Origin: Granulicoccus phenolivorans DSM 17626 = NBRC 107789 = JCM 15570
GTDB taxonomy: Bacteria > Actinomycetota > Actinomycetes > Propionibacteriales > Propionibacteriaceae
Direction of reading: 5' to 3'
Length of the DNA stretch: 57,068 nt
NCBI RefSeq assembly: GCF_000423085.1
Contig: NZ_AUHH01000028.1
Location: forward strand, 1-57,068
Every line of letters begins with the position of its first letter. Position 1 is the stretch's first letter. A program made the position numbers and the translations under genes. Positions 1-57,068 of the stretch are shown piece by piece. Under the pieces are notes generated by a model that worked only from the letters and a program-made list of their open reading frames with translations, did no database searches and was not told the origin of the DNA.

Positions 1-297
1 CTTCGTGATGGCGGCACGGACCTCGTCGGGATCCACCGGACCGGTCACGGTGACCGTGGAGACGCCGCCGGAGGTCAGGTCGACCTCCACCGCCGTGGCC
101 CCGTGTACGGCCGCTACCTGCTTCGTCACCGAGGCAACACAGTGCCCGCAGGTCAGCCCTCCCACCCGGTACGTCGTGGTGCCGGTCGCGGGCGTGGTGG
201 TGCTTCGGATTTCCTGCAGACCGGTGGCGCGATCGGGGGTGCAGCAGGCGCAGCCTCCGGTAGCCATCGGTAGCAGTGTGCGCGTGGTGTTCGTCAT
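1..297 (-). CDS. Heavy-metal-associated (HMA) copper chaperone-like protein, 3' part cut off by window edge
   Basis: The visible 99 residues start with ATG at 297, preceded by AAGGAG seven bases upstream. A Cys-rich N-terminus (GGCACC, C16, C18, C19) precedes an HMA domain with the metal-binding loop GGLTCGHC (C50 and C53). This fold carries Cu(I) between copper ATPases and other partners in the cytoplasm. The extra Cys cluster before the domain could be a second copper site. A CsoR-type palindrome lies 49 bases upstream, so copper induction is likely (inference). Because the gene runs off the left edge, it could also be the N-terminus of a copper ATPase rather than a free chaperone. Confidence 0.85.
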   Translation of the reverse strand, partial: MTNTTRTLLPMATGGCACCTPDRATGLQEIRSTTTPATGTTTYRVGGLTCGHCVASVTKQVAAVHGATAVEVDLTSGGVSTVTVTGPVDPDEVRAAITK

Positions 298-345
298 AGG
301 TGGTCTCCTTGATGAATCGGTGAGGGCGGTTCTTTCGCTAAGAGC

Positions 346-362
346 ATACCCCTTAGGGGTAT
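346..362. promoter_or_regulatory. CsoR-type operator palindrome
   Basis: The 17-mer ATACCCCTTAGGGGTAT is a perfect inverted repeat around one central base. It matches the G/C-tract operator (TACCCC..GGGGTA) bound by Cu(I) sensors of the CsoR family, and it lies just upstream of the HMA gene. No csoR gene is visible in the window; it may lie beyond the left edge. Confidence 0.75.
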
Positions 363-838
363 ATCACGTTTCGATGGCGGCGGACCCCAGATGGCCGTGC
401 CTGCCCCGATCCCGGCCCTGATCCTCCCGGGAGGTCCGCGAGATCCGGCTCGTCATGGGCCTGAGCACCCTGCGGCTGGCACAGATCCTGGGGACACTCC
501 GGCGGGGGAGCGGGTGGCCACCGACCGGTCCACGTCCCACCGGCCGGCGAGCCGGCGGCAGGTGCGCCTGGACGACTGGATCGACTGCGAGAACCTGGGT
601 ATGCCGGGCTGCTGGCCGGTCCTGGTGCAGCCCGGGCCGAGAGTGACGCGTGGCGCGTAGCTCGGGCGGAGGCGGTGGAGGCAGCGCGGGTGGAGCGCAG
701 CCCTTCGTGTGGGTCGCTGCGGCAGCTTTGACCACCACAGATTGCGGGGCCCGGGTCAGCGGTGCGCCTGACGGCTCCTCTCCGGAAGATGGACGCCTCT
801 ATCCGGAAATGGAAGTGCACAAAAAGCCTGATGCCCCG
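363..838. other. Non-coding or decayed stretch
   Basis: About 475 bases between the CsoR-type operator and the end of the next gene. Open frames exist on both strands but are Pro/Arg/Gly-rich, lack a convincing ribosome binding site and resemble no family I know. I see no gene here; it may be remnant sequence. Confidence 0.5.
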
Positions 839-1759
839 TCATGCATTGGGCAGCAGGGGCCACTGGAACAGCCGCACCAGGAGATCGAAGGGATGTATCC
901 AGTGGAAGGCTGTGCCTTCGAGTTGCACGTCGAACCGCACTTCCAACTCGGCCCAGATGGGAAGGCCCCCGAGGATGCTGGGAAGCACGACCGCCGGCAT
1001 GGCTTGAAAGCCCGGCAACGTGAATTCCACGAAACGATGCGAATTCTCCTCATTGAAAACCGGTTGAACGTCGGTCGCCTCCCCGATAACGGTCGGTACC
1101 GGACCCGGGGACCCAAAAGCGTTCTGGACCAGTGTCTGCCTACGAATCATCCAACATTTGCTCCAGTAGTCACCATCGAACACACCAGAGTCACCGGTGT
1201 AACCCCCGAGCCGTCCGAATAGCTCGACGTGGGGGGCGGACACCCATCGCCCGGTGGAACTGGGTGGAATCCGGTCGTGGGAAATACTGTAGAGGCTTTT
1301 CACGCCGTAATGAAAAAACTGCAAAGAGCCGCTGTCGGATGTCTTCTTACCGGTGTAGTGAAGGCCGTCCGCCTGTTCGCTTACGCCATAAGGAGAGGTG
1401 CAGGATGTGGTGTAGGACGCAAACCAGAAGGTGGTGTCCACCGGTGCCGGAGGGCCGAAGTCAAGCGGGAATCGATGAAAGGAGGGGATGAACTCGGAGG
1501 CCTTATGGGTCCGTATCCGCTGCATCTCCGCCCGCCTGAGTCGGGCAGCCCTTTCCCTCAGTTCACGCGCATCAGAATCCGATCGGGTGAAGATCTGGAA
1601 CTGGATATCTCGATCACCTTCAGTGGGCCGGGTGAGCCTGGTCAACTCCTGGGTCTCAGTGATCGCGGCCGTGCGTTCCGCCTCGATCCGGGCGAATGTT
1701 TCCGCCACCTCTGGCGGAACCGATTGGTGTGGATTGATGTGGATCTGCTGATCGGTCAT
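839..1759 (-). CDS. Hypothetical protein, 306 aa, atypical composition
   Basis: A 306-residue protein beginning MTDQQIHINPHQ. The first ~90 residues are charged and probably helical, with runs of Glu/Arg such as ARELRERAARLRRAEMQR. The rest is rich in Phe, Tyr, Trp, Ser and Gly and looks beta-rich and soluble. No signal peptide, membrane segment or catalytic motif was recognised. The DNA is clearly less GC-rich than the housekeeping genes of the window, which suggests acquisition by transfer. It lies alone between two non-coding stretches. Function unknown; the reading frame itself is credible because its residue use is protein-like throughout. Confidence 0.65.
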   Translation of the reverse strand: MTDQQIHINPHQSVPPEVAETFARIEAERTAAITETQELTRLTRPTEGDRDIQFQIFTRSDSDARELRERAARLRRAEMQRIRTHKASEFIPSFHRFPLDFGPPAPVDTTFWFASYTTSCTSPYGVSEQADGLHYTGKKTSDSGSLQFFHYGVKSLYSISHDRIPPSSTGRWVSAPHVELFGRLGGYTGDSGVFDGDYWSKCWMIRRQTLVQNAFGSPGPVPTVIGEATDVQPVFNEENSHRFVEFTLPGFQAMPAVVLPSILGGLPIWAELEVRFDVQLEGTAFHWIHPFDLLVRLFQWPLLPNA

Positions 1760-2212
1760 GGATCCCCCGAGGCTCGCTCACGCCGATTTGTCAGCGTTTC
1801 CCGCCCGCCGTCAAGCTGGCGATCCGCGCAACAGTGAGCCTACGCTCGGCGCCGATCACGGGCAACAGTGCAATAGATATTCGGCCTATTCGGCATATTC
1901 GGCCCAGGCCATTACGGTTTCCGCTGGATGTCGTGCGGGCCTCCACCATCTTGGTGCATCCGCCCAGCCGGCCGGCCCGGTGCCGGAGCCCGGGTTTCAG
2001 CGGCCGCCGATGGGGAGGGCACTGCGGTCACAGGCCCATGCCCTGGTGCGCGCGATCGGCCTCCGGGTGGAGACGCCCGCCGATTTCGACCGGCGCGGCA
2101 CGGAGAGTGACCCCCGGCGTCATGGGACGACGAGAACGGAGGCAGGTTCGATCCGTGGCCCGTGCCCGCCTCCCCGGGGTAGCGTGGTCTGTACCCGTGC
2201 AAAGGAGCACCG
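1760..2212. other. Non-coding spacer with short tandem repeat
   Basis: About 450 bases without a convincing gene. It contains a 9-bp tandem repeat (next entry) and, at its right end, the leader of the following gene with AAGGAG shortly before the ATG at 2213. The reading frames across it are low-complexity and no RNA gene was recognised. Confidence 0.45.
1878..1904. repeat. Tandem repeat, 9-bp unit x3
   Basis: Three consecutive copies of TATTCGGC followed by C, A and C. The unit is AT-richer than its surroundings. It is a possible slippage-prone or protein-binding site; role unknown. Confidence 0.8.
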
Positions 2213-2470
2213 ATGGCTGAGCAACTCGATTTTCTCAACGGCGTGAGCAAGCTGCACGCCATGTACACCGAGCAGGTCCGGATGCTCGCCCATGCCCACG
2301 GCATGTCGAATGAGCAGGCCGCGATCCTGTTGGACCAGTTCGGCTACTACAACGTGGCCCGGCAGATTCTGGTCGAGCCGCGGCACGACGTGACCAGGGA
2401 CGGACTGGCCGAGATCGTCCGGGACGAGACTGTGCACAACCCGAAAGCGCACGACGAGGGCACTGCCTAG
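2213..2470 (+). CDS. Hypothetical small protein, 85 aa
   Basis: Begins MAEQLDFLNGVSKLHAMYTEQ at an ATG preceded by AAGGAG. The 85 residues are mostly helical, charged and without membrane segments. The stretch SNEQAAILLDQFGYYNVARQ could be a helix-turn-helix, but I do not recognise a family. The next reading frame, the RHH antitoxin remnant, starts 13 bases downstream, so the two are probably co-transcribed. It might be part of the toxin-antitoxin operon or an independent small regulator. Confidence 0.6.
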   Translation: MAEQLDFLNGVSKLHAMYTEQVRMLAHAHGMSNEQAAILLDQFGYYNVARQILVEPRHDVTRDGLAEIVRDETVHNPKAHDEGTA

Positions 2471-2483
2471 GGCGGGAGAAGGC

Positions 2484-2639
2484 GTGGATCCGTCCGACGT
2501 ATCCCGCTCCATGCAAGATGTCGCGCGGCAGGCAGTCCGCGAGTACATCGAGAACCACAGCCGGGCCGATCTGCTTGATCAGGTGCTGGACCAGGAGTTG
2601 CCGCGCTATGCCGAAGCGCTGGAGCGACTCGGCCAGTGA
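2484..2639 (+). pseudogene. RHH-type antitoxin of a Doc module, probably N-terminally truncated
   Basis: A 51-residue frame starting at GTG 2484 (GGGAGAAGG upstream). Residues such as DVARQAVREYIENHSR and LDQELPRYAEALERLG match the second half of ribbon-helix-helix antitoxins paired with Doc-type toxins. These normally have ~75-80 residues, so the first beta-strand and part of helix 1, the DNA-binding portion, appear to be missing. Its stop codon overlaps a GTG at 2636 (GTGA), the usual antitoxin-toxin coupling. It could be a genuine short antitoxin, but together with the damaged toxin next to it, decay is the better reading. Confidence 0.6.
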
Positions 2640-3012
2640 TCTACCTGACCTGTCCGAGTTGATGCATGTCGCTCACCGGATGCTGGGCCCCGAGGTGCCG
2701 GTGAGAGATCCAGGCTTGTTGCAGTCAGCGCTGGCGCGTCCGCAGACCACCGCCTTCGGAGCAGATGCCTACAGCACCTTGGAGGACAAGGCGGCGGCGT
2801 TCCTGCACTCCCTTGCGCGCAACCGTGCCCTGGTAGATGGGGACAAGCGACTCGCTCTGGCGGGGACGATTGCATTTCTGGGTGTCAATGGGCGCAGGCT
2901 CACCCTGACCAACGATCAGGCCTACGAGCTGGTGATGGCGGTCTCAACGGGGAAACTCGACGAGATCCCCGAAATCGCTCTCCGGATCAAGCGCGGCAGC
3001 CGACCCTGGTAG
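2636..3012 (+). pseudogene. doc: Doc-type (Fic fold) toxin, frameshifted and lacking the catalytic His
   Basis: Doc phosphorylates elongation factor Tu. The typical Doc start, VIYLT, is encoded from GTG 2636 overlapping the antitoxin stop, but that frame ends at TGA 2660. The rest of the family sequence (SELMHVAHRMLG, VRDPGLLQSALARPQTTAFG, DAYSTLEDKAAAFLHSLARN) continues in another frame to 3012, so an indel lies near 2648-2656. The Fic core, usually HALVDGNKR, reads RALVDGDKR: the catalytic His is Arg (CGT 2824-2826) and the conserved Asn is Asp (GAC 2842-2844). An alternative start at ATG 2608 would give an intact frame with an unrelated N-terminus. Either way the toxin should be inactive. 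Confidence 0.8.
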
Positions 3013-3103
3013 CTGCCCTCGATCCGTGACGAAACTCTTCCAGGACGGCGTGTCTTGAGGGAGCTTGCACAAGCCCGCACGCGCATGAGCACACTGGTCC
3101 GGG

Positions 3104-3125
3104 CCCGACACCGTGTGGTGTCGGG
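3104..3125. terminator. GC-rich hairpin, possible terminator
   Basis: Arms CCCGACACC and GGTGTCGGG around GTGT, without a T-tract. It lies between the doc remnant and the tRNA gene, ~90 bases past the tRNA 3' end, so it could end either transcript. Confidence 0.4.
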
Positions 3126-3216
3126 GCCTGCTGCTGAACTTGCGGTCACATCGGTCCGGTCGGGACCTCTCTCACCACGTCGGTGACCGCGTCTCCGCTG
3201 GTCAACCAACGGATTT

Positions 3217-3293
<77 letters not shown>

Positions 3294-3694
3294 CCATGGC
3301 CATCTCTGGCCACCCGGAGACTCTACACGATCACGGCCACCGGCGCACATCGACGCGTTGACTCATCCAGGATGCCCGCGTGGAGCGCTTCGTTGCCTCA
3401 TCTCAACGTGCCCGCTGGAGTGACTTCCGGAGCTGTTCGGGAGGATCGAGCTTCGGTTCGGTCAGGCAGCGTCACCGTTGGGTACGCAGCTTCGGTGCGC
3501 CGTGACGCTGGTTCACCGAAACTGACGTTGGGTGGATGCGGTGAAGCTCGGTCCGGGGGCTGCGGCATCGGACCACCCGGCCCGCCCCTGGCCATGCTCA
3601 TCAGCCAGCAGGATCGGCCCGATTGACCCATCTCACAGTCAGCCAGCGCCCTCCCGGCTCGGGGGATCCGGCCACCCGGATCTAGAATTGGGAC
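3294..3694. other. Intergenic spacer
   Basis: About 400 bases holding the promoter of the tRNA on one side and the promoter of the gene at 3695 on the other (TAGAAT at 3683-3688, six bases before its ATG). I see no gene. Confidence 0.5.
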
Positions 3695-3910
3695 ATGAAG
3701 CGCCCGGAACCCAAGTGCCCCATTCGCCTCGGCGAATCGTGCAGCCTGTGTTACCCCGGAGCGAGCGGTCCCGAGGACTGCGGGTTGGTCTGGCTGGTCC
3801 GCGAGGACCCCGAGCTGATGGAACAACTCAATGAGTTGCGCCGCGAGCAGCAGGCCGAGACCCGCGCACGGAAGGACGCCGCCCACTCGGTAGCCACCTC
3901 GGCGCACTGA
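3695..3910 (+). CDS. Small conserved Cys-containing actinobacterial protein (71 aa)
   Basis: 71 residues: CPIRLGESCSLCYPGASGPEDCGLVWLV carries four Cys (C8, C16, C19 and the C of EDCG) that could bind a metal. A charged helix full of Glu, Arg and Gln follows. Similar short proteins occur widely in actinobacteria as a domain of unknown function (I believe DUF6767, not verified). TAGAAT ends six bases before the ATG, suggesting a leaderless transcript. The downstream membrane protein begins 27 bases later and may be co-transcribed. Function unknown. Confidence 0.75.
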   Translation: MKRPEPKCPIRLGESCSLCYPGASGPEDCGLVWLVREDPELMEQLNELRREQQAETRARKDAAHSVATSAH

Positions 3911-3936
3911 ACCCCGCACCGGGTTATCGTTCCCCG

Positions 3937-5268
3937 GTGCGCAGGCTCCAGGAATTCGCCGTTCTGCCGGTGCGGACCGTACGGCTGTGGCTGTCCTACC
4001 TGCCCCAACTGGTGTCGATCTTCCTGATCGGCTGGATCATCCGTACGCTCGGCACCAACGCCGCTGTCACCATCGGGCAGGCCAACCGGGTCCTGGCCAC
4101 CCTGCTGTACGTGGTCGGTGTGGTGGCCCAGGTCCTCGCGATGATCGCGATGATCCGACTGCTCAAGCCCGGGCTACGAATGGACCGGCTCACGGCGGGG
4201 GAGCGGCGCCCCGGCGTACCCGCTGAGGCCCTGCGGACCGAGCCGCTCGTCGACGTCCTCCTGCTCTCGATCGGACCGTTCCTCGCGGTGTACGCGGTCT
4301 GGAAGCTGATCGACGCCTGGGTCAGCGACCTGTTCCTGTGGAATATCGCACTCAAACCCGACCTGCGCGCCCAGGATGCCTGGTCCATCTCCACCGACGC
4401 CGGTCAACTGCCGCTGTTCCTCGCGATCGGAGGCAGCGCCTTCATCCTGCGGATCGCCTACCAATTCCTCACCCGCGGCCGCCGCAACCCCTGGATCCGC
4501 CTGCCGCTGGTGGTGCTGGAGAGCCTGTGGGCGTTCTGCCTGTTCCTGATCACGCTGATCGGGGTCGACCAGTTGAAGACCTGGCTGCAGACCCGCGCGG
4601 TGACCCGCTGGCTCCAGGTCGGCTGGCAGGGCTTCCTGGACCGGTTGCCGGATCTCACGCTCCCGTTCGGGCTGACGCTTCCCGCCGCGGTCGCCGAAGC
4701 AACCGGCTGGATCTGGGAAACGCTGCTCCCGGCGGTCTGGAACAGTTTCGCCCTGCCGCTGGCGTGGCTGGCCCTGGCCGCGACCGTGCTCGGCTGGCGC
4801 CATTTCCGCGTACGCGACGTGGTGACCGGTCGGCTGTCCGAACGGATCGACCGCTTCACCCCGACCTCCACGGCGGGCCGCTCGTTGCTCCGGGTCGGCA
4901 GCGTCCTCGGCGCCGACCTGCGCGACAAGTACGTCCCGGTCCTGCACGCGCTGAGTCTGATCCGGCGCGCCGGGCCGATCCTGCTGGGTGCCTTCATCGT
5001 CTGGTACGCCGTGCTCACCACCGGGCAGAGCCTGCTGCACCAACTGACCGTGGCGTGGTTCGGCCCCGGGGAGACCGACCGCTTCGTCGCGTTCATGCAG
5101 TGGGCCCAGCTGCCGTCCGAACTCCTCTGCCAGACCCTGCTGCCGGCGCTGCTGGTCACGACCCTCGACCGGGGCCTGAATCACCTCGCCGCCGAACCCG
5201 CCGAGGCACCCAGCGACCCCGAACCCGCGCTGACCCGAGCCCCGGCCGCCCGACCCGCTAGGTCGTGA
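3937..5268 (+). CDS. Multi-pass membrane protein, function unknown (443 aa)
   Basis: Starts at GTG 3937. Hydrophobic segments are found around residues 20-40, 50-75, 105-125, 150-170, 185-205, 265-285, 345-365 and 385-405, so roughly eight transmembrane helices, with a Pro/Ala/Arg-rich tail. No catalytic or transporter signature was recognised. It follows the small Cys protein by 27 bases. Its 3' end overlaps the convergent gene at 5258 by 11 bases. It is probably an actinobacterial conserved integral membrane protein of unknown role. Confidence 0.8.
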   Translation: MRRLQEFAVLPVRTVRLWLSYLPQLVSIFLIGWIIRTLGTNAAVTIGQANRVLATLLYVVGVVAQVLAMIAMIRLLKPGLRMDRLTAGERRPGVPAEALRTEPLVDVLLLSIGPFLAVYAVWKLIDAWVSDLFLWNIALKPDLRAQDAWSISTDAGQLPLFLAIGGSAFILRIAYQFLTRGRRNPWIRLPLVVLESLWAFCLFLITLIGVDQLKTWLQTRAVTRWLQVGWQGFLDRLPDLTLPFGLTLPAAVAEATGWIWETLLPAVWNSFALPLAWLALAATVLGWRHFRVRDVVTGRLSERIDRFTPTSTAGRSLLRVGSVLGADLRDKYVPVLHALSLIRRAGPILLGAFIVWYAVLTTGQSLLHQLTVAWFGPGETDRFVAFMQWAQLPSELLCQTLLPALLVTTLDRGLNHLAAEPAEAPSDPEPALTRAPAARPARS

Positions 5269-5821
5269 ACCGCCAGGACCGGCTCACCGGACGCTGCCCC
5301 TCGGTCACCACGACCTCGACGCTCAGTCCGGCCTCATCGCTGGGCCGGATCTCGTAGACCTGGGTGAGCGCGTACTGCCGGCCGGCCTCGATCGGGCGCA
5401 CCACCGCGGTGCACCCGCCGACACTCCCGTCCGGGAGTTGCAGCCCCACCGCCGACGGGCCGATCTGCTCGTCGCGCCCATTGCGTACCGCCACGTCACA
5501 GGACAGGATGTCGGCATAGTTGTCCGCCGCGATGGATCGCGTCGGCTCGAGGGTCAGCTGCACCCGGGCCAGGCGCAGCCCGTCGATCCCGCGGACCGGC
5601 GCCCCACCGATGCCGGGCAACTCGTCGGACACCGCGACCCCGTCCACCCGCAGCCGGAATCCGTAGGCACTCAGGTCGGCCCATTCCCCGACCCGACTGG
5701 TTCCGATCACCCGTTCCTGCTGCCAGCGTCCACCGGCCACCGCACCCATCCCGACTGCGAGCAGGATCGCCACCAGCAGCAGTGCCCCGGCAACCAGCCA
5801 AGGGCGCCGCGACCGGCTCAC
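5258..5821 (-). CDS. Membrane-anchored protein with extracytoplasmic domain (187 aa)
   Basis: Starts at GTG 5821, whose GTGA overlaps the stop of the upstream LapA-like gene, so the two are translationally coupled. Residues ~8-30 form one transmembrane segment and the remaining ~150 residues look like an exported beta-sandwich (VAVRNGRDEQIGPSAVGLQL and YALTQVYEIR resemble DUF4352-type immunoglobulin-like folds). Two Cys (DILSCDV, GGCTAV) could form a disulfide. Proteins of similar design are encoded at 9617 and 10168. Function unknown; a cell-surface role is inferred from topology. Confidence 0.75.
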   Translation of the reverse strand: MSRSRRPWLVAGALLLVAILLAVGMGAVAGGRWQQERVIGTSRVGEWADLSAYGFRLRVDGVAVSDELPGIGGAPVRGIDGLRLARVQLTLEPTRSIAADNYADILSCDVAVRNGRDEQIGPSAVGLQLPDGSVGGCTAVVRPIEAGRQYALTQVYEIRPSDEAGLSVEVVVTEGQRPVSRSWRFTT

Positions 5822-6054
5822 TTGCGGCGGCGCAGCGCGAACCCGGTCAGCAGCCCGGCCAGGAACACCGCGGTCAGCATGATCCAGTGCGGGGCGGTAA
5901 AGGTCGCCGCGACGATGTGGAAGGTGGCCGGCTGCCGGTTCTGGGCGATGAACGCGATCGCCAGCACTGCGATGACGAGTCCGATCCAGAAGCGTGGGCT
6001 GGTCAGCAGGGCCTTGACGATACTGCGATTCTCCTCGGTCTTCGACCTGCTCAT
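5818..6054 (-). CDS. LapA/DUF1049-type small membrane protein (78 aa)
   Basis: The 78 residues contain two transmembrane helices (around 18-38 and 50-70) with the family-like pattern IAFIAQNRQPATFH between them and a basic GFALRRRK tail. LapA-domain proteins are involved in envelope or LPS assembly in Gram-negatives; in actinobacteria the role is unknown. It is the first gene of a two-gene minus-strand operon, overlapping the next gene by 4 bases, and divergent from the gene at 6213. Confidence 0.8.
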   Translation of the reverse strand: MSRSKTEENRSIVKALLTSPRFWIGLVIAVLAIAFIAQNRQPATFHIVAATFTAPHWIMLTAVFLAGLLTGFALRRRK

Positions 6055-6212
6055 GACTGCCTCTCCGAAGGTGCGCCGACCGCACGGCGCGCTCGGTCCA
6101 TTGTCCTCCCCCAGCCTCCTGCACTGAGGGTCACCTGCGCCAGCTGCCGCGCCCGGGGTGGCTAGGCTGAAGCCCTCAGTTGCAGGGGCAACTGGAAGAT
6201 CGGGGGATCACT

Positions 6213-6728
6213 GTGTCAGAACTCATCATCATCGGCTACGACGACCACGAGACCGCCGAAAAGGCGTACCACCGGGTCCAGCAACTCCAGCACGACTTCG
6301 TCGTCGAACTGTCCGGCCTGGCCGTGGTCCGCGTCGACGAGGACGGCAAGCGGCATGTCGACACTCCCGGCAGCCTGGTCGGGGTCTCGGCCGCCTCCGG
6401 TGCCACCTGGGGCCTGCTGTTCGGGCTGATCTTCCTCACCCCGGGGGTGGGCCTGCTCCTGGGCGGGCTCTGGGGCGCGCTGCTGGGCAGGATCGGCAAG
6501 TCCGGGATCGATCGAGCCTTCAGCGAACGGGTCACCGGCATGCTCGGCAACGGCAAAGCCGCGCTGGTGCTGATGGCCACCAAACTCACCGAGGACAAGT
6601 TCAATGCCGGGATCGCCGAGTTCGGTGGTCAGGTGCTGAAGACCTCGCTGTCCGAGGCCGACGAGAAGGAACTGCAGCAGATGCTCGGCGTCCACGACAA
6701 CGCCGCGACTGCCACCGAACCGAGCTGA
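6213..6728 (+). CDS. DUF1269-family membrane protein
   Basis: Start chosen at GTG 6213 (VSELIIIGYDDHETAEKAY) because AGATCGGGGGA precedes it. The 171 residues have an N-terminal alpha/beta part, a Gly-rich membrane hairpin (residues ~65-100, with LLFGLIFLTPGVGLLLGGLW) and a C-terminal soluble part ending in ATATEPS. This matches DUF1269 (YhdG/DUF1269-type) membrane proteins, whose role is not established. The ATPase-like gene starts five bases after its stop, so the two are probably an operon and may act together. Confidence 0.8.
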   Translation: MSELIIIGYDDHETAEKAYHRVQQLQHDFVVELSGLAVVRVDEDGKRHVDTPGSLVGVSAASGATWGLLFGLIFLTPGVGLLLGGLWGALLGRIGKSGIDRAFSERVTGMLGNGKAALVLMATKLTEDKFNAGIAEFGGQVLKTSLSEADEKELQQMLGVHDNAATATEPS

Positions 6729-6733
6729 CCCAG

Positions 6734-9232
6734 GTGCCCGGCCTGACCGCGGCCGAGGCCGCGGCCAGGTTGGCCGCCGGCGACGGCAATACCACGGAGC
6801 TGAAGCAGCAGGTCGAGCGGCCCCGGCTGCGGAGCATCTTCACGATCTTCCAGCTGAACCTGCTCGGCCTGGTCGGCATCCAGCTCCTGCTGGGCGCTCC
6901 GATCGGTGCCCTGATCACGCTCGTCCTGGCGTTGGTGAGCATCGGGATCCGCGTCGGCAAGGAGGAGTACGCCCAGCGCCGCGTGGATCTCCTCGAGCAA
7001 CGCATGCGTCCACGGGCCACCGTCATCCGCGACAACCGAGAGAGCAATATCGACGCCGACCGCATCGTGCTCGGCGACCTGGTCGTGATCGGACCCGGCG
7101 ACCAGCTCCAGGTGGACGGCCCGGTGCTGGCCGGCGGCCCCCTGGTCATCGACAGTTCCGCGGTGACCGGGGAGCGCGCACCGCACCGGGCCCAGCCCGG
7201 CGATCTGCTGCTGGCCGGGAGCACCTGCCTGGCCGGACGCGGCACCATGCGCGCCGAGCGGGTGGGGGCGCACCGATCGACCCACGCCCGCGGTGCCCGT
7301 CGCCCCGCGCCGACCCGGCAACCGACCCCGCTGGAGCACCTGGTGGCCCGGATCCTGTTCGTGCTGCTGCTGGTGGTCGTGGGCTACGTCGCGATCCTGC
7401 TGGCCAAGTTCTTCCGGCTGGACGTGGGTACCCCGGGGGACGCACTGGTCGATGCCGCCCCGGTGGTGTTCAGCCTGCTGCCGACCGGGCTGTACCTGAT
7501 GATCATTCACACCTACACGACCGGGACCGCGGAGCTGGCCCGGTCCGGCGCCCTGGTCCGCAGCGCCCGTTCGGTGGAGTCCCTGGCCGAGTCGAACGTC
7601 GTGTGCTTCACCGATGTCGGGATGCTGGCCGGGACCGCCGCGGAGATCGTGCCGGTTCCCGGGCACGACAATGATCCGGACTGGCCCTCGAGTTCGCAGC
7701 AGCGGCGGCTGGTCGGTGACCTGGCCCGGAACCTGCCCGAGCCGACGCCGCTGGCCACCATGATCGCCGACGCGTTCGACGGTGTCTCCCGGCCGGTACG
7801 CTTCTCCGCCGGTGCGCTGCTCCGGGACGGCTGGACGGCGCTGGCGTACGCGGGGGAGAGCGATCCCGACCTGTACGTGCTGGCCCGGCGCAGCGTCCTG
7901 GAACCCCTGCTCTCCGATGCCGAGGCGGCCCGGATCGCCGATGATTCCCCGGATCCGGCCGGTGTTGCGGCGGCCGACCGGTTGGTGCTGGCAGTGGCGC
8001 GCGCCGCAGCCGGTGACCCCGACTGGTCGGCGCGGCTCACCGGGCCGGACGGTACGCCGACGCTCCCGACCGGCCTGCTCCCGATCTGTGCGGTGGAGAT
8101 CCGGCGCCGGATCCATCCCGACGCGCTCGAGGTGATCGCCGACTGGGTCGCCACCGGCGTCCGGATCAAGGTCTTCGCCGCCGGGGAACCGGACCAGGTG
8201 CTGGCGACATTGCGGGAAGCAGGACTGTCCCCGGCTGCCGAGGCCGACCTGCTTGCCGAGGGCGGCCTGTCCCGCGCGGCGTACGAGGCGCTGCCGCCGG
8301 AGCAGCGGGCCGAGGCGGTCGCCCGGCACCGATTGTTCGGCGGGTTCCGCCCCGACCAGGTCGCCGAGGTGGTCCGGACCCTGCGGAAGGCCGGCCGCCA
8401 CGTCACCGTGGTCGGCGACGGGCTGACCGATCTGCCCGCCCTGCAGCAGGCCGATCTCGCGGTGACCCAGCCGGCCAGTACGCAGGCCGCGCTCGGGGCC
8501 GCCGACATCGTGCTGCTCAGCGATTCCCCGGCCGCGCTGCTCACGGTGCAACGCAAGGGGCAGGCGATGGTGCGCGGGCTGCTCGACATCCTGAAACTGA
8601 ATCTGACCCTGGTGGTCTGCTCCGCGCTGCTCATTCTGGCGGTCCGGCTGCTCGATATCGGGTTCCCGTACCGGTCCGGCCAGGGGACGGTGATCTCCCT
8701 GCTGGCGGTCACCATCCCGTCGATCCTGCTGCCGCTGTGGACACCGCCCGGGGCGGTCGACCGGGACCGGCATCTGCGGGATCTGACTCGTTTCGTGCTC
8801 CCCACGGGGGTGAGTCTGGCCCTGGTCGCGACGGTGGTGTATCTGCTCGGCTATCGGTGGTCCGGCGACCGGTCAGTGGCCCAGTCGGCGGTGATGTACA
8901 CGCTGCTGTACTGCGGGCTGCTGCTCTCGGTGCTGATTCATCCCCCGCACCGGGCCGGTGTTCGGGCGCAGTGGCGTCCGGTGATCATGACGGTCGCCCT
9001 GGCGGTGCTCGGCACCCTGCTGCCGCTGTCGGTCACCGCGCGGTTCTTCTGGTCGGTCCAATTCCTGCCCGGCCCGGCGGAGTATCTGCTCGTCGCGGTG
9101 GCGGTGGTGGGGTGGCTGGGCCTCGTCCTGGGCCTGGGGCGGTTGCTCCGGCTTCCGGGCCTGTCCGGGGCTGCGGTCAGGCGGTGGCGACGAAGGCAGC
9201 CAGCGCGTGGCCGGACCCGTCCAGCAGGGTGA
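6734..9232 (+). CDS. P-type ATPase-like protein with degenerate catalytic motifs (832 aa, CtpE-related)
   Basis: Start GTG 6734 (VPGLTAAEAAARLAAGDGN, as in CtpE-type pumps). The fold is complete: paired N-terminal helices, actuator domain with TGER (145-148), a central hydrophobic pair with LLPTGL where CtpE-type pumps have PEGL, a nucleotide/phosphorylation region and six C-terminal helices. The site that should read CxDKTGTLT reads CFTDVGMLA: without gaps the phosphorylated Asp is Thr293 and the Lys is Asp294. The TGD motif is AAGEP and GDGxND is GDGLTD (561-566). ATP-driven pumping is therefore unlikely. It follows the DUF1269 gene by 5 bases, and its 3' end overlaps the convergent gene at 9177 by 56 bases. 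It may be a pseudo-pump acting as sensor or scaffold (inference). Confidence 0.85.
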   Translation: MPGLTAAEAAARLAAGDGNTTELKQQVERPRLRSIFTIFQLNLLGLVGIQLLLGAPIGALITLVLALVSIGIRVGKEEYAQRRVDLLEQRMRPRATVIRDNRESNIDADRIVLGDLVVIGPGDQLQVDGPVLAGGPLVIDSSAVTGERAPHRAQPGDLLLAGSTCLAGRGTMRAERVGAHRSTHARGARRPAPTRQPTPLEHLVARILFVLLLVVVGYVAILLAKFFRLDVGTPGDALVDAAPVVFSLLPTGLYLMIIHTYTTGTAELARSGALVRSARSVESLAESNVVCFTDVGMLAGTAAEIVPVPGHDNDPDWPSSSQQRRLVGDLARNLPEPTPLATMIADAFDGVSRPVRFSAGALLRDGWTALAYAGESDPDLYVLARRSVLEPLLSDAEAARIADDSPDPAGVAAADRLVLAVARAAAGDPDWSARLTGPDGTPTLPTGLLPICAVEIRRRIHPDALEVIADWVATGVRIKVFAAGEPDQVLATLREAGLSPAAEADLLAEGGLSRAAYEALPPEQRAEAVARHRLFGGFRPDQVAEVVRTLRKAGRHVTVVGDGLTDLPALQQADLAVTQPASTQAALGAADIVLLSDSPAALLTVQRKGQAMVRGLLDILKLNLTLVVCSALLILAVRLLDIGFPYRSGQGTVISLLAVTIPSILLPLWTPPGAVDRDRHLRDLTRFVLPTGVSLALVATVVYLLGYRWSGDRSVAQSAVMYTLLYCGLLLSVLIHPPHRAGVRAQWRPVIMTVALAVLGTLLPLSVTARFFWSVQFLPGPAEYLLVAVAVVGWLGLVLGLGRLLRLPGLSGAAVRRWRRRQPARGRTRPAG

Positions 9233-9596
9233 GCCGGTCCCCGTCGAGGCGGTACGCGCGGGCGTCCCGCACGGCGGCCAGATAGGCGTACTCCTGGTCC
9301 ATCACCGGGCCGTCACAGGCCATCAGGGTGGTCGCCAGCGCGTCCGACACCGAGATCGTGCCCACGCCCAGGGCCACCGGGCCGAAGTACCGGTTGCAGC
9401 CGGCCGACCCGGAGATCTGCTCGGTGGTGAACGCCGCGGTGATGCTGGTTCCGGCCACCGGGGGAGCCTGGTGCAACTCGGTCAACTCCCAGGAGGTGCC
9501 GGGCAACTGCGGCCCCGCGGCGGGCTGGGCGGTGTCGGCCCACCCGGTCAGCAGCAGCGCGGCCAGCACCGCCGAATACATCGGTCCGGACCGCAT
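9177..9596 (-). CDS. META-domain exported protein with lost lipobox Cys
   Basis: 139 residues from ATG 9596. A hydrophobic leader ends in LLLTGWAD: the position where a lipoprotein would have the acylated Cys (LTGC) is Trp19. The mature part, with TSWELTELHQAPP, ISGSAGCNRYFGP and LATTLMAC, is a META/HslJ domain, found in exported proteins of unclear function that often accompany stress or heat-shock responses. It follows the gene at 9617 by 20 bases, ending a three-gene operon. Without the Cys it may be secreted or stay anchored by its leader. Confidence 0.85.
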   Translation of the reverse strand: MRSGPMYSAVLAALLLTGWADTAQPAAGPQLPGTSWELTELHQAPPVAGTSITAAFTTEQISGSAGCNRYFGPVALGVGTISVSDALATTLMACDGPVMDQEYAYLAAVRDARAYRLDGDRLTLLDGSGHALAAFVATA

Positions 9597-9616
9597 CGCG
9601 CGCCTCCTCGCCGGGC

Positions 9617-10171
9617 TCAGCGCCCCGCTTCGTACGTCGGTTCCTCGATCGTAACCGGGCCGGCCGCCGGGGGCACCGGGTCGGGCAGCACGAAGGTCGG
9701 GGCATCGCGGACCGGCACGATGCCGCCCGCCGCGTTCGAGCGTACGCTGAACCGCGCCCCGCGCAGTTTCGCGGCGGGTACCTCGAACACCGCCTGCGCC
9801 ACGGCGGCCTGGGCGACCGGCACCTGCACCGATCCGGCCGGCAGCCCGATCCGGGTCACCGGGTCGTAGCGCTTCCCCTCGGCGGTGGTGATCCGGGGCA
9901 GCCCGGTCAGCAGGCGCTGGTGCGGCTGCACCCAATAGGTGACCACCAGGAACGGCTCCCAGGACTGCTGGGTGGCCCCGCTCGGAGTGCCCACCTCGGT
10001 CGCGGCGACCACTTGGAGCAGCCGGGCATCCAGCCGTGGGGTCCGTGCGATGCCGTCGGCCCCGGGCCCGGCCGGCCGGTCGATTTCGGTACCCTCCGGG
10101 CGCAGTGTCGCGATCCACCCGGCCAGGACCAGGCACAGCGCCAGGACGACGAACCCACCCAGCCGCTTCAT
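9617..10171 (-). CDS. Membrane-anchored extracytoplasmic protein (184 aa)
   Basis: A single N-terminal hydrophobic segment (residues ~4-22) is followed by a beta-rich exported domain (SWEPFLVVTYWVQPHQRLL, KLRGARFSVRS). The start ATGA overlaps the stop of the upstream gene (10168), so translation is coupled. Architecture and position suggest it is related to the proteins at 10168 and 5258, probably immunoglobulin-like (DUF4352-type) domains. No catalytic residues were recognised; function unknown. Confidence 0.7.
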   Translation of the reverse strand: MKRLGGFVVLALCLVLAGWIATLRPEGTEIDRPAGPGADGIARTPRLDARLLQVVAATEVGTPSGATQQSWEPFLVVTYWVQPHQRLLTGLPRITTAEGKRYDPVTRIGLPAGSVQVPVAQAAVAQAVFEVPAAKLRGARFSVRSNAAGGIVPVRDAPTFVLPDPVPPAAGPVTIEEPTYEAGR

Positions 10172-10785
10172 CGGCGCACCTGCGCGGTCAGCGGGACCCG
10201 GGCCTTCGGGGGGAGTTGCGCTTTCAACTCACCGAGGCGCGCGAAGTCGTCGTCCGGTTTGCGCTGATCGAGGACCAGCACGTCGATCGCGTACGGGCCC
10301 CGGCCGTCGGGGACATAGTCGTTCGCGGCGAACTTGAACACGCACCCGGCGTTGGTCGCGACGTCCGGGTCGAACTTCGCTGCCTCCAGCGGGGCCCGGA
10401 CGTGCCCGCAGGTGCTGATCCCGAGGGCGCGTCCGCCCGGCATCCGGACGATCATCACCTGCGGAGTCAGCGACGGGTGCGATGCGGTCAGTTTGCTGGT
10501 GATCGTGGCCAGCACCACCAGGTCCACCGGGGTCCCGGCCTGGGAGCGGACGTACGCCGAGCCGATGCGGATGTCCCAGCCCTTGGTCCGGATGAGTTGC
10601 CCCGGCGCCACGATCGGTCCCGGGTACGCCGAGGCCCGTCGGAACCCTCCCGCGGCGGTGATCACGGCGAGCAGCACCAGCGCCACGCCGGCCACGATCA
10701 CCCAGCCGAGCAACCGGCCGCGTACCCCGAGCGCTGGCAGCGGAACCGGTCCGGCCGAGCGTCGCGGCGGGTCGTCGGGCTGCAT
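10168..10785 (-). CDS. Membrane-anchored extracytoplasmic protein (205 aa)
   Basis: A short Pro-rich cytoplasmic tail precedes one transmembrane helix (residues ~28-48), followed by an exported domain with two Cys (GISTCGHV, NAGCVFKF) able to form a disulfide. The pattern WDIRIGSAYVRSQAG..VDLVVLATITSK is that of a DUF4352-like beta-sandwich. It is the first gene of a three-gene minus-strand operon (10168, 9617, 9177) with a 4-base overlap to the next. Function unknown. Confidence 0.7.
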   Translation of the reverse strand: MQPDDPPRRSAGPVPLPALGVRGRLLGWVIVAGVALVLLAVITAAGGFRRASAYPGPIVAPGQLIRTKGWDIRIGSAYVRSQAGTPVDLVVLATITSKLTASHPSLTPQVMIVRMPGGRALGISTCGHVRAPLEAAKFDPDVATNAGCVFKFAANDYVPDGRGPYAIDVLVLDQRKPDDDFARLGELKAQLPPKARVPLTAQVRR

Positions 10786-11251
10786 GGGCGTCAGCCTAAG
10801 CAGCGATCGGTTCAGCCGTGGCTGTTGCTCGGATTCGGCGACGGTTGTGCCGGCCCCGGGTTCCCGCGACCACGTGGTGGTGGCGATCGGGCTTCCCGCG
10901 ACAGCGACGGCGGCGCCCCGACTGCGACAGCAACACGGGCGCCGGGGCTTCCCGCGACAGCAACAGCGGCTCAGCGCATGGCCCGATCCTGGGCATCAGC
11001 GGTACCAGCCGGGTGCAGCCCGATTCCATGGCCCGGGGCCGTGGACCCGATGATCCAGGCCCCGGACGCCGAGGCGAGGGTTGCAGCGGGCCGAACAGCG
11101 GGCTGCTGGGAGTTCGTGCCCCAGGCGGAGGCTCACCCGGCGTCGCTCCGGGCACCCAGCGTCACAGCGGGCAACCCAGCTTCTGGGCGCCGTGAAGCTA
11201 GGTGGCCTTGGGTGACGCTGCGTTGGCCCGGTGGCCGCTGCCCTGCGAGGT

Positions 11252-11341
11252 CACTTCCTCCCCGCTGCTGGTGCAGCAGGTGCGGGAGCCCTACGGTCCG
11301 CGGGATGGACTTGACTGTCGCGGGAACGCCGGTGCCGGAAC
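11252..11341. repeat. Imperfect ~90-bp duplicated unit, copy A
   Basis: Shares CACTTCC.CCCGCTGCTG, GTGCAGCAG.TGCGGGA, TACGG.C.GCGGGATGG and TCGCGGGAACGCCGGTGCC with copy B, in the same order and spacing. CTGCTG-GTG-CAGCAG inside it can form a hairpin. Confidence 0.8.
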
Positions 11342-11483
11342 TCTCCGTCGCGAGAACGACGGTGCCCGGACCTGAGATCGCGGCCAGCGATACTTCCGGT
11401 TTCCCCGCGACACAAGGTGTACTTCCGCGACAGCAACAGCTGCGCCCCGGCTTCCCGCGATGACTACCGCGGCTCAGCGATGC

Positions 11484-11574
11484 CACTTCCTTCCCGCTGC
11501 TGGTGCAGCAGATGCGGGAAGCGTTACGGCCTGCGGGATGGGCGTACGTATCGCGGGAACGCCGGTGCCCGAAC
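11484..11574. repeat. Imperfect ~90-bp duplicated unit, copy B
   Basis: Direct-orientation duplicate of copy A, 232 bases downstream, differing mainly by substitutions between the conserved blocks. It contains the same CTGCTG-GTG-CAGCAG hairpin and ends with a TCGCGGGAA motif. Confidence 0.8.
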
Positions 11575-11623
11575 CATCCATCGCGGGAAGGCCCCCGCGT
11601 ACCCCGCGAGCGACCGAACCCGC

Positions 11624-13672
11624 TCAGGCGTCGTAGCGCAACCCGAACCCGCTGACGTACCGGTTCCCGGCCGCGTCGACATACACGTACGGGCGACCGT
11701 CCATGTACTTCTCCTTGTCGAAGCCGGGCACATCGTTCGGGGACGCACACCGCCCGTTCTCGTCGACCGCGAGCGCCGCCTGGTTGATCGGCAGGGTCAG
11801 CGGCAGGCTGCCGGTGGGGGAGTTGCCACCCACCAACGTGTCGAACAGCACCTCCGCCCGGGTGTCGAAGCCGGCGATCAGGCCGTCGGCCAGCGGCTCG
11901 ATCGTCCCCGGCAACCACGCCATCACCAGGTTCAGCGCCACCGCGACCGTGCCCACCTGCTCGCGGATCGCCCGGATCTTGGCCAGGTTCACATGGGAGT
12001 GCTCGTCGATGGTCAGATCGTTCAGCCCGGTGAACTCGAAGTACGCCCCGGTGAACGGCTTCACGATCAGAATGGCCGCGTCCGCATCCCGGTAGTCGGT
12101 GGTGAAGGTGAGTTCCGGATGCTGCTGGGCCACCAGGTCGCGGAAGGCGTCCAGTTCAGCGACCAGCAGATCCTGCTGGAACAACTCGACGTAGACCTTG
12201 CTGCCGGCCAGCTTGGCGGCGGTCAACGGCAGCAGGGGACCCTCCGCCGCGTCGACCCGCGGGCCGTTCTTGAGCAGCACGATCGAACGCCGATGGGCCT
12301 CCAGCGCCTGCGCCTCGAAGTCGGCGTTCGCGACCACGGCATCAGCCTGCTCCGGATCGACGTACGGATTGTCGAACAGGCCGAGGGCGAACATGTCGGT
12401 CAGCAGCCGGGTGGCGGCCTCGTTCAGCCGGTCCTCGGGGAACAGGCCGCGCACGTACGCCTCCCGGATCGAGGCGACATCGTTGGTGTCGGCGATGATG
12501 TCGGTCCCCACCGAGATCGCCACCCCGGCCCGCTCCACGGTGGACAGGTCCTCCACGCCCCAGGCCATCTTCGACAGAATCCCGGAGTCGGAGTTGACGT
12601 ACCCGGTGAACCCCATCGAACGCAGCAGATCCTGCACCTCCCGGTTGAACGCGAAGCCGACCTCCTCGAACTCGACCAGGCGCCCCTGCGGCACGTGCGA
12701 CTTCTCCTTCGACGGGGCCGCGTAGTACGGCATGATGCTGGAGGTCCCGGCATCGACGGCGGCCTGGAACGGCGGCAGGTGGTACGCCTCGAAGGAGCCC
12801 TCGGTCGGGTAGATGTTGAACCGCCCCTCCCGGTAATGCGGATCCATCCCGTTCTCCCGGGCCCCGCCGCCGGGGAAGTGTTTGGTGGTCAGCGCGACCC
12901 CCTCGCGGCCCAGCCCTTCGGCCCCCTGGAAGCCCCGGATCACCGTTCGGGTGGCCTCGGCGATGAACTGCGGATTCTCCCCGAAGGTGCCGTAGCTGCG
13001 GAACCAGCGCGGATCGGTGACGGTGTCGGCCATGTACATGTAGCCCTTGCGCAACCCGCTGGCCACCCACTCCTGCCGGGAGCAGTCCGCGAACCGACCG
13101 ATCAGATCCAGGTCACCGGACGCCGCCAGGCCAAGGGTGCCCGGCCACTGGGTGAAGTCCTTGTCCTCGGCCGAGGCGCCCATCTTGAACCCGCCGTACT
13201 CGTTCTTCGAGTTCGCCGCGACCACGACCGGGATCCCCCAGCGGGTGCCCTCGGCCACCTCGTTCATCGCGTTCACCCAGTTCGCGATCCGGGATCCGGT
13301 CGGCGTCTCGCGCATGATGAAGTGCCGCATGTGCATTTCGGTGATCTGCTGGGTGGTGCCCTCATAGGGCAGCCCGGCGGAGTTGTGCGGGTCGTTCTTG
13401 ATCCGGTGATACTGCTCGTCGAGCAGGCCGTCATGGCTGGTCTGCGCCGGGTCGTGCTGAGAGATGCCCATCGAGCGGGAGTTGATCACCATCAGGCCGA
13501 TCTTCTCCTCCGGCGACATCCGGGCGACCAGGTCGGCCGCCCGTTCACCGGGCTCGCGGCGCCAGTCCTCGTAGGGGGTCAGTTGCCCGTCGCCGTCCAG
13601 ATCCCGGAATTGCAGTCCGTCCACCTCGATGATCGGCTTCACTCGGGCTTCCACAGCCACCTGATCGGTCAT
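11624..13672 (-). CDS. Glycoside hydrolase family 3 (beta-glucosidase-like)
   Basis: 682 residues from ATG 13672 (AGAGGTGG upstream). GH3 enzymes remove terminal beta-linked sugars. Near the N-terminus DLDGDGQLTPYEDW resembles a calcium-binding EF-hand loop. The barrel domain has KHFPGGGARENGMDPH, a typical substrate-binding Lys-His pair, and YVNSDSGIL, whose Asp is the expected nucleophile. The C-terminal sandwich domain includes RRSIVLLKNG and the GNSPTGSLPLTLP pattern. No signal peptide is seen, so it is probably cytoplasmic and acts on imported oligosaccharides. Divergent from thpR. No sugar transporter or regulator is adjacent, so the substrate is unknown. Confidence 0.92.
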   Translation of the reverse strand: MTDQVAVEARVKPIIEVDGLQFRDLDGDGQLTPYEDWRREPGERAADLVARMSPEEKIGLMVINSRSMGISQHDPAQTSHDGLLDEQYHRIKNDPHNSAGLPYEGTTQQITEMHMRHFIMRETPTGSRIANWVNAMNEVAEGTRWGIPVVVAANSKNEYGGFKMGASAEDKDFTQWPGTLGLAASGDLDLIGRFADCSRQEWVASGLRKGYMYMADTVTDPRWFRSYGTFGENPQFIAEATRTVIRGFQGAEGLGREGVALTTKHFPGGGARENGMDPHYREGRFNIYPTEGSFEAYHLPPFQAAVDAGTSSIMPYYAAPSKEKSHVPQGRLVEFEEVGFAFNREVQDLLRSMGFTGYVNSDSGILSKMAWGVEDLSTVERAGVAISVGTDIIADTNDVASIREAYVRGLFPEDRLNEAATRLLTDMFALGLFDNPYVDPEQADAVVANADFEAQALEAHRRSIVLLKNGPRVDAAEGPLLPLTAAKLAGSKVYVELFQQDLLVAELDAFRDLVAQQHPELTFTTDYRDADAAILIVKPFTGAYFEFTGLNDLTIDEHSHVNLAKIRAIREQVGTVAVALNLVMAWLPGTIEPLADGLIAGFDTRAEVLFDTLVGGNSPTGSLPLTLPINQAALAVDENGRCASPNDVPGFDKEKYMDGRPYVYVDAAGNRYVSGFGLRYDA

Positions 13673-13885
13673 GTCGCCACCTCTCACATCGCGAGCGGCC
13701 CCTGTGCCCCCGCCGTTCACCTGAGCGTAACCAGCCGCTTCCCGCGGCGGCACGTGGTTTCCGGAGGTTGCCACTGTGTGATCTGCACGGTCTCGTGGCG
13801 GCGCCGGGGGCATCCCGCTCAGCCCGCTCGGTCACCCCGACCCCGAGGTCCCGGCCCCGGCAGGTCCATCTACACTGGGTCTCTT

Positions 13886-14476
13886 ATGGGTACTCGCATG
13901 TTCGCTGCCGTCTATCCGCCCGCCGAGGTCATCGAGGACCTGGCCGCCTACGTCGATCCGCGTCGCCAGGCCGATGACCGGCTGCGCTGGTCGGGGCCGG
14001 GCAACTGGCACATCACCACCTTGTTCGCCGACTCCGTTCCCGAGCGCAGCCTCGATCCGCTGATCGAGGGCCTGGCGGCACTGGCCGAACGGACCGCTCC
14101 CTTCGACGTGCGGATCGCCGGCTCGCTGGCCTTCCCCAATCCGTACGAGGCCCGCGTCCTGGGCCTCGACATCACCACCGGGGTGGCCCAACTGGGCCAC
14201 CTGAGCCGGACCGCGCGGGCAGCCGCCAGCCACGCCGGAATCGTCCCCGACGGCTCCCGGTTCCATCCGCACCTGACCCTCGCCCGGGCCAAGCGACCCT
14301 TCGAGGCCACCAAATGGCTGACCGTCCTGGGGTCGTTCCCGGGCTGGACCTTCCGGGCCGCCGAACTGGTCCTCCTCGAGTCCTACCTGCGGCAGGGCCC
14401 CACCGGCGGCCCCCGGCACGTGGTGCTGGAGCGGTTCCGGTTCACCGCCGACGCGCCGGGCCCGGCCGTACCCTGA
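13886..14476 (+). CDS. thpR: RNA 2',3'-cyclic phosphodiesterase / 2'-5' RNA ligase family
   Basis: 196 residues, starting MGTRMFAAVYPP. The two catalytic HxT motifs of the 2H phosphoesterase fold are present: HITTLF near residue 44 and HPHLTLAR near 132. These enzymes open 2',3'-cyclic phosphates on RNA; the cellular role is unclear. A -10-like TACACT at 13871-13876 lies nine bases before the ATG and no ribosome binding site is seen, so the mRNA is probably leaderless. Divergent from the GH3 gene. Confidence 0.9.
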   Translation: MGTRMFAAVYPPAEVIEDLAAYVDPRRQADDRLRWSGPGNWHITTLFADSVPERSLDPLIEGLAALAERTAPFDVRIAGSLAFPNPYEARVLGLDITTGVAQLGHLSRTARAAASHAGIVPDGSRFHPHLTLARAKRPFEATKWLTVLGSFPGWTFRAAELVLLESYLRQGPTGGPRHVVLERFRFTADAPGPAVP

Positions 14477-14519
14477 GACCCGCGTACGCCGGTACCGGCC
14501 GGGGGACTAGCGTGGCCCC

Positions 14520-15830
14520 ATGTCCGCCGACCAGCACTCCGCCGCGCAGCCGAAGATCGAGACCCTGGCCATCCACGCCGGCCACCAACCCGATCCGACC
14601 ACGAACGCGCTCGCTCAGCCGATCTACCAGACGACGTCCTACGCCTTCGATTCCGCCGAGCACGCCGCCGATCTGTTCGCGCTGCGCAAGCCGGGCAACA
14701 TCTACTCCCGCATCATGAACCCGACCGAGGATCACTTCGAGGTCCGGATAAACGCCCTGGAGGGCGGCGTCGGGGCGCTGGCCACCTCCTCGGGCGCGGC
14801 AGCGGTCACCTACTCGGTGCTGACCCTGGCCGGAGCCGGGGACAACATCGTCGCGCTGTCCACCCTGTACGGCGGGACCTTCGCGCTGTTCGCGCACACC
14901 CTGCAGCAGTTCGGGATCGAGGCTCGCTTCGTCGACCCGACCAAGCCGGAGGACCTGGCCGCGCACGTCGACGAACGCACCAAGCTGGTCTTCGGGGAGT
15001 CGCTGTGCAACCCGGCGCTCAACGTTATCGACCTGGCTGCCTGGTCGGCCGCCGCGCATGCGGCGGGCCTGCCGTTCGTCGTGGACAACACCGTCGCCAC
15101 CCCGGTGCTGGCCCAGCCGATCCAGCACGGCGTCGACATCGTGGTGCATTCGGCGACCAAGTACATCGGCGGCCACGGCACCACGCTCGGAGGCGTGATC
15201 ATCGACTCCGGCAACTTCGACTGGGCCGCCCATGCCGAGCGCTACCCGCGGATGACCGGCCCCGATGGGGCGTACCACGGCGTGGTGTGGACCGATGCCG
15301 CGGGCCCGGCGGCGTACATCACCCGGGCCCGGACGGTGCTGCTGCGCAACACCGGCGCGACCATCGCCCCGATGAATGCGTGGCTGCTGAATCAGGGCCT
15401 GGAGACCCTCCCGCTGCGGATGGAGCGGCACAGCAGCAACGCGCTGACCGTCGCCGAACACCTGAGCAGCCATCCCGCGGTCAGCTGGGTCACCTACCCG
15501 GGCCTGCCCGATTCGCCGTACAAGCCGATCGCCGACCGGGTCTTCACCGGCAAGGGCTACTCCGGCCTGCTCGCCTTCGGCCTGAAGGCCGGCAAGGACG
15601 CGGCCGGCAAGCTGGTCGAATCGTTGGAGCTGTTCTCGCACGTGGCCAACATCGGGGACGCCAAGTCCCTGGCGATCCACCCGGCCACCACCACCCACTC
15701 CCAGCTCGACGATCAGGAACTGGAGGCCGCCGGCGTACCCGGCGACCTGGTCCGCCTGTCGATCGGCATCGAGCACGTCGACGACATCATCGCCGCCCTG
15801 GACAAGGGTCTGGCCGGCGTCGCGGGCTGA
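14520..15830 (+). CDS. metY: O-acetylhomoserine sulfhydrylase (bifunctional aminocarboxypropyltransferase)
   Basis: 436 residues of the Cys/Met metabolism PLP-enzyme family. The PLP Lys is K214 in SATKYIGGHGTT; the cofactor site TSSGAAAV and the family signature region around it are intact. It makes homocysteine from O-acetylhomoserine and sulfide, using the product of the downstream metX, 22 bases away. TAGCGT at 14508-14513 ends six bases before the ATG, indicating a leaderless transcript. It starts the metY-metX-metW cluster. Confidence 0.95.
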   Translation: MSADQHSAAQPKIETLAIHAGHQPDPTTNALAQPIYQTTSYAFDSAEHAADLFALRKPGNIYSRIMNPTEDHFEVRINALEGGVGALATSSGAAAVTYSVLTLAGAGDNIVALSTLYGGTFALFAHTLQQFGIEARFVDPTKPEDLAAHVDERTKLVFGESLCNPALNVIDLAAWSAAAHAAGLPFVVDNTVATPVLAQPIQHGVDIVVHSATKYIGGHGTTLGGVIIDSGNFDWAAHAERYPRMTGPDGAYHGVVWTDAAGPAAYITRARTVLLRNTGATIAPMNAWLLNQGLETLPLRMERHSSNALTVAEHLSSHPAVSWVTYPGLPDSPYKPIADRVFTGKGYSGLLAFGLKAGKDAAGKLVESLELFSHVANIGDAKSLAIHPATTTHSQLDDQELEAAGVPGDLVRLSIGIEHVDDIIAALDKGLAGVAG

Positions 15831-15852
15831 CGGGGGTACGAGCGACGGCATC

Positions 15853-17070
15853 ATGCCCGATTCCACACCAGTCACCGGTTTCACAGCAGCCGACGCCGTA
15901 CCGGACGAATCCGATCGGCGGGAAACCACCGGGGAGGCCCCCGGCTCGGTGGGCCTGGTCACGACCCAGCAGGTGCAGTTGTTCGACGCAACGCACCCGC
16001 TGGGGCTCGCCAGCGGCAACACCCTCACCGAGGTCACCGTCGCCTACGAGACGTACGGCACCCTGAACGCGACGCGGGACAATGCCGTGTTCATCTGCCA
16101 TGCGCTGACCGGGGACGCCCATGCGGCCGGCTATCACGCGGGCGACTCGAAACCCGGCTGGTGGGACAACCTGATCGGGCCCGGCAAGCCGGTGGACACC
16201 GACCGGTTCTTCGTGATCTGTCCGAATCTGCTGGGTGGCTGTCAGGGCACCACCGGGCCGGCCTCGCGCAACCCGGAGACCGGGGTCAGCTACGGGCTGG
16301 ACTTCCCGCTGCTGCAGATGGCCGACTTCGTGACCGTGCACCGGGCGCTGCTGGCCCACCTGGGCATCGACCGGCTGCTCGCCGCGGTGGGCGGGTCCCT
16401 GGGTGGCATGCAGGTTCTGCAGTGGGCGCTGTCGGCCCCCGAGCAGGTGCGCAATGCGGTGATCGTCGCGGCGTCCTCGCGGCTGACCGCGCAGAACATC
16501 GCGTTCTCCGCGGTCGCGCGACAGGCGATCATCCGGGACCAGGGGTTCCATGGCGGCCGCTACCTCGAGGAGGGCACGCTGCCGGAGACCGGGCTGCGGA
16601 TCGCCCGGATGATGGCGCACATCACCTACCTGTCGGAGGAGGCGATGTCGGAGAAGTTCGGCCGTCGGCTCCAGGATGCCGAGATCCCGCGGCACGGCTT
16701 CGGGGTCGATTTCGCTGTGGAGAGTTACCTGGACCATCAGGGCGAGAAGTTCCTCAATCGCTTCGATGCACTCAGTTATCTCTATCTGACCCGCGTGATG
16801 GACTACTTCGATCCCTTCGCCGACCCGGCGGCCACGGCCGCGGTGGCCCGCTCCGACAGCCGCTTCCTGGTGATGAGCTTCGACTCCGACTGGCGGTTCA
16901 ACACCGAACATTCCCGGCAGATCGTGCGTACGCTGGAGCGCGCCGGCTGCGCGGTCAGCTTCCGGGAAATCTCCTCGGCCTGGGGACACGACTCCTTCCT
17001 GCTGGCCGATCCCATTTATCACGCCACGATCGAGGCGTTCCTGGATCGCGCCGCCGAGGAGGCCCGATGA
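15853..17070 (+). CDS. metX: Homoserine O-acetyltransferase
   Basis: 405 residues with an alpha/beta-hydrolase fold. The catalytic triad is visible: S182 in GGSLGGMQ, D346 in FDSDWRF and H379 in WGHDSF. It acetylates homoserine from acetyl-CoA, the first dedicated step to methionine. The N-terminal ~35 residues are an extra polar extension. The stop overlaps the metW start (ATGA), so translation is coupled. The choice between acetyl- and succinyl-transfer cannot be proven by eye, but pairing with MetY favours acetyl. Confidence 0.95.
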   Translation: MPDSTPVTGFTAADAVPDESDRRETTGEAPGSVGLVTTQQVQLFDATHPLGLASGNTLTEVTVAYETYGTLNATRDNAVFICHALTGDAHAAGYHAGDSKPGWWDNLIGPGKPVDTDRFFVICPNLLGGCQGTTGPASRNPETGVSYGLDFPLLQMADFVTVHRALLAHLGIDRLLAAVGGSLGGMQVLQWALSAPEQVRNAVIVAASSRLTAQNIAFSAVARQAIIRDQGFHGGRYLEEGTLPETGLRIARMMAHITYLSEEAMSEKFGRRLQDAEIPRHGFGVDFAVESYLDHQGEKFLNRFDALSYLYLTRVMDYFDPFADPAATAAVARSDSRFLVMSFDSDWRFNTEHSRQIVRTLERAGCAVSFREISSAWGHDSFLLADPIYHATIEAFLDRAAEEAR

Positions 17071-17714
17071 CCGCCCGGCGGACCACCGAGTTGCGTACCG
17101 ACCTGACCCTGGTTGCCGAGCACATTACTCCGGGCTCCCGGGTGCTGGATCTGGGCTGCGGCTCCGGATCCCTGCTGCACTATCTGATTCATCAGCGCGG
17201 CTGCCAGGGCACCGGCGTGGAGATCGACGATGCGAAGGTGGTGGCCGCCATCCGGGCCGGGGTGTCGGTGATCGAGCTGGACCTGAACACCCAACTCGGC
17301 GAGTTCGCCGACGACTCCTACGACACGGTCGTGCTGTCGCGGACCCTGCAGGCGATCCGCTACCCGGCCCAGGTGCTGCAGCACATGGGCCGGATCGCGT
17401 CACGCTGCATCGTGTCGGTGCCGAACTTCGGGCAGTGGCGCAACCGGCTGGCCCTGATCTCCGGGCACATGCCGATCTCCCGGGACCTGCCGTGGCAGTG
17501 GTACGACTCGCCCAACGTGCGCTACACCACGCTGAAGGACCTGGAGACCTTCTTCGACACCAGCGGATTCCGGATCGACGAGCGGATCCCCCTGAACTCC
17601 GACGGCGAACCGCTCGGGCTGACCCGACGCAACCCGAACCTGTTCGCCGGCTCGGCCATCTACGTGCTCACCGCCGACCCCACCCGGGACTGGTCGCGGA
17701 CGCGCGCCCACTGA
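17067..17714 (+). CDS. metW: MetW-family methyltransferase-like protein
   Basis: 215 residues starting MTARRTTELRTDL, overlapping metX by 4 bases. A SAM-binding Rossmann motif, VLDLGCGSGSLL, and the MetW hallmarks SRTLQAIRYP, VPNFGQWRNRL and PWQWYDSPN are present. MetW is found beside metX in many bacteria and is thought to act with it or activate it; its own methylation substrate is not established. The cluster has no visible MetH/MetE here, so the final step is encoded elsewhere. Confidence 0.92.
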   Translation: MTARRTTELRTDLTLVAEHITPGSRVLDLGCGSGSLLHYLIHQRGCQGTGVEIDDAKVVAAIRAGVSVIELDLNTQLGEFADDSYDTVVLSRTLQAIRYPAQVLQHMGRIASRCIVSVPNFGQWRNRLALISGHMPISRDLPWQWYDSPNVRYTTLKDLETFFDTSGFRIDERIPLNSDGEPLGLTRRNPNLFAGSAIYVLTADPTRDWSRTRAH

Positions 17715-17750
17715 TCCTCGGCCCCGTCCGGGACTCCGGCGGGTCCGGGG

Positions 17751-18197
17751 TCAGCGGCTGAGCGCGAGTTCGGCCCGGCTGGGGGCGTACGGGGTGAACC
17801 GCAGGCGCATCCCGGCCTCGTCCGGGGTGCGGTCGGCCTTGCTCAGGTTGCACGGCCCACAGGCCGCGATGGTGTTCAGCCAGGAGTTCGGTCCACCGCG
17901 CGATTGCGGAATCAGGTGGTCCACGGTGCTGGCGTACCCGCCACAGTAGGCGCAGGTGTGCCGATCCCGCTTGAGGACCCCGCGCTTGGTCCAGCCGGGG
18001 GCCCGGGCGTACAGGAAGGCCGTCTTCACGTAGCGGATCAGGCGCAGCACCACCGGCCACGGGTAGGGGCCGATCGCGTGGCCCTCGCGGGCCTCCTCCA
18101 CGATGGCGACCTCACGGACCAACATTCCGATCGCGTGCTTGATCGACACCGTGTGCAGGGCGGTGTTGTCGGAGTTCAGCACAAGCACACCGCTCAT
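17751..18197 (-). CDS. HNH endonuclease
   Basis: 148 residues from ATG 18197 (GGAAGGAG upstream). The C-terminal half holds the HNH fold: CAYCGG, VDHLIPQSRGG, the downstream Asn of LNT and CGPCNLSK, so two CxxC pairs bind zinc and the His of DHLIP is catalytic. The N-terminal half (SIKHAIGMLVREVAIVEEA) is typical of a common actinobacterial stand-alone HNH family of unknown role. The gene is preceded by a strong terminator 72 bases upstream, so expression may be attenuated or driven by its own promoter. Confidence 0.88.
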   Translation of the reverse strand: MSGVLVLNSDNTALHTVSIKHAIGMLVREVAIVEEAREGHAIGPYPWPVVLRLIRYVKTAFLYARAPGWTKRGVLKRDRHTCAYCGGYASTVDHLIPQSRGGPNSWLNTIAACGPCNLSKADRTPDEAGMRLRFTPYAPSRAELALSR

Positions 18198-18644
18198 AGC
18201 CGCTCCTTCCTGGACAGCTGGACCCGGTGAGTCCTGGGTGAAACCGCCCGGACCGTGCGCCGGGCAACAAAAAACCGTCCCGCGCAAAGCGCGGAACGGC
18301 TGACTCGGAGACCCGCCACGGGGGCAGGAGAGGGCATCGCACACCCGTCGATCGTTCGCCGACGTAGCGGCGGCCACACCCGCGGACGCGGGTCGGCCTC
18401 ACCGCGGTCGGCCCCGGGGTGGAGGCAGCCGGTGGACAGCGGGGAGCTACACCGCAGCAGGGCGCCGCGCGGGCTCGCCGACGGGTGCGACGGGTTCGAC
18501 CCCGTCGTCAGCTGTTCGGTCATCGGGCGCCTCCTCTCTGCGGACCGTCCTCAGTTATGCGTCCCATGATTGCGTTCCTGGAAACAGGGTAGTGATCGGC
18601 GGGAAAACGGCAACTGAATTCTTCCCCAACAGGTGCCCCGGGCC
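18198..18644. other. Long non-coding leader or small RNA region
   Basis: About 445 bases between the exonuclease gene end and the HNH gene. On the minus strand GAGGAGGCGCCCG precedes an ATG at 18523, but that frame runs straight through the terminator at 18269-18299, so a normal protein is unlikely. Several GC-rich self-complementary segments suggest structured RNA. A transcript starting near 18560 and ending at the terminator would be ~290 nt. Confidence 0.45.
18269..18299 (-). terminator. Strong Rho-independent terminator upstream of the HNH gene
   Basis: On the minus strand CCGTTCCGCGC-TTT-GCGCGGGACGG is followed by TTTTTT. This is the most classical terminator in the window, with an 11-bp stem (one G-T pair) and a U-tract. 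No protein-coding gene ends just before it on that strand. Confidence 0.9.
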
Positions 18645-19631
18645 TCAGGCCTCGTCCCGGGGCGCCCGCGCCAGCGCGGTCAGGATCCGGTCGGCGGAGG
18701 TGCCCAGGCCCAGTTCACGAGTCAGTACGCCGAACCGCTCCGGGTCAGCCGGGGTGGCTGGCAGCACCAGCTCGGCCAGGTCCGGCACCGGCAGATCCCG
18801 GACCACTTGGACCACCCGCGGCCCCACCGTCAGATAGTCCGCCCCGGCCAGCATCTTGGTCCGCTGCCCCTTGGTCAGCCCGGTCCCGCCGGACTCGGCC
18901 GCCGCCTGCAGGGTGGTGAGGTCACCGAAGGTCCCCAACAGGGTCGCCGCGGTCTTCTCCCCGATCCCGGCCACCCCGGGGATGCCGTCGGAGGTGTCTC
19001 CGCGCAGGGTGGCGAAGTCGGCGTACTGGGTGGATTCGATGGCGTACTTCTCCCGGATCCAGTCGGGGGTGACGATCTGCAGGTTGGACATCCCGCGCGC
19101 GGTGTAGAGCACCCGGATCCGGTCGGTGACCAGTTGGAACAGGTCCCGGTCCCCGGTGACCACATCCACCGGGACGCTGACCTGGGTGGCCAGCGAACCG
19201 ATCACGTCGTCGGCCTCGTGGTGATCCGCGCCGACCACGGCCAGCCCGAGCGCGGCCAGGACGGCTTCGATCCAGGGGACCTGGACGCCGAGTTCGGCCG
19301 GCGCGGCCTCGGCCGCGGGTGCACCACCGGCCCCCGGAGCGGGCTTGTGGCCGTCGTCGGCCGAGGCCGCCGGGTCGGCGACCCGGTGGGTCTTGTAGCT
19401 GGGCAGCAGTTCCACCCGCCAGGCGGGGCGCCAGTCGTTGTCCCAGCAGCAGGCCAGGTGGGTGGGGGAGTAGTCGGTGATCAGCCGGGCGATGAAGTCG
19501 AGCAGCCCGCGTACCGCATTGTTGGGTTGCCCGGCCGGGGTGGTCAACGTCGACGGCATCCCGTAGAAGGCGCGGAAGTACAGCGAGGCGGTGTCCAGCA
19601 GCATCAGGCGCGATTCCGGCATGCCCACCAT
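18645..19631 (-). CDS. Stand-alone 5'-3' exonuclease (PolA N-terminal-type / FEN-like)
   Basis: 328 residues, matching only the exonuclease domain of DNA polymerase I. Metal-binding acids are visible in LLDTASLYFR, EADDVIGSLA, VTGDRDLFQL and RGDTSDGIPG, followed by a helix-hairpin-helix GVAGIGEKTAATLL. It should cleave 5' flaps and RNA primers during replication and repair, next to a separate full-length polymerase elsewhere. ATG 19631 is used; ATG 19622, preceded by GGTGGG, is an alternative. A low-complexity Pro/Ala insert (~residues 86-108) is unusual. Confidence 0.92.
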   Translation of the reverse strand: MVGMPESRLMLLDTASLYFRAFYGMPSTLTTPAGQPNNAVRGLLDFIARLITDYSPTHLACCWDNDWRPAWRVELLPSYKTHRVADPAASADDGHKPAPGAGGAPAAEAAPAELGVQVPWIEAVLAALGLAVVGADHHEADDVIGSLATQVSVPVDVVTGDRDLFQLVTDRIRVLYTARGMSNLQIVTPDWIREKYAIESTQYADFATLRGDTSDGIPGVAGIGEKTAATLLGTFGDLTTLQAAAESGGTGLTKGQRTKMLAGADYLTVGPRVVQVVRDLPVPDLAELVLPATPADPERFGVLTRELGLGTSADRILTALARAPRDEA

Positions 19632-19714
19632 GGTCGCAGGTGGCGCAGCTGCCGACTCGGCCGGTCCGGGACCGCGCGCCGACAGCGGGCAGCGGAGAGC
19701 GCGCTCGAAGGCAA

Positions 19715-20062
19715 TCAGATCCCCATCACCAGGCGCACGCCCGCTGCGATCTTCACCAGGATGAAGCTGGGAACGTGTCCGACCGGGTACGGATCAAGGA
19801 ATTCGCGGCTGACCGGCCCCACCTGGGACACCACCGCTACCGAATCCTTGCCCAGGCCGGATGCATCGACCGGGACCAGTACGTTGCCCGGAAACGCTTC
19901 GAGCGCAACATTCGAGGTCAACGGCACGACCAGGACGGTGGCGATGCGAGTGGCGAGCAACCAGTCCTCCTGCAGTACGACCGCGGGTCGACGCTTCGCA
20001 GGCTCCGACTCCCGCGGCGAACCGAAATCCACCCACACCACATCCCCGTGGGAGATCACCAC
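19715..20062 (-). CDS. mazF: MazF/PemK-type endoribonuclease toxin
   Basis: 115 residues with the MazF fold: GDVVWVDFGSPRESEPAKRRPAVVLQ at the start, then TVLVVPLTSN and SQVGPVSREFL. The conserved Arg of KRRPAVV and the Thr/Ser of PLTSN form the active site. MazF-type toxins cut mRNA at specific short sequences. The ATG overlaps the 3' end of the antitoxin gene by 7 bases, giving coupled synthesis. All key residues look intact, unlike the decayed Doc module at 2.6 kb. Confidence 0.92.
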   Translation of the reverse strand: MVISHGDVVWVDFGSPRESEPAKRRPAVVLQEDWLLATRIATVLVVPLTSNVALEAFPGNVLVPVDASGLGKDSVAVVSQVGPVSREFLDPYPVGHVPSFILVKIAAGVRLVMGI

Positions 20063-20301
20063 TGCGTCGACGCCAGGATGATTCGCTCGGACTCCGCGAC
20101 AAAGAGGCCCTCCTGCGACGGCTGCCCGAGGCGAGCAATCACGGCATCGGCCTGAGCCGTCAGTTCGGCTTTGCCTTCCAGCTCCTCCACAAAGCGGAGA
20201 CCTGCGCGCCGAAAGAACTCCGACCGGTTCATGCCGTGCCGGGCAGCGACCCGCTCGAAGTGCTCGAAGTCACCGTCCGGGATTGAAATTGCCGTCTTCA
20301 T
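20056..20301 (-). CDS. mazE: RHH-type antitoxin of the MazF module
   Basis: 81 residues: MKTAISIPDGDFEHFERVA fits the beta-strand/helix start of a ribbon-helix-helix DNA-binding domain, followed by a C-terminal tail that would neutralise the toxin. It is upstream of mazF and overlaps it. The -10 element TATACT ends six bases before the ATG, so the mRNA should be leaderless. A palindrome covers this -10, so it probably represses its own promoter. Confidence 0.88.
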   Translation of the reverse strand: MKTAISIPDGDFEHFERVAARHGMNRSEFFRRAGLRFVEELEGKAELTAQADAVIARLGQPSQEGLFVAESERIILASTQW

Positions 20302-20307
20302 AGGGCG

Positions 20308-20323
20308 AGTATAACTGGTTATA
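20308..20323 (-). promoter_or_regulatory. mazEF promoter with palindromic operator
   Basis: The perfect inverted repeat TATAAC-TG-GTTATA (20310-20323) overlaps the -10 hexamer TATACT (20308-20313, minus strand), which is six bases from the mazE ATG. Antitoxin bound there would block RNA polymerase, the usual autoregulation of such modules. Confidence 0.8.
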
Positions 20324-20428
20324 CCACGAGCGGGAACGCCTGCCTCGGGTTACGGCCTGCGCGTTGGGGACCCGCTCACCACCGTGCGCAGATCCGGAAC
20401 CCCGGCGCGAGTGACGTAACCTTTCGGA

Positions 20429-22063
20429 GTGCATTGGAACCCGCCCCGTTTCGTCCCCCTCGGCGTTTCGCTGATCTGCGGGCTGCTCACCGGACTCGCG
20501 TTCGAACCGTTGGCGCTGTGGCCGTTGATGCCGCTGGGGATCGCCGCGTTCGTGGTGCTGGTCGCGGTGCTGCGGAATCGTCGGGCCTTCGGGATCGGCT
20601 ACAGCTTCGGGTTCGGGCTGCTCGGGATCACCGTGTGGTGGCTGTCGGTGTTGCCGGTCGGGCCGGCCGCGCCGCTCGTGGCAGCGGCGGTGGTGGCGAT
20701 CCAGGCGCTGTATTTCGGGTTGCTGGCGATCGGCGTACGCCTGGTCCGGCGTCTGCCCGGCTGGCCGGTCTGGGTGGCCTGCCTGTGGCTGGTCGCCGAG
20801 ATCGGGCTGGCCCGGTTCCCGGTCGGCGGGTTCGGCTGGGTGCGGGCGGCGTACGCGATGGTGGACAGCCCGCTGAACGGATTCTTCCCGCTGCTCGGCG
20901 CCGGTGGGGTCAGCTGGCTGACGGCGCTGATGGGTGCGGGGCTGGCCTGGCTGGTCCTGACGGTGGGCGAGCGCCGCCGGCTGCTGCCGGCCCCCGCGGC
21001 CAAGCGGCTGATCGTGCGCCACAGCGCGCTGCTGGCCGTCGGATTGGTCCTGCTCGGGGTGGCCGGGATCGGGCTGCGCGGCTTCCAGGTGGAGTCCGCG
21101 GCCGGCTCGGGCACGATCGCGGTCGGCATGGTGCAGGGCAACATCGACGCGCCCCGGGGCTATCTCGGGCCGGCCCGCTCGGTCACCGCGAATCATGCCG
21201 CCGAGACCGGCCGGCTGATGGAGCGGGCCCGGGCCGGTGAGGTCGCCGTCCCGGACTTCATCCTGTGGCCGGAGAACTCCACCGACATGGATCCGACCCG
21301 GGACTACGGCACCGAACGGATCATCAGCGGAGCGGTCCGCGGTGCCGGGGTGCCCATTCTGGTCGGCGCCATCATGTCCGGACCGGGGCCCGACGAGCGG
21401 CAGACCAGCAGCCTGTGGTGGGAGCCCGGCGACCGGATCACCGCCCGCTACGACAAGCAGGATCTGGTGCCGTTCGGGGAGTACATCCCGCTGCGGGAGG
21501 TGCTGCTCCCGATGATCCCGCTGCTCGCGCTGACCGGCGAACAGGGTGTCCCGGGCACCGAGCCGGGCCGGCTGGCGGTCACCGTCGCCGGTCGGCCGGT
21601 GACCATCGGGACGGCGATCTGCTATGAGGTCGCCTACGACGACACCATGCGGGAAGCGGTGACCGGGTCGAACGTGCTGGTCGTCCAGTCCAACAACAAC
21701 GCCTTCCGGCAGACCCCGCAGATCGAGCAGCAGTTCGCGATCACCCGGGTGCGGGCGATGGAAGCCCGCCGCGAAATCGTCGTGTCGACCACCACGTCGA
21801 TCTCGGGCTACATCGACCGGAACGGGCAGGTGGTGCAGCAGACCCCGGACATGGTGGCCTTCTCCAACACCTACCAGGTCCCCCTGCGTACCGCCCTCAC
21901 CCCGGCGACCCGGATCGGCGGCTGGTTGGATGCCGCCCTGTTCGCCATCGGCCTCGGGTCGGTGGTGGCGGCCCTGCTGGTCAGCCGTCGGCGGCGAAAG
22001 TCGGCCGGCACCGGCGGTTCCGCCACTGTGGACGCCGGTGTGATGGGAAACAATGCCGGATAG
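20429..22063 (+). CDS. lnt: Apolipoprotein N-acyltransferase
   Basis: 544 residues, starting at GTG 20429. About seven transmembrane helices surround a nitrilase-like periplasmic domain. The triad is visible as E282 (WPENST), K343 (YDKQDLVPFGEY) and C398 (TAICYEV). It adds the third acyl chain to lipoproteins, as shown for mycobacterial Lnt. TAACCT ends six bases before the start, suggesting a leaderless transcript. The next gene, ppm1, follows closely; in mycobacteria lnt and ppm1 are fused or neighbours, linking lipoprotein acylation and mannosylation. Confidence 0.95.
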   Translation: MHWNPPRFVPLGVSLICGLLTGLAFEPLALWPLMPLGIAAFVVLVAVLRNRRAFGIGYSFGFGLLGITVWWLSVLPVGPAAPLVAAAVVAIQALYFGLLAIGVRLVRRLPGWPVWVACLWLVAEIGLARFPVGGFGWVRAAYAMVDSPLNGFFPLLGAGGVSWLTALMGAGLAWLVLTVGERRRLLPAPAAKRLIVRHSALLAVGLVLLGVAGIGLRGFQVESAAGSGTIAVGMVQGNIDAPRGYLGPARSVTANHAAETGRLMERARAGEVAVPDFILWPENSTDMDPTRDYGTERIISGAVRGAGVPILVGAIMSGPGPDERQTSSLWWEPGDRITARYDKQDLVPFGEYIPLREVLLPMIPLLALTGEQGVPGTEPGRLAVTVAGRPVTIGTAICYEVAYDDTMREAVTGSNVLVVQSNNNAFRQTPQIEQQFAITRVRAMEARREIVVSTTTSISGYIDRNGQVVQQTPDMVAFSNTYQVPLRTALTPATRIGGWLDAALFAIGLGSVVAALLVSRRRRKSAGTGGSATVDAGVMGNNAG

Positions 22064-22102
22064 GACAGAATGGATGTCTCCCGCCGACCCCTGGAAGTGA
22101 GC

Positions 22103-22906
22103 ATGACCGAACAGCCCGTCAGCCCCGACCGCTTTGACGATCTGGGGAAGATCCTGGTGATCATCCCCACCTACAACGAGGCCGACAACATCGGCATGAT
22201 CGTCACCCGGCTGCGCGAGGCGGTACCGGAGGCGCACGTCCTGGTCACCGATGACAACTCCCCGGACGGTACCGGTGCCATCGCCGACGACATGGCCGCC
22301 CACGACGATCACATCCATGTGCTGCACCGCCAGGGCAAGGAAGGTCTGAGTGCGGCGTACCTGGCCAGCTTCCGCTGGGGGCTGGACCAAGGCTACGACG
22401 TGCTGGTCGAGCACGACGCCGACGGCTCCCACCAACCCGAGCAGTTGCCGCGCCTGCTGGAGGCGCTGCGCGGGGCGGACATGGTGAAGGGTTCGCGCTG
22501 GGTCCCCGGCGGCTCGGTGGTCAACTGGCCCAAGTCCCGGGAAGTGCTCTCCCGCGGCGGCGGACTGTGGACCCGGCTGATGCTGGGGATGCCGATCAAG
22601 GACGTCACCGGCGGATTCAATGCCTTCCGAGCCAGTACGCTGCGGGCGATCCTCGGCGACCTCGATTCCAAGGGGTACGGCATCCAGCGCGATCTGACCT
22701 GGGCCACCCATCAGCGTGGGATGAAGATCGTGGAAGTGCCGATCGAGTTCAAGGAGCGCGAGCGGGGCAACTCGAAGCTGGGCAAGGACGTGTTCGTCGA
22801 GGCGATCATGTCGACCACGAAGATGGGCCTGGCCCATCGCGGCCAACAGCTCCGATCCGCCCTGCGGCCCGGCCGCTCGGGGCAGGATTCCGGAAAGGGG
22901 CAGTGA
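22103..22906 (+). CDS. ppm1: Polyprenol-phosphate mannose synthase (GT2)
   Basis: 267 residues; ATG 22103 chosen because GGAAGTGAGC precedes it. GT2 features include IIPTYNEADNI, VTDDNSPDGTG and VEHDADGSHQPEQLP (the metal-binding DAD), then GSRWVPGGSVVNWP, as in DPM1/Ppm1 enzymes. It transfers mannose from GDP-mannose to polyprenol phosphate, the donor for extracellular mannosylation of lipoglycans and proteins. It shares an operon with lnt and overlaps fxsA by one base. Confidence 0.93.
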   Translation: MTEQPVSPDRFDDLGKILVIIPTYNEADNIGMIVTRLREAVPEAHVLVTDDNSPDGTGAIADDMAAHDDHIHVLHRQGKEGLSAAYLASFRWGLDQGYDVLVEHDADGSHQPEQLPRLLEALRGADMVKGSRWVPGGSVVNWPKSREVLSRGGGLWTRLMLGMPIKDVTGGFNAFRASTLRAILGDLDSKGYGIQRDLTWATHQRGMKIVEVPIEFKERERGNSKLGKDVFVEAIMSTTKMGLAHRGQQLRSALRPGRSGQDSGKGQ

Positions 22907-23490
22907 TGTCCGGGCAGCAGCGATCTCCCGCCCCGAAGCAGTCCCGCCGCTGGGTGGTGCCGGTGGTGGCCGGGGTGATCGTGCTGCCGGTGCTGGAGAT
23001 CCTGCTGCTGATCCTGGTCGGCAACCAGATCGGGGCGCTGTGGCTGCTGTTCATCCTGCTGGTGATCGCGGTCGTCGGCGCCCTGCTGATCCGCCGGGAG
23101 GGGAGCAAGGCCTGGGCGGCCCTGCGGGACATGTTCCGGCCGGGTGCCGCCCCCAACGCCGAACTGGCCGATGCCGCGCTGCTGATGCTGGCGGGCATTC
23201 TGCTGGTGATCCCCGGCTTCCTCACCGACCTTGCCGCGGTGGGGCTGTTGGTACCGCCGATCCGCCGCGTCGTCCGGCGCCGGATCATGGTCGTGGTGGG
23301 TGACCCGATGGACCGGATCGGGTTCGACCCGACCACTGCCACCGGCTTCACCGTGCGTGGGCGGGGGAGTGTGATCCCCGGGGAGGTCGTGGAGGACCAG
23401 CCGTACGGGGACGATCCCTATCGCCAGCGGCGCGATCGTCCCGGTGGCGAGGACGACGGCGGAATCATCGAGGGCGAGATCGAACGCTGA
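22906..23490 (+). CDS. fxsA: FxsA-family membrane protein
   Basis: 194 residues, start ATG 22906 overlapping the ppm1 stop (TGATG). Two N-terminal helices (VLPVLEILLLILVGNQIGAL..LLFILLVIAVVGALLI) and a third (LLMLAGILLVIPGFLTD) match FxsA, including the RREG motif. A charged Asp/Arg/Gly-rich tail follows. E. coli FxsA relieves phage T7 exclusion; the role in actinobacteria is unknown. Third gene of lnt-ppm1-fxsA. Confidence 0.92.
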   Translation: MSGQQRSPAPKQSRRWVVPVVAGVIVLPVLEILLLILVGNQIGALWLLFILLVIAVVGALLIRREGSKAWAALRDMFRPGAAPNAELADAALLMLAGILLVIPGFLTDLAAVGLLVPPIRRVVRRRIMVVVGDPMDRIGFDPTTATGFTVRGRGSVIPGEVVEDQPYGDDPYRQRRDRPGGEDDGGIIEGEIER

Positions 23491-23545
23491 CCCGTCGCCC
23501 GCAGGCGCCGGGATCGCCCCGGGCAGGCCGGGCCAGGACAGAACA

Positions 23546-23576
23546 GCGCCGCCGCACGCAATGCGTACGGCGGCGC
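23546..23576. terminator. Bidirectional terminator-like hairpin
   Basis: A perfect 9-bp stem GCGCCGCCG/CGGCGGCGC encloses an inner ACGC-AAT-GCGT stem. It lies midway between convergent fxsA and rbpA, so it can end both transcripts; no T-tract. Confidence 0.7.
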
Positions 23577-23618
23577 CGATGTGTGGGTCCGACGATTGAT
23601 CCGGCCGGGTGGGCCCGA

Positions 23619-23951
23619 TCAGTGCCGGGAGCGGAGCAGATCCAACCGCTCGGCGAGCAGATCCTCCAACTCCGCGATGCTGCGACGTTCGCGCAGCATG
23701 TCCCAGTGCGTACGCACCGGCTTGACCTCGCGCTCCTCCATCGGAACGCCATCGGACCGGACGGACTCGTGGCCGCACTTGGGGCAGGTCCAGCTGGTCG
23801 GCAACTCGGCCTCCTCAGCGAAGATCCGCGTGAAGTGGTGGCCCTGCGGACAGTCGAACCCGATCTCCTGACGGGGTGCGAACTCGATTCCGGACTCGTC
23901 CTCGAAGGACTTTGCGCCCAATCCCGAGCCGCGCAAGGAACGATCAGCCAT
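23619..23951 (-). CDS. rbpA: RNA polymerase-binding protein RbpA
   Basis: 110 residues: RGSGLGAKSFEDESGIEFAPRQ is the conserved N-terminal tail, then zinc-binding CPQGHHF and CPKCGH, and the sigma-interaction region ending in EDLLAERLDLLRS. RbpA binds the principal sigma factor and RNA polymerase and stabilises the open complex. GGGAGG precedes the ATG at 23951. An actinobacteria-only gene, it is the clearest taxonomic marker in the window. Confidence 0.97.
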   Translation of the reverse strand: MADRSLRGSGLGAKSFEDESGIEFAPRQEIGFDCPQGHHFTRIFAEEAELPTSWTCPKCGHESVRSDGVPMEEREVKPVRTHWDMLRERRSIAELEDLLAERLDLLRSRH

Positions 23952-24118
23952 GACAACCTCCCATTGTGTGAACACCAGACCAACCCGCTGGTGACTCACG
24001 CCTCTGAGTCATCAACGCGCGGCCTCGGCGCGATGTTCCCGTCTGTCGAGAATACCCGATCCGGATTTGACAAGCAGGCCCCGGGTTGCCCGCTTTCCGC
24101 ACCTGACCGGGGCGGGGT

Positions 24119-24913
24119 CTAGTGCCACATCCCGCGGCCGACCAGGACCTGTTTGAGCAGGTCGATCCGGTCGGAGACCAGTCCGTCGACACCCATGTCG
24201 ATCAGCTTCTCCATCTCCACCGGGTCGTTGATGGTCCACACGTGGACCTGCTTGCCGACACTGTGCGCGCGCTCGATCAGGCCGGGGCTGAGCACCCGGA
24301 TCCGGCGCCCACGGACAGTCGTCTCGGTCGGGATCTGGAAGGCGACCCCGGGATCGGCGATCAGGCGACCCACCGGCAGGTACGCCCCGACCACCACCCC
24401 CAGCGGGCTGACTGAGGTGGCGACCTGGCGTCCCATCAGCCGGCGGAAGGCGGCCAGCCGCTCCTGACCGAAGGAGCCGACGCAGACCCGCTTGTGGGCC
24501 TTGTGCCGGTTGATCGCTCGGGCCAGGGCCGACACCGCACCGGCAGCCTTGATGTCGATGTTGAAGCGGGCGTCGGGAAAGGTCTCGAACAGCTCGTCCA
24601 TGGTGGGGATCGGATCATGACCGCCGATCCGGGCCTGCTTCACCTCGTTCCAGGTGAGCTCGTCCACCCGTCCGGTGGCATCGGTGACCCGATCCAGGAC
24701 CGAGTCATGAAAGGCGATCAGGGTCCCGTCGGCGGTGACGTGCACATCGGTCTCGAACCACCGGTAGCCCAGCCGGGCCGCCTCGGCGAAGGCGTGGACG
24801 GAGTTCTCCCGGCCCAGGTTGCGGGGCAGTTCGGCACCGCCGCGATGGGCCAGGGCGATGAATCCACCGTCGAAGTAGGGATAGTCGGCGGCAACCCGCG
24901 GCAACGACTTCAC
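24119..24913 (-). CDS. Glycerophosphodiester phosphodiesterase
   Basis: 264 residues. The active-site segments HRGGAELP, ENSVHAF, ETDVHVTADGTLIAFHD and the late VHVWTIND are all present, so it should hydrolyse glycerophosphodiesters with a metal ion. There is no signal peptide, so it is probably cytoplasmic and recycles lipid headgroups. The start is set at GTG 24913: TATCGT (24921-24926) ends seven bases upstream, and the earlier GTG at 24922 lies inside that -10 hexamer. Confidence 0.93.
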   Translation of the reverse strand: MKSLPRVAADYPYFDGGFIALAHRGGAELPRNLGRENSVHAFAEAARLGYRWFETDVHVTADGTLIAFHDSVLDRVTDATGRVDELTWNEVKQARIGGHDPIPTMDELFETFPDARFNIDIKAAGAVSALARAINRHKAHKRVCVGSFGQERLAAFRRLMGRQVATSVSPLGVVVGAYLPVGRLIADPGVAFQIPTETTVRGRRIRVLSPGLIERAHSVGKQVHVWTINDPVEMEKLIDMGVDGLVSDRIDLLKQVLVGRGMWH

Positions 24914-24949
24914 AGCGCTCACGATAGTCGGGTCAGGCGCGAACCCGGG

Positions 24950-25501
24950 TCACGAAGCGGTAACCCCCGGCAGCATCGCGAGCACCCCGGCGGCCGGGGC
25001 AGGGACCCAGGTGGGGACGCCGGTGGTGAGCAGGGCGACGTACCAGATCGCCAGAATTGCCAGGACCAGCCCGATCCAGAAAAGCGCCCGGACCGCAGTG
25101 GGCCACGAGTGGTACCAGTTCACCGCGGCATGGAACCAGCGGGTGATCCGGTGGGCCCAGTGGAATTCGCTGGCCCAGACCGCGAGGCCGGCCAGGGCCA
25201 GCGGGATGCCGCCCGGGCCGGGCAGGGGACCGGTGACCGCCGCCAGGATGAGCAGCAGTCCGCCGACCACCGCCACGCCGACCCGGTACCAGAGCCGGGT
25301 GTGCGGGTGGGCGCGCAGTTTCGCGCGCCAGCGCCAGCGGTCGGGCTGTTCGGTGGGGTGCTCGGTCGGTTCGGTCACTTCGGCAGGTTCGGTCGCGGCG
25401 GCGGGCTGCGGATCCGCGTCGGCGGGCCGGAGGACAGCCACGGTGTCCATGCTGAGCGCACCCGATATCCCGGACTGCAAGGACGCGGTGCTCTGTGCCA
25501 T
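24950..25501 (-). CDS. TIGR02611-type (PGPGW) membrane protein
   Basis: 183 residues with an Ala/Pro/Glu-rich cytoplasmic tail (1-55), then two or three helices. The signature GPLPGPGGIPLALAGLAVWASEF is that of the small actinobacterial PGPGW/TIGR02611 membrane family, function unknown. The segment FHWAHRITRWFHAAVNWYH is amphipathic. It is upstream of the GDPD gene on the same strand, with only 36 bases between them, but that gene has its own promoter. Confidence 0.85.
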   Translation of the reverse strand: MAQSTASLQSGISGALSMDTVAVLRPADADPQPAAATEPAEVTEPTEHPTEQPDRWRWRAKLRAHPHTRLWYRVGVAVVGGLLLILAAVTGPLPGPGGIPLALAGLAVWASEFHWAHRITRWFHAAVNWYHSWPTAVRALFWIGLVLAILAIWYVALLTTGVPTWVPAPAAGVLAMLPGVTAS

Positions 25502-25639
25502 GGACCGATCCTAGACTCCCGCGCCAAGAGATCCCAGCCCTCGGCCCGGCGGCCCGCCGACCCCGTCCTCCGCGGGCTCCCGGCGCCCGCATCGTGACGG
25601 CCGCCCGCGACCCCGGCCCGGCACTGCACAATCGGATCC

Positions 25640-26500
25640 GTGCCTACAGTCCTCTCGATCCAGTCCAGCGTCGCCTACGGCCACGCCGGCAACTCCGCGG
25701 CCGTGTTCCCGATGCAGCGCATGGGCGTGGATGTCTGGCCGGTGATCACCGTCCACTTTTCCAACAACACCTCCTACGGGTCGTGGCGCGGGCCGCTGCT
25801 CACCCCGGAGAACATCGATGACGTGGTCACCGGGATCGGCGAGCGCGAGGTCCTGGACCGGGTCGACGCGGTGCTGTCGGGCTACCAGGGGGCGCCGGAG
25901 GTCGGGTATTCCATCCTGCGCGCGGTGGAGCTGGTGCGCGCGCAGAACCCGGATGCGCTGTACTGCTGCGATCCGGTGATGGGTGATGTCGGCCGCGGGT
26001 TCTTCGTCAAGCCTGGCGTACCGGAGTTTCTCCGGGACCAGGTCGTGCCGCGGGCCGATCTGGTGACGCCGAATCACTGGGAGCTCAACTACCTCACCGG
26101 TCACCAGGAGACGACCACGCTGCCGCAGATCCTCGCCGCGGTCGACGAGCTGCGCGCCCGCGGTCCGCGGACGGTGCTGGTCACCTCGGTGGTCTCGGAT
26201 CAGACGGCCGCCGACGCGCTGGACATGCTGGCGGTCGACGATACGGGAGCGTGGTTGGTCACCACCCCGCGGCTGGATCGGGTGTTCACCGGGTCGGGGG
26301 ACCTCACCACGGCGGCGTTCCTGACCGAGTACCTGGCCGCCGCGGGAAAGATCGCGCCGGCGCTGGGGCGGACCGCCGGCGAGGTCTACGGGGTGCTGAA
26401 GCACACCACCGAGGTCGGGGCGCGGGAGTTACGACTGGTCGAGGCGCAGGACGAACTGGTCGCGCCCTCCCACACCTTCGAGGTACGCCGGGTCCGCTGA
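25640..26500 (+). CDS. pdxY: Pyridoxal kinase
   Basis: 286 residues, GTG 25640. The ribokinase-type fold has [20 protein letters not shown], the substrate loop [16 protein letters not shown] and the anion-hole [13 protein letters not shown] with the catalytic Asp. It phosphorylates pyridoxal, supplying PLP for enzymes such as MetY and the cysteine-synthase-like protein of this window. CACAAT lies seven bases before the start. Convergent with the murA paralogue across a strong hairpin. Confidence 0.93.
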
Positions 26501-26506
26501 TCCCGA

Positions 26507-26572
26507 CACACCCACCGACGGCCCACACCCACCGACGGCCCACACCCACCGACGGGCCCGCACCCACCGACC
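26507..26572. repeat. Tandem repeat, 17-bp unit
   Basis: Three direct copies of CACACCCACCGACGGCC (the third ends GGGC) and a partial fourth, directly after the pdxY stop codon. Probably a slippage-generated minisatellite. Confidence 0.8.
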
Positions 26573-26585
26573 GGCCGGACGAGCC

Positions 26586-26619
26586 GCGAGGGCCCCGGGA
26601 GAATTCCCGGGGCCCTCGC
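26586..26619. terminator. Bidirectional terminator-like hairpin
   Basis: A perfect 15-bp stem (GCGAGGGCCCCGGGA and its complement) with loop GAAT, between convergent pdxY and the MurA paralogue. No T-tract, but very stable. Confidence 0.8.
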
Positions 26620-26652
26620 ACAATGGGCGGTCAGCGGCCGTGCCGCGGTCGC

Positions 26653-28185
26653 TCAGACGATGTGGTCGTGGAAGACGTAGATGTCGGCGCCCACCTGGTT
26701 CAGCCGGTTCGCCAGATCCTCGTAACCCCGGTTGATCACGTAGACGTCGCGCAGGATCGAGGTGCCCTTGGCCGCCAGCATCGCCAGCAGCAGGCAGACC
26801 GCCGGCCGCAGCGCGGGCGGGCAGATGATCTCCTGGGCACGCCACTTGGTCGGCCCGTTCACGATGATCCGGTGCGGGTCCAGCAACTGCACGTTCGCGC
26901 CGAGCTTGTTCAGCTCGGTCATCCGGATCGCCCGGTTCTCATAGACCCAGTCGTTGATCAGCGTACGGCCCTCGGCCTGGGCCGCGATCACGCCGAAGAA
27001 CGGAAGGTTGTCGATGTTCACGCCCGGGAACGGCATCGGGTGGATCTTGTCGATCGGCGCCTTCAGCTTGGAGGGGCGTACGGTGACATCGACCAGCCGG
27101 GTGTGTCCGTTCTCGGCCTTGTACTCATCGGAGACGCTGAAGTCCAGACCCATCTCTCGCAGGATGGTGAGTTCGATCTCCAGGAACTCGATCGGGGTAC
27201 GCCGGATGGTCAACTCCGAATCGGTCACGATCGCCGCGGTGATCAGGCTCATCGCCTCGATCGGATCCTCCGAGGGGGCGTACTCGACGTCCTGGGCGAT
27301 GGACTCCACCCCGGTGATCGTCAGCGTGGTGGTGCCGATGCCCTCGATCTCGACGCCGAGGCGCTGCAGGAAGAAACACAGATCCTGAACCATGTAGTTG
27401 GAGGACGCGTTGCGCAGCACCGTGGTGCCGGGGATCAGCGAGGCCGCCATGATCGCGTTCTCGGTGACGGTGTCGCCGCGCTCGGTGAGCACGATCGGCC
27501 GTTCCGGCGCGTGGGCGTTCGAGGTGCACTGGTACGCGCCGTCGGTGGCGACCACGTCCAGGCCGAAGTGGCGCAGCAACTGCATGTGGGGCTCGACGGT
27601 CCGGGCGCCGAGGTCGCAGCCGCCGGCGTACGGAAGCTGGAACTCCTTGTAGAAGTGCAGCAGCGGGCCGAGGAACATGATGATCGAGCGGGTCCGGCGA
27701 GCGGCCTCGACATCCATCTTGTCCAGCCGCAGGGTGTCGGGCCGGGTGATGACCAGATCGCGTCCGTCCTCGCTCCAGGTGCAGTCGACCCCGATCGAGG
27801 TGAGCACTTCCACGATCCGGTTGACCTCCTCGATCCGGGCGATCCCGGTGAGGGTGGTGCGGCCGCGGTTCAGCAGGCTGGCGCACAGCAGGGCCACGGC
27901 CGCGTTCTTGGAGGAGCGCACGTCGATCGCCCCCGACAGCTTGGTCGGGCCGGTGACGCGCAGGTGTTCGGGGCCGGTGTTCCCGGGCGAGATCAATTCC
28001 GAACCGAGCGCTGCCGCGATCCGGTTGATCATGTCGAGGCTCAGATTCTGATTGCCGGTCTCGATGCGATGAATCGCACTCTGACTGGTGCCCAGAATGT
28101 CGGCGAGCTCATTCTGCGTCATCCCACGGTGCTTGCGCGCATCGCGGATGAGGCTGCCAATGGCGGTGGGAGTAGTCACAGTCAC
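26653..28185 (-). CDS. XRE-HTH domain fused to UDP-GlcNAc 1-carboxyvinyltransferase (MurA paralogue)
   Basis: 510 residues. Residues ~9-65 are a helix-turn-helix of the XRE type ([21 protein letters not shown]). The rest is a full MurA fold: KNA ([10 protein letters not shown]), the reactive Cys C190 in GGCDLGAR where MurA has Cys115, NIDNLP and [10 protein letters not shown] for the Asp and Arg. MurA starts peptidoglycan synthesis; this HTH version is a separate actinobacterial group. Start GTG 28185 is chosen because TAGAGT (28193-28198) ends seven bases upstream. A palindrome covers that promoter, so it may repress itself. Whether it makes peptidoglycan precursors or senses them is open. 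Confidence 0.93.
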
Positions 28186-28197
28186 GAGCAGGACTCT

Positions 28198-28217
28198 ATA
28201 TCTCATATGCGAGATAT
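28198..28217. promoter_or_regulatory. Palindrome in the HTH-MurA promoter, likely operator
   Basis: ATATCTC-N6-GAGATAT is a perfect 7-bp inverted repeat. It abuts the -10 TAGAGT (28193-28198) of the HTH-MurA gene and covers the -35/-10 spacer. It lies ~45 bases upstream of the lpdA -10. An XRE dimer could bind it. Confidence 0.7.
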
Positions 28218-28273
28218 TCCAATCTCGGGAGCCGGTCCGGCACTCCAGTGTGGGCAACCATACAGTTATGCCC

Positions 28274-29674
28274 ATGAGTGCACACTTTGATGTCGTCGTC
28301 CTCGGCGCCGGCCCCGGTGGGTATGTCGCCGCGATTCGCGCCGCCCAACTCGGCCTGAAAACTGCCGTCATCGAGAAGAAGTACTGGGGCGGCGTCTGCC
28401 TCAACGTGGGATGTATCCCGACCAAGGCGCTGCTGCGCAACGCCGAGATCGCTCACATCGTCACCAAGGAGGCCGACACCTTCGGCATCTCCGGCGACAT
28501 CAGCGTCGACTACGGCAAGGCCTTCTCCCGATCCCGCGGGGTCGCGGACAAGATGGTCAAGGGCGTGCACTTCCTGATGAAGAAGAACAAAATCACCGAG
28601 GTGGACGGCTGGGGCAGCTTCGTCGATGCCCATACCCTCCGGGTCGCGCTGAACGACGGGGCGGAGGAGACCATCACCTTCGACAGCTGCATCATCGCCG
28701 CCGGGTCGGTGACCCGCATGCTGCCGGGCATGCAGGTCTCGGCGAATGTGCTCACCTACGAGGAACTGATCCTGGCCGACACGCTGCCGAAGTCGATCAT
28801 CGTCGGCGGTTCCGGGGCGATCGGGATCGAGTTCGCGTACGTGCTGCAGGCGTACGGGGTGGACGTCACCGTGGTCGAGTACGCCGACAAGATCGTGCCG
28901 ACCGAGGACGACGAGGTCTCCAAGGAACTGACCAAGCACTACAAGAAGCTCGGGGTGAAGATCCTCACCGGGACCGGGGTGCAGACCGTCACCGACACCG
29001 GCTCCGGGGTCCGGGTCACGGTGAAGCCGGCCAAGGGCGGCGAGGAGCAGGTCCTCGAGGCCGACAAGATGCTGTCGGCCTTCGGGTTCGCCCCGCGCAC
29101 CGAGGGGTACGGGCTGGAGAACACCGGGGTGGCGCTGACCGAGCGCGGCGCGATCGCGATCGACGACTCGATGCGCACCAACGTCGGGCACATCTACGCC
29201 ATCGGTGACGTCACCGCGAAGCTGATGCTGGCGCACACCGCCGAGGCCCAGGGCGTGGTCGCCGCCGAGGTGATCGCCGGCCACCCGACCCAGGCGATGG
29301 ACTACGCGATGATCCCGCGGGCGACCTACTGCCAGCCGCAGATCGCCACCTTCGGCTACTCCGAGAAGCAGGCCAAGGAACTGGGCTACGACGTCAAGAT
29401 CGGCAAGTTCCCGTTCTCGGCCAACGGCAAGGCGAACGGCCTGGCCGACGGCACCGGCTTCGTGAAGATCATCGCCGACGCCACGCACGGGGAGTTCCTC
29501 GGCGCGACCTTGATCGGCCCGGATGTCACCGAGCTGCTGCCCGAACTGGTGCTCGCCCAGCAGTACGACCTCACCACCGAGGAGGTCGGCCGCGCGGTGC
29601 ACGCCCACCCGACCCTGTCGGAGGCGATCAAGGAGGCCTGTGAGGGCGTCCTCGGGACCTCGATCAACATCTGA
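28274..29674 (+). CDS. lpdA: Dihydrolipoyl dehydrogenase
   Basis: 466 residues: FAD site [10 protein letters not shown], redox disulfide [19 protein letters not shown] site [11 protein letters not shown], and C-terminal catalytic HAHPTLSEA. It reoxidises lipoyl groups of 2-oxoacid dehydrogenase complexes. Start ATG 28274 is preferred over ATG 28268 because TACAGT (28261-28266) ends seven bases before it, giving a leaderless mRNA. Divergent from HTH-MurA; a clear terminator follows. Confidence 0.96.
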
Positions 29675-29697
29675 TCGCGACCCACGCGAGGTACCCG

Positions 29698-29725
29698 ACG
29701 GCGGGCGGCTGCGGCCGCCCGCCGT
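29698..29725 (+). terminator. Terminator hairpin after lpdA
   Basis: Perfect 12-bp stem ACGGCGGGCGGC-TGCG-GCCGCCCGCCGT followed by TGTCGTTCT, 24 bases after the lpdA stop. Confidence 0.8.
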
Positions 29726-29871
29726 TGTCGTTCTCGGGGTGCTCGTCGGTCCCGGAGCGGCGCTCGTGCCCGGAACTGTGAGCCAGATCACCGGCTGCCC
29801 ACCGGCACCCAGGATCGAAATTTTGTCGGTCGGGTGACGTACGCTCAAAGGCAGTGAGCAAGGGAGGACAG

Positions 29872-31935
29872 GTGTCCGAAGACAACGTGGGTCGGCCGGT
29901 CGTCACGACCGATCCGACTACGGTCGAGATGCGCCGACGATCCGGAAAACGACCCGTGTCGGGTCTGCTGTTCGTCGGGCTGGCCGCCACTGTCGGGGTG
30001 CTGCTGGTGTGGGTGATCGCCACCTACCAGGGCAGCGGGCCGCGACAGCTCCCGGGCCGGCAGAACGTCGACGTGCTGACCTACCAGGCCGGCGCGTTGC
30101 TGGAAGCCCTGGCCTGGTTGAGCGCCCTGGCCGCCTTCGGCCTGCTGTTCGCCGCCGCGGTGTTCTCCCCGATCAACCGGTCCCACCAGGAGCTGTCCCC
30201 GCAGACCCGGGCCGGGCTGCTGCCGTACGCCGGCCGGGCCGCGCAGTTGTGGTTCACCTTCGCGGTGCTGGTGGCCCCCTTCAATGCCGCGATCGTGAAC
30301 GGGGTGAGCGTCGGCGCGGTGATTCCGCAGTTGGGGCAATTCCTGTGGGCGACCCCGTCAGCGATGGCCTGGCTGGTCACCGGCGTACTCGCGCTCGGCG
30401 CTTCGCTGTTGATCCGGTTCGCGACCCGACTGGGCAATCTGGGGGCCGCGCTGTACCTGATGCTGCTGGCCACGCTGCCGCCGGTGGTGACCGGCAATGT
30501 GACCGTGGGAGCCAACCACGACTGGGCCTCCGACGCGGGTGCCCTGTCCACCGTCGCGTTCGCGATCCTGGGGGGCGCGGCCCTGGCGCAGGTGGTCCGG
30601 GGCGGCACCGGCACTGGCGCGGACGCAGCCGCCGAGACGGGTGATCGGCTGCGTCGCTACCAGTGGATCTCCGGCATCTTCCTGATCCTGGCGATCGTCT
30701 TCCGCACGGTGGTCGCCTGGTGGGAACTGGCCGGCACCTCGCCGTTCGCCACCGCCTACGGCTGGCTGCTGCTGGGCATGGGCGCGCTGGCGCTGTTGCT
30801 GGTGGTCAGCCTGGTGCTGCGGCGCTTCCTGCTGCACGCCGGCCGGATCTCCGCGGCGTACGCGACCAGTGTGTTCGACGCCGCCGCGCTGGCCCTGATC
30901 ACCGCGCTGAGTGCGGTCACCGCGTGGCTCGCCCCGCCGCGGTTCTGGGTGCCGCAGGACAGCATCCAGATCAACTACCTCGGCTACTCCATCGACACCC
31001 CGCCCTCCGTCGAGTCGGTAGCCGGACTGGGTCGGGTCAATCTGCTGTTCACCGTGATCGCCGTGGTGGCCCTGCTGGTCTACTGGGTCGCGTGGTGGCA
31101 GGCCCGCCGGATCCAGAAGCCGTACCCGATCAGCCGGCTGGTGTGCTGGACGATCGGCTGGGGGCTGGTGCTCTACCTCAACATCAGCGGGTTCTGGGAG
31201 TATTCGAGCGCCTCGTTCACCTTCCACATGGTCGAGCACATGTCGATCAACATGCTGGCACCGGTGCTGATCGTGGTCGGCGGTCCGATCACCCTGTTCC
31301 TGAACGTGCTGCCGGTCACCCGGGAAACCTCGATGCCGCGGGTGCGGGACGCCATTGTCGCAATGACGAACTGGAAGGCGCTGAAGGTCATTCTGCATCC
31401 GCTGGTGATCGGCTTCCTGTTCGTCGCCTCGCTGTACGTGATCTACTTCTCCGACCTGTTCGGGGCGATGATGCGCTACCACTGGGCGCACCAGTTCATG
31501 ATGCTGCACTACCTGATCGTCGGGCTGCTGTTCTACAGCCAGATCATCGGGACCGACAAGGCCCCGGTCGAGGTCCCCCACGTCGGGCGGCTCGGGTTCA
31601 TGATGGCGGTGATGCCGTTCCACGCGTTCTTCGCGGTGATCATCATGGGCGCCACCACCCTGGTGGGGGAACAGTTCTACCGTTCGCTGTCGGTGCCGTG
31701 GAACCAGGATCTGCACAAGGCCCAGGAACTGGGCGGTCAGTTGACCTGGGCGATCGGGGAGATTCCGATGCTGCTGGTGATCCTGATCCTGATGGCGCAA
31801 TGGCTGGGCTCGGACCAGCGCGACGCCCGCCGCAAGGACCGCGCGATGGATGAAGGCCTGGACGACTCCTTCGACGCCTACAACGAAATGCTCGCCGAGC
31901 TCGCCCGGCGAGAGGAAGACAAGCTGCAGAAATGA
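29872..31935 (+). CDS. CopD-CtaG fusion: copper import/cytochrome oxidase assembly membrane protein
   Basis: 687 residues; start GTG 29872 chosen for GGGAGGA just upstream. The N-terminal half has about eight helices with the CopD-like NVTVGANHDWASDAG region; the C-terminal half is a caa3-type CtaG domain (FTFHMVEHMSINMLAP, WAHQFMMLHYL, VPWNQDLHKAQELGG). His and Met residues in these helices could carry copper to cytochrome oxidase. The stop overlaps the copA start (ATGA). The two probably balance copper delivery and export. Confidence 0.92.
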   Translation: MSEDNVGRPVVTTDPTTVEMRRRSGKRPVSGLLFVGLAATVGVLLVWVIATYQGSGPRQLPGRQNVDVLTYQAGALLEALAWLSALAAFGLLFAAAVFSPINRSHQELSPQTRAGLLPYAGRAAQLWFTFAVLVAPFNAAIVNGVSVGAVIPQLGQFLWATPSAMAWLVTGVLALGASLLIRFATRLGNLGAALYLMLLATLPPVVTGNVTVGANHDWASDAGALSTVAFAILGGAALAQVVRGGTGTGADAAAETGDRLRRYQWISGIFLILAIVFRTVVAWWELAGTSPFATAYGWLLLGMGALALLLVVSLVLRRFLLHAGRISAAYATSVFDAAALALITALSAVTAWLAPPRFWVPQDSIQINYLGYSIDTPPSVESVAGLGRVNLLFTVIAVVALLVYWVAWWQARRIQKPYPISRLVCWTIGWGLVLYLNISGFWEYSSASFTFHMVEHMSINMLAPVLIVVGGPITLFLNVLPVTRETSMPRVRDAIVAMTNWKALKVILHPLVIGFLFVASLYVIYFSDLFGAMMRYHWAHQFMMLHYLIVGLLFYSQIIGTDKAPVEVPHVGRLGFMMAVMPFHAFFAVIIMGATTLVGEQFYRSLSVPWNQDLHKAQELGGQLTWAIGEIPMLLVILILMAQWLGSDQRDARRKDRAMDEGLDDSFDAYNEMLAELARREEDKLQK

Positions 31936-34154
31936 CCACCACGCAGGCACCCGCGCAGATCGAGACCTTCGAACTCGATGTCGACGGCATGACGTGTGCC
32001 GCCTGCGCCGCCCGGGTCGAGAAGAAGCTGAACAAACTCGACGGGGTCCGGGCCACGGTCAACTACGCCACCGAGCGGGCCGTGGTCACCGGTCCGATCA
32101 CCCCCGGCGAAGCCATCGGGGCGGTCCGCAAGGCCGGCTACGACGCGGCCGAGCCTGCCACCGACGAGTCCGAGAGCGGCCGGGTCGGCAAGGACCGGGT
32201 GGGGATGCTCAAGCGCCGCCTGGTGATCGCCGCGGTGCTCACCGTGCCGCTGGCCGACCTGGCGATCGTGCTTGCGCTCGCGCCGGCCCTGCGCTTCCCG
32301 TACTGGGAGTGGGCGCTGCTGATCGGGGCGGCGCCGGTGGTGTTCTGGTGCGCGTGGCCCTTCCACAAGGCGGCCCTGCGCAACCTGCGGCACGGCACCA
32401 CCTCGATGGACACCCTGGTGTCGCTGGGCGTGCTCGCGGCGTACCTGTGGTCGCTGATCTCGGTGGTGCTGGGGTCGTCCAACTCGCCGGGCTATTGGCT
32501 CATCTACGGGGACACCCCACCGGGCGCCGACGCGATCTACGTGGAGGTCGCGGCGGCGGTCACCACCTTCCTGCTGGCCGGGCGCTACTTCGAGGCCAAA
32601 TCGCGGCAGTCCGCCCAGGCGGTGCTCGGGGCACTCAATGCGCTGGCCCCGACCGAGGTCCGCAAGCTGGTCGACGGGGTCGAACGGCTGGTTCCGATCG
32701 CCGAGTTGCGGCCCGGGGACGAGTTCGTCGTGCGGGCCGGGGAGCGGATCGCCGCCGACGGAACCGTCGCCGCCGGAGCCTCCTCGGTGGATACCTCGGC
32801 GATGACCGGCGAACCCGTTCCGGCCGAGGTGACCGAGGGCACCACGGTGCTCGGCGGCACCGTCAACATCACCGGCCGGCTGGTCGTGCGCACCGATCGG
32901 GTCGGCGCGCACACCCAACTCGCGCAGATGGCGGCCCTGGCCGACCAGGCGCAGGCCCGCAAGGCCCGGGTGCAGCGGTTGGTCGATCGGGTCGTCGGCT
33001 ATTTCGTCCCGGTCGTGCTGGTGATCTCCGCCGGTACGCTCGCGGTCTGGCTGGCCACCGGGCATGCCCCGCGGGATTCCTTCAGCGCCGCGATCTCGGT
33101 GCTCATCATCGCCTGCCCGTGCGCGTTGGGGCTGGCCACGCCGACCGCGCTGATGGTCGGCGTGGGCCGTGGCGCCCAGCTGGGCCTGCTGATCAAGGGT
33201 CAGGACGCACTGGAGGCCAGCGGCCGGATCGACACCGTCGTGCTGGACAAGACCGGCACGCTGACCACCGGGGAGATGGTGCTCACCGACGTCGCGGTCA
33301 CCGGCCACCCCGAAAAGATCGTGCGGCGGCTGGTCGGCATGGTCGAGAGCCACACCGAGCACCCGATCGCGCGGGCCCTGGCCGCCGACATCACCCCCGA
33401 GCAGGCCGCCGCGGTGACCGACTTCGAGGTCCTGCCCGGGCTGGGCGCGGCCGGCACCATCGAGGGCCGCCGCATCGTGATCGGGAACACCACCCTGATC
33501 GACGCCGCGATCCCCGAGGCGCTGGCCCCCACCCTGGAGCGGTCCCGCCAGGAGGGGAGCACCCCGGTCGTGGTGCGCATCGACGACGAGGTCGTCGCGG
33601 TCTTCGTGGTCGCCGACCAGATCAAGGACTCCGCCGCCGACAGTGTGGCGCGCCTGCGCAAGCTGGGGCTGCACACCGTGTTGCTCACCGGCGATCATGC
33701 CGCGGCCGCCCGGACCGTGGGGGACCGGCTGGGGGTCGACCAGGTCATCGCCGAGGTGTTGCCCAGCGAGAAGGCCGCCCGCATCGAACTACTGCAGGCC
33801 GAGGGCCGCAGTGTGGCGATGGTCGGTGACGGGATCAACGATGCCGCCGCGCTGGCGACCGCCAATCTGGGGATGGCGCTGGTCTCGGGCACCGAGATCG
33901 CGATGCGCTCGGCCGACATCATCCTGGTCCGGCGCAACCTGGGAGTCATCCCGGACGCCATCGAGCTGTCCCGGGCGACTCTGCGTACGATCCGGGGCAA
34001 CCTGGTGTGGGCCTTCGGCTACAACATCGCGGCGATCCCGTTGGCCGCCCTGGGCCTGCTCAATCCGCTGATCGCGGGCCTGGCGATGTCGCTGTCGTCG
34101 GTGTTCGTGGTGACCAACAGCGTCCGGCTGCGCAGCTTCAAGCCGCGGCACTGA
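31932..34154 (+). CDS. copA: Copper-exporting P1B-type ATPase
   Basis: 740 residues. One HMA domain (GMTCAACAARVEKK) precedes eight helices. All motifs are intact: AMTGEP, the transport site CPCALGLATPTALMVG, phosphorylated Asp in DKTGTLTTGE, SHTEHPIA, LLTGDH and VGDGINDAAAL. CPC and the HMA domain indicate Cu(I). It is translationally coupled to the CopD-CtaG gene by a 4-base overlap. It contrasts with the degenerate ATPase-like gene at 6734. Confidence 0.96.
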   Translation: MTTTQAPAQIETFELDVDGMTCAACAARVEKKLNKLDGVRATVNYATERAVVTGPITPGEAIGAVRKAGYDAAEPATDESESGRVGKDRVGMLKRRLVIAAVLTVPLADLAIVLALAPALRFPYWEWALLIGAAPVVFWCAWPFHKAALRNLRHGTTSMDTLVSLGVLAAYLWSLISVVLGSSNSPGYWLIYGDTPPGADAIYVEVAAAVTTFLLAGRYFEAKSRQSAQAVLGALNALAPTEVRKLVDGVERLVPIAELRPGDEFVVRAGERIAADGTVAAGASSVDTSAMTGEPVPAEVTEGTTVLGGTVNITGRLVVRTDRVGAHTQLAQMAALADQAQARKARVQRLVDRVVGYFVPVVLVISAGTLAVWLATGHAPRDSFSAAISVLIIACPCALGLATPTALMVGVGRGAQLGLLIKGQDALEASGRIDTVVLDKTGTLTTGEMVLTDVAVTGHPEKIVRRLVGMVESHTEHPIARALAADITPEQAAAVTDFEVLPGLGAAGTIEGRRIVIGNTTLIDAAIPEALAPTLERSRQEGSTPVVVRIDDEVVAVFVVADQIKDSAADSVARLRKLGLHTVLLTGDHAAAARTVGDRLGVDQVIAEVLPSEKAARIELLQAEGRSVAMVGDGINDAAALATANLGMALVSGTEIAMRSADIILVRRNLGVIPDAIELSRATLRTIRGNLVWAFGYNIAAIPLAALGLLNPLIAGLAMSLSSVFVVTNSVRLRSFKPRH

Positions 34155-34200
34155 ATCCGGTTCGGGCCCGGCGTTGGGCGGCACCGACTAGCATGTCCCC

Positions 34201-35409
34201 ATGGTGCCCCCGACGATGCGGGCCGAAGTGGCAGACAGTTGGCGACGTTCGGTTGCCGCCGGTGTGCGCCCGGATTCCGGGGAGCCGCCGATCGGTGTGA
34301 CCCCCGACGAGATCCAGGATCGGCGTCAGGGGCATCCGTTGGCGTCGGTCCAGCCGCTGCTCACCGAGGTGCTCGGGCCGGCCGCGGAGGACTGCGGCGC
34401 CATGCTGGCGATCTTCGATCAGACCGGATCGATGCTGTGGGCGTACGGACCGAACGCGGCCCGGCGCCGGGTCGAGGCGATCGGTTTCGTGGAGGGCACC
34501 CGGTGGGACGAGCCGGCCGTGGGCACCAGCGCGCCGGGCCTGGCCCTCTTGCTGCAGCGACCGGTCAGCGTCTCCGGGGCCGAACACTTCCGCGAGTCCG
34601 TGCAGCGGGTGAACTGTGTCGCCGCGCCGATCCGGGACCCGCGGACCGGGCTGGTCCTCGGGGTGCTGGACATCACCGGCGGCTCCAACGTTGCCGAACC
34701 GCAGACCCTGGCGATGATCCGCGCCGCGGCCCGGATGGCCGAATCCGAGCTGGTGCAGCACCTCACCGCGACCTTCGCCGGCCCGGTCACCCCGGTGCCG
34801 CCGGTCACCCTGCGTACGTCGGTCACCCTGCGTACGCTCGGGCGGGCGCAGGCCGAACTCACCCTCGGGTCCGGCCCGCAGGCCCGGGTGGTCCCGCTCA
34901 CCCAGCGGCACAGCGACATCGTGGCGCTACTGGCCCGCTGCGGATCCGGCCTGTCGGGCGATGAGCTCTCGGTGCTCCTGTCGGAGGAGGAACTGGCGGA
35001 ATCCACGACCCGGGCCGAACTGCAGCGGCTGCGTCGGCTGATCGGCAAGGATCTGCTCGCCTCCCGTCCCTACCGGCTCACCGCCGAGGTCCGCGCCGAC
35101 TGGGTCGAGGTGGAGGAGTGCCTGGCCCGCGGCGACCTGGCCCGGGCGTTGGCCGCGTACGCCGGACCGCTGCTCCCGCGCTCGACCGCACCGGGCGTGG
35201 TTGCCCTGCGCGACGAACTCGCCGAGGCACTGCGCCGGGCTCTGCTGACCAGCGGCGATGCCGGCCTGCTGGGCACCTGGACCCGGTCCAGCTGGGGCGC
35301 CGATGACTACCCGCTGGTCCGGGCTCACCTGGCCGCCCTGCCGCGCAACTCTCCGATGCGACCGCTGGCCGAGAGCCAACTGCACCGGCTCGATCGCGAA
35401 CTGCGCTGA
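34201..35409 (+). CDS. GAF-domain transcriptional regulator
   Basis: 402 residues. An N-terminal segment and GAF-type ligand domain (residues ~60-180: GAMLAIFDQTGSMLWAYG, CVAAPIRDPRTGLVLGVLDITG) precede a C-terminal winged-helix region (QRHSDIVALLARCG, STTRAELQRLRRLIGKDLLASRPYRL). This layout is common for actinobacterial activators next to aldehyde dehydrogenase genes. There is no sigma-54 AAA domain. TAGCAT ends six bases before the ATG (leaderless). It probably controls the downstream genes through the palindrome at 35432. Confidence 0.88.
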   Translation: MVPPTMRAEVADSWRRSVAAGVRPDSGEPPIGVTPDEIQDRRQGHPLASVQPLLTEVLGPAAEDCGAMLAIFDQTGSMLWAYGPNAARRRVEAIGFVEGTRWDEPAVGTSAPGLALLLQRPVSVSGAEHFRESVQRVNCVAAPIRDPRTGLVLGVLDITGGSNVAEPQTLAMIRAAARMAESELVQHLTATFAGPVTPVPPVTLRTSVTLRTLGRAQAELTLGSGPQARVVPLTQRHSDIVALLARCGSGLSGDELSVLLSEEELAESTTRAELQRLRRLIGKDLLASRPYRLTAEVRADWVEVEECLARGDLARALAAYAGPLLPRSTAPGVVALRDELAEALRRALLTSGDAGLLGTWTRSSWGADDYPLVRAHLAALPRNSPMRPLAESQLHRLDRELR

Positions 35410-35431
35410 GTCAAGGAGTCGTGCCGGTGAC

Positions 35432-35454
35432 GGCAACGTGAATGCAACGTTGCC
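35432..35454. promoter_or_regulatory. Palindromic operator upstream of the aldehyde dehydrogenase gene
   Basis: GGCAACGT-N7-ACGTTGCC, a perfect 8-bp inverted repeat that also contains a direct repeat GCAACGT. TAGCGT (35460-35465) a few bases later could be the -10, placing the palindrome over the -35. Likely site for the GAF regulator. Confidence 0.7.
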
Positions 35455-35497
35455 CCGCCTAGCGTGATCGTCATCACAGCGAATCAAGGAGGATTCC

Positions 35498-37021
<1,524 letters not shown>

Positions 37022-37065
37022 GCCGGCCCACCACTACTGAAGCCAAGAGACCAAGGAGACACATC

Positions 37066-38088
37066 ATGTCCGACACCATGAAAGCCGCCGTCGTCACCGC
37101 CTTCGGTCAGCCGCTGACCGTCGGCGACACCGCCCGCCCCGAACCCGGCCCGGGCCAGGCCCTGGTCAAACTGATCGCCAGCGGGGTCTGCCACACCGAC
37201 CTGCACGCCGCTCACGGCGACTGGCCGGTCAAACCCCAGCCCCCGTTCATCCCCGGCCACGAAGGCGTCGGTGAGGTGATCGCCGTCGGCGAAGGAGTGA
37301 CCGATCTCAAGGTCGGCGACCTGGTCGGCAACGCCTGGCTCTGGTCGGCGTGCGGGACCTGCGAGTACTGCCGCAGCGGGTGGGAAACCCTCTGCGAGGC
37401 CCAGCTGAACGGCGGTTATGCCGTCGACGGGTCGTTCGGGGAGTACATGCTGGTCGATGCCCGCTTCGCGGCCCGGATCCCCGAGGGTGCCGATCCGGTC
37501 GAGGTGGCTCCGGTGCTGTGTGCCGGTGTCACGGTCTACAAGGGTCTCAAGGTGACCGACACCCGGCCCGGCCAGTGGGTGGTGATCTCCGGGATCGGCG
37601 GCCTGGGCCACATCGCGGTGCAGTACGCCGTGGCCATGGGCCTGCGGGTGGCCGCGGTCGACATCGCCGAGGACAAGCTGGCCCTGGCTCGCAAACACGG
37701 CGCCGAGGTCACCGTGAACGCCAGCCAGGAGGATCCGGCCGCCGCGATCCAGGCGGCCACCGGGGGAGCGCACGGGGTGCTGGTCACCGCCGTGCACCCG
37801 GCCGCCTTCGGCCAGGCCATCGGGATGGTACGCCGTGGCGGCACGATCGTGTTCAACGGGTTGCCGCCCGGGGAGTTCCCGGCCCCGATCTTCGATGTGG
37901 TGCTCAAGGGCATCACCATCCGGGGATCGATCGTGGGCACCCGCCAGGACATGGTCGAGGCGCTGGACTTCTATGCCCGCGGCCTGATCCACCCGACCGT
38001 GTCCACCCGGAAGGTGGAGGAGATCAATGAGATCTTCGACGAGATGATCCGCGGCGCCATCGACGGCCGGGTCGTCCTGGCGTACTGA
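37066..38088 (+). CDS. adhP: Zinc-dependent alcohol dehydrogenase
   Basis: 340 residues, AAGGAG before ATG 37066. Catalytic zinc ligands: Cys of SGVCHTDLH, His/Glu of GHEGVGEV and the later Cys (VLCAGVTVYK). Structural zinc loop CGTCEYC..ETLC. NAD site GIGGLGHIAVQYA. It matches AdhP-type propanol-preferring enzymes. It forms a pair with the aldehyde dehydrogenase upstream for interconverting alcohols and acids. A 14-bp terminator stem follows. Confidence 0.95.
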   Translation: MSDTMKAAVVTAFGQPLTVGDTARPEPGPGQALVKLIASGVCHTDLHAAHGDWPVKPQPPFIPGHEGVGEVIAVGEGVTDLKVGDLVGNAWLWSACGTCEYCRSGWETLCEAQLNGGYAVDGSFGEYMLVDARFAARIPEGADPVEVAPVLCAGVTVYKGLKVTDTRPGQWVVISGIGGLGHIAVQYAVAMGLRVAAVDIAEDKLALARKHGAEVTVNASQEDPAAAIQAATGGAHGVLVTAVHPAAFGQAIGMVRRGGTIVFNGLPPGEFPAPIFDVVLKGITIRGSIVGTRQDMVEALDFYARGLIHPTVSTRKVEEINEIFDEMIRGAIDGRVVLAY

Positions 38089-38117
38089 CCCGCCCGGAGT
38101 GACCCGGGTACGACGCC

Positions 38118-38149
38118 GAAGGGCTGCGGGCAACTGCCCGCAGCCCTTC
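38118..38149 (+). terminator. Terminator hairpin after adhP
   Basis: Perfect 14-bp stem GAAGGGCTGCGGGC-AACT-GCCCGCAGCCCTTC, followed by a T-rich AGCTGTGTTGT. It separates adhP from the convergent gene at 38188. Confidence 0.85.
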
Positions 38150-38187
38150 AGCTGTGTTGTGATGCTCGGCTCAGCGATGCCGGGGTG

Positions 38188-38754
38188 TCATTCCACGGTC
38201 TCGGCACCGGCGGCGCGGGCATGCCGCAGCCCCAGGAAACCGAGGATGGCGAGCACGATACCGGCCACGAAAGCCACCGCGGCGGCGATCCCGGCGATGG
38301 TGCCGATGGTGGCGAAGGCGTACCCGTACAGCAGCAGGCCGCGCAGGGTGTTGCCCTGGAACAGGGTGTTGCGCAGCGCGGCGGCCTGCTGGGCCTCCGG
38401 CGTGGTCTTGTCCGGCATCGCCATGTACTCACCGGAGACCTGCTGGTAGGTGCGGCCACCCGAAGAGGCATTCATGTGCGCCAGGATGTAGTTGTCGGCG
38501 TACGCGCGGGCCTGCGGACCGGTGGTCAGTTTCTGACCGACGTAGGGCTGCAGGGCAGCCTTGTCGGCGGGGTTCTCCAGCTTGTCGATGTCCGACTGGC
38601 TGGGCATCGTGATGTCCTGAGCCGCGAACTGGGTCTGTACCTCACCGGCAACGAAGACGCTGGCCCAAGTCAGCAGGCCACCGGCGACCAGCATGACGGC
38701 GGCCAGGATGAGACCGACATAGGAAATGAGCTTGTCCAAAACGCTGCGACGCAT
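38188..38754 (-). CDS. Small membrane protein family often mislabelled LigA (188 aa)
   Basis: Start ATG 38754 (MRRSVLDKLISYVGL) is chosen because GGAGGATCCC precedes it. One N-terminal helix is followed by a ~90-residue exported segment (VQTQFAAQDITMPSQ..YADNYILAHMNA), then two C-terminal helices. This actinobacterial family is commonly annotated as an aromatic ring-opening dioxygenase LigA, but nothing here supports an oxygenase. Function unknown. The upstream spacer contains AT-rich sequence. Confidence 0.8.
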   Translation of the reverse strand: MRRSVLDKLISYVGLILAAVMLVAGGLLTWASVFVAGEVQTQFAAQDITMPSQSDIDKLENPADKAALQPYVGQKLTTGPQARAYADNYILAHMNASSGGRTYQQVSGEYMAMPDKTTPEAQQAAALRNTLFQGNTLRGLLLYGYAFATIGTIAGIAAAVAFVAGIVLAILGFLGLRHARAAGAETVE

Positions 38755-38901
38755 GGGATCCTCCATCGAGATGGGCGGCGGCGCCTCCACGTCGCCGGCA
38801 CCGGCACGGAATTCGTGGTTCCTCGGTGCATGAAAATATTCCCACAACGCGGCCCTGAATATGCGGGGTTCGGGGGCAACGGTTAGAAGAGTCACAGCTG
38901 G

Positions 38902-40215
38902 CTATTTCTCCGGCGGGACCACCCGCGGGCGGCGTACGCTCAGAGGGTCCTTTGCCAGCGCCACGAGGGATTCCCGGCTGAGTCCGGAGCGGGTGGCGAC
39001 GATCCGTCCGGCCTGTTGGTGACGCCAGCGCTCCCGGCGTTCGGCCCGGGAATGCAGGTCGAGCGGGCCGAGCACCTGATCGAGTCCGGCCAGGATGGGT
39101 TCGCGCAGCAGCCACAGGCTGGGCACGTCGGAGACGTCGATCATCATCAGGTCGGTCAGCATCGCCCGGGCCTCGCCCAGGGCCTCGTCGGCGGCCCGGT
39201 AGCGGTGGGCGATTTCGCGTTCGTCGCCCGACATTTCTCCCTCCACCAGCCACCCGAAGCGGCCGACGGATTCCCCGACGGTATCCAGCAGTACCGCGAA
39301 GGCCTCATCCAGTTCCGGGCCGTCTCCCTGGGATTGCTGCCGGGGGCTTTCCCGCTCGATATCGAGATAAAGCGCGCGGACGGAGAACAGCACCTTCTCC
39401 AGCGCCTCGATCGCGCTCTGCAGCGGCGCCCGCATGTCGGCGGTGCCGATGGTGCGGGGATTGAACCGCCGCGCCTCACCCGCCTGGCGGACCGCGAGCT
39501 GCGCCCGGCCGAGCTCGGCGCTGATGGTGTTGACCTGATAGAGCCACGCGGTCACATCGTCACGGGTCAGGTCATGACTGCGGATGTCCTCCGCACTGCG
39601 GCGCAGACTGCTCTCCAACGCCGCCGCGACCCGGCGGATCGATGCGGCGGCCTGCCGGACCGGCACCGCGGCCGGCAGCAGGACGGCGAAGGCGATCCCG
39701 ATCCCGGCCCCGATCAGAGTGGTCAGCACCCGCGTCTCGGCACCGACCGTGTGCGCGGTGGTGCCCAGGATCAACATCGCGCTGATCGGCGTCTCCAGGG
39801 CCTGATCGCCGAGTCGGAAAACTTTCGCCAGGGTGAGCGCGAGAAAGATCGCCAGGCCCAGGCTCCACCAGGTCAGGCCCACCCACAGGGACAGCCCGAG
39901 CGCCACACCGACGCCGATGAGCACCGCGCCGACGCGGACCATCCCCATCTTGAGCGTCCCGTAGGTCGAGGCCTGCAGCACCAGGATCGCGGTCAGCGCC
40001 CCGGTCAGGTCGATCGGCCCCTCGGTCAACCACACCGTCAACAGGTACGCGATCACCGCGGCGGCGGTCAGCCGCAGGGTCTGCCGCAGGAAGGGCAGCA
40101 CGCGGCCCGGCACCTCGCGCCAGGTACGCGGGTGTCCGGGCCAGATCAGATTCAACAGATGGTGCGCCTCCAACCGATGCACTTTCAACCGGGGCACCCG
40201 CGCGCGGGACGACAT
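38902..40215 (-). CDS. FUSC-family (aromatic acid exporter-like) membrane protein
   Basis: 437 residues. Helices at residues ~45-180 (TAAAVIAYLLTVWLTEG, GAVLIGVGVALGLSLWVG, LITLIGAGIGIAFAVLLPAAV-like) form the FUSC/YccS-type domain, followed by a long helical cytoplasmic part. Related proteins export small aromatic acids. The start ATG 40215 follows TATCGT (40223-40228, minus strand) by seven bases, so it is probably leaderless. Confidence 0.85.
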   Translation of the reverse strand: MSSRARVPRLKVHRLEAHHLLNLIWPGHPRTWREVPGRVLPFLRQTLRLTAAAVIAYLLTVWLTEGPIDLTGALTAILVLQASTYGTLKMGMVRVGAVLIGVGVALGLSLWVGLTWWSLGLAIFLALTLAKVFRLGDQALETPISAMLILGTTAHTVGAETRVLTTLIGAGIGIAFAVLLPAAVPVRQAAASIRRVAAALESSLRRSAEDIRSHDLTRDDVTAWLYQVNTISAELGRAQLAVRQAGEARRFNPRTIGTADMRAPLQSAIEALEKVLFSVRALYLDIERESPRQQSQGDGPELDEAFAVLLDTVGESVGRFGWLVEGEMSGDEREIAHRYRAADEALGEARAMLTDLMMIDVSDVPSLWLLREPILAGLDQVLGPLDLHSRAERRERWRHQQAGRIVATRSGLSRESLVALAKDPLSVRRPRVVPPEK

Positions 40216-40389
40216 AGCCCCCACGATAGTTGCGCCGTCGACCGCACCGGGAGCCCCGTGTCCGGCAAACACACGACGCAGGTATCCCGGAAACACTTGC
40301 CATTCGGGAACGCGCCGGGGGAGGGTGGAGGTCTGATGATTTACCGGCCGCGCCCCGGGGCGCGGCCCATCAGCCAAGGGGGAGATTCC

Positions 40390-40686
40390 ATGTTTCGCAA
40401 GGTTCTGATCGGTGGGGCTGCGGCAATGACTGCAGTGCTGGCACTGTCGGCCTGCAGCACGTCGTTGACGGTCAGCAAGTCGACCGTCGAGGAGAAGATC
40501 AAGAGCAGCCTCGGCCCGCAGATCAGTGCGCCGATCGAATCGGTCTCCTGCCCGCAGGACCTCAAGGGCGAGGTCGGGGCGACGATGGACTGCACCATGG
40601 CGGTGAGCGGCCAGGACCACACCGTCCGGGTCACCGTCACCACCGTCGAGGGCAGCAACGTCAACTTCGACATGAAGACGGTGTGA
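40390..40686 (+). CDS. DUF4333-type lipoprotein (98 aa)
   Basis: Signal peptide MFRKVLIGGAAAMTAVLA ending in lipobox LSAC (acylated C22). The mature part, ~75 residues with STVEEKIKSSLG, VSCPQDLKGEVGATMDC (two Cys) and VTVTTVEGSNVNFDM, matches DUF4333. These are surface proteins of unknown role. Strong GGGGGAG ribosome binding site before ATG 40390. A single-gene unit ended by the hairpin at 40737. Confidence 0.88.
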   Translation: MFRKVLIGGAAAMTAVLALSACSTSLTVSKSTVEEKIKSSLGPQISAPIESVSCPQDLKGEVGATMDCTMAVSGQDHTVRVTVTTVEGSNVNFDMKTV

Positions 40687-40736
40687 TCGCCACCCGCCCA
40701 GGATTCGCACCCGGTCAGCACTGAACTGATCCACCA

Positions 40737-40774
40737 CGCCCCGGGGGCCGGCTCGCCAGCCGGCCCCCGGGGCG
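40737..40774 (+). terminator. Terminator hairpin after the DUF4333 gene
   Basis: A perfect 17-bp stem (CGCCCCGGGGGCCGGCT and its complement) with loop CGCC. No T-tract; the most stable hairpin in this part of the window. Confidence 0.8.
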
Positions 40775-40846
40775 TACTGCTGGCGGACTTGTCGTACGCA
40801 GGCCCGTCCCGGGACGCCGACCGGCCGGGGGACTACGATCGGGCGC

Positions 40847-42238
40847 GTGGACTCCAACAAGCCTGCAAAAAGCTCGGTCAAGCCCGTCTCCCTGGTCATC
40901 CTCGGCGCCTCCGGTGACCTGACCCACCGGCTCCTGCTGCCGGGCCTGGGCACGTTGCTGAACCTGCACCCGGATTACCAAGTCACCCTGATCGGCGCCG
41001 CCGTCGAGGACGTCAGCGCCGCCGACTGGGAAAAGCGCGTCCGCGACGCCCTCGGCGAAGCGATGTGTCGCCAGGAGAAGATCGACGCGGTCGCCGAGCA
41101 CACCCGCTATGTGCGGGCCGATGTCACCGATCCGCGGGCCCTGCAGGAGCTGATCAGCGGGCTGCCGGAGAACTCGGTGGTCTATTTCGCACTGCCGCCG
41201 GCGATCACCGAGAAAGCGATCGTCGCGATGGCGCAGGTCCCGCTCCCGGCAGGGCTGAAGTTGGCCCTGGAGAAGCCGTTCGGGACCAGCCTGGAGTCGG
41301 CTCGCGAACTGAATCGGGAACTGGCTGCGCTGGTGCCGGAGAAGCAGATCTACCGGGTGGACCACTTCCTGGGCAAGGCGACGGTGCTGAACCTGTTCGG
41401 GCTGCGGTTCACCAACCGGATCCTGGAGCCGGTCTGGAACGCGCAGAACATCGACCGGGTGGTGATCGCCGCCGACGAGACCCTGGCGCTGGAGGGCCGC
41501 GCGGGCTACTACGACCACAACGGGGCCCTGCGGGACATGATCCAGTCGCACCTGCTGCAGGTGCTGGCGATGTTCGCGATGGAGCAGCCGGCGAGCCTGG
41601 ACGAGCGGGAGGTGCGCGACCTGATCTCGCACACCCTGCGCGCCACCCAGCTGTGGGACGGGGATCCGAAGACCAGTTCCCGGCGCGCTCGCTACAAGGC
41701 CGGCCACATCGGGGATCGGGCGATCCCCAGCTATGTCGACGAGCCGGGGGTGGACCCGGCGCGCAACACCGAGACCCTGGCGGAGATCGATCTGCGCATC
41801 TGCAACGCCCGCTGGCACAACGTGAAGTTCACCCTGCGCAGCGGGAAGGCGCTGGGGGACATGCGCAACGGGATGTCGGTGGCGTTCAAGCCGGTGGAGT
41901 ACGTGCCCGGCGGGCTGGAGAACAAGCCGCCGCTGAACGTGCTGTGGATCGGGATGAAGCCGCAGAACATGTACCTGCAACTGTCGACCAACAGTGCCGG
42001 GGACAAGTTCGACCTGGAACCGACGGTGCTGTCCGGTGAGGTGGATGACGGTCCGCTGCGGCCCTACGGCGAAATCCTGAACGAGATCTTCCGCGGCGAC
42101 CCGATCCTGAGCGTCCGCGGGGATGTCGCGGAGGAGTGCTGGCGGATCGTCGGCCCGGTGCTCGATGCATGGGCGAACAACGAGGTCCCGCTGGAGGAGT
42201 ACGCCGCGGGCTGGGCCGGGCCGACCGTCTGGGCCTGA
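40847..42238 (+). CDS. zwf: Glucose-6-phosphate 1-dehydrogenase
   Basis: 463 residues from GTG 40847. NADP site GASGDLTHRLLLPGL and substrate motif RVDHFLGK (H173) are intact. It starts the oxidative pentose phosphate pathway. TACGAT (40834-40839) ends seven bases before the start (leaderless). It stands alone rather than with tal, pgl and opcA as in many actinobacteria, so it may be a second copy. The restriction island begins ~80 bases downstream. Confidence 0.94.
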   Translation: MDSNKPAKSSVKPVSLVILGASGDLTHRLLLPGLGTLLNLHPDYQVTLIGAAVEDVSAADWEKRVRDALGEAMCRQEKIDAVAEHTRYVRADVTDPRALQELISGLPENSVVYFALPPAITEKAIVAMAQVPLPAGLKLALEKPFGTSLESARELNRELAALVPEKQIYRVDHFLGKATVLNLFGLRFTNRILEPVWNAQNIDRVVIAADETLALEGRAGYYDHNGALRDMIQSHLLQVLAMFAMEQPASLDEREVRDLISHTLRATQLWDGDPKTSSRRARYKAGHIGDRAIPSYVDEPGVDPARNTETLAEIDLRICNARWHNVKFTLRSGKALGDMRNGMSVAFKPVEYVPGGLENKPPLNVLWIGMKPQNMYLQLSTNSAGDKFDLEPTVLSGEVDDGPLRPYGEILNEIFRGDPILSVRGDVAEECWRIVGPVLDAWANNEVPLEEYAAGWAGPTVWA

Positions 42239-42307
42239 ACCGGCCGCCGAACCACAGGCTCTATCGGGCAAAGTCACCGGATTTCCGCCGTTCGCTGCTG
42301 CGATCAC

Positions 42308-42320
42308 TACACTGACGTTG
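42308..42320 (+). promoter_or_regulatory. -10 of the restriction operon
   Basis: TACACT (42308-42313) followed by seven bases and the GTG at 42321, the same leaderless layout as other genes of the window. It would now drive mrr and the zinc-ribbon gene. Confidence 0.6.
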
Positions 42321-42416
42321 GTGATCACCGGGGATTTGAAGGGCAAGATCGACCGCGATGCCGACGACGAGTTGTTCGCCTCGCTCCAGGCCAGCGCATT
42401 CCGAGAAGAGCTGTAG
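42321..42416 (+). pseudogene. hsdM/hsdS: Deletion scar: start of hsdM fused in frame to end of hsdS
   Basis: A 31-codon frame. The first 12 residues, VITGDLKGKIDR, match the very N-terminus of type I methyltransferase subunits (ITGELKSKIDRIW in HsdM). The last ~15, ELFASLQASAFREEL, match the very C-terminus of HsdS specificity subunits (LFASLQxRAFxGEL). Everything between, normally ~2.5-3 kb, is absent, so the fusion junction lies around codons 13-17. The frame is intact and its TAG overlaps the GTG of mrr, so translational coupling is preserved. A genuine microprotein is the less likely alternative. Confidence 0.75.
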
Positions 42417-43330
42417 TGTCCGCGCCCACCTGGGATCAATACATGGCTCCCTCCCTCCGCGTGCTCCTCGACGGCCAGATCGAACGATCCCGACGCATCA
42501 TCGAGGGTGCCGCAGATTTGCTTGGCCTGACCGAGGAGCAGCGGCAGATCACGATCCCGTCCGGCCAGGAGCAGTGGATCAACCGCGGCGGCTGGGCCCT
42601 GTCCTATCTTGCCCGGGTCGGCGCCATTGAACGCACCAGCCGAGCGCACTACCTGATCACCGATATCGGACGAAAGCTCCTCGCCGACCATCCGGACGGA
42701 ATCACGGAGAAGGACCTCCGGGCCCTCTCCGGGGATCCGAATGCCCCGCACACCTGGAAGGCGTTCCCCACACCTGCGGCTGTCGCTCAACCCCCGCCCG
42801 AAGCGGAGACCGCACTGGATCCGCAGGAGCAGATCGAGTCAGGCGTCGCTCGAATCAACGCCGCGGTCGCCGATCAGCTCCTGGTCCGGCTCCATGCCCA
42901 GGAGCCCGCCTTCTTCGAACAGGCCGTGCTCGATCTCATCATCGCGATGGGCTACGGCGGGGCCGAGGGGACCGCCACCCGAACGCAGCTTTCCGGTGAC
43001 GGCGGCATCGACGGCATCATCGACCAGGATGCGCTGGGCCTGTCCCGGATCTACCTCCAGGCCAAACGCTATGCGTCCGACAACATCGTCGGGCGCCCCG
43101 CAATCCAGGCATTCGTCGGCGCCTTGGCCGGGAACCAGGCCAACCAGGGCGTCTTCCTCACCACCAGCCGGTTCAGCGCCGAAGCCCGCCACTATGCCGA
43201 AGCAGTGCCCACCCGGGTCGTCCTCATCGACGGCGACCGGCTCACCCGCCTGATGATCCGCTACGGCGTCGGGGTTCAGGTCAAACGCACCATCCAGGTT
43301 GTCGAGATCGACGAGGACTTCTTCGAATGA
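42416..43330 (+). CDS. mrr: Mrr-family restriction endonuclease
   Basis: 304 residues, GTG 42416 overlapping the previous stop by one base. An N-terminal Mrr_N winged-helix domain (residues ~1-100: INRGGWALSYLARVGAIERT, YLITDIGRKLL) precedes a PD-(D/E)xK-type nuclease with D199 (GGIDG) and Q215-A-K217 (YLQAKRY). Mrr cuts methylated or otherwise modified DNA. All catalytic residues are intact. It overlaps the next gene by ATGA. The surrounding operon is the remnant of a type I system, so Mrr may formerly have complemented it. Confidence 0.93.
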   Translation: MSAPTWDQYMAPSLRVLLDGQIERSRRIIEGAADLLGLTEEQRQITIPSGQEQWINRGGWALSYLARVGAIERTSRAHYLITDIGRKLLADHPDGITEKDLRALSGDPNAPHTWKAFPTPAAVAQPPPEAETALDPQEQIESGVARINAAVADQLLVRLHAQEPAFFEQAVLDLIIAMGYGGAEGTATRTQLSGDGGIDGIIDQDALGLSRIYLQAKRYASDNIVGRPAIQAFVGALAGNQANQGVFLTTSRFSAEARHYAEAVPTRVVLIDGDRLTRLMIRYGVGVQVKRTIQVVEIDEDFFE

Positions 43331-44418
43331 GCCAGTTCAACCGGCGTGGCCATTGGCGCACCAACCAGTACGGGACCACTCATTGGGTGCGAGAACATGC
43401 GGTCGATCGCGACCAATGGGGCGCCGAAGGCCCGCGTCTGCCGCCTGTCAATTGGCGTCGGATGCCGGACGGCCCGAACTCGAAGTGTCCTGTTTGCGGC
43501 GCCGCGGTGTGGTTCTTTCGGAATGAGGACGGTGGGTGTGCCTACTTCGACGCTGTTGGCGCACCTTGGCCGAAACACCCTTGCATGGACCGGCGCTCCG
43601 GCCCGGCACTTGCTGCGGAGTATCAAGCCCGCCAAGCCTACAACCGGCACAAGGAACAACAGGAAAGGGAGGCAGAGGCCGAACGGCTGCGTGCCCGGCA
43701 AGCAGCAGCGGCGGAGCAGCAGGAGCGGGAAGCCGAAGCCGCGCGGCTCCTCGCCCAGCAAGAAGCAGCGAAGCAACAAGAAGCAGAAGCCGACGCCACG
43801 CGGCTCCGCTCCCAGGAGTCAGCGGCAGCAATCATGGCGGAGTTGGAGAAGCGGGACTCCAAAGTCACCCGGATCCGCACGCAGAAGGGGGACGCAATAC
43901 GGGAGGAGATGACTGGGGCTCAGGGAGCAAAGCCGGCGGCCCGGCCCAAGAGGCAGGAACATCGGAGTAATCAGACCGTGCAACCAACTCCCCGTCTGGC
44001 GAACCAGAAGGCGAAGCAGCACGCGAAGGAAGAGCCACAGCAGGAGAAGGATCAACCGCTCGACTGGTCCGTCGCCTTCTGGGGGCTGCTGGCCTGGATC
44101 GGGTCGATCCCCTTGTCGCTCACCACGTACGGCCTTCTCGTCGATCACCTGCCGGCCGGGGTCTTTGTGTGGTTCCTGCTGATACCGACCGTCGTTACGC
44201 TCCCGGCCCTGTTGTGGTTTCTGCTCCGCGTCCGCCCGGGCTCATTCGGAGTCGGCGACTTCATCACGTCGCTATTCTTCGCGCCCTTCTTGCTGGCCGC
44301 TGTCGCCATCGCGAATGTGCTGACGGTGGGCCTGCTCCTGCTCTTCGGCACCTACTTCCTGGTGAGCGAGGCGAACAAGCATCCGGGTCGTCGAGGTGCC
44401 CGATCGGACATGACATGA
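43327..44418 (+). CDS. Zinc-ribbon, coiled-coil and membrane protein of a restriction operon
   Basis: 363 residues. Residues ~1-90 contain C54PVC57 and PWPKHPC (H84, C86), with C71 between, forming a probable zinc site; RGHWRTNQYGTTHWV before it is shared by hypothetical proteins next to restriction genes (recalled, not checked). Residues ~105-195 are a highly charged coiled coil rich in Gln, Glu, Arg and Ala. Two or more C-terminal helices (~245-270, 275-300 and 315-345) anchor it in the membrane. Start and stop both overlap neighbours by 4 bases. A membrane-tethered defence component is plausible; function unknown. Confidence 0.8.
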   Translation: MSQFNRRGHWRTNQYGTTHWVREHAVDRDQWGAEGPRLPPVNWRRMPDGPNSKCPVCGAAVWFFRNEDGGCAYFDAVGAPWPKHPCMDRRSGPALAAEYQARQAYNRHKEQQEREAEAERLRARQAAAAEQQEREAEAARLLAQQEAAKQQEAEADATRLRSQESAAAIMAELEKRDSKVTRIRTQKGDAIREEMTGAQGAKPAARPKRQEHRSNQTVQPTPRLANQKAKQHAKEEPQQEKDQPLDWSVAFWGLLAWIGSIPLSLTTYGLLVDHLPAGVFVWFLLIPTVVTLPALLWFLLRVRPGSFGVGDFITSLFFAPFLLAAVAIANVLTVGLLLLFGTYFLVSEANKHPGRRGARSDMT

Positions 44419-44779
44419 GCAACTTCGAATTCATCCGGGCGACGCTCCCAGCGGTCCATGCCGACTGCGCCCGGGCACCGAGCGAACGGGTGCCCTGGGC
44501 CCGTTCATCCGGTCGCTGGTCGGTCTCGACCGCGGCGCCGTGATGGACTCCTTCGCTGCCTTTCTCGATGGGTCGAAGTTCTCGGCCACCCAGATCCGGT
44601 TCATCACGCTGATCATCGATGAACTCACCGCCAACGGGATGATGGAGCCGGCGCGACTGTTCGAGTCACCGTACGTCGATCAGGGCCATGCCGACGTGAT
44701 CTTTCCTGCCGACTTCGACATCATCGTGAACATCCTTCGCGACGTGAATGCCAATGCTCGGCCGCAGGGCGCTGCCTGA
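44415..44779 (+). pseudogene. hsdR: Deletion scar: start of hsdR joined out of frame to the end of hsdR
   Basis: From ATG 44415 (ATGA overlap with the upstream stop) the frame reads MSNFEFIRATLPAVHADC, the N-terminus of a type I restriction R subunit with DUF4145-type start, and ends at TGA 44541. From about 44489 another frame reads LGPFIRSLVGLDR, then FAAFLDGSKFSATQIRF and LIIDELTANGMMEP to the stop at 44779, the C-terminus of EcoEI-type HsdR. The ATPase/helicase and nuclease domains (~900 residues) are gone and the junction near 44478-44489 shifts the frame. It is the last gene of the operon, so loss here harms no neighbour. Confidence 0.85.
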
Positions 44780-44839
44780 GGTTCCTCCGGCGCCGGCGCG
44801 AGCACCCCGTTAAGGTGGAGGGCACCGGAAGGAGCCCGC

Positions 44840-45985
44840 ATGCCCACTCGTCGCACCGTACTCCTCGGCGCCCTCGCCGTGGGGCTGAGCGCCTGCACCA
44901 ACCCCGAACGCGGCACCGCGCCGACCCCGGCGAGCACGCCGACCCCGAGCGCCGGGGGCTCGCCCAGTGCCTCGGCCGAGCCGTCCGCCACCCCCACCGG
45001 TACGCCGGAGCCGTCCCCCGAGGGTCCGCTGCGGGTGGGGGAGCCGCAGGAGATCATCACCGGGCTGACCACCCCCTGGGGCGTACGCGCGCTCGATCAG
45101 GACCGGCTGCTGGTCAGTGAACGCGACACCGGCCAGATCAAACTCGTGCAGGGCGGTGCCGCGACGTCGGTCGGGGAGGTGGCCGGCGTACGGGCGAACA
45201 ATGAGGCGGGGCTGCTCGGGATCGAGCTCAGTGCCGACCAGCAGACCCTGTTCGTCTACACCACGACCAGCTCGGACAACCGCGTGCTGGCCTACAGCTT
45301 CAATGGCTCTGCGATCGCGAACCCGCGGGTGCTGCTGCAGGGGATTCCGTCGGCGGGGATCCACAACGGCGGCCAGTTGAAGCTGGGTCCCGACGGCCAC
45401 CTGTACATCTCCACCGGGGACGCGTCCCAGCGCCAACAGGCCCAGAACCAACAGTCGGTGGCGGGCAAGATTCTGCGGATCGCCACCGACGGCAGCATCC
45501 CAGGCGACAATCCGTTCGGCAATGCGGTGTGGAGTCTGGGTCACCGCAACGTGCAGGGCCTGACCTTCGCACCGAACGGGGATCTGTGGTCGGCCGAGTT
45601 CGGCGAGAAGAGCGCCGACGAGATCAACCTGATCGTGCGCGGCGGGAACTACGGCTGGCCCGATGTCGAGGGCAACAACGGGCAGCGCGTGCCCTACCTG
45701 GCGCCGAAGAAGACCTGGGAGCCCACGGCCACCAGTTCGCCGTCCGCGCTGGCGTACGCCCGGGGCAACCTGTGGGTGGCCGCCCTGATGGGCCACTGCC
45801 TGTTCCAGGTCCCGGTCAACGGGACCGAGCTGGGGGAGCAGGTGATCCATTTCCAGAACCGGTACGGGCGGATCCGGGCGGTCACCCCGTGGCGGGACGG
45901 GATCGTGTTCGGCTCCTCGAACACCGACGGCCGGGCCACGCCACGGGCCGGGGACGACCGGCTGCTCTACCTGCCGTTGAGCTGA
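44840..45985 (+). CDS. Glucose/sorbosone dehydrogenase-like Tat lipoprotein
   Basis: 381 residues: twin-arginine leader (MPTRRTVLLGALAVGLSAC) with lipobox Cys C19, a Ser/Thr/Pro-rich linker, then a six-bladed beta-propeller of the PQQ-type GSDH family (TTPWGVRAL, GLLGIELSADQQTLF, HNGGQLKLGPDGHLYISTGD, GHRNVQGLTFAPNGDLW). Such proteins oxidise sugars at the outer face of the membrane, but the PQQ residues cannot be confirmed by eye. Convergent with the AlkB gene 2 bases downstream. Confidence 0.88.
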   Translation: MPTRRTVLLGALAVGLSACTNPERGTAPTPASTPTPSAGGSPSASAEPSATPTGTPEPSPEGPLRVGEPQEIITGLTTPWGVRALDQDRLLVSERDTGQIKLVQGGAATSVGEVAGVRANNEAGLLGIELSADQQTLFVYTTTSSDNRVLAYSFNGSAIANPRVLLQGIPSAGIHNGGQLKLGPDGHLYISTGDASQRQQAQNQQSVAGKILRIATDGSIPGDNPFGNAVWSLGHRNVQGLTFAPNGDLWSAEFGEKSADEINLIVRGGNYGWPDVEGNNGQRVPYLAPKKTWEPTATSSPSALAYARGNLWVAALMGHCLFQVPVNGTELGEQVIHFQNRYGRIRAVTPWRDGIVFGSSNTDGRATPRAGDDRLLYLPLS

Positions 45986-45987
45986 CC

Positions 45988-46626
45988 TCAGCGGACGCCG
46001 GCGGGCCGGAACTGGATCGAGATCCGTGGTCCGACCGGTTTCCGGGTCTTGGCGATCCCGTGCTCCCAGGTGCGCTGGCAGGATCCGCCCATCACCAGCA
46101 GGTCACCGTGCCCCAGTTCGAAGCGGCGGGCGAGCGCGCCGCGTTTGCCGCCGGCGCGGGGGCGCAGCGCCAGGGTCCGGGCCGCGCCCACCGACAGGAT
46201 CGCCACCATCGTGTCCTCCGTACTGCCGCGCCCGATCGTGTCCCCGTGCCAGGCCACCGAGTCGCGGCCGTCGCGATACCAGCACAGGCCGCAGCTGACG
46301 AACTCCTCACCGAGTTCGGCGCGGTAGTGCCGGTTCAGCAGCTTCCGGGCGCGGTCCAGCCACGGATTGGGCAGCGCCTCGCCGGGTTCGTAGTGCTTCA
46401 CCAGGCGGGGGACGTCGACGACCCGTTCGTACATCGGGCGACGCTCGGCGATCCAGGGCACGCGCTCGGTGAGATCGGCATACACCTCATCGGCGCCGGC
46501 CAACCAGCCCTCCCGGTAGTCGACCCAGGCACCGGCGGTCAGCGGGTGCCGCACGATCCGCGCCAGCGAGCCGAACTCGGGCTCACCCGCATCGAGCAGG
46601 GACCCCTGGAACATCGGGAAGGACAT
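45988..46626 (-). CDS. alkB: AlkB-type alpha-ketoglutarate/Fe(II) dioxygenase
   Basis: 212 residues. The iron site HxD is in SVAWHGDTIGRG and the distal His in WEHGIAK; RISIQFR carries the 2-oxoglutarate-binding Arg. Proteins of this group repair alkylated bases. It is divergent from marP and ends 2 bases from the convergent sugar dehydrogenase gene. Whether it is an AlkB2-like repair enzyme or acts on RNA cannot be told. Confidence 0.92.
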   Translation of the reverse strand: MSFPMFQGSLLDAGEPEFGSLARIVRHPLTAGAWVDYREGWLAGADEVYADLTERVPWIAERRPMYERVVDVPRLVKHYEPGEALPNPWLDRARKLLNRHYRAELGEEFVSCGLCWYRDGRDSVAWHGDTIGRGSTEDTMVAILSVGAARTLALRPRAGGKRGALARRFELGHGDLLVMGGSCQRTWEHGIAKTRKPVGPRISIQFRPAGVR

Positions 46627-46769
46627 GGGTCCAGGCTAACAGAATTCGAACACAGCCACTATTAAGCGTCCCGGCGAGTCGACGCGGCACACCGGGTTTC
46701 CGGGTTCCTTTCGGTAACGGAACCGCTCGCCCGGGGGGCGCAGTTGGTCCGATCGACCACAATGGGCTC

Positions 46770-47975
46770 GTGCTCGTGGCCTCAGTGATTCTTGACATCG
46801 TCCTGGCAGCCTTCCTGATCGCGGAGATCATCGGGGGCTACCGCAAGGGGCTGGTGACGACCGCACTCGGCCTGCTCGGCGTGGTGGCCGGCGTCGCGCT
46901 GAGCCTGGCGGCCGCCCCGTGGTTGCTCGGGTTCGTGCCCGCACTGGCCCGCGATGCCCTGTGGCGCTCGGTGATCATCCTGTTCGTGGTGCTGTTCCTG
47001 GCCCTGCTCGGCCAGAGCCTGGGACAGACCGTCGGAAACCGGCTGTCGCTGCGCTGGACCCGGGTGATCGGGGCGGTGAACCGGCTCCTCGGTGCGGTGC
47101 TCAGCGGGGTGGTCAGCGCGGTGATCATCGGCCTGATCGGCCTCAGTGTGCTGCCCGTGCTGCCGATCACCTGGCGGGACACGGTCAATCAGTCCCGGCT
47201 GGTCAGCACCCTGATGCGGGCGGTGCCGGAGCCGGTGGTGAACGGGGCCGCCGAGGTCACCAAGGGGCTCTACGACATGGGCTTTCCCCGCGTGTTCGGG
47301 GATCCGAGCACCGAGCCGACGCTGCCCCGCCAGCAGCCCGCCGATGATGTGACCGGGACCGCAGGCGTACGCCAGGCGGCGGCGAGCATCACCAAGATCG
47401 AGGCAGTGATGACCTCCTGCAACCGGGCCTCCACCGGCTCGGGCTGGGTGGTCTCACCCGAACGCGTGGTGACCAATGCCCACGTCGTCGCCGGGGCGTC
47501 CCGGGTGAGCCTGCAGATCGGTGGGACCGGGCGGTCCTACCCGGCCGAGGTGGTCGCCTTCGACCCCGAACTCGACCTGGCCATCCTCGACGTGCCGGGG
47601 CTGCGCGCGGCCGCACTGGAGCGGGACTCCACGCTGGCGACCGGGCAGAACGCGGTGGTCGCGGGCTTCCCGCGCGGCGGCCCCTACCACACCGAGCCCG
47701 TGCGGGCGGCCGGTGAGGTGAACGCACTGGGTCGTGACATCCACGACCAGAACGCGGTGGCCCGGCACATCTACGTGCTGCACGGGGTGGTTCAGCCGGG
47801 CAACAGCGGGGGACCGCTGCTGACCGCCGAGGGCCGGGTGGCCGGGACCGTGTTCGCCAAGTCCCTGGCCGACGACCAGACCGGGTTCGCGCTGACCGAC
47901 GGGGCCACCGAATCGTTGCTGCGGCAGGCCCCCAGCCTCAGTTCCCCGGTCTCGACCGGAACCTGCGCCGCCTGA
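46770..47975 (+). CDS. marP: MarP-family membrane serine protease
   Basis: 401 residues from GTG 46770. Four N-terminal helices (~1-135, CvpA-like) precede a trypsin-like domain. Triad: His in TNAHVVAG, Asp in DPELDLAIL, Ser in QPGNSGGPL. Cys in MTSCNRAS and at the end (TGTCAA) probably form a regulatory disulfide, as in M. tuberculosis MarP, which helps the cell resist acid. CACAAT ends six bases before the start. Confidence 0.94.
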   Translation: MLVASVILDIVLAAFLIAEIIGGYRKGLVTTALGLLGVVAGVALSLAAAPWLLGFVPALARDALWRSVIILFVVLFLALLGQSLGQTVGNRLSLRWTRVIGAVNRLLGAVLSGVVSAVIIGLIGLSVLPVLPITWRDTVNQSRLVSTLMRAVPEPVVNGAAEVTKGLYDMGFPRVFGDPSTEPTLPRQQPADDVTGTAGVRQAAASITKIEAVMTSCNRASTGSGWVVSPERVVTNAHVVAGASRVSLQIGGTGRSYPAEVVAFDPELDLAILDVPGLRAAALERDSTLATGQNAVVAGFPRGGPYHTEPVRAAGEVNALGRDIHDQNAVARHIYVLHGVVQPGNSGGPLLTAEGRVAGTVFAKSLADDQTGFALTDGATESLLRQAPSLSSPVSTGTCAA

Positions 47976-48029
47976 CCGCACCCGGGACGGGCCGCGGTCG
48001 ACGGATTCGGCACCCGGTCGAAAGCCGGC

Positions 48030-49433
48030 TCAGGACCGCGCGGCCGGCCGGATGAACAGGGCGGCAATGAGGGCGACCGAGACCGCACAGATGCCGACCA
48101 CGAAGGCCGGGGCGACGGTGCCCCCGAGGGTCATCGCGGCGATGAATCCGGCCGTACCGGCGGCGCCGCCCAGCTGCTGCAGGGTGTTCAGGATGGCCGA
48201 GCCGTGACCGTATTCCTTCATCGGCAGCGACGCCAGCGAAGCGGTCATCAGCGAAGTCATCACCAGGGCCATGCCGACCGAGAACACCACGTGGACGACG
48301 ATGATGTACCCGATCGAGGTGGTCTCGTTCAGCCCGAGGAACAGGGCGATCTGGGCGGCCAGCATGAGAACGGTCCCGGGGATCGCCAGCGGACGCGGGC
48401 CGACCCGGTCGTACAGTCGGCCGATCGCCGGGGAGAGGGCAGCCTGCACCAGACCGCCGGGCAGCATCATCATGCCGGTGGTCATCGCCGACAGGTGCAG
48501 CGTCTGCTGCAGATAGATCGGCAACACGGTCACCGTGCCCAACATGGTGCCGAAGGCGCCGACCACGGTGATCACCGACAGAGTGAACGTGCGCGAGCGG
48601 AACGGATTCATGCTCAACAGGGCCCGGTCGGAGCGCTGCAGCACGATCTGGCGGTACACGAACGCGGCCAGGGCCAACAGTCCCACGATCAGTGCCGCCA
48701 GGGGGATCAGCGAGCCGCCGGCCAGCATCGCGCTGATGCTGCTCAGCGCGTACACCAGCCCCCCGAAGGCCAGGGCGGACAGGATGACCGAGGCCACATC
48801 GAAGGGCGCGGGACGAGGTTCGGCGACGTTGCGGATCACCAGTCCGCCGACGACCAGGCAGATCAGCGAGATCGGCACCATCATCCAGAACAGCCAGTGC
48901 CAGGTGAAGGAGGACAAGATGATGCCGGAGATGGTCGGGCCGATCGCCGGGGCGACCGAGATGACCACGGAGATGATGCCCATCATCACTCCGCGCCGCT
49001 CGGGGGCCACCACGGTCAGGGCGACCGTCATCAGCAGCGGCATGATCATCGCGGTACCGATGGCCTGCACGACGCGGGCCAGCAGCAGTACGCCGAAGGT
49101 CGGGGCCAGCGCGCCGACCACCGTCCCGAGAGTGAAGAAGGTGAGCGCGGCGAGGAACAGCGTCCGGGTCGAGAAGCGCTGCATCAGGAAGCCGGTGGTC
49201 GGGATGACCACCGCCATGGTGAGCATGAAGCCCGTGGTCAGCCACTGGGCCAGGTCGGCCCCGACATTGAAGTCGGCCATGATCGAGGGCAGTGCGACCG
49301 ACAGGATCGTCTCATTGAGGATCATCACCATCGCCGAGACGACGAGGGCGCCGATCAGCAGGCCGGTGTGCTTGGAGGTTTGGGTGGGTTGAGCGCCCGA
49401 GTTTTTGGGCGCAGTCGATTCAGCGGCCGTCAT
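48030..49433 (-). CDS. DHA2-type MFS multidrug exporter
   Basis: 467 residues with about 14 helices. NETILSVALPSIMADF, LAQWLTTGFMLTMAVVIPTTGFLM and TLGTVVGALAPTFGVLLLARVVQAIGTAMIMPLL are typical of the EmrB/QacA DHA2 family, which exports drugs or toxic metabolites by proton antiport. An operator-like palindrome lies ~90 bases upstream, but no TetR or MarR gene is adjacent. Confidence 0.92.
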   Translation of the reverse strand: MTAAESTAPKNSGAQPTQTSKHTGLLIGALVVSAMVMILNETILSVALPSIMADFNVGADLAQWLTTGFMLTMAVVIPTTGFLMQRFSTRTLFLAALTFFTLGTVVGALAPTFGVLLLARVVQAIGTAMIMPLLMTVALTVVAPERRGVMMGIISVVISVAPAIGPTISGIILSSFTWHWLFWMMVPISLICLVVGGLVIRNVAEPRPAPFDVASVILSALAFGGLVYALSSISAMLAGGSLIPLAALIVGLLALAAFVYRQIVLQRSDRALLSMNPFRSRTFTLSVITVVGAFGTMLGTVTVLPIYLQQTLHLSAMTTGMMMLPGGLVQAALSPAIGRLYDRVGPRPLAIPGTVLMLAAQIALFLGLNETTSIGYIIVVHVVFSVGMALVMTSLMTASLASLPMKEYGHGSAILNTLQQLGGAAGTAGFIAAMTLGGTVAPAFVVGICAVSVALIAALFIRPAARS

Positions 49434-49521
49434 AAGGGGACCGTCTTTCTGGGTGACTTACCGTCCTTCGAGTGACCCACAGCGTGACACAACGTCCCGA
49501 GGCCGCAAAGGCGGTTGCAAG

Positions 49522-49547
49522 AAGTTTAACATGCAACTGTCGAACTT
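49522..49547. promoter_or_regulatory. Operator-like inverted repeat upstream of the MFS exporter
   Basis: A 26-bp palindrome: arms of ten bases (AAGTTTAACA and its near-complement) match at eight positions around a 6-base centre TGCAAC. It is AT-rich in a GC-rich setting. TetR/MarR-type regulators of exporters bind such sites. Confidence 0.6.
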
Positions 49548-49576
49548 TGAAAATCTCAGCGATACGGGACTTGGGG

Positions 49577-50803
49577 CTACCCGTCGGGGGAGAGGTGGCG
49601 GTCGATGAAGCGCCGCTGGGCCTGATTGTCGACCAGGTCCCGGGCCCGAATCCAGGCCCGGCGGGACCCGGCAGGGTCGGCGCATTCGGCCCGGAAGAGG
49701 GCCAGGGCGACGTGGTACGGGTGGTGCCGGGCCAGGATCGGTTCGTCGGCCATCGCTTCCAGCAGGGCCAGGCCCGCCTGCGGGGTGTCCCGGCGGCCGA
49801 CCGCGATCGCTCGGTTCATCGCGGCCACCGGGTCGGGACCGTGGCGCAGCAGCAAGTCGTACAGGGCGACGATCTGGGGCCAGTCGGTGTCGGCGAAGGT
49901 CGCTGCCTCGCTGTGCACCGCCGCGATCGCTGCCAGGGCGGTGAGGCGGCCGGCGTCCGGGAGGCCTGCCGCGCGCTCCACCAGCGCCAGTCCCTCGCTG
50001 ATCAGGTCCGGGTCCCAGCGGGTGCGGTCCTGCTCCTCCAGCGCGATGGGTACGCCCTCTGCGTCGACCCGGGCGGCGCGCCGGGCGTCGGTGAGCAGCA
50101 GCAGGGCGAGCAGGCCGAGCGGTTCGGCGCGTGGGGGAGTCGGGGCGGCGACGATCCGGGCCAGCCGGATCGCCTCCTCGGTGAGGTCGGCCCGCAGCGT
50201 GTTCGTGCCGCCGGTGGCGTCGTAGCCCTCGGTGAACACCAACGAGATTGCGGTCAGGATCAGCGGCAACCGGCGCTGCTGTTCGGCGGGATCCTCGGGC
50301 ACCCGCAGCGGGATCCGGTTCACCCGGATCCGGCGCTTCGCGCGGGTGATCCGCGCCTGGATCGTGGGCAGCGGCAGCAGCAGCGACTGCGCCACCTCCG
50401 CGCTGGTGAGCCCGCCGACGAACCGCAGCATCAGCGCGATCCGGTCGGCCGGCGCGATGGCCGGGTGGCAGCAGCCCATCAGCATGGCGAGTCGTTCGTC
50501 GGTCGGGCCCGGGGCCGGGACCGGTTCATCGGGCTGCCGCTCGAGCGCCAGTTCGGCGAGCCGCCGGGCCAGGACCGCATCGCGCCGGACCCGGTCCAGG
50601 GCCTTGCGTCGTGCGGTGGTGATCAGCCAGGCGAGGGGATGGTCCGGGACGCCGGCCGACGGCCAGGTGGCGAGGGCGGCTGCCATCGCCTCCTGGGCCG
50701 ACTCCTCGGCGAGATCCAGGTCGCCGAACCGGGCAACCAGGGCCGCCAGCAGCCGGCTGTGCTCCTCGCGGTAGAAGCGGGCGAGCACATCGTCGACCGA
50801 CAT
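49577..50803 (-). CDS. ECF42-type RNA polymerase sigma factor
   Basis: 408 residues. The sigma-2 and sigma-4 regions are at the N-terminus (ARFGDLDLAEESAQEAMAAAL, HPLAWLITTARRKALDRVRR, TSAEVAQSLLLPLPTIQARITRAKRRI). A long C-terminal extension (~residues 180-408, SNARE-like/TPR-like repeats of the ECF42 group) follows. The YCII-family gene directly upstream ends 4 bases before it, the classic ECF42-DGPF pair with unknown inducing signal. Start ATG 50803 is taken for that spacing. Confidence 0.93.
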   Translation of the reverse strand: MSVDDVLARFYREEHSRLLAALVARFGDLDLAEESAQEAMAAALATWPSAGVPDHPLAWLITTARRKALDRVRRDAVLARRLAELALERQPDEPVPAPGPTDERLAMLMGCCHPAIAPADRIALMLRFVGGLTSAEVAQSLLLPLPTIQARITRAKRRIRVNRIPLRVPEDPAEQQRRLPLILTAISLVFTEGYDATGGTNTLRADLTEEAIRLARIVAAPTPPRAEPLGLLALLLLTDARRAARVDAEGVPIALEEQDRTRWDPDLISEGLALVERAAGLPDAGRLTALAAIAAVHSEAATFADTDWPQIVALYDLLLRHGPDPVAAMNRAIAVGRRDTPQAGLALLEAMADEPILARHHPYHVALALFRAECADPAGSRRAWIRARDLVDNQAQRRFIDRHLSPDG

Positions 50804-50807
50804 CGGG

Positions 50808-51152
50808 CTACATCTCCAGCAGTGCCCGGATCTCCACCCGTCCGCCGCCGAGCGCCCCGGGGCACCTCTTGGCCCAGGCGAGCGCCCGGTCGAAATCGGG
50901 GACGTCGATGACGAAGGTGCCACCCACGTACTCGCGGCTCTCGGCGTACGGGCCCGCGGTGACCACCGGCTCGGCCTCCCGGGACTGCTTGGTCACCGAG
51001 GTTCCCTCCTCCGGGCCGAACAGCGCAAAGCCGCCGGCGTGCACGCCGGCCTGCTGCAGTTCGGTGTCGAAGTCGATGAACTCCTGTTCGGTGGCGCCGT
51101 CGGCGGCCGGGTCGGGATCGACCGGGCCCATCATCAGCAGAACGTACTTCAT
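50808..51152 (-). CDS. YCII-related (DGPF) protein
   Basis: 114 residues: MKYVLLMMGP, KQSREAEPVVTAGPYAESREYVGGTFVIDVPDFDRALAWAKRCPG match YCII/DGPF proteins, which have a dimeric alpha-beta barrel fold. It lies 4 bases before the ECF42 gene, and in other actinobacteria such proteins are both partners and targets of this sigma factor. Enzymatic activity unknown. Confidence 0.93.
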   Translation of the reverse strand: MKYVLLMMGPVDPDPAADGATEQEFIDFDTELQQAGVHAGGFALFGPEEGTSVTKQSREAEPVVTAGPYAESREYVGGTFVIDVPDFDRALAWAKRCPGALGGGRVEIRALLEM

Positions 51153-51261
51153 GGCTGTCTCCTTGTTCGTCGGGGCGACCCGCCCACGGGGGAGGGGTCA
51201 CCCGGTAGACGAACCGGAGTACGGCCGATCGACAGCCGGCTGCGAACTTTCTGCTCGGCCC

Positions 51262-51867
51262 TCACGCGTGCACCACGTCGCCGTTGTGCGGGAGGGCTCC
51301 GCGGAAGCTCAGCGGAACCGCCCGGGCCTGTTCCACCCGGGCGGTGTCCAGGGCCTGCAGGTGCAGGTGGGGTTCGGTGCTGTTCCCGGAGTTGCCGCAG
51401 CGGCCGAGCATCTCGCCGATGCCGACGCGCCGGCCCGGGCGTACGCGGGCACTGCCGCGCTGCAGGTGGCACAGTGCGACCACCGCGGTCCCGGTGTCGA
51501 TCAGCACGTGGTTCCCGGCGAGCGCGATCCAGCCCTGCCGGACCCGGCTCGCCTGGGTCAGCGCATAGCCGACCGACGGGATACCGCGGTAGGCCCGATG
51601 GTCGGGTTCCAGATCATGGGCGGCCACCACAACACCGGCGACCGGGGCCAGAATCGGCCGCCCGAAGCCGGGGAAGCGTTCGGCCGGATCGGGGCGCAGC
51701 AGCGAGGCGAGGGTGAACGGCGCGGTCCGCTCGCCCTCGTCGACGGGCACGAAGTCGATGGCGTACGCGGTGGCGAACATCGTCGTGCCGTGACTGGGGA
51801 CGTGGTCGGCGGGACTGTTCTGGGTCAGCCAGGAGCCGGTGAAGGGATAGGCCAGATCGAGGGTCAT
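51262..51867 (-). CDS. M23/LytM-type metallopeptidase-like protein
   Basis: 201 residues from ATG 51867 (GGGAGG upstream). Motifs of the LytM fold: SHGTTMFATAYAIDFVP (first His and Asp), GPGRRVGIGEMLGRCGNSGNST-type turn and EPHLHLQ (final HxH). No signal peptide is seen, unusual for a peptidoglycan hydrolase, so it may act on other substrates or use an unrecognised route. It precedes the YCII gene on the same strand but 109 bases away. Confidence 0.82.
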   Translation of the reverse strand: MTLDLAYPFTGSWLTQNSPADHVPSHGTTMFATAYAIDFVPVDEGERTAPFTLASLLRPDPAERFPGFGRPILAPVAGVVVAAHDLEPDHRAYRGIPSVGYALTQASRVRQGWIALAGNHVLIDTGTAVVALCHLQRGSARVRPGRRVGIGEMLGRCGNSGNSTEPHLHLQALDTARVEQARAVPLSFRGALPHNGDVVHA

Positions 51868-51976
51868 CCTGGTTCCTCCCGAAGGGTGCGAGGTCAGCAC
51901 CGATCACGGTACCCGGTGTGCCCCCAGGTTCCGGGGCAGGGGAGTGCGGGAGCGGGCAGGGGAGTCCGAACTCGGG

Positions 51977-52399
51977 TCAGGCCCGGTCGCGCTGTCGGGC
52001 CTCGGCGGCCCCGTCCCTGGCGAGCGCGGCGCCCATCAGCTGGCCCCCGCTGGTCAGCAGGGCCCGGCGCCAGGGCAGAACCCCTTCGATCTCGATCTGG
52101 ATGGACATCGACAGCACCGTCCGGATCAACACGATGATGCCGAGGATGACGGCGTCGGTGATCGACGGCTTGGAGGTGATGGTGCGGATCAGGTCCGCGG
52201 CCACCAGCACCTCCAGGCCGAGCAGGATCGCCGATCCCAGCGTCGTCCGCAGTACGCCGAAGGCAACCTGGCCACCCTCGTGGCGGCGCAGCGCGCGCAG
52301 GGCCAGGACCACGGCGATCACGAAGCCGACCACCATCGCGAGCGCGCCGACGATCTCGAAGGCCACCGCGACCCCGGTGAACACCGCCTCGAAGTCCAT
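51977..52399 (-). CDS. DUF1622 membrane protein
   Basis: 140 residues with three helices: EIVGALAMVVGFVIAVVLAL, SAILLGLEVLVAADLIRTI and AVILGIIVLIRTVLSMSIQIEIEG. This matches DUF1622, small membrane proteins of unknown function. A charged C-terminal tail follows. Divergent from the SDR operon. Confidence 0.88.
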   Translation of the reverse strand: MDFEAVFTGVAVAFEIVGALAMVVGFVIAVVLALRALRRHEGGQVAFGVLRTTLGSAILLGLEVLVAADLIRTITSKPSITDAVILGIIVLIRTVLSMSIQIEIEGVLPWRRALLTSGGQLMGAALARDGAAEARQRDRA

Positions 52400-52448
52400 G
52401 GCGGGAGCCTATCGGCTGTCCAGAACCGACCCGCCGTCAACGGTCGTG

Positions 52449-52459
52449 CTCACGGTGAG
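52449..52459. promoter_or_regulatory. Short palindrome in the SDR operon promoter
   Basis: CTCAC-G-GTGAG, a perfect 5-bp inverted repeat ~90 bases before the SDR start, with TACGCT (52503-52508) as a possible -10. Possible operator of the three-gene operon; weak on its own. Confidence 0.35.
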
Positions 52460-52546
52460 TAGCGTGAACTGGCTGAGCGCACCCGGCGTCAGGTCAGCGC
52501 AGTACGCTGCCCGCAGCGACACTTGAATCGAGGAGAACGCGACCAT

Positions 52547-53338
52547 ATGAGCAACAAAGTCGTCATCATCACCGGAGCTGCGCAGGGGATCGGGCTCGCC
52601 GCAGCCAGGCGGTTCGCCGAAGGTGGGTATTCGGTCGCCATGACCGACCTGAAGGTCGACGAGCTGAACGCGGCCGTCGCCCAGCTGCAGTCCGAGGGTT
52701 TCGAGGTCAGCGGCCACGAGCTCGACGTCGCCAATCACGCCCAGGGCGCCCAGGTGGTCGCCGAGATCATTGCCCACTACGGACGCCTCGACGCGCTGTT
52801 CAACAACGCCGGGATCACCGGGCACCGCAAGAACGTCCTCAACTTCGACCCCGAGGAGATCAAGCAGGCCGAGGAGGTCAACCTCTGGGGCAGCCTGTAC
52901 ATGATCCAGCACGTCGCGCGGTACTGGGTGGAGAACAAGATCGAGGGCGCGGTGGTGAACGTGTCCTCCTTCGTCGCCTCGTTCGCCGAGTGGTCGCCGT
53001 TCGCGTACGGCATCTCCAAGACCTCGGTCGACGGGCTCACCCGCACCGCGGCGTTCCAGCTCGGCAAGTACGGCATCCGGGTCAACTCGGTCGCGCCGGG
53101 TTACACCAAGACCGAGATGGCGATCAAGTACGACTACTCCGATCCGAAGCTGCGCAAGGCCGCGGAGGACAAGAGCCTGCTGAACCGCTGGATCGAGCCG
53201 CGGGAGATCGCCAACGCGGCCTTCTTCCTGGCCGGCGACCAGGCGAGCGCGATCACCGGGGTGAAGCTGCCGGTCGATGCCGGCTACACCACTACCAAGG
53301 AAGACAACAAGGTCAGCCTCTACGGCGAGAACGAATAA
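52547..53338 (+). CDS. Short-chain dehydrogenase/reductase
   Basis: 263 residues, start ATG 52547 with AGGAG before it. NAD(P) site TGAAQGIG (9-16), NNAG, and catalytic Ser, Y154 and K158 (YGISK) are intact. SDR enzymes oxidise or reduce alcohols and ketones; Asp37-like acid in MTDLKVDE suggests NAD. It is the first gene of a three-gene operon with the cysteine-synthase-like and LanC-like genes, so it may act on the same small molecule or peptide; the substrate is unknown. Confidence 0.93.
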   Translation: MSNKVVIITGAAQGIGLAAARRFAEGGYSVAMTDLKVDELNAAVAQLQSEGFEVSGHELDVANHAQGAQVVAEIIAHYGRLDALFNNAGITGHRKNVLNFDPEEIKQAEEVNLWGSLYMIQHVARYWVENKIEGAVVNVSSFVASFAEWSPFAYGISKTSVDGLTRTAAFQLGKYGIRVNSVAPGYTKTEMAIKYDYSDPKLRKAAEDKSLLNRWIEPREIANAAFFLAGDQASAITGVKLPVDAGYTTTKEDNKVSLYGENE

Positions 53339-53355
53339 GGATCGGAGACAGCATC

Positions 53356-54351
53356 ATGGCAAATATTCACAAGTCCATCGTTGAGCTGGTCGGCAACACC
53401 CCGTTGGTCGAGCTGACCAACTACCAGGCCGATCACGGGCTCAAGGCGCACATCATCGGCAAGCTGGAGTACCTCAATCCGACCGGCAGCGTGAAGGACC
53501 GTCTCGCGGTCGCGCTGATCGAGGAGGCGCTGGCCAACGGCACGATCCAGGAGGGCAGCACCCTCATCGACGTCACCAGCGGCAACACCGGCATCTCGCT
53601 GGCCGCGCTCGGGCACGCCCAGCGGCTGAAGTTCATCCCCTACCTCGAGCCGGGGACCACCGAGGAGCGAACCAAGATCTACAAGGGCTACGGCCTGGAG
53701 GTCCGCTCCTTCCATGACATCGCCGAGGTGGCCGACTTCGAGGAGAAGGGCCTGGTCCTCGACGATCTGATCGCCGGTATCCAGCGCATCGCCGACGAGA
53801 ACGGCTACTACTACACCGGCCAGACCGTCCGCGAGTCGAATCAGCAGTACCACTACAAGACCACCGGTCCGGAGATCTGGCGCGACACCGACGGCAAGGT
53901 CGACTACTTCGTCGCCATGGGCGGCACCGCCGGCACCCTGGTGGGCACCGGACGCTACCTGCGCGAGCAGAACCCCGACGTCAAGATCATCGGCGTCCAG
54001 GGTGCCCCGCAGTCGCGCCCGGAGAGCCCCGACTTCACCGGCAACATCGTCGACGGGACCCTGCCGCTGGGCCGGGTGGATCGCCAGTTCGTCCCCACCC
54101 TGATCATCTCCAACGAGGACAACGGCTTCTCCTTCGACGAGATCATCGACGTCAAGGCCGAGGACGCGTTCCTCACCGCCCAGGCCACCGCCGAGTCCGA
54201 CGGCCTGTTCCTGGGCACCTCCGCCGCGGCGGCCCTGACCGCCGCGATCGAGATCGCCAAGCGGCCGGAGGCCGAGGGCAAGAACATCGTGGTGATCTAC
54301 CCCGACAACGGCTACAAGTACCTGTCCACCGACCTGTACAAGCGGGACTGA
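53356..54351 (+). CDS. PLP-dependent cysteine-synthase-family protein
   Basis: 331 residues, 17 bases after the SDR stop. PLP Lys K47 (GSVKDR), substrate loop TSGNTGIS and GGTAGTLVGTG (phosphate loop) are those of CysK/CysM/CBS. The substrates of such enzymes are O-activated serines plus sulfide or other thiols. The loop after the substrate site and GVQGAPQSRPES differ from housekeeping CysK. It may make cysteine, a cysteine analogue or a thioether such as lanthionine (inference). Confidence 0.9.
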   Translation: MANIHKSIVELVGNTPLVELTNYQADHGLKAHIIGKLEYLNPTGSVKDRLAVALIEEALANGTIQEGSTLIDVTSGNTGISLAALGHAQRLKFIPYLEPGTTEERTKIYKGYGLEVRSFHDIAEVADFEEKGLVLDDLIAGIQRIADENGYYYTGQTVRESNQQYHYKTTGPEIWRDTDGKVDYFVAMGGTAGTLVGTGRYLREQNPDVKIIGVQGAPQSRPESPDFTGNIVDGTLPLGRVDRQFVPTLIISNEDNGFSFDEIIDVKAEDAFLTAQATAESDGLFLGTSAAAALTAAIEIAKRPEAEGKNIVVIYPDNGYKYLSTDLYKRD

Positions 54352-54356
54352 GGCTG

Positions 54357-55760
54357 ATGACCAGCAACACTCAGGCCGAGCCCGAGGCCTTCCAGGAGAA
54401 CACCGACCAGGACTACCTCAGCGCCGTCCTCGAGATCGTCAGCTACCTGCGGCACAACGAGGTGGTGACCCCGGAGGGCAAGTACTGGAAGGTCAGCCCC
54501 GAACCGGGCAACGAGTACGAGGGCGACCTGCTGATCAACCGCAAGGGCCTGTACGCGGGCTCCTCGGGGATCGGGCAGTTCTTCCTGCAACTGCATGACG
54601 TCACCGGGGAGGACCAGTACCTCCAAGAGGCGAAGGACGCCGCGGAGTACATCCTCAACACCTATGAGGGGGTCGACTTCTTCACCAAGGTGCTCGAGGG
54701 GGACGCCGGCGGCATCTGGCCGCTGCCGGGCTGGGGGACCAGCGTGTACGTGGGCCCGGCCGGGGAGGCCATCTTCCTGGACCAGTTGTACGACAAGGTC
54801 CCCGATGAGCGATATCGCGCCTTCCTCACCCGGGCCGCCGACGATGCGATCGCCGCGGGCACCGAGGACGAGAAGGGTCTGCACTGGACCGAGCAGTCCG
54901 ACCTGATGGCCGACGGTTCGTATGTGTTCTTCTTCCTGTACGTCTATCGGCGCACCGGCGAGCAGAAGTATCTGGACGCGGCGCTGAAGGTGCTGGCCTT
55001 TGCCGAGACGAAGGCCGTCCGGTCGCCGGTCGGCGGGGTCTACTACAAGAATCTCGACCTCACTCTGGCCGGGTTCGACTCCAGCGACACGGTGTTTCCG
55101 AACTTCACCCACGGCGCGGCGGGTACGGCGTACCTGAACGCGCTGGTGTACGAGGTGACGGGGGAGCAGCAGTACCTCGATCGGGCCAAGGAGGTGGTGA
55201 AGTTCCTCTCCGCGATCGCCCAGGGTGACGAGGACGGGAAGCTGATTCCGTACCTCTACAACCCCGACACCGGCAGCTTCACCGATTTCTTCTACCTGTC
55301 GACCTGTCACGGGCCGGTGGGCACCACGGTGTTGTTCCGCAAGCTGTACGAGCTCACCGGGGACGACGAGTACCGCACCTGGGTCGATCAGTTGTCCCAG
55401 GGGATCCTGCGGACCGGTGCGCCGCTGGTCCATTCGCCGGGGTACTGGAACAGCTTCTGCTTGTGTTGCGGGGCTCCCGGCGTCCTGTCCCATTTCGTGC
55501 AGGCCGGCGAGTTCCTCGAGCAGGACAACTACCTCGGCGAGGCGAAGATCACCGCGGACAAGCTGCTCGGTGACTCCTACCACGACGAGACCGGGCGCCG
55601 TTGGTTCGCCGCCTGGACCCGGAAGAACCCCGGGTTCGTCGAGACCTACACCGGCCTGTACCTGGGCGCGGCCGGGGCCGGCACGTCGCTGCTCTACCTG
55701 TACGCGCATGATCGGGGCATCACGATCACGCCGACGTTGGAGTATCTGTTCCTCAAGTAG
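54357..55760 (+). CDS. LanC-like alpha/alpha-barrel protein
   Basis: 467 residues, 5 bases after the cysteine-synthase-like gene. Repeated helix pairs carry GxxG-type turns: GSSGIG, THGAAGTAY (H252), STCHGPVG (C317), CLCCGAPG (C370, C371) and LGAAGAG. In LanC and LANCL the zinc ligands are Cys, Cys and His; here C317, C370 and C371 line up with them, so His is replaced by Cys. LanC proteins add Cys thiols to dehydroamino acids. No precursor peptide or LanB/LanM dehydratase is visible, so the acceptor is unknown. Confidence 0.88.
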   Translation: MTSNTQAEPEAFQENTDQDYLSAVLEIVSYLRHNEVVTPEGKYWKVSPEPGNEYEGDLLINRKGLYAGSSGIGQFFLQLHDVTGEDQYLQEAKDAAEYILNTYEGVDFFTKVLEGDAGGIWPLPGWGTSVYVGPAGEAIFLDQLYDKVPDERYRAFLTRAADDAIAAGTEDEKGLHWTEQSDLMADGSYVFFFLYVYRRTGEQKYLDAALKVLAFAETKAVRSPVGGVYYKNLDLTLAGFDSSDTVFPNFTHGAAGTAYLNALVYEVTGEQQYLDRAKEVVKFLSAIAQGDEDGKLIPYLYNPDTGSFTDFFYLSTCHGPVGTTVLFRKLYELTGDDEYRTWVDQLSQGILRTGAPLVHSPGYWNSFCLCCGAPGVLSHFVQAGEFLEQDNYLGEAKITADKLLGDSYHDETGRRWFAAWTRKNPGFVETYTGLYLGAAGAGTSLLYLYAHDRGITITPTLEYLFLK

Positions 55761-55778
55761 GGCAAGACCGAACAACAC

Positions 55779-55814
55779 CAAGGAGGGCGTCCGCCGCAGC
55801 GGGCGCCCTCCTTG
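55779..55814 (+). terminator. Terminator hairpin after the LanC operon
   Basis: Outer stem CAAGGAGGGCG/CGCCCTCCTTG (11 bp), one mismatch, inner CCGC/GCGG and loop CGCA's core, followed by TGTCTC. It closes the SDR-CysK-LanC operon. Confidence 0.8.
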
Positions 55815-55846
55815 TGTCTCGGCCGGGATCTCTCCCGGGGCACTCG

Positions 55847-55951
55847 TCGTTCTGGATGTAGCAAACCGGCTGCCGCCGGCCCTCGAAATTTGTTTCCCCT
55901 GGTCAGCGCGATTCGGATTTCGGCGACCGGATTCTGCTACATCCAAAACGA
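55847..55951. repeat. Imperfect inverted repeat, 17-bp arms
   Basis: TCGTTCTGGATGTAGCA (55847-55863) and TGCTACATCCAAAACGA (55935-55951) pair at 16 of 17 positions, with a 71-base interior containing AT-rich sequence. There is no gene inside. It lies between the terminator and the insertion sequence and could be a small non-autonomous element, cruciform or regulatory site. Confidence 0.65.
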
Positions 55952-55963
55952 TGGTCGGCGAGA

Positions 55964-55969
55964 CCTAGC
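55964..55969. repeat. Target-site duplication, left copy
   Basis: CCTAGC directly before the left inverted repeat; identical to 57063-57068. It fits the NCTAGN target of IS481. Confidence 0.9.
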
Positions 55970-57062
55970 TGTACCCGGCCATGAGGTTGGTTACAGGCGG
56001 CTGATCGGGGGCTGGTCTCTGAGTGCGGTGTGGCGTCGTTCAGTGTTGTAGTACTCCAGCCAGGGTGCAAGAGCGGCGGCACGTTCGTTGTTGCTGGTGA
56101 AGACCTGTCGGTAGGCCCACTCGGTCTGCAGGGTGCGGTTGAACCGTTCCACCTTCCCGTTCTGCCAGGGGCAGTGCGGTTTGATGAACAGGTGCCGCGC
56201 CCCGAGCAGGCCGAGCGCTTCGGCGAAGGCGTGGGCGTGGCGGTAGGAGAAGTGGTTATCGGTGATCACCTGCTCGATCCGGGCGATCCCGTAGCCGGCG
56301 AACGCTTCGGCGGCCCGCAGCAGGAACCCTGCGCAGGTGGTGCCTTTCTCGTCGGGCAGGATCTCGGAATAGGCCAGCCGGGAGTGGTCATCGACCATCG
56401 AGTGCACGTAGTCGTACCCGATCCGGGCCCGCTTCTTTGCGGCGGTGGAGCCCATCTGGCGCCCGTGCGCCTTCCAGCCGCCGCCGTCGGGGATCTTGCC
56501 GATCTTCTTGACGTCGACATGGACGAGTTCACCGGGCCGGTCTCGTTCGTAGCGCACCGCGGTCGTCTTGGAGGCCCGGATCACCGTCCCGGTCAACGGG
56601 TCGCACTCGCGGAGATACGGGACGCCGTGGCGGCGCAGGACCCGGGACACGGTCCGGGCCGGGATACCGAGTTCGGGGCCGAGCCAGTCTGGTCCCCGAC
56701 GCTGCTGCCGGCGCAGCGCGAGGATGGCTTCCTCGGTCTCGGCCGGGGTCTGGCGGGGGCAGTGGTGGGGACGGGAGGAGCGGTCGGCCAGGGCGTGCCA
56801 GCCGTAGGTGCGGTAGCGCTTGATCCAGCGGTGTGCACATTGCCGTGACACGCCTTGGGCTTTGGCCGCGTGCGCGACGGCCCAGCCCTGCTGGCAGACA
56901 CGCTGGACCAGCAGTTGCCGGCCTCGCACGTTCAGGCGGGCATTACGGTGGGACATGAAGACCTCCGGACGGTGAACGACTTTGACACTCGCCACCGCAC
57001 CCCGGAGGTCTTCCTACGTCAACAACATCCCGGGAGTGTCACCAACCTCCTGGCCGAGTACA
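55970..57062 (-). mobile_element. Complete IS481-family insertion sequence (1093 bp)
   Basis: Bounded by 26-bp terminal inverted repeats at 55970-55995 and 57037-57062 that match at 23 positions (both start TGTAC.CGGCCA when read inwards), flanked by the 6-bp duplication CCTAGC. It carries one intact transposase on the minus strand whose stop lies inside the left repeat. Length, repeats and target fit IS481. The intact state and perfect duplication point to a recent insertion. Confidence 0.95.
55991..56956 (-). CDS. IS481-family transposase
   Basis: 321 residues from ATG 56956 (GGAGG upstream). An N-terminal helix-turn-helix (AKAQGVSRQCAHRWIKRY) precedes the DDE integrase core: Asp in HVDVKKIGKIP, Asp in ITDNHFSY and Glu in NGKVERFNRTLQ. 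All three are present, so it should be functional. Confidence 0.95.
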   Translation of the reverse strand: MSHRNARLNVRGRQLLVQRVCQQGWAVAHAAKAQGVSRQCAHRWIKRYRTYGWHALADRSSRPHHCPRQTPAETEEAILALRRQQRRGPDWLGPELGIPARTVSRVLRRHGVPYLRECDPLTGTVIRASKTTAVRYERDRPGELVHVDVKKIGKIPDGGGWKAHGRQMGSTAAKKRARIGYDYVHSMVDDHSRLAYSEILPDEKGTTCAGFLLRAAEAFAGYGIARIEQVITDNHFSYRHAHAFAEALGLLGARHLFIKPHCPWQNGKVERFNRTLQTEWAYRQVFTSNNERAAALAPWLEYYNTERRHTALRDQPPISRL

Positions 57063-57068
57063 CCTAGC
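57063..57068. repeat. Target-site duplication, right copy
   Basis: CCTAGC directly after the right inverted repeat and at the last bases of the window; identical to the left copy. Confidence 0.9.

Follow-up and report, generated by a model that had tools for sequence, protein, structure and literature searches.

A clade of P-type ATPase-like proteins in Propionibacteriaceae and Chloroflexota that has lost its catalytic residues and recurs near DUF1269 genes

P-type ATPases are defined by a phosphorylated aspartate, and the characterized type nearest to the protein described here, judged by its M4 pattern and by tree neighbourhood (the PEGL proteins L002 and L031), is that of the P6 ATPases (the CtpE family, family 23), whose domain order is the same. 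CtpE has been described as a pump for calcium uptake on which the integrity of the cell surface depends (PMC5615198; PMC10654040), with all of the activity motifs present and VPEGL in M4 (PMC5615198). A 2023 review regards the diversity of prokaryotic P-type ATPases as still undescribed and, in the sections available, mentions no clade of the kind reported here (PMC10654040). A search of the open-access literature, with subscription journals and preprints outside its coverage, gave no bacterial pseudo-P-type ATPase among the matches listed. We know of no earlier prokaryotic pump lineage that has given up ATP, and of no function for DUF1269.

Here, we describe a dead-site P-type ATPase homologue encoded beside a DUF1269 gene in Granulicoccus phenolivorans DSM 17626 (contig NZ_AUHH01000028.1; the window is the whole stretch of 57,068 nucleotides that was analysed). 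Its catalytic residues are lost, the loss is common to a supported clade in two phyla, purifying selection acts wherever measurement was feasible, and genes of DUF1269 type recur next to the pseudo-pump. It is probably a dead pump kept by selection for some other job. The features of the locus are as follows.

5818..6054, minus strand: small LapA-domain-like protein (78 aa), the divergent upstream neighbour, conserved in relatives
6213..6728, plus strand: DUF1269 membrane protein gene (171 aa), from GTG at 6213 to TGA at 6728
6734..9232, plus strand: pseudo-P-type ATPase gene (832 aa), GTG start at 6734, TGA stop at 9230-9232
7610..7621, plus strand: altered DKTG site, codons for T293-D294-V295-G296, computed from residue numbers
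9177..9596, minus strand: META-domain-like gene, the convergent and conserved downstream neighbour, start codon picked by eye

The two central genes are separated by 5 bases with the DUF1269 gene upstream, so that the spacing and coordinates given in a sequence-only reading of this DNA hold, and the GTG start at 6734 (reading 'GLT') agrees with the N termini of orthologues in the alignment. The A, P, N and membrane domains of the 832-aa product are homologous and ordered as is usual, which places the product in the P-type ATPase superfamily; it scores 102.8 bits against Pfam E1-E2_ATPase (cut-off 28.1; 2e-29) and 103.8 bits against TIGR01494 (cut-off 62.3). Against the Pfam Hydrolase model of the P domain it reaches 24.1 bits, under the cut-off of 26.4, consistent with damage to the catalytic core. 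The 171-aa product is a clear member of DUF1269 (PF06897; 93.2 bits, gathering cut-off 26.9). The LapA-like protein scores 21.9 bits against LapA_dom, below the Pfam cut-off of 28, and has matches at five other loci and at a sixth via L044. The META-like gene, whose 3' end overlaps the ATPase-like gene, is about 37-44% identical to its counterparts in relatives; in the one relative put through a Pfam scan for it, L044, the META domain scored 171.1 bits.

The sequence-only reading had also held that the whole pump fold is kept, and structure prediction agrees. An AlphaFold2 model of the pump (17 sequences; mean pLDDT 77.5, pTM 0.70) has ten readable long membrane-type helices, and its best matches in the PDB are P-type ATPases, with a Listeria calcium pump first (E 3.3e-34), so the pump body is predicted to be kept. 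The DUF1269 model has a mean pLDDT of 64.6 and gave no PDB match under E 0.001; a sequence search with DUF1269 against solved structures likewise gave none, and a weak likeness of the model to CutA and the MgtC C-terminal domain (E 0.23) was not used.

At the phosphorylation site the window protein reads C291-F-T-D-V-G-M-L-A against C-x-D-K-T-G-T-L-T, such that T293-D294-V295-G296 replaces DKTG and the phosphorylatable aspartate of DKTGT is absent. AAG (482-484) stands for [TS]GD and GDGLTD (561-566) for GDGxND; these three substitutions, all noticed in the sequence-only reading, are real. The motif III lysine is Val 543, the N-domain arginine position is Leu 417, and the Lys/Arg position is Gly 366. 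We take positions 361, 366 and 417 to correspond to the SERCA ATP contacts F487, K492 and R560, and matched the other catalytic positions to SERCA numbers in the same way. TGE is retained in the window copy (145-147) but not across the clade; a glutamate stands at the TGE position in 3/8 family rows, among them L014, which is gapped and poorly aligned there. M4 reads PTGL without the PEGL glutamate, and its helix-breaking P-x-G is kept, with P250 and G252 invariant. Because the phosphorylated aspartate, its lysine, motif III and the N-domain positions have been lost together, an ATP-driven cycle appears very unlikely.

Whether such a motif is conserved or scattered among orthologues distinguishes a functional pseudoenzyme from decay, and the altered motif proved to be conserved. 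A search of 147 genomes of the family (threshold E 1e-60) matched 11, the own genome included, and seven of these carry eight pseudo copies: the window, L009 (G112), L010 and L019 (both G081), L011 (G102), L012 (G038), L013 (G105) and L014 (G085), with L021, L022 and L023 denoting the same loci as L009, L013 and L014. All eight read C[FV]T[DE][VL][GD] at the site, with threonine at the nucleophile position and aspartate or glutamate at the lysine position, and all eight also lack SGD, the motif III lysine, the N-domain arginine and the N-domain Lys/Arg residue, as well as the phosphorylatable aspartate. The second aspartate of GDGxxD is kept at 8/8 loci and the first at 7/8, and long frames of normal length are present throughout. 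The six orthologues that were aligned are 38-54% identical to the window protein. Orthologues with a normal DKTG, proposed in the sequence-only reading as a sign of decay, do not occur in the clade among members covering the site. The distribution is patchy (2/13 genomes in genus g11, 4/8 in genus g16); an order-level search of 293 genomes added no further pseudo copy or match, and the only addition from a class-level search of 296 genomes (E 1e-55) was a protein that carries both DKTG and PEGL. The own genome also encodes, on a different contig, a DKTG-bearing PEGL paralogue (L002, G000:C22) that is 30% identical.

More distant relatives were found by an alignment-based scan of one genome per species (84,980 species), which gave 23 relatives by a short-pattern method that may miss members; a contig scan with a single protein as query gave no relative. 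Three of the 23 are family loci, and two come from Chloroflexota MAGs, L025 and L027, whose degeneracy differs from that of the family: L025 has GTTG for DKTG and L027 is cut off before the site, SGD is replaced by SAK and SAD, and GDGxND by GSGVDE and GSGVDD. Among the remaining 18, DKTG is present in 17, and L040 does not cover the site. With L025 as query, 24 of 400 Chloroflexota genomes matched at E 1e-70, its own included, and DKTG is present at the locus read in all 23 others, as it is in a second copy in G589 (L081). In a 55-row alignment (made without the duplicate loci L021-L023, the overlapping pieces L007 and L008, and the partial or distant L036, L037 and L040-L043, the last six of which have DKTG except in L040, where the site is uncovered), the Asp-Lys pair is present in 39 of 41 relatives outside the clade, and the other two have the aspartate without the lysine. 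These 41 comprise 29 PxGL-type and 10 PEGL-type rows, all with Asp-Lys and taken as active, and two partly degenerate proteins of genus g18. The PxGL type keeps D, K, T and S-G-D in 29/29 rows and the motif III lysine in 28/28 covered. The M4 glutamate is present in 10/10 PEGL-type relatives and 0/8 family rows, and is absent from the active PxGL relatives too. In genus g18, L016 and L018 read DTAG and D-TG, whereas DKTG is present in L015, L017 and L020, so there has been a second loss, a partial one.

In a tree of 53 rows and 761 columns, with motif columns removed and L003 and L004 left out, the eight rows of the family group with the two from Chloroflexota in a single clade, with support of 100/100. 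This clade and all PxGL rows join at 100/98, apart from the PEGL rows; the sister PxGL group of the pseudo clade is poorly supported (61/42), and the g18 proteins lie apart. The pseudo clade falls beside the PEGL group in this tree, which was built without a CtpE sequence, so that PEGL rows are taken as CtpE-type from their M4 motif. Forcing the two Chloroflexota rows into the active PxGL group cost 71 log units (AU p 0.00015), for a grouping that was chosen after the tree was seen and on branches long enough that long-branch effects are possible. The simplest reading of the tree would be a single old loss of the Asp-Lys pair followed by differing replacements; the gene may instead have passed from one phylum to the other, or sister lines may each have lost the pair.

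Selection was estimated by the Nei-Gojobori method. Among family pairs dN/dS is 0.12 for L012/L013, 0.24 for L010/L011, and 0.31 and 0.34 for pairs with L019; the Chloroflexota pair L025/L027 gives 0.23. The check on selection called for in the sequence-only reading thus gives 0.12-0.34, well under 1, for the clade pairs close enough to use. The value for L016/L018, which are partly degenerate, is 0.25, and active g18 pairs have 0.21 and 0.26. Comparisons that involve the window protein were set aside as too diverged (dN/dS 0.51-0.64 at dS 0.75-0.89). The loss is common to orthologues under purifying selection, as in a pseudoenzyme family.

The distribution of constraint within the protein also differs. 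With domain limits set by eye and pairs that are non-independent, the ratio of P-domain to membrane-domain conservation is 1.55 in active proteins (46 pairs) versus 0.99 in the clade (13 pairs) at 35-45% identity, 1.43 (232 pairs) versus 1.07 (8 pairs) at 45-60%, and 1.06 (19 pairs) versus 0.95 (4 pairs) at 60-80%, where one active g18 pair gives a clade-like 0.96; the 20-35% bin has no active pair and a clade value of 1.08 (3 pairs). The main sets for this comparison exclude L013, L027, L057 and the g18 rows. The shift is weaker by parsimony, in which the P/M value (sets without L025, L027, L035 and L057) is 1.03 in the family clade versus 0.69, 0.88, 0.60 and 0.83 for the active sets, of which there are four, the first containing two of the others (p of 3e-8, 0.057, 4e-8 and 0.03, respectively), and three active g18 proteins lie in the opposite direction at 1.43. 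Any clade has derived positions in common, and an uncontrolled count gives 22 that are invariant in this one where covered and rare in active relatives, L025 being the sole Chloroflexota sequence at 14 of them; threonine 660 in M6, for example, is glycine in 27/27 covered PxGL actives.

Neighbouring genes vary between loci, with several recurring. A DUF1269 gene is found no more than 9 kb from the pump at 7/8 family loci, at two of these on the opposite strand at distances of about 5 and 8 kb; the G085 genome has no DUF1269 match anywhere. Upstream of L025, at 4.5-6.7 kb and in the pump's orientation, are three genes of DUF1269 type, one with a SHOCT domain over the Pfam cut-off and another with one below it; the 6.5-kb contig of L027 has no DUF1269 gene. 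The pairing proposed in the sequence-only reading thus recurs as a neighbourhood, but direct adjacency is confined to the window. Of the 23 DKTG-bearing Chloroflexota genomes, one (G605) has DUF1269 near the pump, as two matches just above the cut-off (29.4 and 28.6 bits) less than 6 kb away in a 738-aa frame; the other 22 have none within 10 kb on the pump's contig (contig ends uncorrected), 10 of the 23 have no match at all, and four g18 genomes also have none.

In L044, L045, L046 and L021 the order is a LapA-like gene (minus strand), DUF1269, a glutaminase gene lying between DUF1269 and the pump, and the pseudo-pump, followed on the minus strand by a META-domain gene in three of the four (none was seen in L045). 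The glutaminase was identified by Pfam scan in L044 and L022 and elsewhere assigned by 70-82% identity. The L022 glutaminase gene has the opposite orientation and precedes genes for AbgT and an M17 aminopeptidase, and the far side of the pump carries a gene for an aspartate-alanine exchanger; L047 has a truncated, frame-shifted glutaminase remnant in two frames. Genes for an HtrA-like protease, AbgT and M17 lie downstream in L044 and, by similarity, in L046, where a DUF6325 gene is also near the pump. The window has the LapA-like, DUF1269, pseudo-pump and META-like genes without the glutaminase, and a search of it with the L044 glutaminase gave no match. The own genome has one glutaminase match (G000:C39), which sits some 2 kb short of the end of its contig, and inspection by eye showed no gene of the cluster next to it; the link to acid therefore comes from the relatives.

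We consider it rather likely that the protein is a selected pseudoenzyme, a membrane protein of P-type ATPase fold near the P6 (CtpE-like) pumps, that acts independently of ATP through its membrane domain. An ancestral pump would have lost the residues that bind nucleotide and support the chemistry of phosphorylation, and the P-type membrane body would persist with its M4 proline and glycine. Most likely it would partner the DUF1269 protein in the membrane without catalysis, perhaps sensing, scaffolding or regulating independently of ATP. The two proteins probably work together in acid or cell-envelope stress; the link to stress comes from genes found nearby in relatives, which encode a glutaminase, an M17 aminopeptidase, an AbgT transporter, an HtrA-type protease, and META-domain and LapA-like proteins. 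The part that CtpE plays in cell-surface integrity (PMC5615198) is a further lead. The acid lead comes also from a review tying glutaminase to acid tolerance, which lists ybaS (glutaminase) among the genes engineered in P. acidipropionici for tolerance to propionic acid (PMC6942593). A more specific version, in which the P-type body is an ATP-independent sensor or gate and forms a two-part stress module with the glycine-rich DUF1269 protein in both Chloroflexota and Propionibacteriaceae, is put forward tentatively, as possible rather than likely.

Several other explanations were weighed against this reading. The dead pump might pass an ion or lipid passively, as a channel or leak: the M4 P-x-G and the predicted fold are kept, and in pairwise comparison conservation shifts toward the membrane domain. 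P-type pumps are, however, alternating-access machines with no open pore, and the absence of the M4 glutamate is common to the pseudo clade and the active PxGL relatives, so we judge a facilitator unlikely. Pseudoenzymes often regulate active kin, and the pseudo-pump could likewise tune a working P-type ATPase such as the PEGL paralogue of the same genome; but P-type pumps mostly work as monomers and the two genes sit on separate contigs, and regulation of a paralogue seems a little less probable still.

Phosphorylation or hydrolysis through another residue, for instance the conserved threonine or the acid replacing the lysine, would be in keeping with a Thr followed by Asp or Glu in all eight family loci and with the retained GDGxxD aspartates. 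Such altered chemistry is very improbable given that the motif III lysine, SGD and both N-domain positions are gone in all eight, and that the Chloroflexota copy has Gly-Thr at the site. Loss in progress of a former pump gene would accord with the patchy distribution, with the variability, inside the clade, of motifs other than the phosphorylation site (TGE, SGD), and with the DTAG and D-TG proteins of g18, by which loss recurs in the wider group. Simple decay was nonetheless rejected on orthologue motifs, frames and dN/dS: the replacement residues are held in common, the frames are of normal length at eight loci, the usable pairs are constrained, and the clade spans two phyla, leaving decay scarcely credible. 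The reading that we retain is that of a selected pseudoenzyme that works without ATP, probably with the DUF1269 protein.

A natural, selected clade without the defining aspartate makes it possible to ask what a pump body can do when uncoupled from ATP. The dead clade and its working relatives, about 30-40% identical, provide matched sets for such a test, and the association offers a lead to the function of DUF1269 proteins, for which we found no known role.

Among known systems, the pseudo-pump differs from CtpE in the absence of the activity motifs and in having PTGL instead of VPEGL. The PxGL pumps of Chloroflexota and g18 are similar to it in length and layout, with P-N/I/Y/S/A/Q-GL in M4 of nearly all, but keep the catalytic residues and seldom have DUF1269 near (1/23 Chloroflexota and 0/4 g18 genomes). 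Human TMEM94 (ERMA), likened here by description, is a eukaryotic and disputed analogue: it has a P-type ATPase-like fold, and one study detects neither ATPase activity nor a TGES motif in it, with an Asp that is kept (D417, itself at issue) and AMPPCP bound with micromolar affinity (PMC12134183), whereas a different group classifies it as a Mg2+ ATPase of the ER (PMC13322241).

The catalytic motif is also altered outside the pseudo-pump clade, in two related P-type ATPases of genus g18 (L016 and L018, of the PxGL type), in which DKTG is replaced by DTAG and D-TG, with the Asp retained, and TGE by TDE and TGA. DKTG is intact in three other proteins of this genus, and L016 and L018 represent a second, partial loss of the motif. 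The window itself encodes a further P-type ATPase, with the motifs TGEP, CPC, DKTG, TGD and GDGIND:

Window 31932-34154: second P-type ATPase, 740 aa, motifs present

Genes and open frames near the pseudo-pumps include the following:

L047 (a family locus) 5076-5730: glutaminase remnant, 5'-truncated and split over two frames
L025 (a Chloroflexota MAG locus) 4171-6117: 649-aa frame, PF02931 match at 47.1 bits
Window 3937-5268, 5258-5821, 9617-10171 and 10168-10785: four open frames in the neighbourhood of the pseudo-pump gene

None of the four window frames was matched in a Pfam scan at E 0.01. Several short dispersed repeats around CTTCCCGCGACA are present at window positions 10853-11611, where two blocks, one of 53 nt and one of 73 nt, are also duplicated at a spacing of 232-233. 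At L047, the reduced glutaminase piece adjoins an intact pseudo-pump gene. The contig of the window's own genome that carries its one glutaminase match (G000:C39) contains, at L055 positions 11883-12122, a tandem array with a period of 30 nt, which includes GCGACAGGAAAGTTGGGCATGGGCC. The 649-aa frame of L025, matching the Cys-loop receptor ligand-binding domain, has the DUF1269 genes on one side and the pseudo-pump on the other.
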